From contig JARGOF010000010.1 of NCBI GenBank assembly GCA_029212415.1, positions 109,011 through 158,157 of the forward strand: a stretch of 49,147 bases of DNA. The letters run 5' to 3'. This DNA comes from Rhizobiaceae bacterium. GTDB taxonomy: Bacteria > Pseudomonadota > Alphaproteobacteria > Rhizobiales > Rhizobiaceae. The position numbers and the translations under genes are program-made. Below the pieces are notes generated by a model, which saw only the letters and a list, made by a program, of their open reading frames with translations, was not told the DNA's origin and made no database searches. Below are positions 1 to 49,147 of this stretch, one piece after another (position 1 is the first letter of the stretch; the number at the start of each line of letters is the position of its first letter).

Positions 1-705
1 ATGCATCCAGAAGCCGTAATCGGCGCGCAGCGAATGCCGCTGGGGATCCGAGCGATCGAACCGCAGGGCGACAATGAAAACCACCAGGCCGCTCATCAAT
101 GCATAGAAGGCCGGCAGCAGGGGTGTTGCGAAAGGGTCTTCCAGGGAGCCGATACCGGCAACAACCGTCATGCAGATCAGAAAGCCAAGGGTGACAAACG
201 CCCCGCCGATAAGCAGGATCGAAAACGGCAGGCGAAACCGGTAGAAATAAACAGCGGACCAAAGGCAGGCCGAGATGACCAGCAGATAGACATTCAGCGG
301 CTCCGCCTGTTCGGGCGTCGACAATCCTGACAGGGCGCCATCTGTGGCCAGCAATGCAAAAACCAAAAATGCACCCGCAGCCAGCATGCTCGGAATGGCC
401 CGTCGCAACCGCGCCGTCAGAACCTCCGAGATCAGCCACATGGCCGCTGCGGCAAGCGCATATCCCAGATAATTGCTGTCAAGCAGGTTGACGGCCAATG
501 ACGCAGCGGAAATGAACAGCACGACGCCGAGCGCCAGAAATATGTCGTTGAAGCCCGAAATGAAACGAAACTCTTCTTCTTCCGACGATGGCTCCACGTC
601 GTCCGGCACCTGTTCGCCGGCAAGGTCAAGCAATGCCAGACGCTGTTCTTCAGTGATGATATCCATGAAAACAGCTTGGTCCAGATCATGTGAAGTCAGG
701 CTCAC
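1..705 (-). CDS. Multi-spanning membrane protein, partial (C-terminus beyond window)
   Basis: Reading starts at a GTG at 705 whose bases overlap the hslV stop (GTGA, 4-base overlap), so translation is probably coupled to hslV. The frame stays open for 235 codons to the window edge without a stop. An acidic, soluble N-terminus of about 50 residues ([13 protein letters not shown], then a run of Glu) precedes about six hydrophobic segments, near residues 52-72, 78-95, 104-122, 138-156, 160-184 and 195-213. The short acidic head followed by many membrane spans resembles uncharacterised DUF2157/DUF4401-like integral membrane proteins, but I do not recognise it firmly. It lies where hslU often follows hslV, so hslU is at best further downstream. 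Function unknown. That it is a real gene is well supported by the open frame, the overlap and the membrane pattern. Confidence 0.75.
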
Positions 706-1280
706 GATGCCGTGCTCTCCATGGACTCAACAATGATGTTGCCATTGGTATAGACACAGATATCGCCGGCTATTTCCATGGCCCTTCGGGCAATCTCTTC
801 TGCACTCTTGTCGGTATCCATCAAGGCACGTGCTGCCGCATAGGCATAATTGCCGCCTGAACCGATGGCCATTGTGCCGTGTTCGGGTTCCAGCACGTCG
901 CCGTTTCCGGTCAGTGCCAGGGTGATCGTCGGGTCAGCCACAAGCATCATGGCTTCAAGCCTGCGCAGATAGCGATCGGTGCGCCAGTCCTTGGCAAGCT
1001 CCACGCTGGCCCGCATGAGCTGGCCCGGATATTGTTCCAGCTTGGCTTCCAGTCTTTCCAGCAGCGTAAAGGCATCGGCCGTCGCGCCGGCAAAACCGGC
1101 AATCACTTCATTGCCGCCATCCTTGTTGGTGCCAATCCGCCTGACCTTGCGCGCATTGGCTTTCATGACGGTCTGTCCAAGGCTGACCTGTCCGTCTCCA
1201 GCCATCACCACCTGATCGCCCTTGCGAACAGTGATAATGGTCGTTGCATGCATGGTACCGTAGGGATCATGCTCGCTCAT
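702..1280 (-). CDS. hslV: ATP-dependent protease HslVU, peptidase subunit HslV
   Basis: HslV is the proteasome-like threonine peptidase that forms a double hexameric ring and, with the HslU unfoldase, degrades misfolded and regulatory proteins in the cytosol. The 192-residue product has the family signature: a short propeptide, then [20 protein letters not shown], with Thr13 expected to become the N-terminal catalytic nucleophile after processing. The later [14 protein letters not shown] stretch is also typical. The ATG at 1280 (MSEHDPYG) is chosen because homologues begin a few residues before the catalytic Thr; the frame stays open further upstream but that extension is unlike the family. 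The gene diverges from hisB and is followed by a membrane-protein gene overlapping its stop. HslU is not in the window. Confidence 0.96.
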
Positions 1281-1439
1281 GATATTGTTCCTTTGACAAT
1301 TGGCAGATGCGCCGATCAGAAAACCTATGTAAGACGGAACGAACGGTTTGCAAATTGTTTGGCCAAATTTATGCTTTTGTGGAAATTTTGTCTTTGCCCT
1401 GTTATGCAGCCGTGCAGAACATGACATGGAGTAGACCGA
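1281..1439. promoter_or_regulatory. Divergent promoter region hslV / hisB
   Basis: This 159-base spacer separates the hslV start from the hisB start and must carry the promoters of both. It is AT-rich around 1345-1395. A ribosome-binding site GGAG lies 8 bases before the hisB ATG. I cannot place -35/-10 boxes or a heat-shock promoter with certainty. Confidence 0.4.
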
Positions 1440-2048
1440 ATGGTCGATAATAGGCAAGATCGACGCGGCGAGATATCCCGCAAGACCAATGAAACCGACA
1501 TCGCGGTGAAAATCGATATTGATGGCAGTGGTGTTTCGGACATTGCCACCGGCATCGGCTTTTTTGACCACATGCTGGAACAATTGTCACGTCATTCCTT
1601 GATGGACATGACGGTAACGGCCAAGGGCGATCTGCATATTGATGATCACCATACCGTCGAAGATACCGGGATCGCGCTCGGCCTTGCCGTATCCAGGGCC
1701 CTGGGTGAGCGCCGCGGCATCACCCGCTATGCATCTTTGGACCTGGCCATGGACGAGACATTGACCCGTTCGGCCATCGATGTCTCCGGCAGACCCTATC
1801 TGGTATGGAAGGTGGATTTCCCATCTGCAAAAATCGGCACTTTTGATACTGAATTGTGCCAGGAGTTCTTTCACGCCTTTGCGCAAAATGCCGGCATCAC
1901 CTTGCATGTCACCAACCATTATGGTTCCAACAGTCACCATATTGCCGAAACCTGTTTCAAAGCCGTCGCCAGGACCTTGCGGGTGGCCATGGAAATTGAT
2001 TCACGTCAGGCCGATCGCATTCCATCAACCAAAGGGACTTTGGCGTAA
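1440..2048 (+). CDS. hisB: Imidazoleglycerol-phosphate dehydratase HisB
   Basis: HisB dehydrates imidazoleglycerol phosphate to imidazoleacetol phosphate, the sixth step of histidine synthesis. The 202-residue protein is the monofunctional form, without the N-terminal phosphatase domain found in enterobacteria. The metal-binding signatures are visible: [13 protein letters not shown] near residue 41, [18 protein letters not shown] near residue 63, and [15 protein letters not shown] near residue 160, whose His and Glu residues bind the two Mn ions of the active site. GGAG sits 8 bases before the ATG. It opens the cluster hisB-DUF2628-hisH-hisA-hisF-hisE-coaA, a common rhizobial order; hisG, hisZ, hisD, hisC and hisI are absent from the window. 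Confidence 0.97.
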
Positions 2049-2053
2049 AGATC

Positions 2054-2605
2054 ATGGCAAGCTTTGTCGTTCTGGTACCCGATGATAACGAGGAAGAGGC
2101 TGTCATCATCCGGGATGGATTTTCCATTCTGGCGCTGATCCTGCCCTTTCTGTGGCTCCTGTGGCACCGTCTTTGGTTCGCCGCTGCCATGGTTATTCTG
2201 GCATCCATTGGATTGGGGGCGGCCATGCAGCTGCTGCCGGACTGGGTTACGGTCTTTGCCGTAGCCTCGATGCTTTTGTCCCTGTTCATTGCCCTGGAGG
2301 GCAACGCGATGCGCATTGCCTCGAAAGAACGGCAGGGCTGGAGATTGCGCGCAATTGTTGAAGCCCAGAACCGGGCAACAGCCGAAGAAATCTATTTCGC
2401 GCCAACCAACGAAGCGGCTGGAACAGCGCCGGTAAAGCCGGAGTCCACGCTTCTGGCGCGGCAGACTCTTGGCCAGAAGACCGCCGGCTGGCAGACTCCT
2501 AGCCGGCAGACTCCCGGTGGGCAGACTCCCGGTGGGCAGACTGGGGCGCAATCGGCCAATGCCGGTCCGGCACTCGGACTGCTGGATTATGAGAACAAGG
2601 GCTGA
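2054..2605 (+). CDS. DUF2628-type membrane protein within the his operon
   Basis: The 183-residue protein starts with a short head ([20 protein letters not shown]), followed by two or three hydrophobic segments at about residues 24-45, 46-62 and 66-82, then a charged region and a Gln/Thr/Pro/Gly-rich tail. The [19 protein letters not shown] motif is typical of the DUF2628 family, which in rhizobia sits between hisB and hisH; its role is unknown. The tail holds six 5-residue repeats (QTPGG-like) encoded by a 15-bp tandem DNA repeat and is probably disordered. The protein ends with [11 protein letters not shown]. It starts 5 bases after hisB and ends 5 bases before hisH, so it is surely co-transcribed with them. 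No histidine-pathway chemistry is suggested by its sequence. Confidence 0.88.
2460..2549 (+). repeat. 15-bp tandem repeat, six copies, inside the DUF2628 gene
   Basis: Six consecutive 15-base units of the type GGCAGACTCCCGGTG can be laid out. Units 4 and 5 are identical; units 1 and 3 differ by a few bases; units 2 and 6 are more diverged. The unit length keeps frame and gives the peptide repeats [25 protein letters not shown] and QTGAQ. The two identical copies suggest a recent duplication by slippage. Confidence 0.9.
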
Positions 2606-2610
2606 ACGCC

Positions 2611-3261
2611 ATGCGTGTTGCAATCATCGATTATGGCTCGGGCAATCTGCGCTCGGCCACCAAGGCCTTTGAGCGCGCCGCACGTGAAAGCGGTCTGGAC
2701 GCTGAAATCCTGCTGACCAGCGCGCCGGATGTCGTGGCCTCAGCCGATCGCGTCGTGCTGCCGGGCGTCGGGGCTTTTGCCGATTGTCACGATGGCCTTG
2801 CAGCCGTCGACGGTATGGAACAGGCGCTGCGTCTGGCGGTGGAAGAAAAGGCCCGTCCGTTTCTCGGGATCTGTGTCGGCATGCAGCTGATGGCAACACG
2901 GGGCCTGGAAAAAACCGTCACCAAAGGGTTCGATTGGATCCACGGCGACGTCAAACTGATGGAACCAGCTGATCCGGATTTGAAAATTCCGCAGATCGGC
3001 TGGAATACCCTGACGTTGACGCGTCCGCATGCCTTGTTCGAGGGCATTCGCACTGGAGAAGACGGGCTGCATGCCTATTTCGTGCATTCCTACGCCCTGC
3101 AGGCTGACAACAGTGCGGATGTGATTGCCCATACGGACTATGGCGGGCCGGTCACGGCTGCCGTTGTCCATGAAAATCGTGCGGGCACACAGTTTCACCC
3201 GGAAAAGAGCCAGGCATTGGGTCTGGCGCTGATCGCAAATTTCTTGAAGTGGGCACCATGA
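2611..3261 (+). CDS. hisH: Imidazole glycerol phosphate synthase, glutaminase subunit HisH
   Basis: HisH is the class I glutamine amidotransferase half of IGP synthase. It releases ammonia from glutamine and channels it into HisF. The 216-residue protein shows the N-terminal [11 protein letters not shown] motif, the nucleophile elbow [10 protein letters not shown] (Cys near residue 90) and the distal His-Glu pair in QFHPEKSQ near residue 198. The 3' end shares 4 bases with the hisA start (ATGA), so the two are translationally coupled. Length and motifs fit the family; no oddities. Confidence 0.97.
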
Positions 3262-4001
3262 TACTTTTTCCAGCCATTGATCTGAAGGACGGTGAATGCG
3301 TACGCCTGAAGCTGGGTGATATGGACGCTGCAACGGTCTACAATGCCGATCCGGCGGACCAGGCACGCGCCTTTGAAGAGCAGGGCTTTGACTGGCTGCA
3401 TGTGGTTGACCTCAACGGCGCATTCGCCGGCGAAAGTGTCAATGGCGCCGCCGTGGAGGCGATTTTGCAGGCCACCTCCAACCCTGTCCAATTGGGTGGA
3501 GGCATTCGCACGCTCGAAAATATCGAAACCTGGCTTGATAAGGGTCTGGCGCGGGTCATTTTGGGCACCATTGCCGTGCGCGACCCCGATCTTGTCAAAC
3601 AGGCCTGCAAGCTGTTTCCCGGCCAGGTTGCCGTGGGGATCGATGCCAAGGGTGGCAAGGTTGCCGTTGAAGGCTGGGCCGAGGCGTCGCAGCTTGAAGT
3701 GGTGGAGCTGGCAAAGCGTTTCGAGGGTGCCGGTGTTGCAGCCATCATCTATACCGATATTGATCGCGATGGTGTTCTGGCGGGCATCAACTGGCAGTCC
3801 ACCCTGCAACTGGCCGATGCGACAGCCATACCGGTCATCGCTTCGGGTGGTCTGGCGTCCATGGCGGATATCCTGCGCATGACCATGCCGGATGCCGCCG
3901 GTCTCGAAGGAGCAATTTCCGGCCGGGCGCTCTATGACGGACGCATTGATCCCGGTGAGGCTCTGCGGCTGCTGGCCGAAGCGGGAGAGCAACGCATATG
4001 A
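3258..4001 (+). CDS. hisA: ProFAR isomerase HisA
   Basis: HisA performs the Amadori rearrangement of ProFAR to PRFAR in histidine synthesis. The 247-residue product is a (beta/alpha)8 barrel of the HisA/HisF family. It starts [17 protein letters not shown], with the first catalytic Asp in AIDL (residue 8), and has the second catalytic Asp in YTDIDRDG in the middle. Phosphate-binding glycine motifs are QLGGGIRT and PVIASGGL. The ATG at 3258 is preferred over the upstream in-frame GTG at 3249 because it matches the usual N-terminus and makes the 4-base overlap with hisH. Its stop in turn overlaps the hisF start by 4 bases. Confidence 0.97.
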
Positions 4002-4774
4002 CGCTCAAAGCGCGTATTATTCCCTGTCTGGATGTCAAGGATGGCCGGGTGGTCAAAGGTGTCAACTTTGTTGACCTGATTGATGCCGGTGATCCGGTCG
4101 AAGCGGCAAAAATATACGATGCGGCGGGGGCCGACGAACTGTGTTTTCTCGATATTACGGCGTCTTCGGACAACCGCGATACGATTTTTGATGTCATAGC
4201 CCATACGGCGGAGCAATGTTTCATGCCGCTGACGGTCGGCGGCGGTGTACGCACCATAGCCGACATTCGCAAATTGCTGCTGGCCGGGGCCGACAAGGTG
4301 TCCATCAATACCACGGCCGTCAACAATCCGGCCTTTGTGGCAGAGGCGGCCGACAAGTTTGGCAATCAATGCATCGTCGTGTCGATTGACGCAAAAACCG
4401 TGTCAGCACCGGGTGAGCCCGATCGCTGGGAAGTCTTCACCCACGGTGGACGCACGCCATCCGGTATTGATGCCGTTGCGTTCGCCCGCAAGGTCGTGGA
4501 ATTGGGTGCCGGCGAAATCATGCTGACCTCGATGGACCGTGACGGAACGAAAATGGGATACAATATCCCGCTGACCCGCGCCGTTGCCGACGCTGTTCAT
4601 GTGCCGATCATCGCATCGGGCGGTGTGGGCAATCTGGACCATCTTGTCGAAGGCGTGCGCGACGGCCATGCCAGTGCGGTGCTGGCCGCATCGATTTTTC
4701 ATTTTGGCACCTACACGATCCGCGAAGCCAAGGAGCATATGGCCGCCGCGGGAATTGCCATGCGGCTTGATTAA
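3998..4774 (+). CDS. hisF: Imidazole glycerol phosphate synthase, cyclase subunit HisF
   Basis: HisF is the barrel subunit that accepts ammonia from HisH and cyclises PRFAR into imidazoleglycerol phosphate and AICAR. The 258-residue protein begins [20 protein letters not shown], with the catalytic Asp11 in CLDV, and carries the second catalytic Asp in [13 protein letters not shown] at about residue 130. The paired phosphate-binding loops VGGGVRT and IASGGVG are also present. The ATG overlaps the hisA stop (ATGA). After its stop comes a 227-base spacer holding a duplicated palindromic repeat before hisE. Confidence 0.97.
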
Positions 4775-4777
4775 AGC

Positions 4778-4870
4778 GAGATCCAAAAAGTGGGAACCGG
4801 TTTTTGGACAAATCGAGCGTCAGGCAAAATCTGAGATCCAAAAAGTGGGAACCGGTTTTGGACAAATCGG
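4778..4870. repeat. Two copies of a ~38-bp palindromic rhizobial intergenic repeat
   Basis: Copy 1 (4778-4815) and copy 2 (4833-4870) differ by one T and one end base and lie 55 bases apart. The core AAGTGGGAACCGGTTTT is flanked by inverted arms: TCCAAAAA/TTTTTGGA at 4782-4808 in copy 1, and the same stem one base pair shorter at 4837-4862 in copy 2. Each copy could therefore form a stem-loop in RNA. I recall very similar AAGTGGGAACCGGTTTT elements scattered between genes in rhizobial genomes, which makes this a dispersed REP-like element. The tandem placement splits hisF from hisE. Whether it affects mRNA stability or termination cannot be read from the sequence. Confidence 0.8.
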
Positions 4871-5001
4871 GCGACAGAATCGCAGGTTGTAAGAGTGGCA
4901 ATCGCTTTTGCACCCATTGAACGGTAAAAATGACGCAACTGCAGGCACCCACTTGATATTGTGCCTGTTGCTGCGGACAACGAAATGATACGGAAAAGCC
5001 C

Positions 5002-5325
5002 ATGACGCAATTTGCACTTGCAGATCTGGAAAAGATTGTTGCCCAAAGGGCTGCGGCTTCCATTGAAGAGTCCTGGACAGCCCGGCTGGTTTCCAAAGGC
5101 CAGGAAAAAGCCGCCCAAAAGCTGGGTGAAGAGGCTGTTGAGGCAGCGATTGCTGCAGTGACCGACAACCGTGAGGGCCTGACGGCCGAATCAGCGGACC
5201 TGCTCTACCATTTGCTTGTGGTTCTTCGCATTGCCGATATTCCCCTGTCGGATGTCATGGCAGAGCTGGAACGGCGAACGGCGCAGTCCGGCCTCGCAGA
5301 GAAGGCCGGTCGCGCATCATCATGA
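5002..5325 (+). CDS. hisE: Phosphoribosyl-ATP pyrophosphatase HisE
   Basis: HisE hydrolyses phosphoribosyl-ATP to phosphoribosyl-AMP, the second step of histidine synthesis. The 107-residue all-helical protein is the stand-alone form, not fused to HisI. The MazG-like metal-binding signature is clear: [14 protein letters not shown] followed by [13 protein letters not shown], with the Glu/Glu/Glu/Asp set that holds Mg. It is separated from hisF by the repeat-containing spacer and may have its own promoter there. Its stop overlaps the coaA start by 4 bases (ATGA), tying histidine synthesis to the pantothenate kinase gene. Confidence 0.96.
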
Positions 5326-6314
5326 ATGAACCCAGAAAAGTCCGACCGGTCAGAGAACTCAATCATTTTGAACCCGGTGAATATTCACCTTACCGGTTTT
5401 TCTCGGCGGAACGCTGGGCGGAATTTCGTGCCGATACGCCGCTGACGCTGAGCGAAGACGAGGTGTCCAGGCTGCGCTCGCTCAATGATCCGATTGATCT
5501 TGACGAGGTGCGGCGTATTTATCTTTCGCTGTCACGCCTGCTCTATGCCCATGTCGAAGCGTCAAAAATGCTTTTCGATCAGCGAAAACAATTCCTGGCG
5601 CTGCCCAATGAATTCAAGACACCGTTCATCATCGGCATTGCCGGATCGGTGGCGGTGGGCAAATCAACGACAGCGCGTATCCTCAAGGAGCTTTTGCGGC
5701 GGTGGTCGGGCAGTCCGAAGGTCGATCTGATCACCACGGACGGGTTTTTGCTTCCCAATGCGGAGCTGGAGCAGGCCAATTTGATGGAACGCAAGGGTTT
5801 CCCTGAAAGTTATGATGTCGGGGCCGTGCTCAAATTTCTCTCGGACATCAAGGCCGGCAGACCTGATGTGAAAGCGCCCTGTTATTCGCATCTGACCTAT
5901 GATGTCCTTCCAGGAGAATTCGTGACGATCGACAGGCCGGATATTCTGATCTTTGAGGGCATCAACGTTTTGCAGGTCCGTGACTTGCCGGAAAACGGCC
6001 AGATGATTCCCTTTGTCTCGGATTTTTTCGATTTCTCGATCTATATTGATGCTCAGGAAGATCAGATTCACGAATGGTATGTTGATCGCTTCATGCGGTT
6101 GCGTGATACCGCCTTCAAGAATCCGCAATCATTCTTCCATCGCCACTCCTCCGTTTCGAAGGAAGCGGCATTGGCGATCGCAAATGGCCTGTGGGAAAAT
6201 ACCAATTTGAAAAACCTGCGGGAAAATATCCTGCCAACCCGGCCACGGGCAGATCTCATCCTGCGCAAGGGCGCCAATCATCTGATTGAGCAGGTTGCAC
6301 TGCGCAAACTGTGA
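5322..6314 (+). CDS. coaA: Type I pantothenate kinase CoaA
   Basis: CoaA phosphorylates pantothenate with ATP, the first and usually rate-limiting step of coenzyme A synthesis. The 330-residue protein is the type I (bacterial, feedback-inhibited) form. It has the N-terminal [18 protein letters not shown] motif and a P-loop [12 protein letters not shown] (residues 105-116). The [14 protein letters not shown] motif and the [20 protein letters not shown] stretch are also diagnostic. The ATG is shared with the hisE stop. It ends 12 bases before the convergent alkB stop, leaving almost no room for a terminator. Confidence 0.97.
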
Positions 6315-6326
6315 GACAGGCTTCTC

Positions 6327-6950
6327 CTAAACGTTCATTTTCGACACGCGCCGCAATGTCAGATTGATCCGTCCACCGTCCTTCAGCAGGGTCGATGTCG
6401 CAGGGTAGATCCGGTCCACACCGTGGAAGCGCAGCCGGGACGGACCGCCAAGGACGATCACATCACCACTGCGCAGACGCATCGATCGCGTCGGGCCACC
6501 CCGGCTGGTTTCGCCGATGCGAAACAGGCAATCATCACCCAGGGATACGGAAACGACGGGCGCTTCAAATTCTGCTTCATCGCGGTCCTGATGAAGGCCC
6601 ATCTTTGCCGTGTCCTTGTAATAATTGATCAGACAGGCTTCGGGCTGTTGCGGGCAATTGGAAACCGATTGCCACAGGTCGATGAGACGCTCGGGTATGG
6701 GTGGCCAGTTCAGGCCCGTTTCAGGGTGGGTGGCCTGATAGCGATAGCCATGCGCCTTGTCTGTAACCCATCCAAGCGGACCGCAATTGCTCATGCGCAC
6801 CTGCATGGGTTTGCCGGTGCGCGGCATGCACGGCACGAACAAAGGCGCCTGCCCGATTGCCGCGCGAATGTCGTCAACCAGCGCCAATTGGGCCTGCCGG
6901 TCAAAATAATCCGGAAAATAGGCAATGCCCTCGGGGAGTCCTGCTGCCAT
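6327..6950 (-). CDS. alkB: AlkB-type alpha-ketoglutarate-dependent dioxygenase
   Basis: AlkB enzymes remove 1-methyladenine and 3-methylcytosine lesions from DNA or RNA by oxidative demethylation with Fe(II), oxygen and 2-oxoglutarate. The 207-residue protein has the iron-binding HxD in MGLHQDRDEAEFEAPV, the distal His in RLRFHGVDRIYPA, and the 2-oxoglutarate-binding Arg pair in INLTLRRV near the C-terminus. Length is close to E. coli AlkB. The substrate-loop YRYQATHPETGLNWPPIP is typical of proteobacterial AlkB rather than tRNA-modifying ALKBH8 types. It follows arfB by 40 bases on the same strand and converges on coaA. No Ada regulator is nearby. Confidence 0.92.
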   Translation of the reverse strand: MAAGLPEGIAYFPDYFDRQAQLALVDDIRAAIGQAPLFVPCMPRTGKPMQVRMSNCGPLGWVTDKAHGYRYQATHPETGLNWPPIPERLIDLWQSVSNCPQQPEACLINYYKDTAKMGLHQDRDEAEFEAPVVSVSLGDDCLFRIGETSRGGPTRSMRLRSGDVIVLGGPSRLRFHGVDRIYPATSTLLKDGGRINLTLRRVSKMNV

Positions 6951-6990
6951 TGTGCCTGGAGCCTTGATTTCATCAGCAACCCAAAGGGTG

Positions 6991-7425
6991 CTAATCGGGT
7001 GGAATATTTCCCCGGAGCTTCTTGATGCCCGAGCGGCTGGATTTGGCTTTCAGCCGTCGTTCAACCGATCCCTTGGTGGGTTTGGTCTTGCGTCTGTAGG
7101 GCGGCGGTGGAGCGGCTGCTTTTGCCACCAGATCCTTTAACCGGTCTCGCGCATCCTTGCGGTTGCGATCCTGGGTGCGAAACCGATCGGCTTCAATGAT
7201 GATGACGCCGTCCTTCGTCATGCGCTGACCGGCAAGCGCGACCAGATTGGTCTTCACCCGTTCGGGCAAGGATGGCGAGGAGCGTGCATCGAACCGCAGC
7301 TGAACAGAAGAAGAAACCTTGTTGACATTCTGTCCGCCCGGCCCCGACGCACGAACGAATTGTTCAACCAGTTCCCAGCCGGCGATGGTGATCGACTGGG
7401 TGATGGGGAGCGGATCGCTGGCCAT
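6991..7425 (-). CDS. arfB: Ribosome rescue hydrolase ArfB (YaeJ family)
   Basis: ArfB hydrolyses peptidyl-tRNA on ribosomes stalled without a stop codon. The 144-residue protein has the release-factor catalytic motif in RASGPGGQNVNKVSSSV (GGQ at about residues 30-32) and lacks the codon-recognition domains of RF1/RF2. The C-terminal tail is basic and flexible (PPPPYRRKTKPTKGSVERR and on), which in ArfB enters the empty mRNA channel. The ATG at 7425 (MASDPLPITQ) gives the family length. It lies upstream of alkB on the same strand and downstream of the pckA terminator. Confidence 0.93.
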   Translation of the reverse strand: MASDPLPITQSITIAGWELVEQFVRASGPGGQNVNKVSSSVQLRFDARSSPSLPERVKTNLVALAGQRMTKDGVIIIEADRFRTQDRNRKDARDRLKDLVAKAAAPPPPYRRKTKPTKGSVERRLKAKSSRSGIKKLRGNIPPD

Positions 7426-7543
7426 GGTGGCGCCCGGTTTGAGATGGGTAGGGTTTGAAGAGAATTTCTCCGCTTTTAAAGCGTTTGTCTGAACGCCGCA
7501 AGTTTCCTCATGGCAGCGCGCATCGGTGGCAAAGCCTGAAGGC

Positions 7544-7573
7544 AAAAAACCCGCAGATCGCTCCGCGGGTTTT
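7544..7573 (-). terminator. Rho-independent terminator of pckA
   Basis: On the minus strand the arms AAAACCCGC and GCGGGTTTT (7546-7554 and 7565-7573) enclose a 10-base loop. The distal arm runs into six Ts (complement of 7544-7549). It begins 19 bases after the pckA stop. Confidence 0.85.
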
Positions 7574-7591
7574 GTCATTTCGGTGAATGGA

Positions 7592-9244
7592 TTATTCAGC
7601 AGCCTGTGCAATGCGTGGCGCCGCACCGAGAACATCATTGCCGACATGCTCTTCGAATTTGGCAAAATTTTCCACGAACATGTCAACCAGGCGTCTTGCC
7701 TGCGCATCATAGGCCTGTTTGTCGGCCCAGGTGGAGCGCGGATCAAGAATGGCGCTGTCCACACCGGCAACGGCCATGGGCACCATCAGGCCAAAATTCG
7801 GGTCGGTGCGAAATTCTGCGTGGCTGAGTGAACCATCAAGCGCTGCAGAAAGCAGCGCCCGTGTTGCCTTGATGGGCATGCGTGAACCTGTGCCGTAGGC
7901 ACCGCCTGTCCAGCCCGTATTGACCAGCCAGCAATCAACATTGTGTTCAGCGATCAGGTCGCGCAGCAGATTGCCGTATTCCGACGGGTGCCGGGGCATG
8001 AAGGGCGCGCCAAAGCAGGTCGAGAACGTCGCCTGCGGCTCGGTGACGCCCTTTTCCGTTCCGGCAACCTTTGCCGTGTAGCCGGACAGGAAGTGATACA
8101 TGGCCTGCGCCGGTGTCATTTTTGCAATGGGTGGCAGAACGCCAAATGCATCGGCTGTCAGCATGATGATATTGCGCGGTTGCCCGCCCTTCCCGGTCGC
8201 ACTGGCATTGGGAATGAAATGCATCGGGTAGGCGCAGCGCGTATTTTCCGTCAGGGAATCGTCATCGAAATCCGGAATGCGTTGATCATTCAGCACGACA
8301 TTTTCCAGAACGGTGCCAAAACGCTGGGTGGTGGCATAGATTTCCGGCTCGGCTTCCGGGGAAAGGCGGATGGTTTTGGCATAGCAGCCACCTTCAAAAT
8401 TGAAGATACCCTCTTTACTCCATCCGTGTTCGTCATCACCGATCAGCGTGCGGCTGGGATCGGCGGACAATGTTGTCTTGCCGGTGCCCGAAAGGCCAAA
8501 AAACACGGCCGTGTCCCCGTCCGGCCCCTGATTGGCCGAGCAATGCATCGGCATGACGCCACGTTCCGGCAAAAGGTAGTTCAAGGCGGTGAAAACGGAT
8601 TTTTTCATCTCGCCCGCATAGGAAGTCCCGCCGATCAGCACGATCCGGCGCACCAGATCAACCGCGATCATTGTTTCACTGCTGCTGCCGTGGCGTGTCG
8701 GGTCTGCCTTGAAGCCGGGGAAAGCAATGATCGTCAGATCCGGGGCGAAGCTCTCAAGCCTGTCGCTTTCGGGAAGAATCAGCAGATTGCGAATGAACAG
8801 CGAATGCCAGGCATATTCGGTAATGATGCGTGACGGCAGTGATTGGGCTTCCTCGGCACCGCCAATCAGGTCCTGGACAAACAATTCCTTGCCCTTGGCG
8901 TAGGCCTGAAAATCGGCCAGCAGCGTATCGAAATGCTCCGGGGTCATGGATTTGTTGTTGTCCCACCAGATCTGCGGGCGGGTGGTGTCGTCACAAACCA
9001 CAAATTTATCCTGGGCCGAACGACCGGTATGTTGTCCGGTCAGGGCGCGCAACGCGCCATGGGCTGTCAGCTCTGCCTCACCGCGAACCAGGGCGTGTTC
9101 ATAAAGTTCTGCTTCATTCAGGTTGTAATAGACATGCAGAAGCTCCTTGAGCCCAACTGTATCGACACCTTTGGAAAGATTGCGCTTTCCGGTTTCCTGT
9201 CCGGTTTTCTGCATGGCTGAAACCACCCTGTTGTTCTGGCTCAT
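7592..9244 (-). CDS. pckA: Phosphoenolpyruvate carboxykinase (ATP)
   Basis: PckA decarboxylates oxaloacetate to PEP with ATP, the entry step of gluconeogenesis during growth on organic acids. The 550-residue product carries the expected landmarks: [14 protein letters not shown] near the N-terminus, [16 protein letters not shown], the kinase P-loop [15 protein letters not shown] and the metal/ATP segment [20 protein letters not shown]. An internal ATG at 9214 (MQKTGQ) would shorten it to about 540 residues, nearer the usual length, so the exact start is open. It diverges from chvI across a 325-base spacer and is followed by a clear terminator. In rhizobia pckA next to chvI-chvG is a conserved arrangement. 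Confidence 0.97.
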
Positions 9245-9569
9245 TGGTTTGAAATTTTCCGGACCATAGGGACCGAAAATTAAATATACAACTGGGTGTT
9301 CATGGAAAACTGAACAAATTCAAGATATTAATCGATTTAAAAAAATCCTTAAAAATTTAAATCGTTTTAGATTATCGTCGAGACTGCCCAGCAGTGAGGT
9401 GTGGGCCGAGCAGCCCGCCTGTGCCGCGTGTGGGATATATGATAAGCAAGTCGATCTGTGCCACATTTTGTTCTACCTTTGGCCCCATGAGAGGCCTGAT
9501 CGACTTTTCGGCGGGCGTTGAACCGGTTACAGCTTATGCGCCTGGACTTTTCTAGACGGAGAATCACCT
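9245..9569. promoter_or_regulatory. Divergent regulatory region pckA / chvI
   Basis: This 325-base spacer holds no gene. Its left part, 9275-9375, is very AT-rich and contains an inverted repeat CGATTTAA...TTAAATCG (9333-9340 and 9357-9364) with a 16-base loop, placed on the pckA side. The right part before the chvI ATG is ordinary in composition. Promoters for both genes must lie here. I see no CRP- or ChvI-type site that I can name with confidence. Confidence 0.45.
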
Positions 9570-10277
9570 ATGCAGACAATCGCGCTCGTCGATGACGACC
9601 GCAATATCCTCACCTCGGTTTCCATAGCACTGGAATCGGAAGGATATCGGGTCGAGACCTATACGGACGGAGTCTCCGCACTCGAGGGTCTGGTCGCCCA
9701 TCCGCCGCATCTTGCCATCCTTGATATCAAGATGCCGCGTATGGATGGCATGGAACTGCTGCGCAGAATGCGTCAGAAACTGGATACACCGGTGATTTTT
9801 CTCACGTCCAAGGACGAGGAGATTGATGAATTGTTCGGCCTGAAAATGGGCGCCGACGATTTCATCACCAAGCCGTTTTCACAGCGTCTGCTGGTTGAAC
9901 GCGTCAAGGCCATATTGCGCAGGGCTTCAAGCCGCGAGACATCCTCTTCTCCAAAACCCGGCAGCATCGAGAGTGCGTCGCTGGAACGCGGACAGCTGGT
10001 CATGGATCAGGAGCGTCATACCTGCACCTGGAAGGGCCAGCCGGTCACCCTGACGGTAACGGAATTTCTCATATTGCATTCGCTTGCCCAACGCCCCGGT
10101 GTGGTCAAAAGCCGTGACTCCTTGATGGACGCAGCCTATGACGAGCAGGTCTATGTGGACGATCGCACCATTGACAGTCACATCAAACGGTTGCGCAAGA
10201 AATTCAAGATGGTCGATGTCGAATTCGATATGATCGAAACGCTTTACGGGGTCGGTTACCGGTTCCGCGAAGATTGA
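9570..10277 (+). CDS. chvI: Two-component response regulator ChvI
   Basis: ChvI is the OmpR-family DNA-binding response regulator of the ChvG-ChvI (ExoS-ChvI) pair, which controls envelope, exopolysaccharide and acid-stress genes in rhizobia. The 235-residue protein has an N-terminal receiver with the acidic pair ALVDDDR and phospho-acceptor Asp52 in [13 protein letters not shown]. The Thr (FLTSKDEE) and Lys (ITKPFSQR) of the receiver active site are present. A C-terminal winged helix follows, ending in [11 protein letters not shown]...YGVGYRF. It sits 19 bases before chvG and diverges from pckA, as in other rhizobia. Confidence 0.95.
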
Positions 10278-10296
10278 AACCGGTCCGGTCTGAAAG

Positions 10297-12099
10297 ATGG
10301 CGACGCATATCCATGATGGAAAGGCCCAGGTAAAGCAGGTGAGCGAAGAATCCGGCACGGCGCAAAAGACCGTTGATTCGCGATCCTGGACCTATCCGTT
10401 CCTGGTGATCCGACGCACGCTGAGCCGCAGCATTTTTTCCAGCCTGACCCGCCGCATCCTCTATCTCAATCTTGCGGCGCTGGTCGTGCTGCTTTCCGGC
10501 ATTCTCTACCTCAACCAGTTCCGTGAGGGGCTGATTGATGCGCGCGTTGAAAGTCTGTTGACACAGGGCGAAATCATCGCTGCGGCCATTGCCGGTTCTG
10601 CCAGCGTTGAAACCGACAGCATTACCATTGATCCGGCCAAGCTGCTGGAATTGCAGGCCGGCGAAAGTGTATCACCGGGCGGTGATATCGAGGATCTGGA
10701 GTTTCCGATCAACCCGGAACGGGTGGCGCCGGTTTTGCGTCGTCTTATTTCACCCACCCGCACAAGGGCGCGCATCTATGATCGTGATGCCAGCCTGCTG
10801 CTTGATTCGCAGCAACTCTATTCAGCCGGACAAATCCTGCGATATGATTTGCCTCCATTGGAGCAGGAAAAACTGCCCTTTACCGAAGAGCTCATGGCTA
10901 TGCTGAACCGGCTGATCCAGCGCGCGGACCTGCCATTGTATCAGGAGCAGCCCGGTGGTGACGGCTCTTTGTACAAAGAGGTGCTGACCGCGCTGACAGG
11001 CGGGCCCAGCACCGTTGTGCGGGCCACCAACAAGGGTGAAATGATTGTATCGGTTGCGGTCCCTGTTCAGCGGTTCCGGGCGGTGCTGGGTGTTCTGCTT
11101 CTGTCGACACAGGCCGGTGACATTGACAAGATCGTGCGGGCAGAGCGGCTGGCCATCGTGCGGGTTTTCATCGTCGCAGCCTCGGTCAACATTCTGTTGT
11201 CGCTGCTGCTTGCGGGAACCATTGCCAATCCCCTGCATCGGCTGGCCGATGCAGCGCAAAGGGTGCGCAGAGGTATCAGTGCGCGTGAGGAAATTCCGGA
11301 TTTTTCTGCCCGCCAGGACGAGATCGGCAATCTTTCTGTGGCGCTGCGCAGCATGACCAACGCGCTGTATGATCGCATTGATGCCATTGAAAGTTTCGCA
11401 GCCGACGTCAGCCATGAGTTGAAAAACCCCCTGACGTCCCTGCGCAGTGCCGTTGAAACATTGCCTCTGGCCAGAAATGAAGCTTCGCGCACCCGGCTGA
11501 TGGACGTCATTCAACATGATGTGCGGCGTCTGGACCGGTTGATCAGCGACATTTCCGATGCGTCCCGTCTTGATGCCGAACTGGCGCGCCAGGATGCCTC
11601 GCCCCTTGATCTTCGCCAATTGCTCGAAGATATGGTCAATATCTCCAGTCAGACCCGCAAGGGGGCCAAATTTGTTGAGTTGAAACTGGAGATCGTTCCG
11701 TCCAACGCACCCAAGGGGCGCTTCATGGTCGACGGCTATGACCTGCGTATCGGTCAGGTCATTACCAATCTGATCGAAAATGCCCGCTCATTTGTCCCTG
11801 CAAAGGACGGCCGCATCACGCTTCGTCTCAGTGCCAACAGGGAGGATTGCTTTATCTTTGTTGAAGACAATGGTCCGGGCATCAGTACGGAAAATATCGA
11901 TCATATTTTCAGGCGCTTTTATACGGACCGGCCGGAAGGTGAGGCCTTTGGGCAGAATTCCGGGCTCGGCCTGTCCATCAGCCGGCAGATCATCGAAGCC
12001 CATGGCGGCACGTTGACAGCCGAAAACATGATCGATGAAACCAGTGGCAAGCGTCGGGGCGCGCGTTTCATCGTCACCCTGCCGTTGCATCAATCATGA
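10297..12099 (+). CDS. chvG: Sensor histidine kinase ChvG
   Basis: ChvG (ExoS) is the inner-membrane kinase that phosphorylates ChvI and is held off by periplasmic ExoR in rhizobia. The 600-residue protein has a cytoplasmic head of about 48 residues, membrane segment 1 (about 49-70) and a periplasmic sensor domain to about residue 280. Membrane segment 2 (VRVFIVAASVNILLSLLLAG) and a HAMP linker follow. The kinase core has His373 in ADVSHELKNPLTSL, the N-box IGQVITNLIENARSF, and G-boxes VEDNGPGIS and NSGLGLSI. ExoR is not in the window. Its start 19 bases after chvI supports one transcript. Confidence 0.95.
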   Translation: MATHIHDGKAQVKQVSEESGTAQKTVDSRSWTYPFLVIRRTLSRSIFSSLTRRILYLNLAALVVLLSGILYLNQFREGLIDARVESLLTQGEIIAAAIAGSASVETDSITIDPAKLLELQAGESVSPGGDIEDLEFPINPERVAPVLRRLISPTRTRARIYDRDASLLLDSQQLYSAGQILRYDLPPLEQEKLPFTEELMAMLNRLIQRADLPLYQEQPGGDGSLYKEVLTALTGGPSTVVRATNKGEMIVSVAVPVQRFRAVLGVLLLSTQAGDIDKIVRAERLAIVRVFIVAASVNILLSLLLAGTIANPLHRLADAAQRVRRGISAREEIPDFSARQDEIGNLSVALRSMTNALYDRIDAIESFAADVSHELKNPLTSLRSAVETLPLARNEASRTRLMDVIQHDVRRLDRLISDISDASRLDAELARQDASPLDLRQLLEDMVNISSQTRKGAKFVELKLEIVPSNAPKGRFMVDGYDLRIGQVITNLIENARSFVPAKDGRITLRLSANREDCFIFVEDNGPGISTENIDHIFRRFYTDRPEGEAFGQNSGLGLSISRQIIEAHGGTLTAENMIDETSGKRRGARFIVTLPLHQS

Positions 12100-12156
12100 T
12101 CCCCGCTGCAAAACAGTTACGCTTTTTAACATGGTCCGCAACATTGGGGTTGCAGG

Positions 12157-12615
12157 TTGGGCAATAAAGCAAAAAACATCCATGCAACGGCGCTTGTTGT
12201 TGGCGAAACAGGTGTGCTGATCATCGGCGCGTCGGGAAGCGGCAAGAGCCGGCTGGCGCTGGATTTTCTGCAGTCAGCTGTGATCGCGGGCAAATTTGCC
12301 GCCCTGGTTGCAGATGATCAGGTGTTTTTGGAACAGCTTGAAAACCGGCTGATGGCCATTGCGCCGGCGCCGACACGCGGCCTCATCGAGATCAGAGGTT
12401 CGGCAATCATGAAAATTGCCTGTATGGACAGGGCAATAATGCATCTGGTCATCTCAACCGCCAGCGCGGGCCAGGGTGATAGGTTGCCCGATCTGCACCA
12501 GCGTCAAGACGTTTTGCCCGGCCTGTCGATGCCCCTGCTTCACATGGTTCCCGGGCAAATGAAAAACCCGATTGAATTGCTGGCTGCTTTCGATGAAAAT
12601 CGATTGCTTTTGTAA
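12157..12615 (+). CDS. hprK: Short HPr kinase HprK (C-terminal domain only)
   Basis: HprK phosphorylates a serine of HPr and so sets the state of the nitrogen-type phosphotransferase system. The 152-residue product is the alphaproteobacterial short form: it keeps only the C-terminal kinase domain of the roughly 310-residue Firmicutes enzyme. Seen are the NIHATALVV entry strand, the P-loop IIGASGSGKSRL (Lys30) and VADDQVFLE, the acidic motif after it, then PAPTRGLIEIRG. No ATG precedes the conserved region, so the TTG at 12157 is taken as start, with GGGG 7 bases upstream. It follows chvG by 57 bases and precedes EIIA(Man) and HPr, its expected partners. Confidence 0.92.
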   Translation: MGNKAKNIHATALVVGETGVLIIGASGSGKSRLALDFLQSAVIAGKFAALVADDQVFLEQLENRLMAIAPAPTRGLIEIRGSAIMKIACMDRAIMHLVISTASAGQGDRLPDLHQRQDVLPGLSMPLLHMVPGQMKNPIELLAAFDENRLLL

Positions 12616-12797
12616 AACAACCGTAAATCTGTTGAAATGCATGCATTGCGCGATTAAGCGTTAACTTTGCATCGCTATGTTCTCCCGCTCGGTCCACATC
12701 GTTCCGGCTGGTAAATGTGACGCACAAGGTGCAGAATGGTGGAGGTTCTGATCGGGCAGGCCTATCTGGCACAAGCCGGCAGCAGGAGCAGGTATAC

Positions 12798-13199
12798 ATG
12801 ATTGGATTAGTGCTTGTCACACACGGCAAGCTCGCTGAGGAATTCCGCAACGCGCTGGAACATGTCGTAGGGCCGCAAAAGCTGCTCGAGACTGTTTCCA
12901 TTGGTCCCGAAGATGACATGGACCAGCGGCGCATGGATATCATTGAGGCTGTTTCCCAGGTCGAGGATGGACAGGGTGTCATTATCCTGACGGACATGTT
13001 TGGCGGCACACCCTCCAACCTGTCGATTTCGGTCATGGATAGCGGCCACACGGAAGTCATTGCCGGGGTCAATTTGCCGATGTTGATCAAGCTTGCCAGT
13101 GTCCGCAACGAAAATGACATGGAAAAGGCACTTGCAGAAGCGCAGGACGCCGGCCGCAAATATATCAATGTCGCGAGCAGGCTTCTCAGTGGAAAGTGA
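12798..13199 (+). CDS. PTS IIA component, mannose family (EIIA-Man / PtsM)
   Basis: This 133-residue protein matches the IIA domain of mannose-type PTS permeases, in which a His receives phosphate from HPr. His9 in GLVLVTHGKLAEEF is the phospho-site, and ILTDMFGGTPSNLS is the second family signature. No IIB, IIC or IID sugar-transport genes are near. In alphaproteobacteria this protein is thought to be a terminal phosphate acceptor with a regulatory role rather than a transporter part. The ATG at 12798 is chosen because AGGAG lies 8 bases upstream and homologues start MIGLVLVTHG. It is 3 bases from ptsH. The 182-base spacer upstream shows no clear promoter. Confidence 0.93.
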   Translation: MIGLVLVTHGKLAEEFRNALEHVVGPQKLLETVSIGPEDDMDQRRMDIIEAVSQVEDGQGVIILTDMFGGTPSNLSISVMDSGHTEVIAGVNLPMLIKLASVRNENDMEKALAEAQDAGRKYINVASRLLSGK

Positions 13200-13202
13200 C
13201 GC

Positions 13203-13493
13203 ATGACCGAAATGTCGTCGGGGACACTTGTGCGCAACTTTGATATTATCAACAAGCGCGGCCTGCACGCCCGTGCCTCGGCCAAATTCGTCAAGCTCGC
13301 CGCAAGTTTTGATGCAGAGATCAAGGTCACCAAAGATGGCTCAAGTGTCGGTGGCACATCGATCATGGGCCTGATGATGTTGGCGGCAAGCCCCGGTTGC
13401 TGCATCATGGTTTCCGCATCCGGCCCGGACGCAGAAAAGGCACTGGATGCATTGGACCAACTGGTCACCGACCGGTTCGGAGAGGAATGCTGA
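13203..13493 (+). CDS. ptsH: Phosphocarrier protein HPr (PtsH/NPr type)
   Basis: HPr relays phosphate from enzyme I to IIA proteins. The 96-residue protein has the active His22 in NKRGLHARASAKFVKL and a regulatory serine (Ser53) in VGGTSIMGLMMLAAS, at the place of Ser46 in Gram-positive HPr. Having both sites next to an hprK gene supports phosphorylation by HprK. It begins 3 bases after the EIIA gene. No enzyme I gene is in the window; in alphaproteobacteria that role belongs to PtsP, encoded elsewhere. Confidence 0.95.
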   Translation: MTEMSSGTLVRNFDIINKRGLHARASAKFVKLAASFDAEIKVTKDGSSVGGTSIMGLMMLAASPGCCIMVSASGPDAEKALDALDQLVTDRFGEEC

Positions 13494-13616
13494 CGGCCCT
13501 GACCGTCACACCGTAAGTGTCAGTTGACCTCCGCGTCTGGTAAATTTGCCGACAACAACGCTGATTGTTTGCACGGATTGCATATGCCCCAAGGGCATCG
13601 CATGCTTTTATATGAC

Positions 13617-13632
13617 ATAAAGACTTCTTTAT
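13617..13632. promoter_or_regulatory. 16-bp palindromic operator candidate upstream of ahcY
   Basis: ATAAAGA-CT-TCTTTAT is a perfect 7+7 inverted repeat, 116 bases before the ahcY ATG in the 255-base spacer after ptsH. A palindrome of this kind in front of methionine-cycle genes fits the sites assigned by comparative genomics to ArsR-family SAM/SAH-responsive regulators in alphaproteobacteria; that link is from memory and not proven here. A second, smaller inverted repeat ATGCCC-CAA-GGGCAT lies at 13584-13598. Confidence 0.55.
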
Positions 13633-13748
13633 ATCCTGTTGCCCTTTGCGGCATAGCCTGTTAAATGCGCTCATCTGATACCTGGGAACCCGGTATTGAC
13701 CCTTGTTGGACGCAGGCACGCAGCCTGGAACCACATTCGGAGAATTTG

Positions 13749-15149
13749 ATGAGCACTGATAAAGATTACATCGTCGCAGATATTTCGCAGGCCGCATACG
13801 GCCGCAAGGAAATCAATATTGCTGAAACAGAAATGCCGGGCCTGATGGCCTGTCGCGAAGAATTCGGGGCAAGGAAGCCGCTGAAGGGCGCGCGCATTAC
13901 CGGCTCCTTGCATATGACCATTCAGACCGCTGTGCTGATTGAAACGCTGCAGGAACTGGGCGCTGAAGTCCGTTGGGCTTCCTGCAATATCTTTTCAACG
14001 CAGGATCACGCGGCGGCGGCCATTGCTGCCACTGGAACCCCGGTTTTTGCCATCAAGGGCGAAACCCTGGAAGAATACTGGACCTATACGGATCGTATTT
14101 TCCAGTGGACGGATGGCGGCTTGTCCAACCTGATCCTCGATGATGGTGGCGATGCCACCATGTATATTCTGCTGGGCGCGCGCGCTGAAGCCGGAGAGGA
14201 TGTATTGAGCAATCCGGAAACAGAAGAAGAAGAGGTGCTGTTTGCGCAGATCCGCAAACGGCTGGCGCTTTCACCGGGTTTTTTCACCAAGCAGCGTGAT
14301 GAGATCAAGGGTGTAACGGAAGAAACCACCACGGGTGTCAACCGGCTTTACCAGCTGCAGAAAAAGGGCCTTCTTCCCTTTCCGGCCATCAACGTCAATG
14401 ATTCGGTCACCAAATCGAAATTCGACAACAAATATGGCTGTCGGGAATCACTGGTCGACGGTATTCGGCGTGCAACCGATGTGATGATGGCAGGCAAAGT
14501 GGCTGTTGTTTGCGGCTATGGCGATGTTGGCAAGGGCTCGGCAGCGTCGCTGCGCGGAGCCGGTGCACGGGTCAAGGTGACAGAAATCGATCCGATCTGC
14601 GCCCTGCAGGCGGCGATGGACGGCTTTGAGGTGGTTCAGCTTGAGGATGTCGTATCAACAGGCGACATCTTCATCTCCACAACCGGCAACAAGGACGTGA
14701 TCCGTCTGGAACATATGCGTGAAATGAAGGATATGGCCATCGTTGGCAATATCGGCCATTTCGACAATGAAATTCAGGTTCAGGCCCTGCGCAATTACAA
14801 GTGGGACAACATCAAGCCGCAGGTCGACATGATCGAATTTCCCGGCGGCAAACGCATGATCCTGCTTTCCGAGGGCCGCTTGCTCAATCTGGGCAATGCA
14901 ACCGGGCACCCGTCCTTTGTCATGTCGGCGTCATTCACAAACCAGGTGCTGGCGCAGATGGAGCTTTATAGCGATACGGGCAAATACGGTCATGAAGTCT
15001 ACGTGCTGCCGAAACACCTTGATGAAAAGGTCGCCAAATTGCATCTGGATAAACTGGGTGCGCGATTGAGCGAACTTTCAACAGAACAGGCCTCCTATAT
15101 CGGCGTCACGACCGATGGTCCCTACAAGCCGGAACACTATAGGTACTGA
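13749..15149 (+). CDS. ahcY: S-adenosylhomocysteinase AhcY
   Basis: AhcY splits S-adenosylhomocysteine into adenosine and homocysteine, relieving product inhibition of methyltransferases. The 466-residue protein has the family core: [19 protein letters not shown], the substrate-binding [20 protein letters not shown], and the NAD-binding [20 protein letters not shown]. The C-terminus [10 protein letters not shown] carries the conserved Lys and Tyr that reach into the next subunit's NAD site. The ATG at 13749 with an upstream GGAG gives the usual start; the frame is open upstream to 13665 but that part is not conserved in type. A palindromic operator candidate precedes it and a strong terminator follows. 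Confidence 0.97.
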
Positions 15150-15179
15150 TTTATACTCTGTTACCCACAAGATATGGTA

Positions 15180-15213
15180 GCCGCACTCTTGACTTTGAGT
15201 GCGGCTTTTTTTT
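15180..15213 (+). terminator. Rho-independent terminator of ahcY
   Basis: The perfect 9-bp stem GCCGCACTC/GAGTGCGGC (15180-15188 and 15197-15205) has an 8-base loop and is followed by eight Ts. It starts 31 bases after the ahcY stop and separates the PTS/ahcY unit from the DivL-like gene. Confidence 0.95.
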
Positions 15214-15342
15214 GCCGTTCAAGTCTTCACCCTGATTCGCATACAAGTTACTATGAAATTCATTGATTCGCGCACCCGTTGGCAAACAGACGGGGCGCTC
15301 GCAGGGCTGTCTTGGGAAGTATGCGGCAAGAAGGAACAAGAC

Positions 15343-17934
15343 ATGCCGGAGACATTATCGTCTCGATCGGCGGACGTTGGTCAAGCAACGTGCGGGGAAC
15401 GTAACAGAACAAAAACACCTGTGCTCAGGGGCCGGCGGGACCCTTTGGGTCTATTGACGCCGATTTCTCTGCTGATGCCTCTGGCATTGGTCGTGTGCTC
15501 CGCGCCGGCATGGGCGCAATCCATACTCGAGAGCTTTTCTGACAGTTCAGCCACGGCAGACCGACAGCCCGGCGACCTGTTTACCAACTCGTTTGAAGTC
15601 ATGAGTTTTGCACTTGTTATCGGCGCCGTGTCAGCTGCGATGATGTCGGCATTCTGGATGATTCGTGAACGGGCCAAGATTGCCGCTGAGAATGCGCGGT
15701 TGCGCGCGACTCTCAGTGATGCAAATGCGGATCTGGCGCGCTACAGGTCGCTGATCATTGAAAAAGACCGTAGCCATGTGATCTGGGATGGACAGTCTCC
15801 GGTTCAGTTTCTCGGCAGCCTGCCGCCGCATTCGGGTGCACCGCTTTCCAATGCGGATTTTCTCGCATTTGGGCGCTGGCTCGAACCGACGAGCGCCTCA
15901 CGCATTGATCATGCGATCGGATCCCTGCGATCCAGTGCGACCGCTTTTGATATCGAAGTGGAAACCCAGCGCGGCCATCTTTTGGAAGTGCAGGGCCGCA
16001 CGTCTGGTGGACGCGCCTTTGTGCGTTTCGCCGCGCTTACCAATACCAGGGCAGACATTGCCGGCCTGAAAGCCGACAGAGATCGGCTTGTTGCTGCAAC
16101 CGAAACATTGCATGCGTTGCTCGACATGATCGATATGCCGGTATGGCTGCGTGACAATGAGGGCCGACTCAATTGGGTCAACCAATCCTATGCGCATGCG
16201 GTTGATGCGAAAGACAGTTCCGATGTGGTAAAACGAAATCTGGAATTGCTTGGCACCCAGGCAAGGGAGCGGATCAAGGCGGAGCGGCTTTCCAACAGGC
16301 CCTTCATCGACAAGGTTTCGACTGTTGTGCATGGCAACCGGGCGTTTTTTGAAGTGACGGATGCTGCCAGCGCAACCGGCTCCGCCGGTATGGCGCAGGA
16401 TATCAGCGAACTGGAAGCGGTGCGTGCGGAATTTCAGCGCACAGTCAAGAGCCATTCAGAAACGCTGGACCACCTGGCAACACCGGTTGCCATTTTTGAT
16501 GGCGCTCAGCGGTTGCAGTTTTACAATCAGGCCTTTCAGAACATCTGGGAACTCGACACGCCATTTCTTGAATCCAAACCGTCCAACGGTGAGTTTTTGG
16601 AGCGCTTGCGCGCCACCGGAAAACTGCCCGAGCCGACCTCCTGGCGGGACTGGAAAGAAACGATCCTCTCCGTCTACCAATCCGTGGATTCCCAGCCACA
16701 TCTTTGGCATTTGCCCGACGGACAGACATTGAACGTCTTTGCCAATATTCATCCCAGTGGCGGGGTGACCTGGGTCTTCGAGAATCTGACGGAGAAATAT
16801 GATCTCGAGACACGCTACAATACTTTGCTCAAGGTTCAGGGCGAAACCATCGATTACCTGGCCGAAGGTGTGTGTGTGTTTGGCGCCGATGGCAAACTGC
16901 GGCTTTCAAATCCGGCATTCCGGGCCATTTGGGCGATCCCGCAGAAAGCCGCCACGACAGGCACCCATGTCAATGAAATCGCCGAGATATGCAAACCATC
17001 CCACGAGGGTCCGGATGGTTGGGAATATTTTTCAGCAATCATAACCGGCTATGACGAAGGGCGTCAGACCCATGAGGGGCGCCTCGAGCTCAACAGTGGT
17101 CTTGTCCTTGACTATGCAATCGTTCCGCTACCCGATGCGCAGATGCTGCTGACTTTTGTCAATGTCACGGACCGTGCCAGTGTGGAAAAGGCGCTGACGG
17201 AAAAAAATGAAGCTTTGCGCAAGGCCGATGCACTGAAGAATAATTTCGTCCAGCATGTATCCTATGAGTTGCGTTCGCCGCTGACCAATATCATCGGCTT
17301 TACCGATCTGCTCAAAACACCGCAGATCGGTGCGTTGAACACACAGCAGTCCGAATATGTTGACCACATTTCCACATCGTCTTCCCTGCTTTTGACCATC
17401 GTCAACGACATCCTTGATCTGGCCACGGTTGATGCCGGGATCATGGAACTGGACATGCGCAATCTGGACCTGCACATGCTCATTGAAGAAGTATCTTCAC
17501 TCATTGAACGTCGGCTTGCGGAAAACAACATTTCGCTGGATGTGAAGATCGACGACAGCGTTGGGTCCATCGTTGCTGATTCACAACGCCTCAAGCAGAT
17601 TCTGTTCAAACTGCTCGGCAATGCGGCCAATTATGCCCCTGAGGGCAGCACAGTGCGGCTGTCCTGCCGGCGCGAAGCCGATGAGATTGTCTTTGAGGTC
17701 AGTGATGACGGACCGGGTATCCCCGGTGATATCTTGCAATCGGTTTTCAACCGGTTCGAATCACACAGCGCTGCCGGGCGACGAAGTGGTGCCGGTCTCG
17801 GCCTGTCCATTGTCGACAGCTTTGTCAGCCTGCACCATGGCTCCGTGTCGGTGAACAGTGATGAGGGCCGCGGCACCAGCGTGGTCTGTCGCCTGCCTGC
17901 CAAACCGCATCTTCCCTCGCAGGCGGCAGAGTAA
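15343..17934 (+). CDS. divL: DivL-like PAS-domain pseudo-histidine kinase (Tyr at H-box)
   Basis: This protein of about 863 residues has a hydrophobic N-terminal segment (LLMPLALVVCSAPAWA) and a second membrane segment after a short loop (FALVIGAVSAAMMSAFWMI). A coiled stretch, several PAS-like domains between about residues 140 and 610, and a histidine-kinase core follow. In the core the phospho-acceptor position reads QHVSYELRSPLTNIIGF: Tyr641 stands where kinases have His. The ATPase domain is intact (KLLGNAANYAP, SDDGPGIPG, RSGAGLGLSIV). That pattern is the hallmark of DivL, the CckA/DivK-binding cell-cycle regulator of Caulobacter and rhizobia. The following genes (tsaE/amgK, murU) also fit the divL neighbourhood as I recall it. 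The ATG at 15343 with AAGGAA upstream is preferred; longer starts run into the terminator. Confidence 0.85.
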   Translation: MPETLSSRSADVGQATCGERNRTKTPVLRGRRDPLGLLTPISLLMPLALVVCSAPAWAQSILESFSDSSATADRQPGDLFTNSFEVMSFALVIGAVSAAMMSAFWMIRERAKIAAENARLRATLSDANADLARYRSLIIEKDRSHVIWDGQSPVQFLGSLPPHSGAPLSNADFLAFGRWLEPTSASRIDHAIGSLRSSATAFDIEVETQRGHLLEVQGRTSGGRAFVRFAALTNTRADIAGLKADRDRLVAATETLHALLDMIDMPVWLRDNEGRLNWVNQSYAHAVDAKDSSDVVKRNLELLGTQARERIKAERLSNRPFIDKVSTVVHGNRAFFEVTDAASATGSAGMAQDISELEAVRAEFQRTVKSHSETLDHLATPVAIFDGAQRLQFYNQAFQNIWELDTPFLESKPSNGEFLERLRATGKLPEPTSWRDWKETILSVYQSVDSQPHLWHLPDGQTLNVFANIHPSGGVTWVFENLTEKYDLETRYNTLLKVQGETIDYLAEGVCVFGADGKLRLSNPAFRAIWAIPQKAATTGTHVNEIAEICKPSHEGPDGWEYFSAIITGYDEGRQTHEGRLELNSGLVLDYAIVPLPDAQMLLTFVNVTDRASVEKALTEKNEALRKADALKNNFVQHVSYELRSPLTNIIGFTDLLKTPQIGALNTQQSEYVDHISTSSSLLLTIVNDILDLATVDAGIMELDMRNLDLHMLIEEVSSLIERRLAENNISLDVKIDDSVGSIVADSQRLKQILFKLLGNAANYAPEGSTVRLSCRREADEIVFEVSDDGPGIPGDILQSVFNRFESHSAAGRRSGAGLGLSIVDSFVSLHHGSVSVNSDEGRGTSVVCRLPAKPHLPSQAAE

Positions 17935-17940
17935 GCCGCC

Positions 17941-19503
17941 TTGAACGGATTGCCGTTTGACGTTGCCCTGGCCGATGAACAGGCAACAATGCGCTTCGGC
18001 CAGGATCTCGCGCTGGCGATCGCCAGGGGAGATTGCCTGGCTCTTTACGGTGACCTGGGCGTTGGCAAATCCACTCTGGCCCGAGCGCTCATCCGCTCTG
18101 TGGCAGATGATCCGCAACTCGATGTTCCAAGCCCCACCTTTACCCTTGTGCAGAGTTATGAACTGCGCATCAAGCTTGCTCATTTCGATCTCTACCGTAT
18201 TGCTGACCCGGATGAATTGATCGAGCTCGGTCTGGATGATGCCCTTGAGGAGGGGGCTGTGCTGATCGAATGGCCTGAACGTGCCGCCTCATTTCTTCCG
18301 GACAACGCCATTGCCATCGTGCTTGAAGAAGATGGCAGCGGCCGGCGCGCGCATGTTTCCGGCGGGCCCGAGGTCATGGATCGCATCAACCGAACCCTGG
18401 CAGCCCGTGCCTTTATCGACGGCGCAGGATATGGCGATGCGCAACGGTGTCATTTTCAGGGAGACGCTTCTACCCGCACCTATGAAACCATCCGACTGCA
18501 GGGCCGCCCGGATCGCCTTTTGATGCCTGATCGCCTTTTGATGCCTGATCGTCTTTTGATGCCGGATCGTCTTTTGATGAATGCGCCGAAGCGTTTGCTT
18601 GGCCCATTGATGGCCGGAGGCAGGCGCTATGCGCAAATTGCCCATATTGCCGAGGATGTAAGGCCCTTTGTTGCGATTGGAGATTTCCTGAAAGGTCAGG
18701 GGTTTCACACGCCAGAAATCGTTGCCCGCGATATGGATGCCGGTTTTTTGCTGCTGGAAGATCTCGGCAGGCAAACCATGCTGGATGCGTCTGGAAAACC
18801 CGTCCCGGCGCGTTGGGAGGCTGCGATTGATTGTCTCGTCGCCCTGCATCGCATCGACATTCCAGCCTCCATACCCCTGCCGGGTGAGGTGCCTTATGAT
18901 ATTCCGGCCTTTGACCGCGAAGCCATGCTGGTGGAAGTCGCGCTGTTTTTGCAATGGTATTACCCGCAGGTGCACCACAAGGGCCCTTCAGCGGAAATTG
19001 AAGATGCGTTTCAGGCTTGCTGGAATGACATTATTGATCGTCTTGAGGCAGCAGAAAAAAGTCTTGTGCTGCGCGATTTTCATTCGCCCAATATTTTGTG
19101 GCAGGGCGCTTGTGCGGGGATTGAAAGAATTGGTCTGATCGATTTTCAGGATGCGATGATCGGACCTGCCGCCTATGATGTCGCATCACTTGTTCAGGAT
19201 GCGCGGGTCAGCGTCGAGCCGCAACTGCACGACCAACTGGTCGCGCGTTATGAGAATGCACGCGCCGCCGAGCCGGGTTTTGATCCTCTTGCTTTCCGAC
19301 AGGCGCTGGCGATGATGGAAGCACAGCGTGCCACCAAGATTCTGGGCATATTCGTGCGTCTCGACAAGAGAGACGGCAAGCCGGCCTATCTGAAGCATTT
19401 GCCGCGGATCGAAGCCTATCTGCGCCGCGCGCTTGATCATCCGGTTCTGTATCCCTTGCGTGACTGCTACGATAAGATCGGATTTGCTCTGAGCGAATCA
19501 TGA
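17941..19503 (+). CDS. Fusion of TsaE (tRNA t6A ATPase) and AmgK-type aminosugar kinase
   Basis: The 520-residue product joins two enzymes. Residues 1 to about 155 are TsaE, the ATPase that drives threonylcarbamoyl-adenosine formation on tRNA: the P-loop is LYGDLGVGKSTLARAL, followed by SPTFTLVQSYE and HFDLYRIADPDEL. From about residue 165 comes a phosphotransferase of the APH/AmgK type, with LLLEDLG, the catalytic loop LVLRDFHSPNILW and the metal motif LIDFQDAM. AmgK phosphorylates N-acetylmuramate and N-acetylglucosamine at C1 in peptidoglycan recycling, and the next gene encodes its partner MurU. A 4x6-residue repeat (PDRLLM) lies in the second domain's N-lobe. No ATG precedes the TsaE core, so the TTG at 17941, 6 bases after the upstream stop, is taken. 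Confidence 0.92.
   Translation: MNGLPFDVALADEQATMRFGQDLALAIARGDCLALYGDLGVGKSTLARALIRSVADDPQLDVPSPTFTLVQSYELRIKLAHFDLYRIADPDELIELGLDDALEEGAVLIEWPERAASFLPDNAIAIVLEEDGSGRRAHVSGGPEVMDRINRTLAARAFIDGAGYGDAQRCHFQGDASTRTYETIRLQGRPDRLLMPDRLLMPDRLLMPDRLLMNAPKRLLGPLMAGGRRYAQIAHIAEDVRPFVAIGDFLKGQGFHTPEIVARDMDAGFLLLEDLGRQTMLDASGKPVPARWEAAIDCLVALHRIDIPASIPLPGEVPYDIPAFDREAMLVEVALFLQWYYPQVHHKGPSAEIEDAFQACWNDIIDRLEAAEKSLVLRDFHSPNILWQGACAGIERIGLIDFQDAMIGPAAYDVASLVQDARVSVEPQLHDQLVARYENARAAEPGFDPLAFRQALAMMEAQRATKILGIFVRLDKRDGKPAYLKHLPRIEAYLRRALDHPVLYPLRDCYDKIGFALSES
18508..18579 (+). repeat. 18-bp tandem repeat, four copies, inside tsaE-amgK
   Basis: Four consecutive units of CCKGATCGYCTTTTGATG-type sequence (start positions 18508, 18526, 18544 and 18562) differ from one another by only one or two bases. 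They encode PDRLLM four times in frame. The repeat falls at the start of the kinase domain, between RLQGR and NAPKRLLGP, and looks like a recent in-frame expansion. Confidence 0.95.
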
Positions 19504-19540
19504 TGGTTTGCCCAAAGTGTCCAGCGGAGCCAGCAGCACT

Positions 19541-20290
19541 ATGCCCGAATCAGCCATGATCCTTGCAGCCGGTCTTGGAACGCGCATGCGCCCGATCACC
19601 GACACCATACCCAAGCCGCTGGTTGAAGTGGGTGGCAGGGCGATGATTGATTACGCCATTGATGCGCTGGTGGCCGAGGGCGTCGACAATATTGTCGTCA
19701 ATGTCCATTATCTGGGCGACCAGCTCATTGAGCACCTGTCAAAACGCTCTGATTGCACGGTCGTCATATCCGATGAGAGCGCAGAATTGATGGATTCGGG
19801 CGGTGGGATCGTCAAGGCGCTCCCCCTGCTTGGAGCCGAGCCGTTCTATCTCCTGAACGCCGATACCTTCTGGCTGGAAGACCCTGACCAGCCTGCAAAC
19901 CTGGCGTCGCTGGCCAGGGATTGGGATGGCGCCCGTATGGACCTTCTGCTGATGACGGTGACACTTGACCGGTTCATTGGTCACAACGGCAAGCTGGATT
20001 TCAATCGCGACGATGCGGGCAGGCTGACGCGTTTTGACGCCAGGGCGCCAAACGCTGTCGTCTATCCCGGCGTGGCCATTGTGGATCCGCAAATATTTCA
20101 TGGCAGGGCCGCAGAGCCGTTTTCTCTCAACCTTTGTTTTGATCAGGCCATCGCCGGCAAACGTCTCTTTGCGTCCGCTGCGCATGGCCTTTGGCTGACG
20201 GTCGGCACGCCGCAGGCGATCAGCGAGGCTGAAACGGCCATGCGCGAGTATCAATCATCTTTTGTCTCGAAAGCGACTGTCCTGTCATGA
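19541..20290 (+). CDS. murU: MurU-type nucleotidyltransferase
   Basis: MurU converts N-acetylmuramate 1-phosphate plus UTP into UDP-MurNAc, letting the cell reuse cell-wall sugars and bypass the fosfomycin-sensitive MurA step. The 249-residue protein has the nucleotidyltransferase signature MILAAGLGTRMRPITDTIPK with the Lys-Pro pair, then LVEVGGRAMIDYAIDAL, and an Asp metal site in FYLLNADTFW. It lacks a C-terminal hexapeptide domain, as MurU does, unlike GlmU. The ATG at 19541 is preferred over a TTG at 19508 because homologues start just before MILAAG. It follows the AmgK fusion by 37 bases and overlaps addB by 4 bases. A general hexose-1-phosphate nucleotidyltransferase is the alternative. 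Confidence 0.88.
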   Translation: MPESAMILAAGLGTRMRPITDTIPKPLVEVGGRAMIDYAIDALVAEGVDNIVVNVHYLGDQLIEHLSKRSDCTVVISDESAELMDSGGGIVKALPLLGAEPFYLLNADTFWLEDPDQPANLASLARDWDGARMDLLLMTVTLDRFIGHNGKLDFNRDDAGRLTRFDARAPNAVVYPGVAIVDPQIFHGRAAEPFSLNLCFDQAIAGKRLFASAAHGLWLTVGTPQAISEAETAMREYQSSFVSKATVLS

Positions 20291-23200
20291 CCGGCTCGCG
20301 GCTATTTTCAATACCGCCAGGCGTGCCCTTTTTGCATCAATTGGCGCAATCTCTGTGCAATGGAGAATTGGTTGAGGGTTTTTGTCACCGCGATGATGAT
20401 CCTCTGGGGCTGTCGCGAGCAACCATCTATGTGCCGACGCGCCGCGCCGCGCGGGCGCTGCGCTCGGAGTTTGTCGATCTGCTGAATCGCAAAAGCGCCA
20501 TTTTGCCCACGATCAGGCCGCTCGGTGAAAATGACGATGATTCAGGCTTCCTTGAAGAAGATCAACCGGCGCTGCTTGACCTTCTGCCGCCAATCAGCGG
20601 ACCCGGCAGACTGCTTGAACTGGCGCAGCTCATCATGGTGTGGAAGCAGAACCTGCCGACAAACATAGCGGACTTTCATGGAGACAACAGGCTGATAGCA
20701 CCGGCAAATCCGGCGGATGCCGTCTGGCTGGCCCGCAGCCTGGCCGACCTGCTGGAAGCCATGGAAACCGAAAAAAGGCCCTGGTCTGCATTGCAGGAGC
20801 TGGTCGCAGACGATTATGCCCATTGGTGGCAGCTCACGCTGGAATTCTTGAAAATCGCAACAATATTCTGGCCGGCGCGGCTGGCTGAACTCAATAGCTC
20901 GGATCCTGCGGCGCATCGAAATGCCGTTCTCCACGCCGAAACCGAACGGTTGCGCAAGGTTCCGCCCGCTGGCCCGGTGATCATTGCCGGTTCCACCGGT
21001 TCGATACCGGCAACGGCTGAATTGATGAAAGTCGTGGCAGGCCTGGACCAGGGTGCCATTGTTCTGCCCGGTCTGGATGTTGCGCTCGACGCGCGTATCT
21101 GGGCTCTGGTGGGTGGAGATGAATTGGCACAGAGTGTCGATCCAACCCGTTGCGCCCATCCGCAATATGGATTGAGCGTTCTGCTGCGCCGCTTTTCTGC
21201 GGACCGATCCGATGTGCATGAACTGGGGGAATTGTCCCCGCCGATGCGCGCCCGCAACCAATTGGTATCGAGTGCGCTGATGCCGGCTGAGGCGACAGCA
21301 CTCTGGGCTGAAGACAAGACGGATGCCGATACGATCCGGGATGTTTTTGAAGGCGTCGAACTCATCGAAGCGGCGAGCGAGCGCGAAGAGGCGCTGGCTG
21401 TTGCCGCGGCCATGCGTCTCGCCGCAGAACCGCAAGGCGACGATGGCGCGCAAGCCTCCGGCTCTGATCCCCATCGCAGCCAGCCAAGGCATATTGCACT
21501 GGTGACGCCGGACCGTAACCTGGCGCGGCGTGTGGCCAGCGAATTGCAGCGTTTTGGTATTGATGCCAATGATTCCGGCGGGGCCTTTCTGGCCTTGACG
21601 CCGCAGGGCACATTGCTGCAATTGCTGTTGCAAAGCGCATTCGGTTCAGAACGCACGCTGGCCCTTGTATCCATGCTGAAGCATCCGTTGATGCGTTTTC
21701 AGCGCGATGCGGGTACGGCAAGAAAGGCAGGGCGTATCATCGAGCGGGTCGCCTTGCGCGATGGCGCCGCCGATGCAAATGCCGCAGAACTTTCCAGCCT
21801 TTTCGAGCGCCGTCTGGAGGAGCGTCTCCTGCAGGAACGTCATGCACCCTATTGGCTAAAGCGCCTCAGCGAAGCTGATATCGCCTTGGCCCGTGATCTG
21901 GCGGTCGATATCGAGCAGGCATTCAAACCACTCATGGAAAGAGTCCCCTCCGCGTCACCGGATGATGGCACGCCCGGTCAGCGCCCGGTCAGCGAATGGG
22001 TTCACCTGACGACATCTCTGCTTGAGACTGTGGCACGCGACGAGATCGGCAGCCTGTCTGAACTGTGGGGTGACGAGGCTGGAGAAAAACTGGCCTCGCT
22101 TCTGGGCTCCATCATGGAAAACCGCTCGGGTTTTGGCTGCCTGCCATCGGAGTGGGCCAATATGGTTCCGGCGCTCGTTGCCGGAGAGATGGTCAAGCCG
22201 CGTGGCGGTGGACACCCGCATATCTTCATCTGGGGCGCTCTGGAGGCACGCTTGCAACAGGTGGATACGCTTGTGCTTGCCGGCCTGAATGAAGGAACCT
22301 GGCCCGGCAGCCTGTCCAGTGACCCGTTCTTGTCCCGTTCGATGAAGACTGCCATCGGTCTTGATCCGCCGGAGCGGCGCATCGGTCTTGCCGCCCATGA
22401 TTTTCAGATGGGCCTTGGCACTCAGCACGTGATCCTCAGCCGTTCCGCCCGTTCGGCCAATGCCCCAACCGTGGCGTCCCGCTGGCTGCAGCGCCTGTCA
22501 GCTGTCATCGGCAAACAAGAGACCGGGCGTTTGCGGGCCCGTGGCAGCCGTTATCTTGATTGGGCAACGATGCTGGACGCGGGCGAAGAAACACCCTTGG
22601 CATCGCGTCCCGCGCCCAAACCACCATCATCAAGCCAACCCAAACGCTACTCCTTCAGCGAGATTCGCACCCTCAGGCGCGACCCCTATGCCATCTATGC
22701 AAAACGCGTGCTGAAACTGGATCCGCCCGAAGCGCTGACCAGCGATCCGGGGCCTGCAGAAAAGGGCACGCTCTACCACGCCATTTTGGAGCGATTTGTC
22801 ACCGAGCAGATTGATCCGGCTTCAACGGACGCTTTGGCGCAATTGCGAGAGATCGCAGCAAAGGCCTTTGAAGGCGCCGATTTGCCCGATCACGTCACCT
22901 TGGTCTGGCGTGCCCATTTTGACAAGGTGGCCGGTGCCTTTGTCGATTGGGAGCGTGGCCGCCGCAGCAGCATCACCCGGACCTATACCGAGAGCCGGGC
23001 AAAACTGGAACTGCCACAGGCCGGTATCATATTGTCCGGCATTGCCGACCGGATTGACCTGACACAGGAGGGCATGGCCGAGATCCTTGACTATAAGACC
23101 GGGGCCTCGCCAAGCCGCAAAATCGCCTGGACTTTGCTGGATCCGCAATTGCCACTGGAGGCCGCCGCCCTGCAGGCCGGGGCGTTTGAGGAACTCGGGC

Positions 23201-23499
23201 CGATGCAGCCTGCAAGCCTTGCCGATGTTCGCCTCAAACCTGACCCGGTGCTGAAAGTTGACAGGATTGAAGGCAAGGTGAAGGGTCAGGAAGAAGACAA
23301 GTCCGCCGCAGACCTGGCTGAAGAATCCATCCAGCGGCTGACAGATCTCGTCACGGCGTTTTCAACCGGCAAAATCGGCTTTGCCTCGCAGATTATTCCC
23401 GATCCCACGGCCAAATACGGCCATGATTACGACCATCTGGCGCGGGTGCGCGAATGGTCGACCGCTGATACCGATGAAGCCGAGGGGGCCGAGACATGA
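20287..23499 (+). CDS. addB: Double-strand break repair protein AddB
   Basis: AddB is the helicase-like/nuclease subunit of the AddAB complex that resects double-strand DNA ends for RecA. The 1070-residue protein matches the alphaproteobacterial AddB type: the N-terminal FSIPPGVPFLHQLAQ and YVPTRRAARALRSEF, the degenerate helicase region, VLAGLNEGTWPGSLSSDPFL in the middle, and a C-terminal PD-(D/E)XK nuclease with AEILDYKTGASPS. I see no cysteine quartet around the nuclease, so the iron-sulfur staple of Bacillus AddB seems absent, as is usual in this class. Its start overlaps murU and its stop overlaps addA, each by 4 bases. Confidence 0.95.
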   Translation: MTGSRLFSIPPGVPFLHQLAQSLCNGELVEGFCHRDDDPLGLSRATIYVPTRRAARALRSEFVDLLNRKSAILPTIRPLGENDDDSGFLEEDQPALLDLLPPISGPGRLLELAQLIMVWKQNLPTNIADFHGDNRLIAPANPADAVWLARSLADLLEAMETEKRPWSALQELVADDYAHWWQLTLEFLKIATIFWPARLAELNSSDPAAHRNAVLHAETERLRKVPPAGPVIIAGSTGSIPATAELMKVVAGLDQGAIVLPGLDVALDARIWALVGGDELAQSVDPTRCAHPQYGLSVLLRRFSADRSDVHELGELSPPMRARNQLVSSALMPAEATALWAEDKTDADTIRDVFEGVELIEAASEREEALAVAAAMRLAAEPQGDDGAQASGSDPHRSQPRHIALVTPDRNLARRVASELQRFGIDANDSGGAFLALTPQGTLLQLLLQSAFGSERTLALVSMLKHPLMRFQRDAGTARKAGRIIERVALRDGAADANAAELSSLFERRLEERLLQERHAPYWLKRLSEADIALARDLAVDIEQAFKPLMERVPSASPDDGTPGQRPVSEWVHLTTSLLETVARDEIGSLSELWGDEAGEKLASLLGSIMENRSGFGCLPSEWANMVPALVAGEMVKPRGGGHPHIFIWGALEARLQQVDTLVLAGLNEGTWPGSLSSDPFLSRSMKTAIGLDPPERRIGLAAHDFQMGLGTQHVILSRSARSANAPTVASRWLQRLSAVIGKQETGRLRARGSRYLDWATMLDAGEETPLASRPAPKPPSSSQPKRYSFSEIRTLRRDPYAIYAKRVLKLDPPEALTSDPGPAEKGTLYHAILERFVTEQIDPASTDALAQLREIAAKAFEGADLPDHVTLVWRAHFDKVAGAFVDWERGRRSSITRTYTESRAKLELPQAGIILSGIADRIDLTQEGMAEILDYKTGASPSRKIAWTLLDPQLPLEAAALQAGAFEELGPMQPASLADVRLKPDPVLKVDRIEGKVKGQEEDKSAADLAEESIQRLTDLVTAFSTGKIGFASQIIPDPTAKYGHDYDHLARVREWSTADTDEAEGAET

Positions 23500-26400
23500 T
23501 GCCTTCGGATACCGCCGGCATGCCCGACAAATCATCAGATGAATTTGCCGGGCGAGACCTCGACTGGACGACGCGCCAACAGGGGCTTGCATCCGATCCG
23601 GCCCGTTCCGCCTGGGTGTCGGCCAATGCGGGCTCGGGAAAGACCCATGTGCTGTCACAGCGGGTCATCCGCCTGTTGCTCGCCGGTTGCAGGCCATCGG
23701 CCATCCTCTGCCTGACCTATACCAAGGCCGCAGCTTCGGAGATGGCCAACCGGGTGTTTGAAAGGCTTGCCGAATGGACGCGGCTGGATGATGCGGCGCT
23801 GTCGGAAAAAATCATCGCCCTGGGCAATCCACGGCCTGATGCCCTGCAGCTGGCTTTTGCCCGTCAACTCTTTGCCCGTGCACTGGAAACGCCGGGGGGG
23901 CTGAAAATTCAGACGATTCATGCCTTCTGTGAGGCCGTGCTTCACCAGTTTCCGCTGGAAGCCAATGTTGCCGGCCATTTTGAAGTGATGGATGATGCTG
24001 CGACGGCGCGATTGCTTGATGAAGTGCAGCGTACATTGCTGACCACTATTGCCAGTGGGACGGATGAAAATCTGACCCGGGCCTTCGAGATCGTGCTGGA
24101 AGCGGGTGGTGAATGGGGGCTCGACGGTCTGCTGTCGGAAATTGTTCGCAAGCGCCAGCCCATTCGCGATTTTCTGGCCGCCGCCAAACAATATGGTGGG
24201 GTGGAAACGGTTCTGTACAAGGCCCTGCAGCTGTCACCGGGCGAAAGCGAAGAGGACATATATGAACGGGTCTGGCCGCTGCCTTCGCTAAACGCAGATG
24301 ACATATCCCTCTACTGCGATGCGGCAGCCGGGCAAAAGGCCGTGACACCGAAGAAGTTTGCCGCGGGATTGGAAGCAATAGCGCATGAAACGGATCCGAA
24401 GCTTCGTTTCGAAGGTCTGCTGGAGCTGTTTTTGAAACAGGATGGGACATGCCGATCCTACAAGAATGCAGCCACGGCCGGCATCGATGCTGTTGTCGCG
24501 CGGATACAGGAAAAACTTGAGGATGCCGGCGCCCATATGGTGATGGCATCGGACCGTTTGCGGACCTTGCGCATGGTGCGCTGCACGCAGGCAGCCCTTG
24601 AACTGGCGGGCCGCTTTGACCAGGGTTACGAGGCGCTGAAAAGACGCAATGGCAGCCTGGATTTTGACGATCTGGTCAGCCGGACCGCCCATCTGCTTGA
24701 GCGCGATGGCGCCGGACCATGGGTTCATTACAAGCTCGATCAGGGCATTGACCATATTCTGGTCGATGAGGCACAGGACACCAGCCCGGCGCAATGGGCG
24801 GTGGTGGCCAAGCTGGCTGAGGAGTTCTTTGTCGGCGATACGTCGCGTGTCGACAATCGAACCCTGTTTGCCGTGGGTGACGAAAAGCAGTCCATCTACT
24901 CCTTTCAGGGGGCCAGGCCGGAACTGTTCATGACGACGGGTCGGATTGTGCAAAAACGTGCCTTCGATGCTGAAAAACATTTTGACGCACTCAATCTTCA
25001 CCTGTCATTCCGCTCGACAAATGACATTCTTGCCGCCGTCGACACGGTGTTTGCCTCCGAGCAGAACCGCAAGGGGCTGACCTCCGGCAATCACGCCGTG
25101 GCGCATGCTTCGAACAGGGACCGTGAGCCCGGCATGGTGGATGTCTGGGAGATGATCGGCAAACAGGCGGCGGACGATCATGTCGACTGGAAAACAGCCT
25201 TTGACGCCACGCCGGAATCCGCGCCACCCGCCCAATTGGCGCGGCGTGTCGCCGCGACCATCCGCCATTGGATCGATCAGGGCGAAACCCTGGTCGAAAA
25301 GGGAGAACGGCGCCCCATTACCGCTGGCGATATTCTGGTGCTTGTGCGCAAACGCGATGGTTTTGTCGGTGCCTTGCTGCGGGAATTGAAACGCAACCAT
25401 ATACCGGTCGCCGGAGCGGACCGGCTCAAACTGGTGGAACATATAGCCATAGAGGACCTGATGGCCCTTGGCCGGGTCATGTTGCTTCCCCAGGATGACC
25501 TTTCCCTCTGTGCCGTGCTCAAGAGTCCCTTGTTTGACTTTAGCGAGGACGATATTTACCGGCTTGCCGCGGAGCGGGCAGATAAAGCCAGCGTTTTTGC
25601 CCACCTCGGCCATCTGGCGGGCAGTGAAGGCGCCCATTGGGCCAAGGCGCATGAATATCTGACCGGCCTCATGGCGCAGGCGGATCGCAAACCGGTTTTC
25701 GACTTCTACGCGCAGATTCTTGGCAGGGACGGTGGGCGCAATAAGTTCCTGTCCCGGCTTGGCAGTGAAGCGAGCGATATTCTGGATGAATTCCTGAGCT
25801 TTGCCCTGGAGCATGAAGGAACCAGCCTGCCCGGCCTGCAGGCCTTTTTGACAACGCTGGAAGCCCGCTCACCGGAAATCAAGCGGGAACTCGAACAGGG
25901 CCGCGATGAAATTCGCATCATGACCGTCCATGCGTCGAAAGGACTTGAGGCCCCCATTGTCTTCCTGGTGGATTCAGGGGGAAAACCGGCAAACGCCATG
26001 CATGTCCCGAAATTGCAGGAATTGCCGCTGGACAAGACCCTGGGGCCCCTGCCGCCTGCCATCCTGTGGGTGCCTGGAAAACCTTTTGCAAATGCCACGA
26101 CGGAGGAGCTGAAGGCGCGGATACTTGAATTATCCGAGGAAGAATACCGCCGCCTGCTCTATGTCGGCATGACCCGCGCCGCCGACAGGCTGATCGTCTG
26201 CGGTTATCACGGTTTGAACAAACCGGCCTATCAGCATTGGCACAATATGATTGCTCAGGCGCTTGGTGAGGACGCCGCCTGTTCCATTGCAACCTATGAG
26301 GCTGGCGGTCAGGACTGGCAGGGCCTGCATTTTGAGGTTTCACAGCCCCACCCGGCGTCTGATGTACAAAGTGCAACAGACGAGCTGGCCAAAGCACTGC

Positions 26401-27086
26401 CCCTGCCGGGCGGTTTGCGCAAACATCTTGCCCGACCGGTGCACCTGCCACGCCCACTGGTCCCCTCGGCAGCCGGGGCCATCATCGAAGCCGAAACCGG
26501 CGCTCATTCCGGCCGCTCGCCCCTGTTGGACCCGTCCCTTGCCGTCAGTCAGCCACTGGAGCGTGGACGCATCATACATCGCCTGCTGCAATTGCTGCCG
26601 CAGGTCGATCCGCAGCAGCGGCAGCCTGCCGCCGTGCGTTATCTTCAACGGTTGGTGGGCAATTGGTCGGACAGCGAACGACAGGACGTCGTCACATCCG
26701 TGCTGGCGATACTCAATGACAGTCAGTTTTCAAAGTGTTTTGCACCCGGCAGCCAGGCCGAGGTTTCACTGATGGGAACGCTGCAGGTTGCCGGTGAAGA
26801 ACGGGCATTGTCGGCCCGCATAGACCGCATCGTCGTGGCTGATGATCGTGTTCTGATCATCGACTACAAGACCAATCGACCACCGCCCCGGACCCTCGAC
26901 CAGGTGCCGCAGAGCTACAGGGCGCAACTGGCGCTCTATCGCGCCCTGTTGCAACCGCTTTACCCGGGTTTACCGGTCGAGGCCGCCCTGTTGTTCACCG
27001 AAGCGCCCTTGCTCATAGTGCTGGACAGCGATGTTCTCGATGCTGCCTTTGCGCAAATAGTCAGCCCGGATAATAGCGACAAATGA
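23496..27086 (+). CDS. addA: Double-strand break repair helicase AddA
   Basis: AddA is the UvrD-like helicase and nuclease subunit of AddAB. The 1196-residue protein has Walker A at residues 43-50 in VSANAGSGKTHVLSQRV, motif Ia ILCLTYTKAAASEMANRV, and Walker B ILVDEAQDTSPAQW. Motif III VGDEKQSIYSFQGARPE, motif V IMTVHASKGLEAPIVFL and motif VI LLYVGMTRAADRL follow. A C-terminal nuclease has the catalytic VLIIDYKTNRPPP. All helicase motifs are intact. The ATG overlaps the addB stop (ATGA). It is the last gene of the run before trxA, 129 bases further on. Confidence 0.96.
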   Translation: MMPSDTAGMPDKSSDEFAGRDLDWTTRQQGLASDPARSAWVSANAGSGKTHVLSQRVIRLLLAGCRPSAILCLTYTKAAASEMANRVFERLAEWTRLDDAALSEKIIALGNPRPDALQLAFARQLFARALETPGGLKIQTIHAFCEAVLHQFPLEANVAGHFEVMDDAATARLLDEVQRTLLTTIASGTDENLTRAFEIVLEAGGEWGLDGLLSEIVRKRQPIRDFLAAAKQYGGVETVLYKALQLSPGESEEDIYERVWPLPSLNADDISLYCDAAAGQKAVTPKKFAAGLEAIAHETDPKLRFEGLLELFLKQDGTCRSYKNAATAGIDAVVARIQEKLEDAGAHMVMASDRLRTLRMVRCTQAALELAGRFDQGYEALKRRNGSLDFDDLVSRTAHLLERDGAGPWVHYKLDQGIDHILVDEAQDTSPAQWAVVAKLAEEFFVGDTSRVDNRTLFAVGDEKQSIYSFQGARPELFMTTGRIVQKRAFDAEKHFDALNLHLSFRSTNDILAAVDTVFASEQNRKGLTSGNHAVAHASNRDREPGMVDVWEMIGKQAADDHVDWKTAFDATPESAPPAQLARRVAATIRHWIDQGETLVEKGERRPITAGDILVLVRKRDGFVGALLRELKRNHIPVAGADRLKLVEHIAIEDLMALGRVMLLPQDDLSLCAVLKSPLFDFSEDDIYRLAAERADKASVFAHLGHLAGSEGAHWAKAHEYLTGLMAQADRKPVFDFYAQILGRDGGRNKFLSRLGSEASDILDEFLSFALEHEGTSLPGLQAFLTTLEARSPEIKRELEQGRDEIRIMTVHASKGLEAPIVFLVDSGGKPANAMHVPKLQELPLDKTLGPLPPAILWVPGKPFANATTEELKARILELSEEEYRRLLYVGMTRAADRLIVCGYHGLNKPAYQHWHNMIAQALGEDAACSIATYEAGGQDWQGLHFEVSQPHPASDVQSATDELAKALPLPGGLRKHLARPVHLPRPLVPSAAGAIIEAETGAHSGRSPLLDPSLAVSQPLERGRIIHRLLQLLPQVDPQQRQPAAVRYLQRLVGNWSDSERQDVVTSVLAILNDSQFSKCFAPGSQAEVSLMGTLQVAGEERALSARIDRIVVADDRVLIIDYKTNRPPPRTLDQVPQSYRAQLALYRALLQPLYPGLPVEAALLFTEAPLLIVLDSDVLDAAFAQIVSPDNSDK

Positions 27087-27215
27087 CCGCCTGACGACAA
27101 AGTGAGGAAACAGTCCTTGAAATTTGCGTCCGCCTACCTGATATTAGCATCAACTAACATAGTGTGACGTGCTGATTCTGCACGCCGTCAAACCCATCGC
27201 GAAGGAGCAGCATCA

Positions 27216-27539
27216 ATGTCCACCATTAAGGTCGATTCATCCAATTTCAAGCAAGAAGTTCTTGATTCCAAAGAACCGGTCGTCGTTGATTTCTGGGCGG
27301 AATGGTGTGGCCCCTGCAAGATGATTGCACCCAGCCTGGAAGAAATTTCCAACGAACTGTCCGGCAAACTGAAGGTCGCCAAGCTCAATATCGACGAAAA
27401 CCCCGATATTGCTGCTCAATATGGCGTGCGTTCCATTCCGACGCTTGCCATGTTCAAAAAAGGTGAAGTGGCTGATATCAAAGTGGGTGCTTCGCCCAAA
27501 TCAGCGCTGACCAGCTGGATCGGCAGCGCGATTGGCTGA
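27216..27539 (+). CDS. trxA: Thioredoxin 1 TrxA
   Basis: TrxA is the main cytosolic disulfide reductant. The 107-residue protein has the active-site motif in [20 protein letters not shown] (Cys31 and Cys34), the cis-proline loop [13 protein letters not shown], and no signal peptide. The 129-base spacer upstream probably holds its own promoter, and GAAGGAG lies 8 bases before the ATG. Its position right after addA is conserved in rhizobia. It shares a terminator hairpin with convergent folC. Confidence 0.97.
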
Positions 27540-27573
27540 TCGTGTCCCGTGACACCTTGAATAGACGAAATGC

Positions 27574-27607
27574 AAACCGCATCATTTTGAAAATGGTGCG
27601 GTTTTTT
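27574..27607. terminator. Bidirectional terminator trxA / folC
   Basis: A long stem pairs AAACCGCATCATTT with AAATGGTGCGGTTT (one G-T pair) around a loop of a few bases. It is followed by a T run at 27602-27607 for trxA and an A-rich left arm for folC in the other direction. It lies 34 bases after the trxA stop and 10 bases before the folC stop. Confidence 0.85.
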
Positions 27608-27617
27608 GTGAAGCGCT

Positions 27618-28949
27618 CTATGTCGGCGTCAGACCGTTGTCGGCCAGAACATCACCGATCATATAGAGCGATCCGCCGATCAGAATGCGCGGTGGCGCTT
27701 CCAGATCCGGCCAATCTTTCCGCATCAAACGCATGGCCTGAGCAACGTTCAGCGCAGGCTGCGCTGACAAGCCGGCACTGGCGGCATCCTCGGCCAGTAG
27801 CACCGGGTCAATGCCGGCATCCGAGCCGGTGACCGGCACCGTGTAGACGTGTCGCGCCATGCCCGCAAAGGCGGAAAAATAACCGACCGGGTCCTTGGTG
27901 TTGATCATCCCGCTGATCAGAAAGAGAGGCCGTGGTCGCTTTTCCTCCTGTTCGGCCAGCATTTCGGCAATGACCTGCCCGGCAGCCGGGTTGTGGCCAC
28001 CATCAATCCAGATCTCGGCGCCTTCGGGTGCCTGATCCATGATCGGCCCGCTGGAGACATGTTGCATGCGCCCCGACCATTCGGCGCTTTGAAGGCCCTG
28101 TTCGATATGCTGGACGGGCAGATCGAAACCGGCAGCCTTCAGCGCTCTGATGGCAGCGGCCGCATTGGCCAGCTGGTGCCTGCCGGAAAGCTGCGGCAAA
28201 GGCAGATCATCCAGCCCGCTCTCGTCCTGATAGACAAGACGGCCGTGTTCCTCATGCGCATGGAAATCCTGACCATAGACGCTGACGTCGCAACCCAACC
28301 GCTGCGCTGTGGCCAAAATGGTATCGCGCGCGGCATCCTGTTCCTGATAGCCGATAATAACCGGCGTGCCCCGTTTGATGATGCCTGCTTTTTCAGCAGC
28401 GATAAGCTCCACCCGGTCGCCCAGATAGGCCTGGTGATCCAGCGAGATGGGCATGATCAGGCTGACCGCCGGATGTGTCATGACATTGGTCGCATCGAAA
28501 CGTCCGCCAAGGCCCACCTCGATAATGGCGGCGTCGGCCGGGTGCTCGGAAAACAGCACAAAGGTGACGGCTGTCAGAATTTCGAAGACGGTGATGAAAG
28601 CACCACCATTGGCGTCAGCCACCCGGCGGATGGCATCAACCAGTACGGCATCGCTGACAAGCGCCCCGCGTTTGCCCTTCTGACCGAGGCGAAAGCGTTC
28701 GTGCCAGTTCACCAGATGGGGAGACGTATGGACATGAACGCTCAGGCCGGCAGCTTCCAGCATGGCCCGGCAAAAGGCCGTGGCGGAACCCTTGCCATTG
28801 GTCCCGGCGATGTGAATGGTTGGCGGCAGGCGGTCCTGCGGGTTTCCAAGTCTGTCCAGAAGGGCGCGAATGCGATCAAGCGAAAGGTCAAATCCCTTCG
28901 GGTGAAGCCGCATCAACTGTTCAATTTCGTCAGCCGCGGTTGTCTGCAT
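27618..28949 (-). CDS. folC: Folylpolyglutamate/dihydrofolate synthase FolC
   Basis: FolC joins glutamate to dihydropteroate and extends the polyglutamate tail of folates. The 443-residue protein has the P-loop [20 protein letters not shown], then [16 protein letters not shown], the [13 protein letters not shown] metal/ATP segment, SLDHQAYLG, and [11 protein letters not shown] in the C-domain. The ATG at 28949 is chosen because GGAAG lies 6 bases upstream. Other in-frame ATGs at 28955 and 28967 are possible. The start overlaps the accD 3' end by 20 bases in another frame, so the two genes are coupled, an order typical of rhizobia (trpF-trpB-trpA-accD-folC). Confidence 0.95.
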
Positions 28950-29937
28950 CGCCATCTTCCGATCCATCGGCTGTGATTTTCTCGGGGATCGCTGCAGTTT
29001 TTGCTTTGACGCTGTCTGTCTTGCCCTCGGCAACATTGGCTGGTTTGCCCGCGGCCCCATCCTTGGCGACATCGCTGCTTGCAGGCATCGGTTCATTCAT
29101 CATGATCTTCAGCAGACGTGCCAGCGTATCGGGCAGTTCCTGACGGGGGACAACCATGTCCACCATACCGTGTTCCATCAGATATTCAGAGGTTTGAAAG
29201 CCTTCGGGCAGTTTTTCATGAATGGTCTGCTCGATGACCCGCTTGCCGGCAAAGCAGATTTCCGCACCGGGTTCGGCAATGTGGATATCGCCAAGCATCG
29301 CATAGGACGCAGAGACCCCGCCGGTGGTCGGATTGGTCAGGACGACGATATAGGGCAGACCGGCTTCCTTGAGCAATTCGACCGCAACGGTTGTCCGCGG
29401 CAATTGCATCAGTGAAAGGATACCTTCCTGCATGCGCGCCCCACCGGAGGCCGGAAACATCACCAAAGGACATTTGTTCTCGATGGCAATCTCGAAAGCG
29501 CGGATAATGGCTTCACCCGCCGCCATGCCAAGCGAGCCACCAATGAAGGAGAAATCATGGGCGCAGGCCACGAGGCGCAGGCCCTTGACCGTGCCGATCC
29601 CCGCAAGGATGGAATCCTCCAGGCCGGTCTTGGCGCGCACATCGCGCAACCGGTCGGAATATTTTTTTGAATCCCTGAATTTCAGCGGATCCTGAACGGC
29701 TGGTGGACGCGGCAACTCCTCGAACTTGCCATCATCGAACAGATAGGTCAGCCGGTTTTTGGCCGAGATTTTCATATGATAACCGGATGTGGGAATGACC
29801 CACTGGTTCTCCTGCAGGTCCGTATGAAAAACCATTTCACCGGTTTCCGGACATTTGATCCACAGGTTGTCCGGCACATCACGATGCCCAAGCATCGAGT
29901 TGATTTTCGGACGCACAAAGCTGGTAATCCAGTTCAC
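28930..29937 (-). CDS. accD: Acetyl-CoA carboxylase carboxyltransferase beta subunit AccD
   Basis: AccD pairs with AccA to move the carboxyl group from biotin to acetyl-CoA, making malonyl-CoA for fatty acid synthesis. The 335-residue protein has the crotonase-type core: [51 protein letters not shown] and [20 protein letters not shown]. The N-terminal zinc ribbon is degenerate. Where E. coli AccD has four Cys, this protein has [18 protein letters not shown] then [12 protein letters not shown], leaving one Cys. I recall the same in other rhizobial AccD. The C-terminal tail of about 45 residues is Ala/Lys-rich and probably disordered. It lies 44 bases after trpA. Confidence 0.95.
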
Positions 29938-29981
29938 GGCATAAAACTCCAGGTCATCTCTAATAGTATCATGTGGGCATT

Positions 29982-30821
29982 CTACTCGGCGGCTGCAAGA
30001 CGTGCGGTCCGCACGCCTGATGCCAGGGAGCGAACCAGATCACAGACGTTTGCAACAGTATCACGGGTTGCACCATCATTGCCATCCAGAGAAGCGGCGA
30101 GCGCATTGACCAGGGCCGTGCCGACCACAACGCCGTCGGCAGAGGCGCCTATGGCCTGCGCATGTTCTTTGGTCTTCACACCGAAGCCGACACAGACAGG
30201 CAGATCAGTATGGGCCTTGATCCGGCTGACCGCCGCTCCAACCGTGTCCGTGTCAGGCAAGGCCGAGCCGGTAATGCCGTTCATGGAGACGTAATAGACA
30301 AAACCCGAGGTGTTCTGCAGCACTTTCGGCAATCGCTTGTCGTCGGTTGTCGGCGTAGCCAACCGGATGAAACTGATGCCTTTTTCCAGCGCCGGAATGC
30401 ACAATTCGTCGTCCATCTCCGGCGGCAGGTCCACGACAATCATGCCATCCACACCGGCGGCAGCAGCATCGTCAAGGAAACGCTTCACGCCATAGACATA
30501 GATCGGATTGTAATAGCCCATCATGACAATCGGCGTATTTGCATCGCTTTGGCGAAAATCGCGCGCCATTTGCAGGGTCTTGGCCAGGGTCTGGCCATTT
30601 TTCAGGGCCCGCAATCCGGCAGCCTGAATGGCCGGACCGTCGGCCATCGGGTCGGAAAAACACATGCCCAGTTCAATAATGTCCGCACCCGCACCCGGCA
30701 GGGCCTTCATCAGCGCCAGGGACGTATCATAATCGGGATCTCCGCCCATGAAATAGGTGACAAGCGCCGGGCGGCCTTCCTGTGCAAGCGCTGCGAAACA
30801 TTGGTCCATTCTGGCTGTCAT
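29982..30821 (-). CDS. trpA: Tryptophan synthase alpha subunit TrpA
   Basis: TrpA cleaves indole-3-glycerol phosphate to indole, which is channelled into TrpB. The 279-residue protein starts [20 protein letters not shown]. The catalytic Glu is in [19 protein letters not shown], and the catalytic Asp and loop are in the same stretch. Later come [12 protein letters not shown] and [13 protein letters not shown] for phosphate binding. A Cys replaces the Pro usually found in the ELGxPFSDP segment, next to the active site. The ATG at 30821 lies 2 bases after the trpB stop and gives the normal length; the longer open frame overlaps trpB. Confidence 0.96.
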
Positions 30822-30823
30822 GA

Positions 30824-32044
30824 TTACAACTCCACGCCGAGATGTTTGGCAGCGGTAAAGACATCCTTGTCGCCGCGTCCGCAAAGATTCATGACAATGA
30901 TCTTGTCCTTGCCCATTTTGGGTGCCCGTTTGATGACTTCAGCCAGCGCATGGGCCGGTTCAAGTGCCGGTATGATACCTTCAAGACGCGTCAGGCGTTG
31001 AAAGGCCTCCAGCGCTTCATGATCCATGATCGGCACATATTCCACCCGTCCACTGTCCTTCAGCCAGGAATGTTCCGGTCCGATGCCGGGATAATCAAGA
31101 CCGGCAGAAATCGAGTGCCCTTCTTCAATCTGCCCGTCGCCGTCCTGCAGCAGATAGGTGCGATTGCCGTGTAAAACACCCGGGCTTCCTGCTGTCAGTG
31201 ATGCGCAATGCTCTTTGGTATCAAGCCCCTTGCCACCGGCTTCGACACCCACCATGTGAACGCTCTCATCGTCCAGGAAAGGGTGGAACAGGCCAATGGC
31301 ATTGGACCCCCCGCCGACGGCTGCAACAAGCAGGTCCGGCAAACGCCCCTCGACGGCCAATATCTGTTCTTTTGCTTCTGCGCCGATCACCGACTGGAAA
31401 TCGCGCACCATTTCGGGATAGGGATGCGGGCCGGCAGCCGTGCCGATCAGGTAATAGGTATCGTCCACATTGGTGACCCAGTCGCGCAGGGCTTCATTCA
31501 TTGCATCCTTGAGCGTTCCATGGCCCGCCGTGACCGGAATGACCTCTGCGCCCAGCAATTTCATGCGAAACACGTTGGGTGACTGCCGTTCCACGTCTGT
31601 TGCACCCATATAGACTACGCAGGGCAATCCGAAACGCGCGGCCACCGTGGCCGCGGCGACACCATGCTGACCGGCGCCCGTTTCTGCAATGATCCGGGTC
31701 TTGCCCATGCGGCGCGCCAGCAATATCTGCCCCAGACAATTGTTGATCTTGTGCGAGCCGGTGTGATTGAGCTCATCGCGTTTGAAATAGACCTTGGCGC
31801 CGCCAAGGTCTTCTGTCAGCCGTTCGGCAAAATACAATGGACTCGGACGGCCGGTATAATGGGTGTTGAGATCGGCAAGTTCCGCCTGATAGGCCGGGTC
31901 GGTTTTGGCAAAGTCCCAGGCGTCCTGCAGTTCAAGGATCAGGGGCATCAGGGTTTCTGCTACAAATCGACCGCCGAATATGCCGAAACGGCCTTCTTCA
32001 TCAGGTCCTGAGCGAAACGAATTGACTTTTGCGGGCTGGTTCAC
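30824..32044 (-). CDS. trpB: Tryptophan synthase beta subunit TrpB
   Basis: TrpB is the PLP enzyme that joins indole and serine to make tryptophan. The 406-residue protein has [17 protein letters not shown], the PLP-binding Lys99 in [18 protein letters not shown], the catalytic [20 protein letters not shown] and the phosphate-binding [11 protein letters not shown]. The GTG at 32044 is taken as start ([13 protein letters not shown]) because GGAG sits 6 bases upstream and the longer in-frame ATG at 32113 would overlap trpF by about 50 bases. It forms a tight trpF-trpB-trpA operon; trpE, trpD and trpC are elsewhere. Confidence 0.96.
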
Positions 32045-32060
32045 ATGGTACTCCAGATGT

Positions 32061-32720
32061 TCAGGCGGACAGGCGCTGGCGGGCAGCAGCCACCGCTTCA
32101 AAAAATTCGGCAATCAGTGAGATATCCTTGCTTCCGGGGGCACTTTCCACGCCGGAAGAAACGTCGATACTGTTGGCTTTGGTTTGGTTGAGAGCAGTTG
32201 CGATATTGCCAGCATTAAGCCCACCGGAGAGCATATAGTCAATATCGCTATCAAGCCCCGATAGAAGGGTCCAGTCAAAAGACACACCATTGCCTCCCGG
32301 CAGGTCCGATCCGACGGGCGGCTTTGCATCAAACAGGAAGCGGTCAGCGATACCGCGATAGGGATCGACCAGATCAAGATCGGCACGATCACGAATGGCC
32401 AGAGCCTTGATGACAGGCAGGCCAAAACGACGCTTGATGGCCGCCAGCCTCTCCGGGCTTTCGCTGCCGTGCAATTGCAGGATGTCCGGCTGAACCGTTG
32501 TGACGATGGATTCCAGCATTGAATCATCCGCATTGACTGAAACAGCGACGCTTTGAGCGCGGCCGCGCGCCAGCGCAGACAACCTCGACGCGTCCTCAAG
32601 CGCAATATGGCGGGGGCTCTTTGGAAAGAAAATGAAGCCGACATAGGCAGCACCGCCGGACAAGGCGGCCTCCAGCGCACGATCGGTTTTCAACCCGCAT
32701 ATTTTTACACTGATATCCAT
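32061..32720 (-). CDS. trpF: Phosphoribosylanthranilate isomerase TrpF
   Basis: TrpF rearranges phosphoribosyl-anthranilate to CdRP in tryptophan synthesis. The 219-residue barrel has the catalytic Cys in [28 protein letters not shown], the [13 protein letters not shown] strand with the second acid/base region, and the phosphate-binding [12 protein letters not shown] and [12 protein letters not shown]. The ATG at 32720 (MDISVKICG) matches the family; the frame is open further upstream. Its stop lies 16 bases before trpB. The preceding gene on this strand is a YgjP-like hydrolase, 64 bases upstream. Confidence 0.95.
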
Positions 32721-32784
32721 GTTCTGCTCGTCGCATGAATTGCCAAAAGAGTCGAGGTTTTGCACTGCCTTTATTGCGGCTCTA

Positions 32785-33540
32785 TCAGCTGAAATCCACC
32801 GCGTGCAGTGCCGAGCCATGATGTTTCAGCCATGATTTTGCTTCGTCGGTGCGTGCGCAAAGAGAGTGGCACAGCGCCCAGAATTTCGGACCATGGTTCA
32901 TTTCCTGCAAATGGGCCACCTCATGGGCCGCGAGATAATCAATGACAAAATCCGGCGCCATGACAATGCGCCACGAGAAGGACAATTGGCCATCCGAGGT
33001 ACATGAACCCCAGCGGCTTTTGGTGTCCTTGAAGCGGATTGCGGCAACTGATCTGCCAATTGTACGGGCGTGTCTGTCAACGGCGGGCTCCAGATCGGCA
33101 CGCGCCTGTTTTTTCAGGTAATCAGCGACGCGCCGCGCCAGATGTTCCGGCGCACCGCCGATGCTCAAAACCCATTCCTCGCCCACCATCTCCGCCTTGC
33201 TGATACCGCGCAATTTGCCGGTACGTTCAATGCGATGGGGAATGTCTCGCACCGGCACAAAATGACCCTCGGCAATCATCGCCGCCTTCGGTAATTTGTC
33301 GAGCCTCGTTGTCAGCCAGCCGTGGTGGCGGTGCAAGAAGCGGTCGATTTCCTGATCGGAAATTCCGGTCGGTACAGACATTTTCAACGTCTTGCCACCG
33401 GGTTCTATGCGCAAGGTCATCCGTGTTGCCCGGACATTCTCGCGAATGGTCAACGGCAGGCGGCGTCCACCCACGGCAATGTCGCGACCGCGCGAGATTT
33501 TTTGCACCGGTTTCCGGCTGCTTTTTGTAAATCCGAACAT
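32785..33540 (-). CDS. YgjP-type (DUF45) zinc metallohydrolase
   Basis: The 251-residue protein belongs to the M48-like YgjP/DUF45 family, with the zinc motif AAHEVAHLQEMNHGPKFW (HExxH plus a downstream His) at about residues 204-222. The SRWGSCTSDGQLSFSWR block before it is diagnostic. The N-terminal half is rich in beta strands (LPLTIRENVRATRMTLRI). E. coli YgjP is a small soluble zinc protein, and the physiological substrate is not settled. It precedes trpF on the same strand and may share its transcript. ATG at 33540; a short repeat array lies upstream. Confidence 0.88.
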   Translation of the reverse strand: MFGFTKSSRKPVQKISRGRDIAVGGRRLPLTIRENVRATRMTLRIEPGGKTLKMSVPTGISDQEIDRFLHRHHGWLTTRLDKLPKAAMIAEGHFVPVRDIPHRIERTGKLRGISKAEMVGEEWVLSIGGAPEHLARRVADYLKKQARADLEPAVDRHARTIGRSVAAIRFKDTKSRWGSCTSDGQLSFSWRIVMAPDFVIDYLAAHEVAHLQEMNHGPKFWALCHSLCARTDEAKSWLKHHGSALHAVDFS

Positions 33541-33598
33541 GGGCGTACTTTAAGTGATTCTTGTCGGCAAAAATATTGGTAAATGTATTGTCAGGCCA

Positions 33599-33665
33599 GT
33601 TCAGGGCCAGGGCAGTTCACGGGCAGTTCAGGGCCAGGGCAGTTCAGGGCCAGGGCAGTTCACCC
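33599..33665. repeat. 16-bp tandem repeat in an intergenic region
   Basis: The unit GTTCAGGGCCAGGGCA occurs at 33599-33614, 33626-33641 and 33642-33657 without mismatch. An 11-base shortened unit (GTTCACGGGCA) sits at 33615-33625, and a partial unit GTTCACCC ends the array. It lies 59 bases upstream of the YgjP-like gene, in its probable promoter or leader, and downstream of the DUF2852 gene. Copy number may vary between strains. Confidence 0.9.
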
Positions 33666-33676
33666 TCAAACGCGAA

Positions 33677-33697
33677 ACGGCGCCGAATTGGCGCCGT
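33677..33697 (-). terminator. GC-rich hairpin downstream of the DUF2852 gene
   Basis: Perfect arms ACGGCGCC/GGCGCCGT enclose a 5-base loop, 29 bases past the DUF2852 stop. On the minus strand TTTCGCGTTTG follows, a weak T tract. A probable terminator. Confidence 0.6.
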
Positions 33698-33726
33698 CTA
33701 CCTTCGTGGTGTGCCTGGGAGGCGTA

Positions 33727-34146
33727 TCAGTCAAGATTGATTACGTCTGGCCGATCTTTGTCAGCCTTGCGTCTGGCCATGAAGCGATCAAATTCCTTCT
33801 GATCCTTGGCGCGGCGAAGTTCGCGGACATAGTCATCGAATTCTTCGCGTGCTTCTTCAAGCTTGCGGCGCTCCTCATCAAGGCGATCCAGTTCTGCCGA
33901 ACGCCAATCGTCAAAGGCCACATTTCCCGTGCGTGCATGTGTTGATCCGCGCGTCGCGCGCTTGCAGCCGGAGAAGACGTCATCGGTTGCCCGGTTGACA
34001 TCACGTTTGAACCCGTCAAGCCGATCACCCCAGATAATATAGGCAAGCATCGCCAGACCCAGAGGCCAGAATACGACAAAGCCAAGAACCATCATCGCGA
34101 TCGTGAGGGGGGTCCATGCCGGACGCAGCATTGCAGTATTGGTCAT
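33727..34146 (-). CDS. DUF2852 membrane protein with coiled-coil tail
   Basis: The 139-residue protein has an N-terminal hydrophobic part (about residues 11-38, APLTIAMMVLGF-like, then VVFWPLGLAMLAYIIWGDRL), which anchors it in the membrane. A polar stretch and a highly charged helical region (DRLDEERRKLEEAREEFDDY, then RELRRAKDQKEFDRFMARRK) form a likely coiled coil. This layout and the WPLGLAMLAYIIWGDR motif fit the DUF2852 family of alphaproteobacteria, whose function is not known. The ATG at 34146 has GGGG 7 bases upstream. It stands alone between a repeat region and phaZ on the same strand. Confidence 0.85.
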   Translation of the reverse strand: MTNTAMLRPAWTPLTIAMMVLGFVVFWPLGLAMLAYIIWGDRLDGFKRDVNRATDDVFSGCKRATRGSTHARTGNVAFDDWRSAELDRLDEERRKLEEAREEFDDYVRELRRAKDQKEFDRFMARRKADKDRPDVINLD

Positions 34147-34400
34147 CAATTACCCCTTGTTAAAACAGACGGCAGACATTGCCGCTTACACTATTTGATG
34201 TGGGGGTAAATGGTCAGGATTCAAGAAATGTGACACATCACATTTTTTAAGTCATTGATAATAAAGAAAAATATAAATTTATATTTGTATCGAGAAAAGC
34301 TTGAAATCGTCTGCACGAAACCAGTGTCCCCGCAGTGCATGCAACACTGCGGCCGGGGTTTTCACCCGATTGGACCAAATACGTAAGGTTTCATTTCGGT
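34147..34400. other. AT-rich spacer with palindrome and hairpin between phaZ and the DUF2852 gene
   Basis: This 254-base gap follows the phaZ stop and leads into the DUF2852 gene, both on the minus strand. It holds a hairpin at 34328-34358 (CCCCGCAGTG paired with CACTGCGG-GGGG, two bulged Cs), a likely transcription stop for phaZ although it lacks a T run on that strand. An 18-bp perfect AT palindrome, AAATATAAATTTATATTT, sits at 34269-34286 in the stretch that should contain the DUF2852 promoter. Confidence 0.5.
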
Positions 34401-35717
34401 TCAGGCGGACTTTACCAGGCGTGGTTTGTCCGGTGCACCGTTCTTTCCGGCCTTTGCAGCAGGGGCAGATTTTTTGCCGGGTGATGTTTCCGTGCTGTGC
34501 GTAACCATGAAGTCCAGGATACGCGGCGCAATCTCGGAGCGGAACCGTGAACCGTTGAACACGCCATAATGGCCGACTTTCGGCTGCATGTAATGGGCCC
34601 GCATGTCTTCTGGAATGTGTGTACATATATCGTGTGCTGCCCGTGTCTGGCCGACACCGGAAATATCGTCGTTCTCGCCTTCCACGGTCAGCAACGCCAC
34701 GTTGCGGATGGCCGATGGATCGACCAGTTCGCCGCGGTGCATGTATTCGCCCTTCGGCAAGGCATGTTTGATGAAGACGACATCCACAGTCTGCAGATAG
34801 AATTCAGCTGTCAGATCCATCACGGCGAGATATTCATCGTAGAATTCCCGGTGTTTCTCAGCCGAATCGCCGTCATTTTCAATGAGGTGCTGATAGAAGT
34901 CCTTCTGCGCGGTCATATGTTTGTCGAGATTCATTGACATGAAGCCGGACAATTGCAGAAACCCCGGATAGACCTCGCGCATGAAACCCGGCTGGGGCCA
35001 GGGCACCTGCATGATGACATTGTCGCGAAACCATTCGATCGGCTTTTCTTCGGCCAGCTTGTTGACGGCGGTCGGGTTGATGCGTGTATCAATCGGGCCG
35101 CCCATCAATGTCATGGAGCGCGGCGTATTCGGGTTGCCACGTGTTTCCATCAGGGCGATGGCGGCCAGAACCGGTACGGAGGGCTGGCACACCGCCATCA
35201 CATGGGTGTCCGGGCCCAGCACGTCCAGCATCTCGATAATATAGTCGACACAATCGTCCAGATCGAAGCTACCGTCGCTTTTGGGGACCATGCGGGCATC
35301 GACCCAGTCGGTGATATAGACGTCGGCGCTGGGCAACAGGGTTTCCACAGTGCCGCGCAGCAGGGTTGCATAATGGCCGGAAATGGGGGCCACCACCAGG
35401 ATTTTGGGATCATTGCGCTGCTCTTTGATCAGAGCGCGATGGAAGTGGATAAGGTTGCAGAAGGGCTTTTTCCAGACCACTTCTTCGCGAACCGGAATAG
35501 TCTGGAAATTCACTGTGGTCTCGTCAAGTCCGAATGCGGGCTTGGAATAACGCCGTGTCGTGCGCTCAAACACTTCAAGTCCGGCGGACATGGCGCGCCC
35601 GACAGGCGTTTCTGCCATCGGGTTCAAAGGGTGCGTATAGACCATTCGCATGGCGTCGGCGGCAATCCGCCAAGGCGACATTGCCGCATGATTCAATTCA
35701 TAAAGCTGGTAAAACAT
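34401..35717 (-). CDS. phaZ: Intracellular polyhydroxybutyrate depolymerase PhaZ
   Basis: PhaZ breaks down stored polyhydroxybutyrate granules inside the cell. The 438-residue protein matches the intracellular type common in rhizobia: MFYQLYELNHAAMSPWRIAA at the start, and the alpha/beta-hydrolase core ILVVAPISGHYATLLRGTVE and VYITDWVDARMVP. The nucleophile elbow VMAVCQPSVPVLAAIALM has Cys177 in place of the lipase Ser. The distal acid region is GENDDISGVGQTRAAHD and the His is in KVGHYGVFNG. There is no signal peptide, as expected. The C-terminal 30 residues are Lys/Ala-rich. The gene is monocistronic, with a 318-base upstream region that holds a conspicuous inverted repeat. Confidence 0.94.
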   Translation of the reverse strand: MFYQLYELNHAAMSPWRIAADAMRMVYTHPLNPMAETPVGRAMSAGLEVFERTTRRYSKPAFGLDETTVNFQTIPVREEVVWKKPFCNLIHFHRALIKEQRNDPKILVVAPISGHYATLLRGTVETLLPSADVYITDWVDARMVPKSDGSFDLDDCVDYIIEMLDVLGPDTHVMAVCQPSVPVLAAIALMETRGNPNTPRSMTLMGGPIDTRINPTAVNKLAEEKPIEWFRDNVIMQVPWPQPGFMREVYPGFLQLSGFMSMNLDKHMTAQKDFYQHLIENDGDSAEKHREFYDEYLAVMDLTAEFYLQTVDVVFIKHALPKGEYMHRGELVDPSAIRNVALLTVEGENDDISGVGQTRAAHDICTHIPEDMRAHYMQPKVGHYGVFNGSRFRSEIAPRILDFMVTHSTETSPGKKSAPAAKAGKNGAPDKPRLVKSA

Positions 35718-35808
35718 CAGGAGAACCTTTGGCAGAGAGGCCGAACAAGTGTTGCGGCCTGCTGCCGCAGTCGGCTGTCATCTCGTGAAATTGTGCAACG
35801 CGGTGTCA

Positions 35809-35845
35809 TTGCGTCGCAGCCTAGCAGTTTTTTGCTGCGACGCAA
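35809..35845. promoter_or_regulatory. 12-bp inverted repeat upstream of phaZ with two TGCN3GCA motifs
   Basis: TTGCGTCGCAGC (35809-35820) is perfectly mirrored by GCTGCGACGCAA (35834-35845) across a 13-base spacer, 92-128 bases upstream of the phaZ ATG. Each arm contains TGCN3GCA (35810-35818 and 35836-35844), the core described for the polyhydroxyalkanoate-responsive repressor PhaR. This is therefore a candidate PhaR operator. It could instead act as an RNA hairpin. The rest of the 318-base gap (35718-36035) has no gene. A second hairpin, GGCGGG/CCCGCC at 35994-36014, lies 22 bases past the yghU-like stop and may end that transcript. Confidence 0.5.
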
Positions 35846-36035
35846 CAGGAACATGTCTCTTATGTGACAGCAACAGGACAATGCGCAAGGGGTTTGCATG
35901 CTCTTGCACGTCGGCAATGGCCTTTGGCTGAAAGCTGATCGGCACCATATGATGATCAGCTCTGCGGTCAAACCGCCATCCGACGCCCCGGTAGGCGGGC
36001 AGGATTGACCCGCCCGTCCTTGGCAAGCCCTTTGG

Positions 36036-36914
36036 CTATTCGGCAGTCTGCGGCGCTATCTTGTCCTGTGTTTTCAGGTCAAAGTCCGAGGCGTCGTGGC
36101 GCTCATGGAGCTGTTGTTCGAGCGGTCCCCAGGTGCGGTTCACCATGCGACCGCGTTGCACTGCCGGGCGTGCGAGAATGTCGTCTGTCCAGCGGCGCAG
36201 GTTTTTGTAAGACTCGACCTGCAGGAATTCCCCTGCCCCATAGGCATCGCCCATCGCAAGATTGCCGTACCAGGGCCAGGTGACCATATCGGCAATTGTG
36301 TATTCGTCACCACCAAGGAAACGGTTTTGCGCCAATTCCCGGTCAAGCACATCCATCTGGCGTTTCACTTCCATGGTGAAGCGGTTGATTGGATATTCGA
36401 ATTTTTCCGGTGCATAGGCGTAGAAATGGCCGAAACCGCCGCCCAGATAGGGGGCCGATCCCTGCAACCAGAAAAGCCAGTTCAGGGCTTCCGTGCGATG
36501 GGCCGCATCCTTTGGCAGGAAATGACCGAATTTCTCTGCAAGATACAGGAGGATCGCGCCGGATTCGAACACGCGGCTGCCGGTACCCGTGTCAAACAGT
36601 GCGGGGATTTTGGAGTTCGGATTGATGGCCACAAACCCGGACGAAAACTGTTCGCCATCGCCGATCCGAATCAGATGGGCGTCATATTCCGCACCGGTTT
36701 CGCCCAGTTCCAACAGCTCTTCGAGCATGATCGTGACCTTCTGGCCATTGGGTGTGCCGAGGGAATAAAGCTGCAGCGGATGCTTGCCGCGCGGCAGTTC
36801 AGCCTCATGCGTGGCGCCGGCGATCGGGCGGTTGATCTTTGACCAATTGCCGCCATTCTCGCTGTCCCAGGTCCAGACCTTGGGCGGCTCATAGGTAGTT
36901 GTCTCAGTCATCAT
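36036..36914 (-). CDS. yghU: YghU-type glutathione transferase / disulfide-bond reductase
   Basis: The 292-residue protein is a glutathione transferase of the nu class like E. coli YghU/YfcG, which reduce disulfides with glutathione and show peroxidase activity. Seen are the long N-terminal extension VWTWDSENGGNWSKINRP, the thioredoxin-fold segment LYSLGTPNGQKVTIMLEELL, the glutathione-binding NPNSKIPALFD and FESGAILLYLAEKFG, and helical C-domain motifs (GGFGHFYAYAPEK, YTIADMVTWPWYGNL). Two adjacent ATGs (36914, 36911) are possible starts; AGGGA lies just upstream. It follows tetR by 71 bases on the same strand, so it may be read together with frnE-tetR; a small hairpin lies between them. Confidence 0.92.
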   Translation of the reverse strand: MMTETTTYEPPKVWTWDSENGGNWSKINRPIAGATHEAELPRGKHPLQLYSLGTPNGQKVTIMLEELLELGETGAEYDAHLIRIGDGEQFSSGFVAINPNSKIPALFDTGTGSRVFESGAILLYLAEKFGHFLPKDAAHRTEALNWLFWLQGSAPYLGGGFGHFYAYAPEKFEYPINRFTMEVKRQMDVLDRELAQNRFLGGDEYTIADMVTWPWYGNLAMGDAYGAGEFLQVESYKNLRRWTDDILARPAVQRGRMVNRTWGPLEQQLHERHDASDFDLKTQDKIAPQTAE

Positions 36915-36985
36915 GGTTTCCCTAGTTGGTGTTTGGGGCAGGTCCCTGTGACGGGCCTGCTTCTTCGTTTAAGAAAATGTGAGGC

Positions 36986-37579
36986 CTAAATCCGCAATTG
37001 CTCAAGCTCTCTGGCCATGTCTTCAGCCAGATTCAAGATCTCATCTTGCGGTGTTCCCTGATGCAATTCGAACCGCAAAGCCGTGACATTCGCCTGAAAG
37101 CGCCTGGCCAAACGGTTGCTGTCTGCGTCGGCAGGCAACTCGCCCAGGGCTTTGGCCCGGTCAAAGGTGGCAGCAAAATCGCTGCGGATTTGACCAAGAT
37201 ATTCCTGGGTCTTTTGTGCGATCACCGGATCCGTGCTGCGCGTATCCACCAGTGATTTTGTCAACATGCATGCCTGCCGGGCGGTGTCGCCCTGTGACAG
37301 CCGGGCATAGGATCGTAAATGTTCGCCAAGGCCGGCCAGTGGAGAAGATGCCTGTTGCAATTGCGTGCGCAGCCGGGCGCGCGCGGTTTTGAAATAGTGT
37401 TCCAAGGACAATAGATACAGGTTTTCCTTGCTGCAGAATGCCGCATAAATGCTGCCTGGCTTCATATGAAGCGTGGCCTCAAGGTCTTTCAGAGACGTCG
37501 CATGATAGCCCTTGTCCCAGAACAGGGACATGGCGGCATCAAGTGCGATTTCTCGATCATAGGGTGCGGCACGAACCAT
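36986..37579 (-). CDS. TetR/AcrR-family regulator, likely thiol-responsive
   Basis: The 197-residue protein has a TetR helix-turn-helix at residues 8-55: REIALDAAMSLFWDKGYHAT, SLKDLEATLHMKPGSIYAAF and SKENLY. The C-terminal half is an all-helical ligand/dimer domain with RQACMLTKSLVDTR, the position where many TetR proteins have GCLLxN. Only two cysteines are present, Cys49 in the recognition region and Cys104 in the core. Cys104 sits where the redox-sensing NemR has its sensory Cys, by my alignment. The ATG at 37579 lies 4 bases after the frnE stop, so it is co-transcribed with frnE. Palindromes in front of frnE and the AhpD-like gene are the probable operators, implying autoregulation. Confidence 0.9.
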   Translation of the reverse strand: MVRAAPYDREIALDAAMSLFWDKGYHATSLKDLEATLHMKPGSIYAAFCSKENLYLLSLEHYFKTARARLRTQLQQASSPLAGLGEHLRSYARLSQGDTARQACMLTKSLVDTRSTDPVIAQKTQEYLGQIRSDFAATFDRAKALGELPADADSNRLARRFQANVTALRFELHQGTPQDEILNLAEDMARELEQLRI

Positions 37580-37583
37580 TGTC

Positions 37584-38237
37584 TCAGTCCTGCATATCTG
37601 CCAGCTGGTTGAGGATGCTGGTGTAATTGTCGACGCCTTGCGCACCGGTGACAAGGTGGCGGCGGTTGAAAACCATCGCCGGGACGCCCTGAATGCCCTG
37701 GCTCGTCCAGAATTTCTCGGCTTCGCGCACCACCGGTGCAAAACGCTGGTCGGCCAGCACTGCCAGCGCCTCGTCTCTGTCGAGCCCGATTTCGGATGCC
37801 ACATCGGCAAGAACATTGTCATCCGACAGGTTGCGCCCGTTGGTGAAATGGGCGGTGAAAAGCGCCATCTTCAGGTCGTGTTTGCGACCGAAGCCATCCG
37901 CCCAATGCAAAAGCTGATGGGTGTTGAAGGTGTTGTGCATGTGCGAGTCTGCTGAAAAGCGAAAGTCAAAACCGAGCTCGGTTCCAAGCGCTGCCAACTG
38001 AACACGGCTCTGTTCGGATTGTTCGGGCGTCGTGCCGTATTTCTCGGTGATATGCTCGCGCAGGTTCTGGCCTTCAGGTGGCATGGCCGGGTTCAGTTCG
38101 AATGGATGCCAATGCACTTCATGGGCGGTGCCTGTAGCTTCGAGCGCCTTTGCAATCTGGCGGTATCCGACGATACACCAGGGGCAGACCACATCCGACA
38201 CAATGTCGATGCGCAAGGGTTCGGCTTTGCTATTCAT
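37584..38237 (-). CDS. FrnE-like DsbA-family oxidoreductase
   Basis: The 217-residue protein belongs to the cytosolic DsbA-like FrnE/2-hydroxychromene-2-carboxylate isomerase group. It has the redox motif Cys18-Pro-Trp-Cys21 in IDIVSDVVCPWCIVGYRQI, the helical insert typical of the family (HNTFNTHQLLHWADGFGRKH) and the cis-Pro loop GIQGVPAMVFNRRH. There is no signal peptide, so it acts in the cytoplasm, probably on disulfides or as a chaperone-like thiol protein. The ATG at 38237 (MNSKAEPLRI) matches homologues; a longer open frame starts at 38270. It is the first gene of frnE-tetR, and its promoter overlaps a TTGAGY-type palindrome about 107 bases upstream. Confidence 0.92.
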   Translation of the reverse strand: MNSKAEPLRIDIVSDVVCPWCIVGYRQIAKALEATGTAHEVHWHPFELNPAMPPEGQNLREHITEKYGTTPEQSEQSRVQLAALGTELGFDFRFSADSHMHNTFNTHQLLHWADGFGRKHDLKMALFTAHFTNGRNLSDDNVLADVASEIGLDRDEALAVLADQRFAPVVREAEKFWTSQGIQGVPAMVFNRRHLVTGAQGVDNYTSILNQLADMQD

Positions 38238-38343
38238 GATGTCTCCATAGGTGTTCGGCTTGCCTTTCAAGCGCTACAGCGTCAACACGTAAACTGTTTC
38301 CAGGCATACGGGTGAGCCTCTTCATGCCAACCATATGGTGTTT

Positions 38344-38359
38344 TTGAGCGATCACTCAA
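38344..38359 (-). promoter_or_regulatory. TetR operator candidate and promoter of frnE-tetR
   Basis: On the minus strand the site reads TTGAGTGATCGCTCAA, a 16-bp palindrome with one mismatched pair. Its left end can serve as a -35 box, with a TATGGT-like -10 box 18 bases later (near 38331-38336). The same arrangement, including the CTCAAARAYACC bases that follow, is found at the AhpD-like gene. Confidence 0.7.
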
Positions 38360-38448
38360 TGCTTTTCCAAAAAAATACACGAAATTTCAGGTCAAATGAC
38401 AGGGGCAAGCCGCAAGGTCCGAAAGGATGTCCACGCGCAGGGGCTGGA

Positions 38449-38476
38449 TTGCCGGAGTGGTCGCCCACCCCGGCAA
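38449..38476 (-). terminator. Hairpin directly after the AhpD-like gene
   Basis: TTGCCGG-A-GTGG pairs with CCAC-C-CCGGCAA around TCGC, a 12-position stem with a single mismatch, 4 bases past the stop codon. No T run follows on the minus strand, so it may stop transcription weakly or protect the mRNA 3' end. Confidence 0.5.
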
Positions 38477-38480
38477 TTTG

Positions 38481-39050
38481 CTATTCAGCGGCGATGGCTG
38501 ATTTCCTTTGCCAGGCAAACTTTTGGAACACTTGGTCGACAGGGGTTTTTGCAAAGTGGTTGGTGTAGTTGGACATCAGCTTTTGCGCCGCTCCCAGAAT
38601 GATTTCGAGGATGTTGGTTTCAGTAAAGCCGGCGTCGAGAAATGCCTGGGTATCGGCGTCAGACACGAATCCACGGTCACGGAGCATCACCAAAGTGAAT
38701 GTGCGCAGTGCTTCGAGCTTGGCTGTCGGCAGGGGCGTCTCGTCGCGCAGAGCTTCGGTAATGGCATCGTCGACCTTCATCATCTTTGCAATTCCCGTGT
38801 GGGCGGGCACGCAATAGTGGCAGTTGTTTTCGACGTTGATGGTTTGCCAGACAACGGTTTTCTCTTCATCGGTCAGCGTGGTCGCCATGAACTGCTGGTG
38901 GGCAAAATTATAGGCGGCCAGCAAAGGTGGCGCGTCGGCCATTGTGCCATGCAGGCCGGGAATGCGACCGTTGTTTTTAAGCGAGGTTTCCAGAAGTGGC
39001 TTACCGGCTTCGGGGGCGGATTCGATTGTGTGGATCGGGAAGTTTGCCAT
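38481..39050 (-). CDS. AhpD-like carboxymuconolactone decarboxylase family protein
   Basis: The 189-residue all-helical protein has the AhpD-type redox site Cys77-His-Tyr-Cys80 followed by His84, in VENNCHYCVPAHTGIAKM. In AhpD this pair reduces peroxiredoxin and breaks down peroxides. The rest (LTDEEKTVVWQTIN, KLEALRTFTLVMLRDRG, FTETNILEIILGAAQKLMSN) fits uncharacterised CMD-family proteins sometimes linked to TetR regulators. It is not AhpD itself, since no AhpC is next to it. The ATG at 39050 has AAGGA 7 bases upstream. Two TTGAG-type palindromes cover its promoter, the same sites found at frnE-tetR. Confidence 0.9.
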   Translation of the reverse strand: MANFPIHTIESAPEAGKPLLETSLKNNGRIPGLHGTMADAPPLLAAYNFAHQQFMATTLTDEEKTVVWQTINVENNCHYCVPAHTGIAKMMKVDDAITEALRDETPLPTAKLEALRTFTLVMLRDRGFVSDADTQAFLDAGFTETNILEIILGAAQKLMSNYTNHFAKTPVDQVFQKFAWQRKSAIAAE

Positions 39051-39104
39051 GGTGTGTCCTTTCAGGCGCGATTTTCGTGTTCGATGGCACACACATAGGT
39101 ATCT

Positions 39105-39144
39105 TTGAGCGATTGCTCAAATAAATAATTGAGTGATCACTCAA
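39105..39144 (-). promoter_or_regulatory. Double TetR operator and promoter of the AhpD-like gene
   Basis: Two 16-bp palindromes lie 24 bases apart: TTGAGCAATCGCTCAA (minus strand, 39105-39120, one mismatched pair) and the perfect TTGAGTGATCACTCAA (39129-39144). In the proximal site TTGAGC works as a -35 box with TATGTG as -10 box exactly 17 bases further, giving a start about 45 bases before the ATG. Repressor binding here would block RNA polymerase directly. Confidence 0.75.
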
Positions 39145-39539
39145 ACGTGAGGCCGGACACTCTAACGTTGCAAACAGCTGGAGTCTGATTGTGGTCGTAA
39201 CAAAGTTATCAGGACTTGGATCACCACGGACCTGAACAAGCCGAGCAAGAAAGTGCGCGTCAAGGGGCATTGCTGACCAAGCCCGCCGCGCCGGTTCTGG
39301 AAGATTGGCCGGAGGAACCCGCAATGGGAATTGATCGGGTCCTACCCGTCATGTCATCGGCAATGGCCGTTGATTGATTGTTGGGTGACTGGGGCCGATC
39401 TCATATTGAGTCGGATGAGATCGACCACGTTCAGGAAACAGCGCTTTTGCACAAAACGCGCTCAACGCTGAAAACTGAAAACGCGAAATCCTTCAAGCTG
39501 TCCTGAGCCGTGCAGTTTTATGCAATTGCCTGCAGTCCA
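39145..39539. other. Gene-free region between gyrB and the AhpD-like gene
   Basis: No convincing gene lies in these 395 bases. A plus-strand frame is open from 39201 to a TGA at 39375-39377 (59 codons, reading SYQDLDHHGPEQAEQESARQ onward), but it lacks an early start codon and I recognise no family; it may be the decayed end of a gene. An imperfect hairpin AGCGCTTTT-GCAC-AAAACGCGCT around 39438-39460 lies 80-100 bases past the gyrB stop. Confidence 0.35.
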
Positions 39540-42038
<2,499 letters not shown>

Positions 42039-42203
42039 TCACGCGCGCTTTATCTCGGAAATATAGTGATTTTCACAGGGAAATCCAACTTTACGCTAGC
42101 TTTATTCAACGGCGGTGCACAAGCAGCAAATGCCCCAGAGCATGGATTAACCATTGGTCTGCCCCAATCTGCGCCTATATTAAGACCAGAAGAGGTTTCA
42201 GCC

Positions 42204-43574
42204 ATGGATGCATTCGTCGAGCCGTTTACACCGCCCGCCCCAAAGCCGCGCACAAAACCGCCCGGTCGGCTGGAAGCAATCCGCATTGTTCACCGCAATC
42301 CGATCGAATTGTGGGGGGAGCTTGTTTACACCAAACCATGGATTTTCGCGTCTCTGTTCAATGAACGCATGCTGCTTGCCAATGAGCCCGGACTGATCAA
42401 ACATGTTCTGGTCGACAATGCATCAAACTATGAGATGGGAAAAATCAGGCAACTGGTCTTGCGCCCCATCCTGCGCGATGGCCTGCTGACGGCCGAAGGC
42501 GATGTCTGGAAGCGCTCGCGCAAGGCTGTCGCACCGGTTTTCACACCGCGCCACGCACAGGGTTTCGCGCAGCAGATGCTCAAGCGGACCGAAACATTTT
42601 CCAGCCGTTTCAGCGGCAATGGCGATGTTCATGAAATGGCTCAGGAAATGACTGAGCTGACCTATCAGATTCTGGCCGTGACGCTTTTTTCAGACCAGAT
42701 TTCCGCCTCGACCGAAGACTTCGGGCACCGGGTGGAGCGCCTGCTTGAAACCATGGGCAGGGTCGATCCGTTCGACCTGCTCAAGGCGCCGCAATGGCTG
42801 CCGCGACTCAGCCGCATTCGCGGACACCGGGTGCTGGGCTATTTCCGCAAGATCGTATCCGATACGGTTCAGCAGCGCATAGACCTCATGGCAGGCGATC
42901 CGCAGGGCGTGCCTGAGGATTTTCTGACGCTTTTGCTGCGCCAGCAAAAACCCGGCGGCCTGACCCGTGGCGAGGTGGAAGACAATATCATCACATTCAT
43001 CGGCGCCGGCCATGAAACAACGGCCCGGGCGCTGGGCTGGACACTCTACTGCCTGGCCAATGCGCCGCAGGAGCGCGAGCGGGTCGAGATGGAAATTGAT
43101 GCGGTGCTGGCATCCGAACCCGATCCGGTAAAATGGCTTGATCTCATGCCCTATACGCGCGCTGCCTTTGAGGAGGCGATGCGTCTTTATCCGCCGGCGC
43201 CTTCCATCAGCAGGGCGGCCATCAAGGATGATCAGTGGGGGGATGCAAAAATTTCCGCCGGGACGACGGTGTTGGTCATGCCCTGGACATTGCATCGCCA
43301 CAGGCTTTTGTGGCAGCAGCCCGATGCTTTCATGCCGGCGCGTTTTCTTCCCGCCAATCGCGGCACGATCGGGCGGTTTCAGTATTTGCCCTTCGGGGGT
43401 GGCCCGCGTGTATGTATCGGCGCGACCTTTGCGCTGCAGGAGGCCGTGATAGCACTGGGGGTTCTAATGCGCCGTTTTCGCTTCGATTGTACGCAAGATA
43501 CAAACCCATGGCCGGTCCAGAAACTGACGCTTCAACCCGATGGTGGGCTGCCCATGCGTGTAACGGCGCGATGA
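42204..43574 (+). CDS. Cytochrome P450
   Basis: The 456-residue heme monooxygenase has all P450 landmarks: the I-helix oxygen-activation motif TFIGAGHETTARALGW, the K-helix ExxR in FEEAMRLYPPAPSISR, and the heme-binding loop LPFGGGPRVCIGATFALQEA with proximal Cys404. It has no membrane anchor and no fused reductase, and no ferredoxin or ferredoxin reductase gene is nearby, so its redox partners lie elsewhere. The PERF-like region reads FMPARFLP. Substrate cannot be told; overall it resembles bacterial P450s with similarity to fatty acid or terpene hydroxylases. The ATG at 42204 with AGAGG upstream is preferred; the frame is open to 42066 but that part overlaps the promoter region. Confidence 0.93.
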   Translation: MDAFVEPFTPPAPKPRTKPPGRLEAIRIVHRNPIELWGELVYTKPWIFASLFNERMLLANEPGLIKHVLVDNASNYEMGKIRQLVLRPILRDGLLTAEGDVWKRSRKAVAPVFTPRHAQGFAQQMLKRTETFSSRFSGNGDVHEMAQEMTELTYQILAVTLFSDQISASTEDFGHRVERLLETMGRVDPFDLLKAPQWLPRLSRIRGHRVLGYFRKIVSDTVQQRIDLMAGDPQGVPEDFLTLLLRQQKPGGLTRGEVEDNIITFIGAGHETTARALGWTLYCLANAPQERERVEMEIDAVLASEPDPVKWLDLMPYTRAAFEEAMRLYPPAPSISRAAIKDDQWGDAKISAGTTVLVMPWTLHRHRLLWQQPDAFMPARFLPANRGTIGRFQYLPFGGGPRVCIGATFALQEAVIALGVLMRRFRFDCTQDTNPWPVQKLTLQPDGGLPMRVTAR

Positions 43575-43675
43575 GGCCTTGACCCAGGTCCACATGAACT
43601 CAGGCCCACTTGACCCCAAGCCCACGTGACTTCAGGTGAAGACGATGGATTTTGAAGGGATAGGAGAGTGAGTGT

Positions 43676-43846
43676 CTAGCGGGTCTTGTTCTCGACCGAA
43701 CATGTATTGATGCCATAGGCGCTGTTGCAGGCGACATCGCTGCTCTGTCCGGCACCTGGCGCCAGAAAAGCCGCGGCAAGAATGACTGCGCCAGCCAGGA
43801 TGAACGATGAAAAAATCGTTCGGCCCATCACCTTCTGTTCCGTCAT
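43676..43846 (-). CDS. Small membrane or exported protein of 56 residues
   Basis: The protein begins TEQKVMGRTIFSSFILAGAV, continues with LAAAFLAPGAG and ends with a short polar tail containing two cysteines (DVACNSAYGINTCSVENK). The N-terminal Arg followed by about 24 hydrophobic residues is either a signal peptide or one membrane segment; the Ala-Pro-Gly-Ala end would suit signal cleavage. The two Cys could then form a disulfide in the periplasm. GAGGGA lies 5 bases before the ATG at 43846, a strong ribosome-binding site. No known family recognised. It stands alone between the P450 gene (convergent) and a permease gene. Confidence 0.7.
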   Translation of the reverse strand: MTEQKVMGRTIFSSFILAGAVILAAAFLAPGAGQSSDVACNSAYGINTCSVENKTR

Positions 43847-44010
43847 AGTTCCCTCAGTATGTTCTTGTTTTAACGCTGACGATCCCGCCAACAGTCATCT
43901 GTTGCATGATGACGCAGTGGTCATCACGGCAATCTAGCAGCCATTTCCTAATGATTTGTGAGGGCATTTAACAAGTGTCTCGCGCACTTTCAATGTTTCA
44001 TTTGTTAAAA

Positions 44011-44787
44011 TTACAAATACATGCCCAAACCGCGATAAATCATGTCCAGGGCAAGAACAGTCAGCACTATTTTCAGTAATCTGCGGAAAATCCTCTCAGG
44101 CAGGCGGTGCAAAATGTGTGAACCGCACAATGTTCCGACAAACCCGCTCAAGATCATTGCACCTATCAGCGGCAACCAGGGCCAGAAAACAAACCCCACA
44201 ATGGCAAAGCCGATGATTTTGAAGCCGTGCTGGGCGCTCATGATGGCTGCGAGCGTTCCGACCAGAACCTGCCGATTGTTGAAACTGTTGGAAAGCAAGG
44301 CCGCATTGATCGGGCCTGTAGCGCCAAAAAACATGCCAAGGAAAGTGGTGATGGCGCCGATCAGCGCAAAACTGCTGTGCTTGACCGCAGCAAGCCGTTT
44401 GAGCGGTACCCAGACAGACAGGATGACGAACAGGCCAAGACCCGATAGCAGGATGCTGTTTGGCAGGCGAACGGCAATCGCGGCACCGACGGCCGCACCG
44501 ATGAAGGCGCCGATGGAAAATGCGGCAAAGCGGACCCAGTCCACATGGTGGCGCAGCACGCCGGTTCTGCCGATATTGGAGCCAAACTGGACAGCTCCAT
44601 GAACCGGTATCAGCGCGGCGGCCGGCACGACATAAGACATCAAGGCAATCATCACCATGCCGCCGCCGATTCCCGCCGAGGCGGTCAGCAGGGATGTCAG
44701 GGAGCTTGCGGCAATCAGCAATATTGCCTGAAGCGGCGTGACGGCGCCCGGCAGAAGCTGTGCGACAAAGTCAAAAATGCCGCTCAG
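44011..44787 (-). CDS. TauE/SafE-family sulfite exporter-like permease
   Basis: The product is an integral membrane protein of the TauE/SafE (DUF81) family, thought to move sulfite, sulfoacetate or related anions. About seven or eight hydrophobic segments are visible, with family motifs TASAGIGGGMVMIALMSYVV near the start, PVHGAVQFGSNIGRTGVL and IGAFIGAAVGAAIAVRLPN. No ATG or GTG precedes the first conserved segment. A TTG at 44721 would give 236 residues and cut into the first helix. A CTG at 44787, sharing bases with the upstream stop (CTGA) and preceded by AAGGA, gives 258 residues and a complete helix, so I favour it. The start remains uncertain. It is translationally coupled to the reductase gene upstream. 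Confidence 0.85.
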   Translation of the reverse strand: MSGIFDFVAQLLPGAVTPLQAILLIAASSLTSLLTASAGIGGGMVMIALMSYVVPAAALIPVHGAVQFGSNIGRTGVLRHHVDWVRFAAFSIGAFIGAAVGAAIAVRLPNSILLSGLGLFVILSVWVPLKRLAAVKHSSFALIGAITTFLGMFFGATGPINAALLSNSFNNRQVLVGTLAAIMSAQHGFKIIGFAIVGFVFWPWLPLIGAMILSGFVGTLCGSHILHRLPERIFRRLLKIVLTVLALDMIYRGLGMYL

Positions 44788-45761
44788 GCCGGCTGGTCCT
44801 TGGTAAATTGTCCCGCTGGACGAAAGCGAACCAGATAGGATGGCAAAATTGCTTCCAGTGTCGTTGCCTCAATGCCCATCCCTGCAAGGGTGCGGCCTTC
44901 GCTCTGCGCCGCCTCGGACACAAGATTGTCTTCTTGCAGAAGAATGACCTGGTCCTTCGTCAGCGGTGGATCCACCAGAGGTATCAGCGACAGGGCGCTG
45001 CCGAGAAATTTTGCCACAGACCAGGGAACCGAGATCAATACCCGTTTGCGTGCGATGGTCTCCAGCATGAATTCCATGCACTGTTTGAAGCTCAGAACCT
45101 CGGCGCCGCCAAGTTCCCATATTTTTCCGCTCTCGAGCACCCCATCAGCGCTTTTGGCGATGGCTTCGGCAACATCTGCCACATAGACCGGCTGAAACCG
45201 CGTTTCCCCACCGCCAATCAGCGGGAGAAAAGGCGAAAAGCGCGCCATTTCGGCAAATTTGTTGAAAAATTCGTCTTCCGGACCAAAAATGATGGATGGG
45301 CGAATGATGGTTGCATCGGGTAAAATGTGCCGAACCGCATCTTCTCCGAGCCCCTTGGTGCGGGCATATTGCGATTCGCTCTCACTGTCTGCGCCAATGG
45401 CGGAAACATGCGTCAGTGTGACCTTGCGTGCGCGACAGGCTTCTGCAACGGCGCGCGCGCCAAAATCCTGAACATTGTCAAAATTGTTGCGGCCCTTTTC
45501 AAACAACACACCAACCAGATTGATGACATGATCCGACCCATGCACGGCGCGATCCACCGATGCGCGATTGCGCAGGTTTGCCTGAACTGCGGCGATCTGG
45601 CCAACATTGCCCATTGGCTGCAGAAATCCCGCGAGATCGGGACGACGCACCGCCACCCGGATATTGTAACCGCGGCGTGCCAGTGCCCGAACAACATGGC
45701 GACCGACAAATCCGGATCCGCCAAATACTGTTACAAGCTTCGGTACGTTGCTCTTTGTCAT
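44784..45761 (-). CDS. NDUFA9-like NAD(P)-binding protein (extended SDR/NmrA type)
   Basis: The 325-residue protein has an N-terminal Rossmann fold with VTVFGGSGFVGRHVVRALAR and IRVAVRRPD. Then come NLVGVLFEKGRNNFDNVQ, VTLTHVSAIGADSESESQYA and the KGLGEDAVR segment, an extended short-chain-dehydrogenase pattern with a weak catalytic Tyr-x-x-x-Lys (YARTK). This matches the complex I NDUFA9 subunit family of alphaproteobacteria, an accessory protein of NADH dehydrogenase that binds NADPH without clear catalysis. The ATG at 45761 (MTKSNVPKLV) has GGAG 7 bases upstream. Its stop overlaps the permease start. The 164-base spacer to the AsmA-like gene's 3' end carries its promoter. Confidence 0.9.
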   Translation of the reverse strand: MTKSNVPKLVTVFGGSGFVGRHVVRALARRGYNIRVAVRRPDLAGFLQPMGNVGQIAAVQANLRNRASVDRAVHGSDHVINLVGVLFEKGRNNFDNVQDFGARAVAEACRARKVTLTHVSAIGADSESESQYARTKGLGEDAVRHILPDATIIRPSIIFGPEDEFFNKFAEMARFSPFLPLIGGGETRFQPVYVADVAEAIAKSADGVLESGKIWELGGAEVLSFKQCMEFMLETIARKRVLISVPWSVAKFLGSALSLIPLVDPPLTKDQVILLQEDNLVSEAAQSEGRTLAGMGIEATTLEAILPSYLVRFRPAGQFTKDQPA

Positions 45762-45925
45762 GCTCGTCTCCACGATCAATAGGCTTATTTACCGTTACAT
45801 AGCCAAAGTGGCCAACAAGGTGAAGTACCAGATATGCGGCATTTCGCAACTATTGTGTCATTCACACCCTCGCGGTGAAATGATTTGCCTGCAATCGCAC
45901 CAGGCAAGGTGACGCATCGGGCTGC

Positions 45926-48550
45926 TCAGCCCTTTTTGTGCACTGCCGGGACCATGCAGGGTTTCTGGGTTGTTGCAGCCTTATTGTCGCCCGCTGTCAG
46001 CAATCCCAGGAGATTGAGTGGCAATGTGGCGATTTCCTCTGCGGCCCGTCCAACGACACCCTGTTTGAGGGTGATGGACGGGTGCGACAAGGCGCCACCC
46101 ACATGAAATGGCGACACGATATCAACCAGCTGCTTCAGTTTCGGGGCCGGTTGAAAATCCATATCAATCGTATCGTTGCGCATATCCACTGTGCCCTTGC
46201 CGACGACCTTTACACTTTCGGTTTCAAAGGCCATGGCATTGGTTGCGCCTTTGCCGTCCTTGAATTGCAAGGGCATGTCGGCGCAGACCAGTTTGACGTT
46301 GTGTTTGTCGGTCCGGGTGGCCAGCCATGTGACCAGATTGAGGCCAGTCAGATCAATCAGGTCGGTCTTGACCGAACCATCCCGCAGGGCAACGTTGATT
46401 TCACCGCTGAGGGTTTTCAAAAATGGGTCGACGCTGCTTCCGCTGCCGGAAATATCAAATCGTGTGGTCAAATTTCCGGTGAGCATTTGCGCGACCTCCA
46501 GCGCACCAAGCAGGTTACCGATCGGCAGTTCCGAAACCCGACCGGATGACTTTGTCTGTGGTGTCTTTGTCGTCAAATCGATGGTTGTATTTGCATGGAT
46601 CGTTCCGCCAAGAAACGAGACCCGAAAGGGATCCAGCCTGGCGATCCTGTTTGCATAGATCAATCGTCCGTCCAATTGGCCGACACTCTCGCCGGACCCG
46701 CTGATTTTGCCAACCTTCAAGGTCAGGTCGGCGCCAATCTCACGCGACAATGTGGCCTCCAGATCGACGGTCTTGTTTTCCCGCCCGATCTGCAGACGCG
46801 GCAGACCGGAGAGTGCCCGCATATCACGCAAATACAGCAGGTCGGAACTGACGGTGCCGATGATGTGAGGTTTCTGGTCCCGCAGCACACCTTCAAACGT
46901 GCCTGAGACGGTCGTCTTGCCGGCGGTGACACGACCATTGACCTTCGGTTCGCCGTTTCCGAGCGTGGCCTGGCCTGCAAATGTCAGAGGACCCTTGAAG
47001 TCCGATTTCTGGTCCAGTGCGGCAGAAAAGGCTGCGACCTGCGGAATGGCAAGATTGATATCGAGCCGCATGTCCTTGTGCGCATCGGCGTCACCCGCCT
47101 TTTGCTCAAGGGTCATGTTGATCAGTTTGCTGTCGGTAACAGAGGCTTTCAGCGCCTTGATTGCCAGGCTGCCGTCGGCGTCGTCAATGGACATGGTGCC
47201 CTGCAAGCGTCCGAGTTCAGCGGCCTTTTTTGCATTGTACCCTTGGAAAAAACCCGCAGTCTCGATATCGAGTTTGCCCTGCAGCGAAATCCCGCTGAAC
47301 TGCAGCAGGTTGGTGATATCGCCTGTAATATCCAGTGTGCGTGCATCCGGCGGTCCGTTCAGGACATGGATTCCCAGCACTTCAAGCCTGCCTTTGGGAT
47401 CTCTTGCAATGCTGCGCACTGATATCGGGCCGATGTCCTTGAGTTCGGCGGCTACAAGATCGGTATGAAGGACCAGTTGTTCCAGCTTCAAGTCGCTGGC
47501 GCTGCCCTTTATGCGGCCGTTGAAATCCTTCAATCCCAGATCGAAAGTCGTGTTTTGCGCCAGTGTCCTGGCGATCTTTTCGGGCAATTTTCCTTGAAAA
47601 GACAGATCAATTCCCTGCAGCGCATTGACATCCGATACCTGGCCGGAAAAATCCAGCAAAGCGCCGTCTTTGCTGGTGGCGGCAGCATCGATCATCTGCG
47701 CTCGCAAGTTGTTTACCGGTCCGGAAACATGCGCCTTGAAATGCCCCTTTCCCTCAATCACCCGGGCCAATTGCAAGGTATCGAGAAGATCGCCAAGGGA
47801 TTGCGCCTGAGAATCAATCTTCAGATCGATGGCCGCTATCTCAGCCGATGTATTGAGTGAACCCGACAGGCCGATTGTTGAGCCGGGAAAATCAAGCGAA
47901 AGAGCCAGCGCACGCTGCGCAGTTCCTTTCGCCGCGCCTATGGAGCCCTTCAGCGCCAGAGCGGCCGCATTATATGTACCCTTGCCGAGGACCTGGATAG
48001 CCGTTCCATCATCTGCACTGTGAAAGTCGAGATGATCGATTGTGATGCTTTCATTCCAACCATATTGCGCATCATGGATGTCGATGGTCATATTGCGAAG
48101 AACAAAATCTTCGGAGACCGGGTTGTTCAGGAAGCCTGACAGCAACTTGCTGATTTGCTTGATTTGAAGCAGATCATCGTCGGGTATCTGTCTGTCGGCG
48201 GCAAATATGTCGAGGCGCGCTCCATCAAGTGCAAATGCCTTGACGACAATTTGTCCGGCAAATGCTGAAGCCGCAGCAAAGGTAATGCCGATCGTGTCAA
48301 TTTTTTGAGCCTTGGCGGCAGGTCGCGCCGGATCCTTGACGATGACATCGGTCGCCTTGATGCTGATATTGCGGCCGATATTGACAGCAACGTCTCCATT
48401 GACCGTCACCTGCTGATGCAGCATCTCAGTCAGATAGTCTTCGGCGCTTGCCCGGCGCCAATCGGCAAAGGGTGAACCAAATATCACCATTGTCGCGCTG
48501 CCAATCAAAAGCAATAGGATGACGAGCAATCCCACAGACAGTCGGCGCAT
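45926..48550 (-). CDS. AsmA-family envelope protein
   Basis: The 874-residue protein has one N-terminal membrane segment (LSVGLLVILLLLIGSATMVI) followed by a very long periplasmic part of repeated beta-rich, lipid-transfer-like stretches. The C-terminal AsmA domain includes RFDISGSGSSVDPFLKTLSG, EINVALRDGSVKTDLIDLTG and VDMRNDTIDMDFQPAPK. AsmA-like proteins (AsmA, TamB, YhdP) span from the inner membrane towards the outer membrane and help move phospholipids or insert outer-membrane proteins. The length fits the large rhizobial AsmA group. The ATG at 48550 is favoured over a TTG at 48557-48559 because of the AGGGA spacing. It lies 5 bases after the GNAT gene, in one operon. Confidence 0.9.
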   Translation of the reverse strand: MRRLSVGLLVILLLLIGSATMVIFGSPFADWRRASAEDYLTEMLHQQVTVNGDVAVNIGRNISIKATDVIVKDPARPAAKAQKIDTIGITFAAASAFAGQIVVKAFALDGARLDIFAADRQIPDDDLLQIKQISKLLSGFLNNPVSEDFVLRNMTIDIHDAQYGWNESITIDHLDFHSADDGTAIQVLGKGTYNAAALALKGSIGAAKGTAQRALALSLDFPGSTIGLSGSLNTSAEIAAIDLKIDSQAQSLGDLLDTLQLARVIEGKGHFKAHVSGPVNNLRAQMIDAAATSKDGALLDFSGQVSDVNALQGIDLSFQGKLPEKIARTLAQNTTFDLGLKDFNGRIKGSASDLKLEQLVLHTDLVAAELKDIGPISVRSIARDPKGRLEVLGIHVLNGPPDARTLDITGDITNLLQFSGISLQGKLDIETAGFFQGYNAKKAAELGRLQGTMSIDDADGSLAIKALKASVTDSKLINMTLEQKAGDADAHKDMRLDINLAIPQVAAFSAALDQKSDFKGPLTFAGQATLGNGEPKVNGRVTAGKTTVSGTFEGVLRDQKPHIIGTVSSDLLYLRDMRALSGLPRLQIGRENKTVDLEATLSREIGADLTLKVGKISGSGESVGQLDGRLIYANRIARLDPFRVSFLGGTIHANTTIDLTTKTPQTKSSGRVSELPIGNLLGALEVAQMLTGNLTTRFDISGSGSSVDPFLKTLSGEINVALRDGSVKTDLIDLTGLNLVTWLATRTDKHNVKLVCADMPLQFKDGKGATNAMAFETESVKVVGKGTVDMRNDTIDMDFQPAPKLKQLVDIVSPFHVGGALSHPSITLKQGVVGRAAEEIATLPLNLLGLLTAGDNKAATTQKPCMVPAVHKKG

Positions 48551-48555
48551 GTCTT

Positions 48556-49080
48556 TCAATCCCTGTTTGAGCTGTCTTGATCTAACATATTGATCATTAA
48601 CAGTCTCAGCCCGGGCCTGATGCCAGCGGGAATTTCCTCTTCGAAGCGTTGGCGGATTGCTGGCGAAGCATCAGCCAAGGGCAATTCGGCAAAACCGTGT
48701 TTGCGGTAGAAAGGCGCATTGAAGGCAACGTCACGAAACGTCGAAAGCAGGCAGGCCCGGAGCGCATTCTGCCGGCCATGGCTGATGATGGCGCGCAAAA
48801 GGGCTGATCCGACACCACGGCGACCATGATCGGGCGCAACAGAGAGTTCGCGGACAAAGAGATCGTCGCCGACCCGGTCAGCGGCGATAAATCCAACTGC
48901 CAGACCTTGCCGATGGCAGGCGACGATGACAGTACACCCCGATAACATGGCAACAAATTGCGCCAGAGGCAGGGAGGGTCTGTCGGCAATGGCGGCAATA
49001 TCCGCCACGGCGATCGTTGTGAATAGACCAGCGGCCTGCCGGTCTATTTCGTGCAGGCAGCTCTCTTCACCGTGGACCAT
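48556..49080 (-). CDS. GNAT-family N-acetyltransferase
   Basis: The 174-residue protein shows the GNAT acetyl-CoA fold. Strand 4 and the pyrophosphate-binding loop read LFVRELSVAPDHGRRGVGSA, with the Q/RxxGxG/A motif as RRGVGS, followed by LLRAIISHGRQNALRACLLS and the C-terminal AFNAPFYRKHGFAELP. The substrate is unknown. It resembles small-molecule or RimI-like acetyltransferases, and its early half (GLAVGFIAADRVGDD) is standard. It is the first gene of the GNAT-AsmA unit, with its ATG at 49080. The 26-base stretch to the divergent open frame at the edge leaves a compact shared promoter region. Confidence 0.88.
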   Translation of the reverse strand: MVHGEESCLHEIDRQAAGLFTTIAVADIAAIADRPSLPLAQFVAMLSGCTVIVACHRQGLAVGFIAADRVGDDLFVRELSVAPDHGRRGVGSALLRAIISHGRQNALRACLLSTFRDVAFNAPFYRKHGFAELPLADASPAIRQRFEEEIPAGIRPGLRLLMINMLDQDSSNRD

Positions 49081-49106
49081 GGACCGCAGTTGATAGAGTA
49101 TCCGTT

Positions 49107-49147
49107 GTGATCAAGCCATTTTTTCGTTCCATTTTCTCTGGTCTCTG
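49107..49147 (+). CDS. Possible start of a divergent gene, partial
   Basis: A GTG at 49107 opens a plus-strand frame reading (M)IKPFFRSIFSGL to the window edge. The short basic head followed by hydrophobic residues looks like the start of a membrane or exported protein, a type I recall next to similar genes in rhizobia. Too little is present to be sure, and no strong ribosome-binding site is seen. Confidence 0.3.
   Translation, partial: MIKPFFRSIFSGL

Follow-up and report, generated by a model that had tools for sequence, protein, structure and literature searches.

Residue C106 of NemR, the TetR-family regulator of the NemR-nemA-gloA system of Escherichia coli, senses bleach and electrophiles, and CifR of Pseudomonas aeruginosa controls an epoxide hydrolase circuit. 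In the alt clusters of Pantoea and Pseudomonas (PfAR-1), the TetR repressor AltR autoregulates a set of carboxymuconolactone decarboxylase (CMD)/AhpD and DsbA/FrnE-like proteins, has a key cysteine near residue 100, and has an operator over the promoter, as described in PMC7119367 and PMC13178969. In the latter paper, AltR responds to thiosulfinates and not to NEM, diamide, or H2O2. CssR of Corynebacterium, another TetR stress repressor, was considered and set aside; its operator is unlike the one here, and its cysteines are reported to be without redox activity (PMC8176726).

The window, meaning the whole stretch of 49,147 nucleotides of a Rhizobiaceae bacterium that was analyzed, contains a unit that resembles the alt clusters in a probably autoregulating TetR, CMD/AhpD and DsbA/FrnE-like proteins, a cysteine near residue 100, and an operator over the promoter (table 1). 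It differs in operator sequence, in the tandem arrangement of two palindromes, and, according to the list of ORFs, in the absence of adjacent thioredoxin, OYE, Gor, and OsmC genes. Among the papers listed in a search of one literature library, none was seen to describe this TetR regulon.

Table 1. Genes, putative operators, and candidate promoters of the TetR unit in the window
Feature	Position	Strand	Description	Support
YghU, glutathione-dependent disulfide-bond oxidoreductase	36036-36914	minus	292 aa	NF008731, 513 bits (cut-off 325)
Hairpin between tetR and yghU	36935-36963		11 pairs	
TetR-family regulator	36986-37579	minus	197 aa, start MVRAAPYD, candidate sensor Cys104	PF00440, 4.2e-12; PF16925, 1.1e-7
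FrnE/DsbA-like oxidoreductase	37584-38237	minus	217 aa, CPWC at residues 18-21	PF01323, 1.5e-37
frnE promoter		minus	-35 TTGAGT (38359-38354), 18-base spacer, candidate -10 TATGGT (38335-38330)	Read from sequence
Operator before frnE-tetR	38344-38359		TTGAGCGATCACTCAA, imperfect palindrome	Exact pattern match, one of three in the genome
AhpD-like CMD-family protein	38481-39050	minus	189 aa, C77-x2-C80-x3-H84	PF02627, 26.4 bits (cut-off 23)
AhpD-like promoter		minus	-35 TTGAGC (39120-39115), 17-base spacer, candidate -10 TATGTG (39097-39092)	Read from sequence
Proximal operator before AhpD-like gene	39105-39120		TTGAGCGATTGCTCAA, imperfect palindrome	Exact pattern match
Distal operator before AhpD-like gene	39129-39144		TTGAGTGATCACTCAA, perfect palindrome	24 bases from proximal operator

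The gene identities proposed in a preliminary description of this DNA, i.e., an AhpD-like CMD protein with CHYC-xxx-H, a FrnE/DsbA protein with CPWC, a TetR regulator, and YghU, are all right. Both TetR profiles score above cut-off, placing a TetR_N DNA-binding domain and an all-helical ligand-binding domain in the regulator, and the fold of its AlphaFold2 model (mean pLDDT of 92.8) agrees with TetR structures. In the AhpD-like protein, C77, C80, H84, E63, and E74 are invariant across the 70 full-length matches (those longer than 100 residues, which leaves out L072); relative to the peroxidase-related family TIGR01926, it scores 35.7 bits, below the curated cut-off of 81.8. FrnE matches the solved FrnE structure 5cp1 (E 1.1e-32), and C18, P19, W20, and C21 are each present in 47 of 47 proteins. 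Its FrnE-type DsbA fold is shared with 5cp1 and related entries, whereas the FrnE of the window is predicted to belong to a TetR regulon. YghU qualifies as an equivalog of NF008731.

All three palindromes, each of 16 bp, fit the pattern TTGAGYRATYRCTCAA and lie where the preliminary description had placed them, with the perfect copy where it was claimed. That description had found no further copy by eye, and the 5,840,053-base (5.84 Mb) genome indeed has no fourth: exact matches are confined to frnE-tetR and the AhpD-like gene, against ∼0.02 matches expected by chance (12 fixed and 4 two-fold positions, with all bases taken as equally frequent). A wider regulon in the same genome was considered and rejected. 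Fourteen other places match with two mismatches, none convincingly; 12 are inside ORFs of at least 90 aa and two (L007 and L158) are between other genes or at their edge.

Conservation was assessed at 80 loci, the best 80 of 429 TetR relatives. A site with at most two mismatches is present at 79 of these best 80 and a tandem pair at 69, mostly ahead of the AhpD-like gene. Together, the 966,574 bases of these loci contain 117 sites that match exactly, 29 with one mismatch, and 11 with two, and a control with the reversed pattern yielded none in the same bases. Spacing in 71 pairs is 23–25 bases in all but one (24 in 57, 25 in 9, 23 in 4, and 34 in 1). The site persists through changes in gene order (of 81 loci, 46 have the AhpD-like gene and tetR on one strand and 25 have them divergent), and the position ahead of frnE-tetR is kept in L056 (TetR of 93% identity, site at 5220). 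Comparison of sequences establishes the operator, its location, and the tandem spacing. L072, whose AhpD-like match spans only residues 81–170, has no site; seven loci with YghU only have a weaker one (one two-mismatch site in five, a one-mismatch site in L114, and a one-mismatch pair in L090); all forms at the Vibrio locus L148 have three mismatches; and in G053, frnE is without a site of its own. Single exact palindromes in other genomes, inside unrelated ORFs (L012, L136, L137, L138, and L140) or in the first codons of an unrelated ORF's longest form or its leader (L141), were set aside.

Across 101 genomes, two or three exact sites are found in all four whose TetR is no less than 59% identical versus exact sites in only two of the other 97 (hypergeometric 3.7e-6). 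A search of 398 Pseudomonadota genomes for the pair, at the single fixed spacing of 24, returned seven genomes; in all seven, the pair is at an AhpD-like gene with a TetR of this type adjacent. Conversely, three AhpD-like genes (57–59% identity), chosen among 462 matching plasmid records, have no such TetR and no site with fewer than three mismatches in their stretches. Chance was rejected as the origin of the palindromes on the basis of their uniqueness in the genome, the counts across genomes, the reversed control, and the pair search. By comparison, gene membership and linkage to the TetR are established as well. In this genome, the palindrome does not occur at many unrelated genes, and the compact self-regulated TetR unit of the preliminary description is strongly supported. 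Because sites are unique, conserved, linked to this TetR, and absent at the three AhpD-like genes without it, the AhpD-like gene, FrnE, and the TetR itself are very probably under the control of this TetR. Many Alphaproteobacteria, marine ones among them, retain this arrangement, and the regulon is therefore well supported.

YghU was discussed as part of the unit in the preliminary description, even though the span given (36986–39144) omits its gene. It is better regarded as an optional partner, plausibly reached by read-through: yghU has no operator of its own in the window and, of 81 loci, 15 encode a YghU above 60% identity, which in 12 cases immediately follows tetR on the same strand. The hairpin between the two genes could limit read-through from tetR.

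Both promoters were proposed to be built alike, with one end of the palindrome doubling as a −35 box followed by CTCAAARAYACC and a TATG-containing −10 box. The overlap is established by comparison, and the 17- and 18-base spacers also stand: on the minus strand, the left end of the palindrome is the −35 box, a geometry that fits 62 of 69 AhpD-like promoters, with TA at offsets 7–9 past the proximal palindrome (the 69, of 81 loci, are those in which the AhpD-like match begins close to its N-terminus and a site is no more than 420 bases away). CTCAAARAYACC fits both promoters of the window but in orthologues is weakly kept beyond CTCAA, and TATG occurs as −10 in just 8 of 69 promoters, the −10 of orthologues being TA-centered. 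A mechanical sigma-70 scan with a threshold of 9 of 12 listed neither promoter of the window.

We infer that this TetR binds the sites itself and represses rather than activates. In the proposed mechanism, TetR dimers would bind the palindromes, two of them side by side and 24 bp apart ahead of the AhpD-like gene, where transcription would be blocked because the −35 box lies within the proximal site. The single site before frnE-tetR would block likewise and would therefore create a self-regulating loop, with yghU probably read through. A thiol-reactive or oxidizing compound would most likely modify Cys104 or fill the adjoining pocket, and the repressor would then leave the DNA. The CxxC enzymes, AhpD-like and FrnE, and YghU where present, would clear the compound or reverse mixed disulfides.

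Cys104 is kept in 81 of 81 TetR orthologues and aligns with NemR C106 both by profile and by MAFFT. The structure alignment drew on 51 sequences, those of the window and L024 and 49 from the 80 loci. Reduced NemR superimposes on the TetR model with a TM of 0.80 but only 14–15% identity in the structural alignment, and its target enzymes are different, although the regulatory logic is similar according to PMC13178969. The closest solved structures are of CifR; the top five matches are chains of CifR–operator complexes (TM of 0.82–0.83, 27–28% identity), and a solved C107S variant alters the same cysteine position. The 25 nonorthologous TetR relatives that were examined all have this cysteine too, so it is no specific evidence for redox sensing and was rejected as such. 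The tree (87 rows) has unsettled bootstrap support, with L145 and L146 on long branches.

With the same regulon and operators, the TetR may instead sense a noncovalent metabolite (e.g., aromatic, halogenated, or a lactone), the AhpD-like protein being a breakdown enzyme rather than a stress enzyme. We consider this unlikely. A cysteine typical of the wider subfamily would suit it, as would the operons that the operators head: a haloacid dehalogenase and CMD gene follow the pair on an IncC plasmid, and the operon of L083 is led by a short-chain dehydrogenase and an NnrU-family gene. But thiol enzymes recur (FrnE in 47 of 81 loci, in addition to YghU) and CxxC-x3-H is invariant in the AhpD-like proteins. 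A self-contained, autoregulated TetR stress regulon that answers a thiol-reactive or oxidizing signal with CxxC enzymes is, in our judgment, the likely reading. Earlier, the unit was proposed to detoxify electrophiles or peroxides and repair cytosolic disulfides. Such roles are reasonable from gene content, with no discriminating feature in the TetR to back them, and since AltR does not respond to NEM, diamide, or H2O2, the wording "electrophiles or peroxides" may overreach.

Given the similar kinds of protein, i.e., TetR, CMD/AhpD, and DsbA/FrnE (PMC7119367 and PMC12306174), the unit could be taken for an alt thiosulfinate-tolerance cluster with orthologues of AltR, AltE, and AltC, the last of which we read as the DsbA-like protein. 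Direct comparison with one alt-type cluster, from an onion isolate of Pantoea agglomerans, largely refutes this and makes it very improbable. BLAST similarity between the two TetRs covers 46 residues only; the 112-aa CMD protein of P. agglomerans, compared as the AltE candidate, has no BLAST match to the 189-aa AhpD-like protein at E up to 10; and its DsbA and the FrnE of the window are of the same superfamily, with 29% identity over 218 columns (E 3.6e-16). Furthermore, the AltR operator of P. ananatis, CAATCTAC-N6-GTAGATTG in PMC13178969, is unlike TTGAGYRATYRCTCAA. The unit resembles the alt and NemR systems in how it would work and, on this comparison, is not an alt member.

The unit represents a complete, testable regulon with one repressor, one operator code, and two to three targets, kept in many marine Alphaproteobacteria. 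TetR and the operator pair offer a ready reporter for reactive compounds met by these bacteria, and the unit, alongside alt, would allow a test of the idea that CMD/AhpD combined with FrnE is a generally used answer to disulfide stress, arrived at more than once. The AhpD-like CMD protein is the most constant partner, and the module extends to Gammaproteobacteria and to a mobilizable plasmid. We tentatively raise the possibility, itself doubtful, of a widespread, undescribed, portable TetR/tandem-operator switch that responds to reactive sulfur or electrophile stress and is of an origin independent of alt, in which the AhpD-like CMD protein would be a dedicated mixed-disulfide reductase for a new class of substrate.

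That the palindromes serve another regulator, with this TetR merely a neighbor, is hardly credible: the sites track this TetR across gene layouts and are absent from the three AhpD-like genes examined without it, and a different repeat is found at TetR–AhpD pairs of the same genus in which TetR identity is 26–29%. Partly diverged pairs accompany TetRs of 32–40% identity on the E. coli IncC plasmid and in Pseudoalteromonas and Phaeobacter, where they are located between tetR and either the AhpD-like gene or the operon that includes it, and another is at a TetR of 35% identity in G017.

The palindromes upstream of frnE-tetR and of the AhpD-like gene are real and conserved operators, as judged from sequence comparison across loci and genomes. 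We confirmed in the window sequence all three copies reported in the preliminary description, and a scan of the 5.84 Mb host genome found exact copies of TTGAGYRATYRCTCAA at these three sites only. The four gene products, an AhpD-like CMD protein, FrnE, TetR, and YghU, are all encoded on the minus strand. The preliminary description proposed a compact, self-regulated TetR regulon for thiol and redox proteins. Its operators are conserved, and membership, judged by comparison, is very probable for the AhpD-like gene, frnE, and tetR and likely for yghU, but thiol stress as the inducing signal is only the most likely reading. We found no published description of this regulon in searches of TetR/FrnE/AhpD/YghU combinations, the palindrome and its core, thiosulfinate tolerance, and Rhodobacterales/Roseobacter, with most matches judged from their listed entries. 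The core string was found in one paper (PMC10953048), which going by its title has another subject.

Coordinates of genes, operators, promoters, and other features in the window and in compared loci
Feature	Sequence	Coordinates	Strand	Elements
AhpD-like CMD gene	window	38481-39050	minus	
frnE	window	37584-38237	minus	
tetR	window	36986-37579	minus	
yghU	window	36036-36914	minus	
Palindrome before frnE-tetR	window	38344-38359		
Proximal palindrome, AhpD-like gene	window	39105-39120		
Distal palindrome, AhpD-like gene	window	39129-39144		
AhpD-like gene promoter	window		minus	TTGAGC -35 (left end of proximal palindrome) + 17 + TATGTG
frnE promoter	window		minus	TTGAGT + 18 + TATGGT
Hairpin between tetR and yghU	window	36935-36963		11 pairs
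Same-strand run headed by operator pair	L083 (Shimia sp. Alg240-R146)	2806-4872		
TetR and AhpD-like locus	L145 (IncC plasmid of veal E. coli)	4588-6642		
Exact single palindrome	L054 (genome G017)	5674-5689		

Presence of the palindrome correlates with that of the regulator. The exact sequence is present in 6 of 101 related genomes: all 4 with a TetR of 59–100% identity, whose AhpD-like/FrnE/TetR loci hold 3, 3, 2, and 2 sites, versus 2 of the 97 others (3.7e-6). In one of these two, G061, the single site is within an ORF. The other, G017, has a TetR of 35% identity adjoining an AhpD-like gene, with a diverged pair, TTGAGTGATTGTTCAA and TTGAATGATCATTCAA, spaced 24 bases apart. The exact single palindrome of G017 is on a different contig, 34 bases upstream of a GTG that could plausibly be the start codon for a glutathione transferase, although the longest ORF begins further upstream and spans the site; this gene is a possible extra regulon member. 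Across the class, 8 of 385 genomes have an exact site, with pairs at AhpD-like genes in three (the host genome, G164, and G442) and single exact sites at unrelated genes in the remaining five.

The operators are also conserved at orthologous loci. Stretches around the best 80 of 429 TetR relatives, flanks included (966,574 bases in total), yielded 117 exact sites plus 29 with one mismatch and 11 with two, versus 0, 0, and 0 for a reversed-pattern control over the same bases. An exact site is present in 66 of 80 loci, a site with at most one mismatch in 74, and one with at most two in 79; the sole exception, L072, has an AhpD-like match restricted to residues 81–170. Tandem pairs are found in 69 of 80 loci, and among 71 pairings the spacing is 24 in 57, 25 in 9, 23 in 4, and 34 in 1. 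Across 81 loci (these and the window), the AhpD-like gene is on the TetR strand in 46 and divergent in 25, seven have YghU only, one has FrnE only, and two have none of the three; FrnE is present in 47. In divergent loci, the palindrome sits between tetR and the AhpD-like gene. The pair in L083 precedes a longer run in which genes for a short-chain dehydrogenase and an NnrU-family protein come first, followed by the AhpD-like gene and then FrnE and TetR. By its position, the palindrome follows the promoter across rearrangements in gene order. Layouts cluster on a TetR tree of 87 rows in which bootstrap support is not settled (7 changes vs. a shuffled mean of 33.6).

On three comparisons, the palindrome appears to track the window-type TetR rather than the AhpD-like gene. 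First, a search for the pair alone (spacing 24, three or fewer mismatches) found it in 7 of 398 Pseudomonadota genomes, in every case directly upstream of an AhpD-like gene that adjoins a window-type TetR. The TetR of the host genome is just past the fetched stretch but within the window, the stretch of L152 holds only the first 26 TetR residues, and identity in the other five is 36–63%. Second, three loci with AhpD-like genes of 57–59% identity (L196, L197, and L198) have neither a match to the window TetR at E 1e-3 nor a palindrome with fewer than three mismatches within their 5.5 kb stretches. Third, TetR-AhpD pairs of the same genus (TetR 26–29%, AhpD-like 40–47% identity) have a different repeat, around ACCGATYGGT, before the AhpD-like gene in G003, G005, and G001 (L170, L171, and L172; upstream of position 1501); judging from these repeats, they are a sister module with another operator. 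Among more diverged regulators, plasmid loci L145, L146, and L149 (TetRs 32–40% identical) have the pair in part diverged form, and Vibrio locus L148 has three-mismatch forms only. In L145, one copy is exact and the other has two mismatches, and the TetR is divergent from a type II haloacid dehalogenase gene followed by the AhpD-like gene. Among the matches listed, TetR and AhpD-like proteins of the same identity are also encoded by Klebsiella, Salmonella, Citrobacter, and Providencia plasmids, many of which come from bovine, milk, or human samples.

The proposal that the left end of the palindrome doubles as a -35 box is consistent with spacing in 62 of 69 loci, where TA starts 7–9 bases past the palindrome, or 16–18 bases from the TTGAGY hexamer, but the rest of the proposed CTCAAARAYACC is weakly conserved. 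A mechanical sigma-70 scan listed neither the AhpD-like nor the frnE promoter. Between the end of the proximal palindrome and the AhpD-like gene start lies a median of 60 bases (range 43–286, n = 69). This geometry fits presumed repression, in which bound TetR would block the -35 region.

Among AhpD-like proteins, C77-x2-C80-x3-H84 is invariant across 70 of 70 sequences. The closest solved relatives of the window protein are 6e8l and 3lvy, and its score does not reach the cut-off for TIGR01926, a peroxidase-related subfamily; CPWC is present in 47 of 47 FrnE sequences. Either ahpD alone or a dsbA/frnE-like gene alone of PfAR-1 reportedly raised allicin resistance (PMC7119367), and altC/altE pairs of diverse bacteria raised thiosulfinate tolerance, the Gluconobacter pair weakly (PMC12306174). 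These results are a functional precedent for the kinds of protein rather than for these proteins, because the alt-type TetR and CMD proteins compared are not orthologous to those of the window. The predicted TetR structure is a confident model (mean pLDDT 92.8); CifR-operator complexes take the top five places among the solved structures it matches (TM 0.82–0.83, 27–28%), and reduced NemR also matches (TM 0.80). Cys104, invariant in 81 of 81 loci, aligns with C106 of NemR and with Cys101, beside Cys100, of the alt-type TetR of an onion Pantoea agglomerans. Cys100 of P. ananatis AltR is reported to be essential for release by thiosulfinates (PMC13178969). An equivalent cysteine is also in 25 of 25 nonorthologous TetR relatives from neighboring genomes, ruling out Cys104 as proof by itself of redox sensing.

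YghU is found in 15 of 81 loci, directly after tetR on its strand in 12. Loci with YghU only have weaker sites: a single two-mismatch site in five of seven, a single one-mismatch site in L114, and a one-mismatch pair in L090. The hairpin between tetR and yghU, for which the scan listed a T-rich tail on the plus strand only, could, but need not, limit transcription reading through into yghU. Paracoccus sp. JM45 (L087 and L131) and Pacificibacter marinus (L102 and L107) each have two such TetRs, one with YghU and a second GST-like match and the other with an AhpD-like gene, and these are possibly specialized paralogues.
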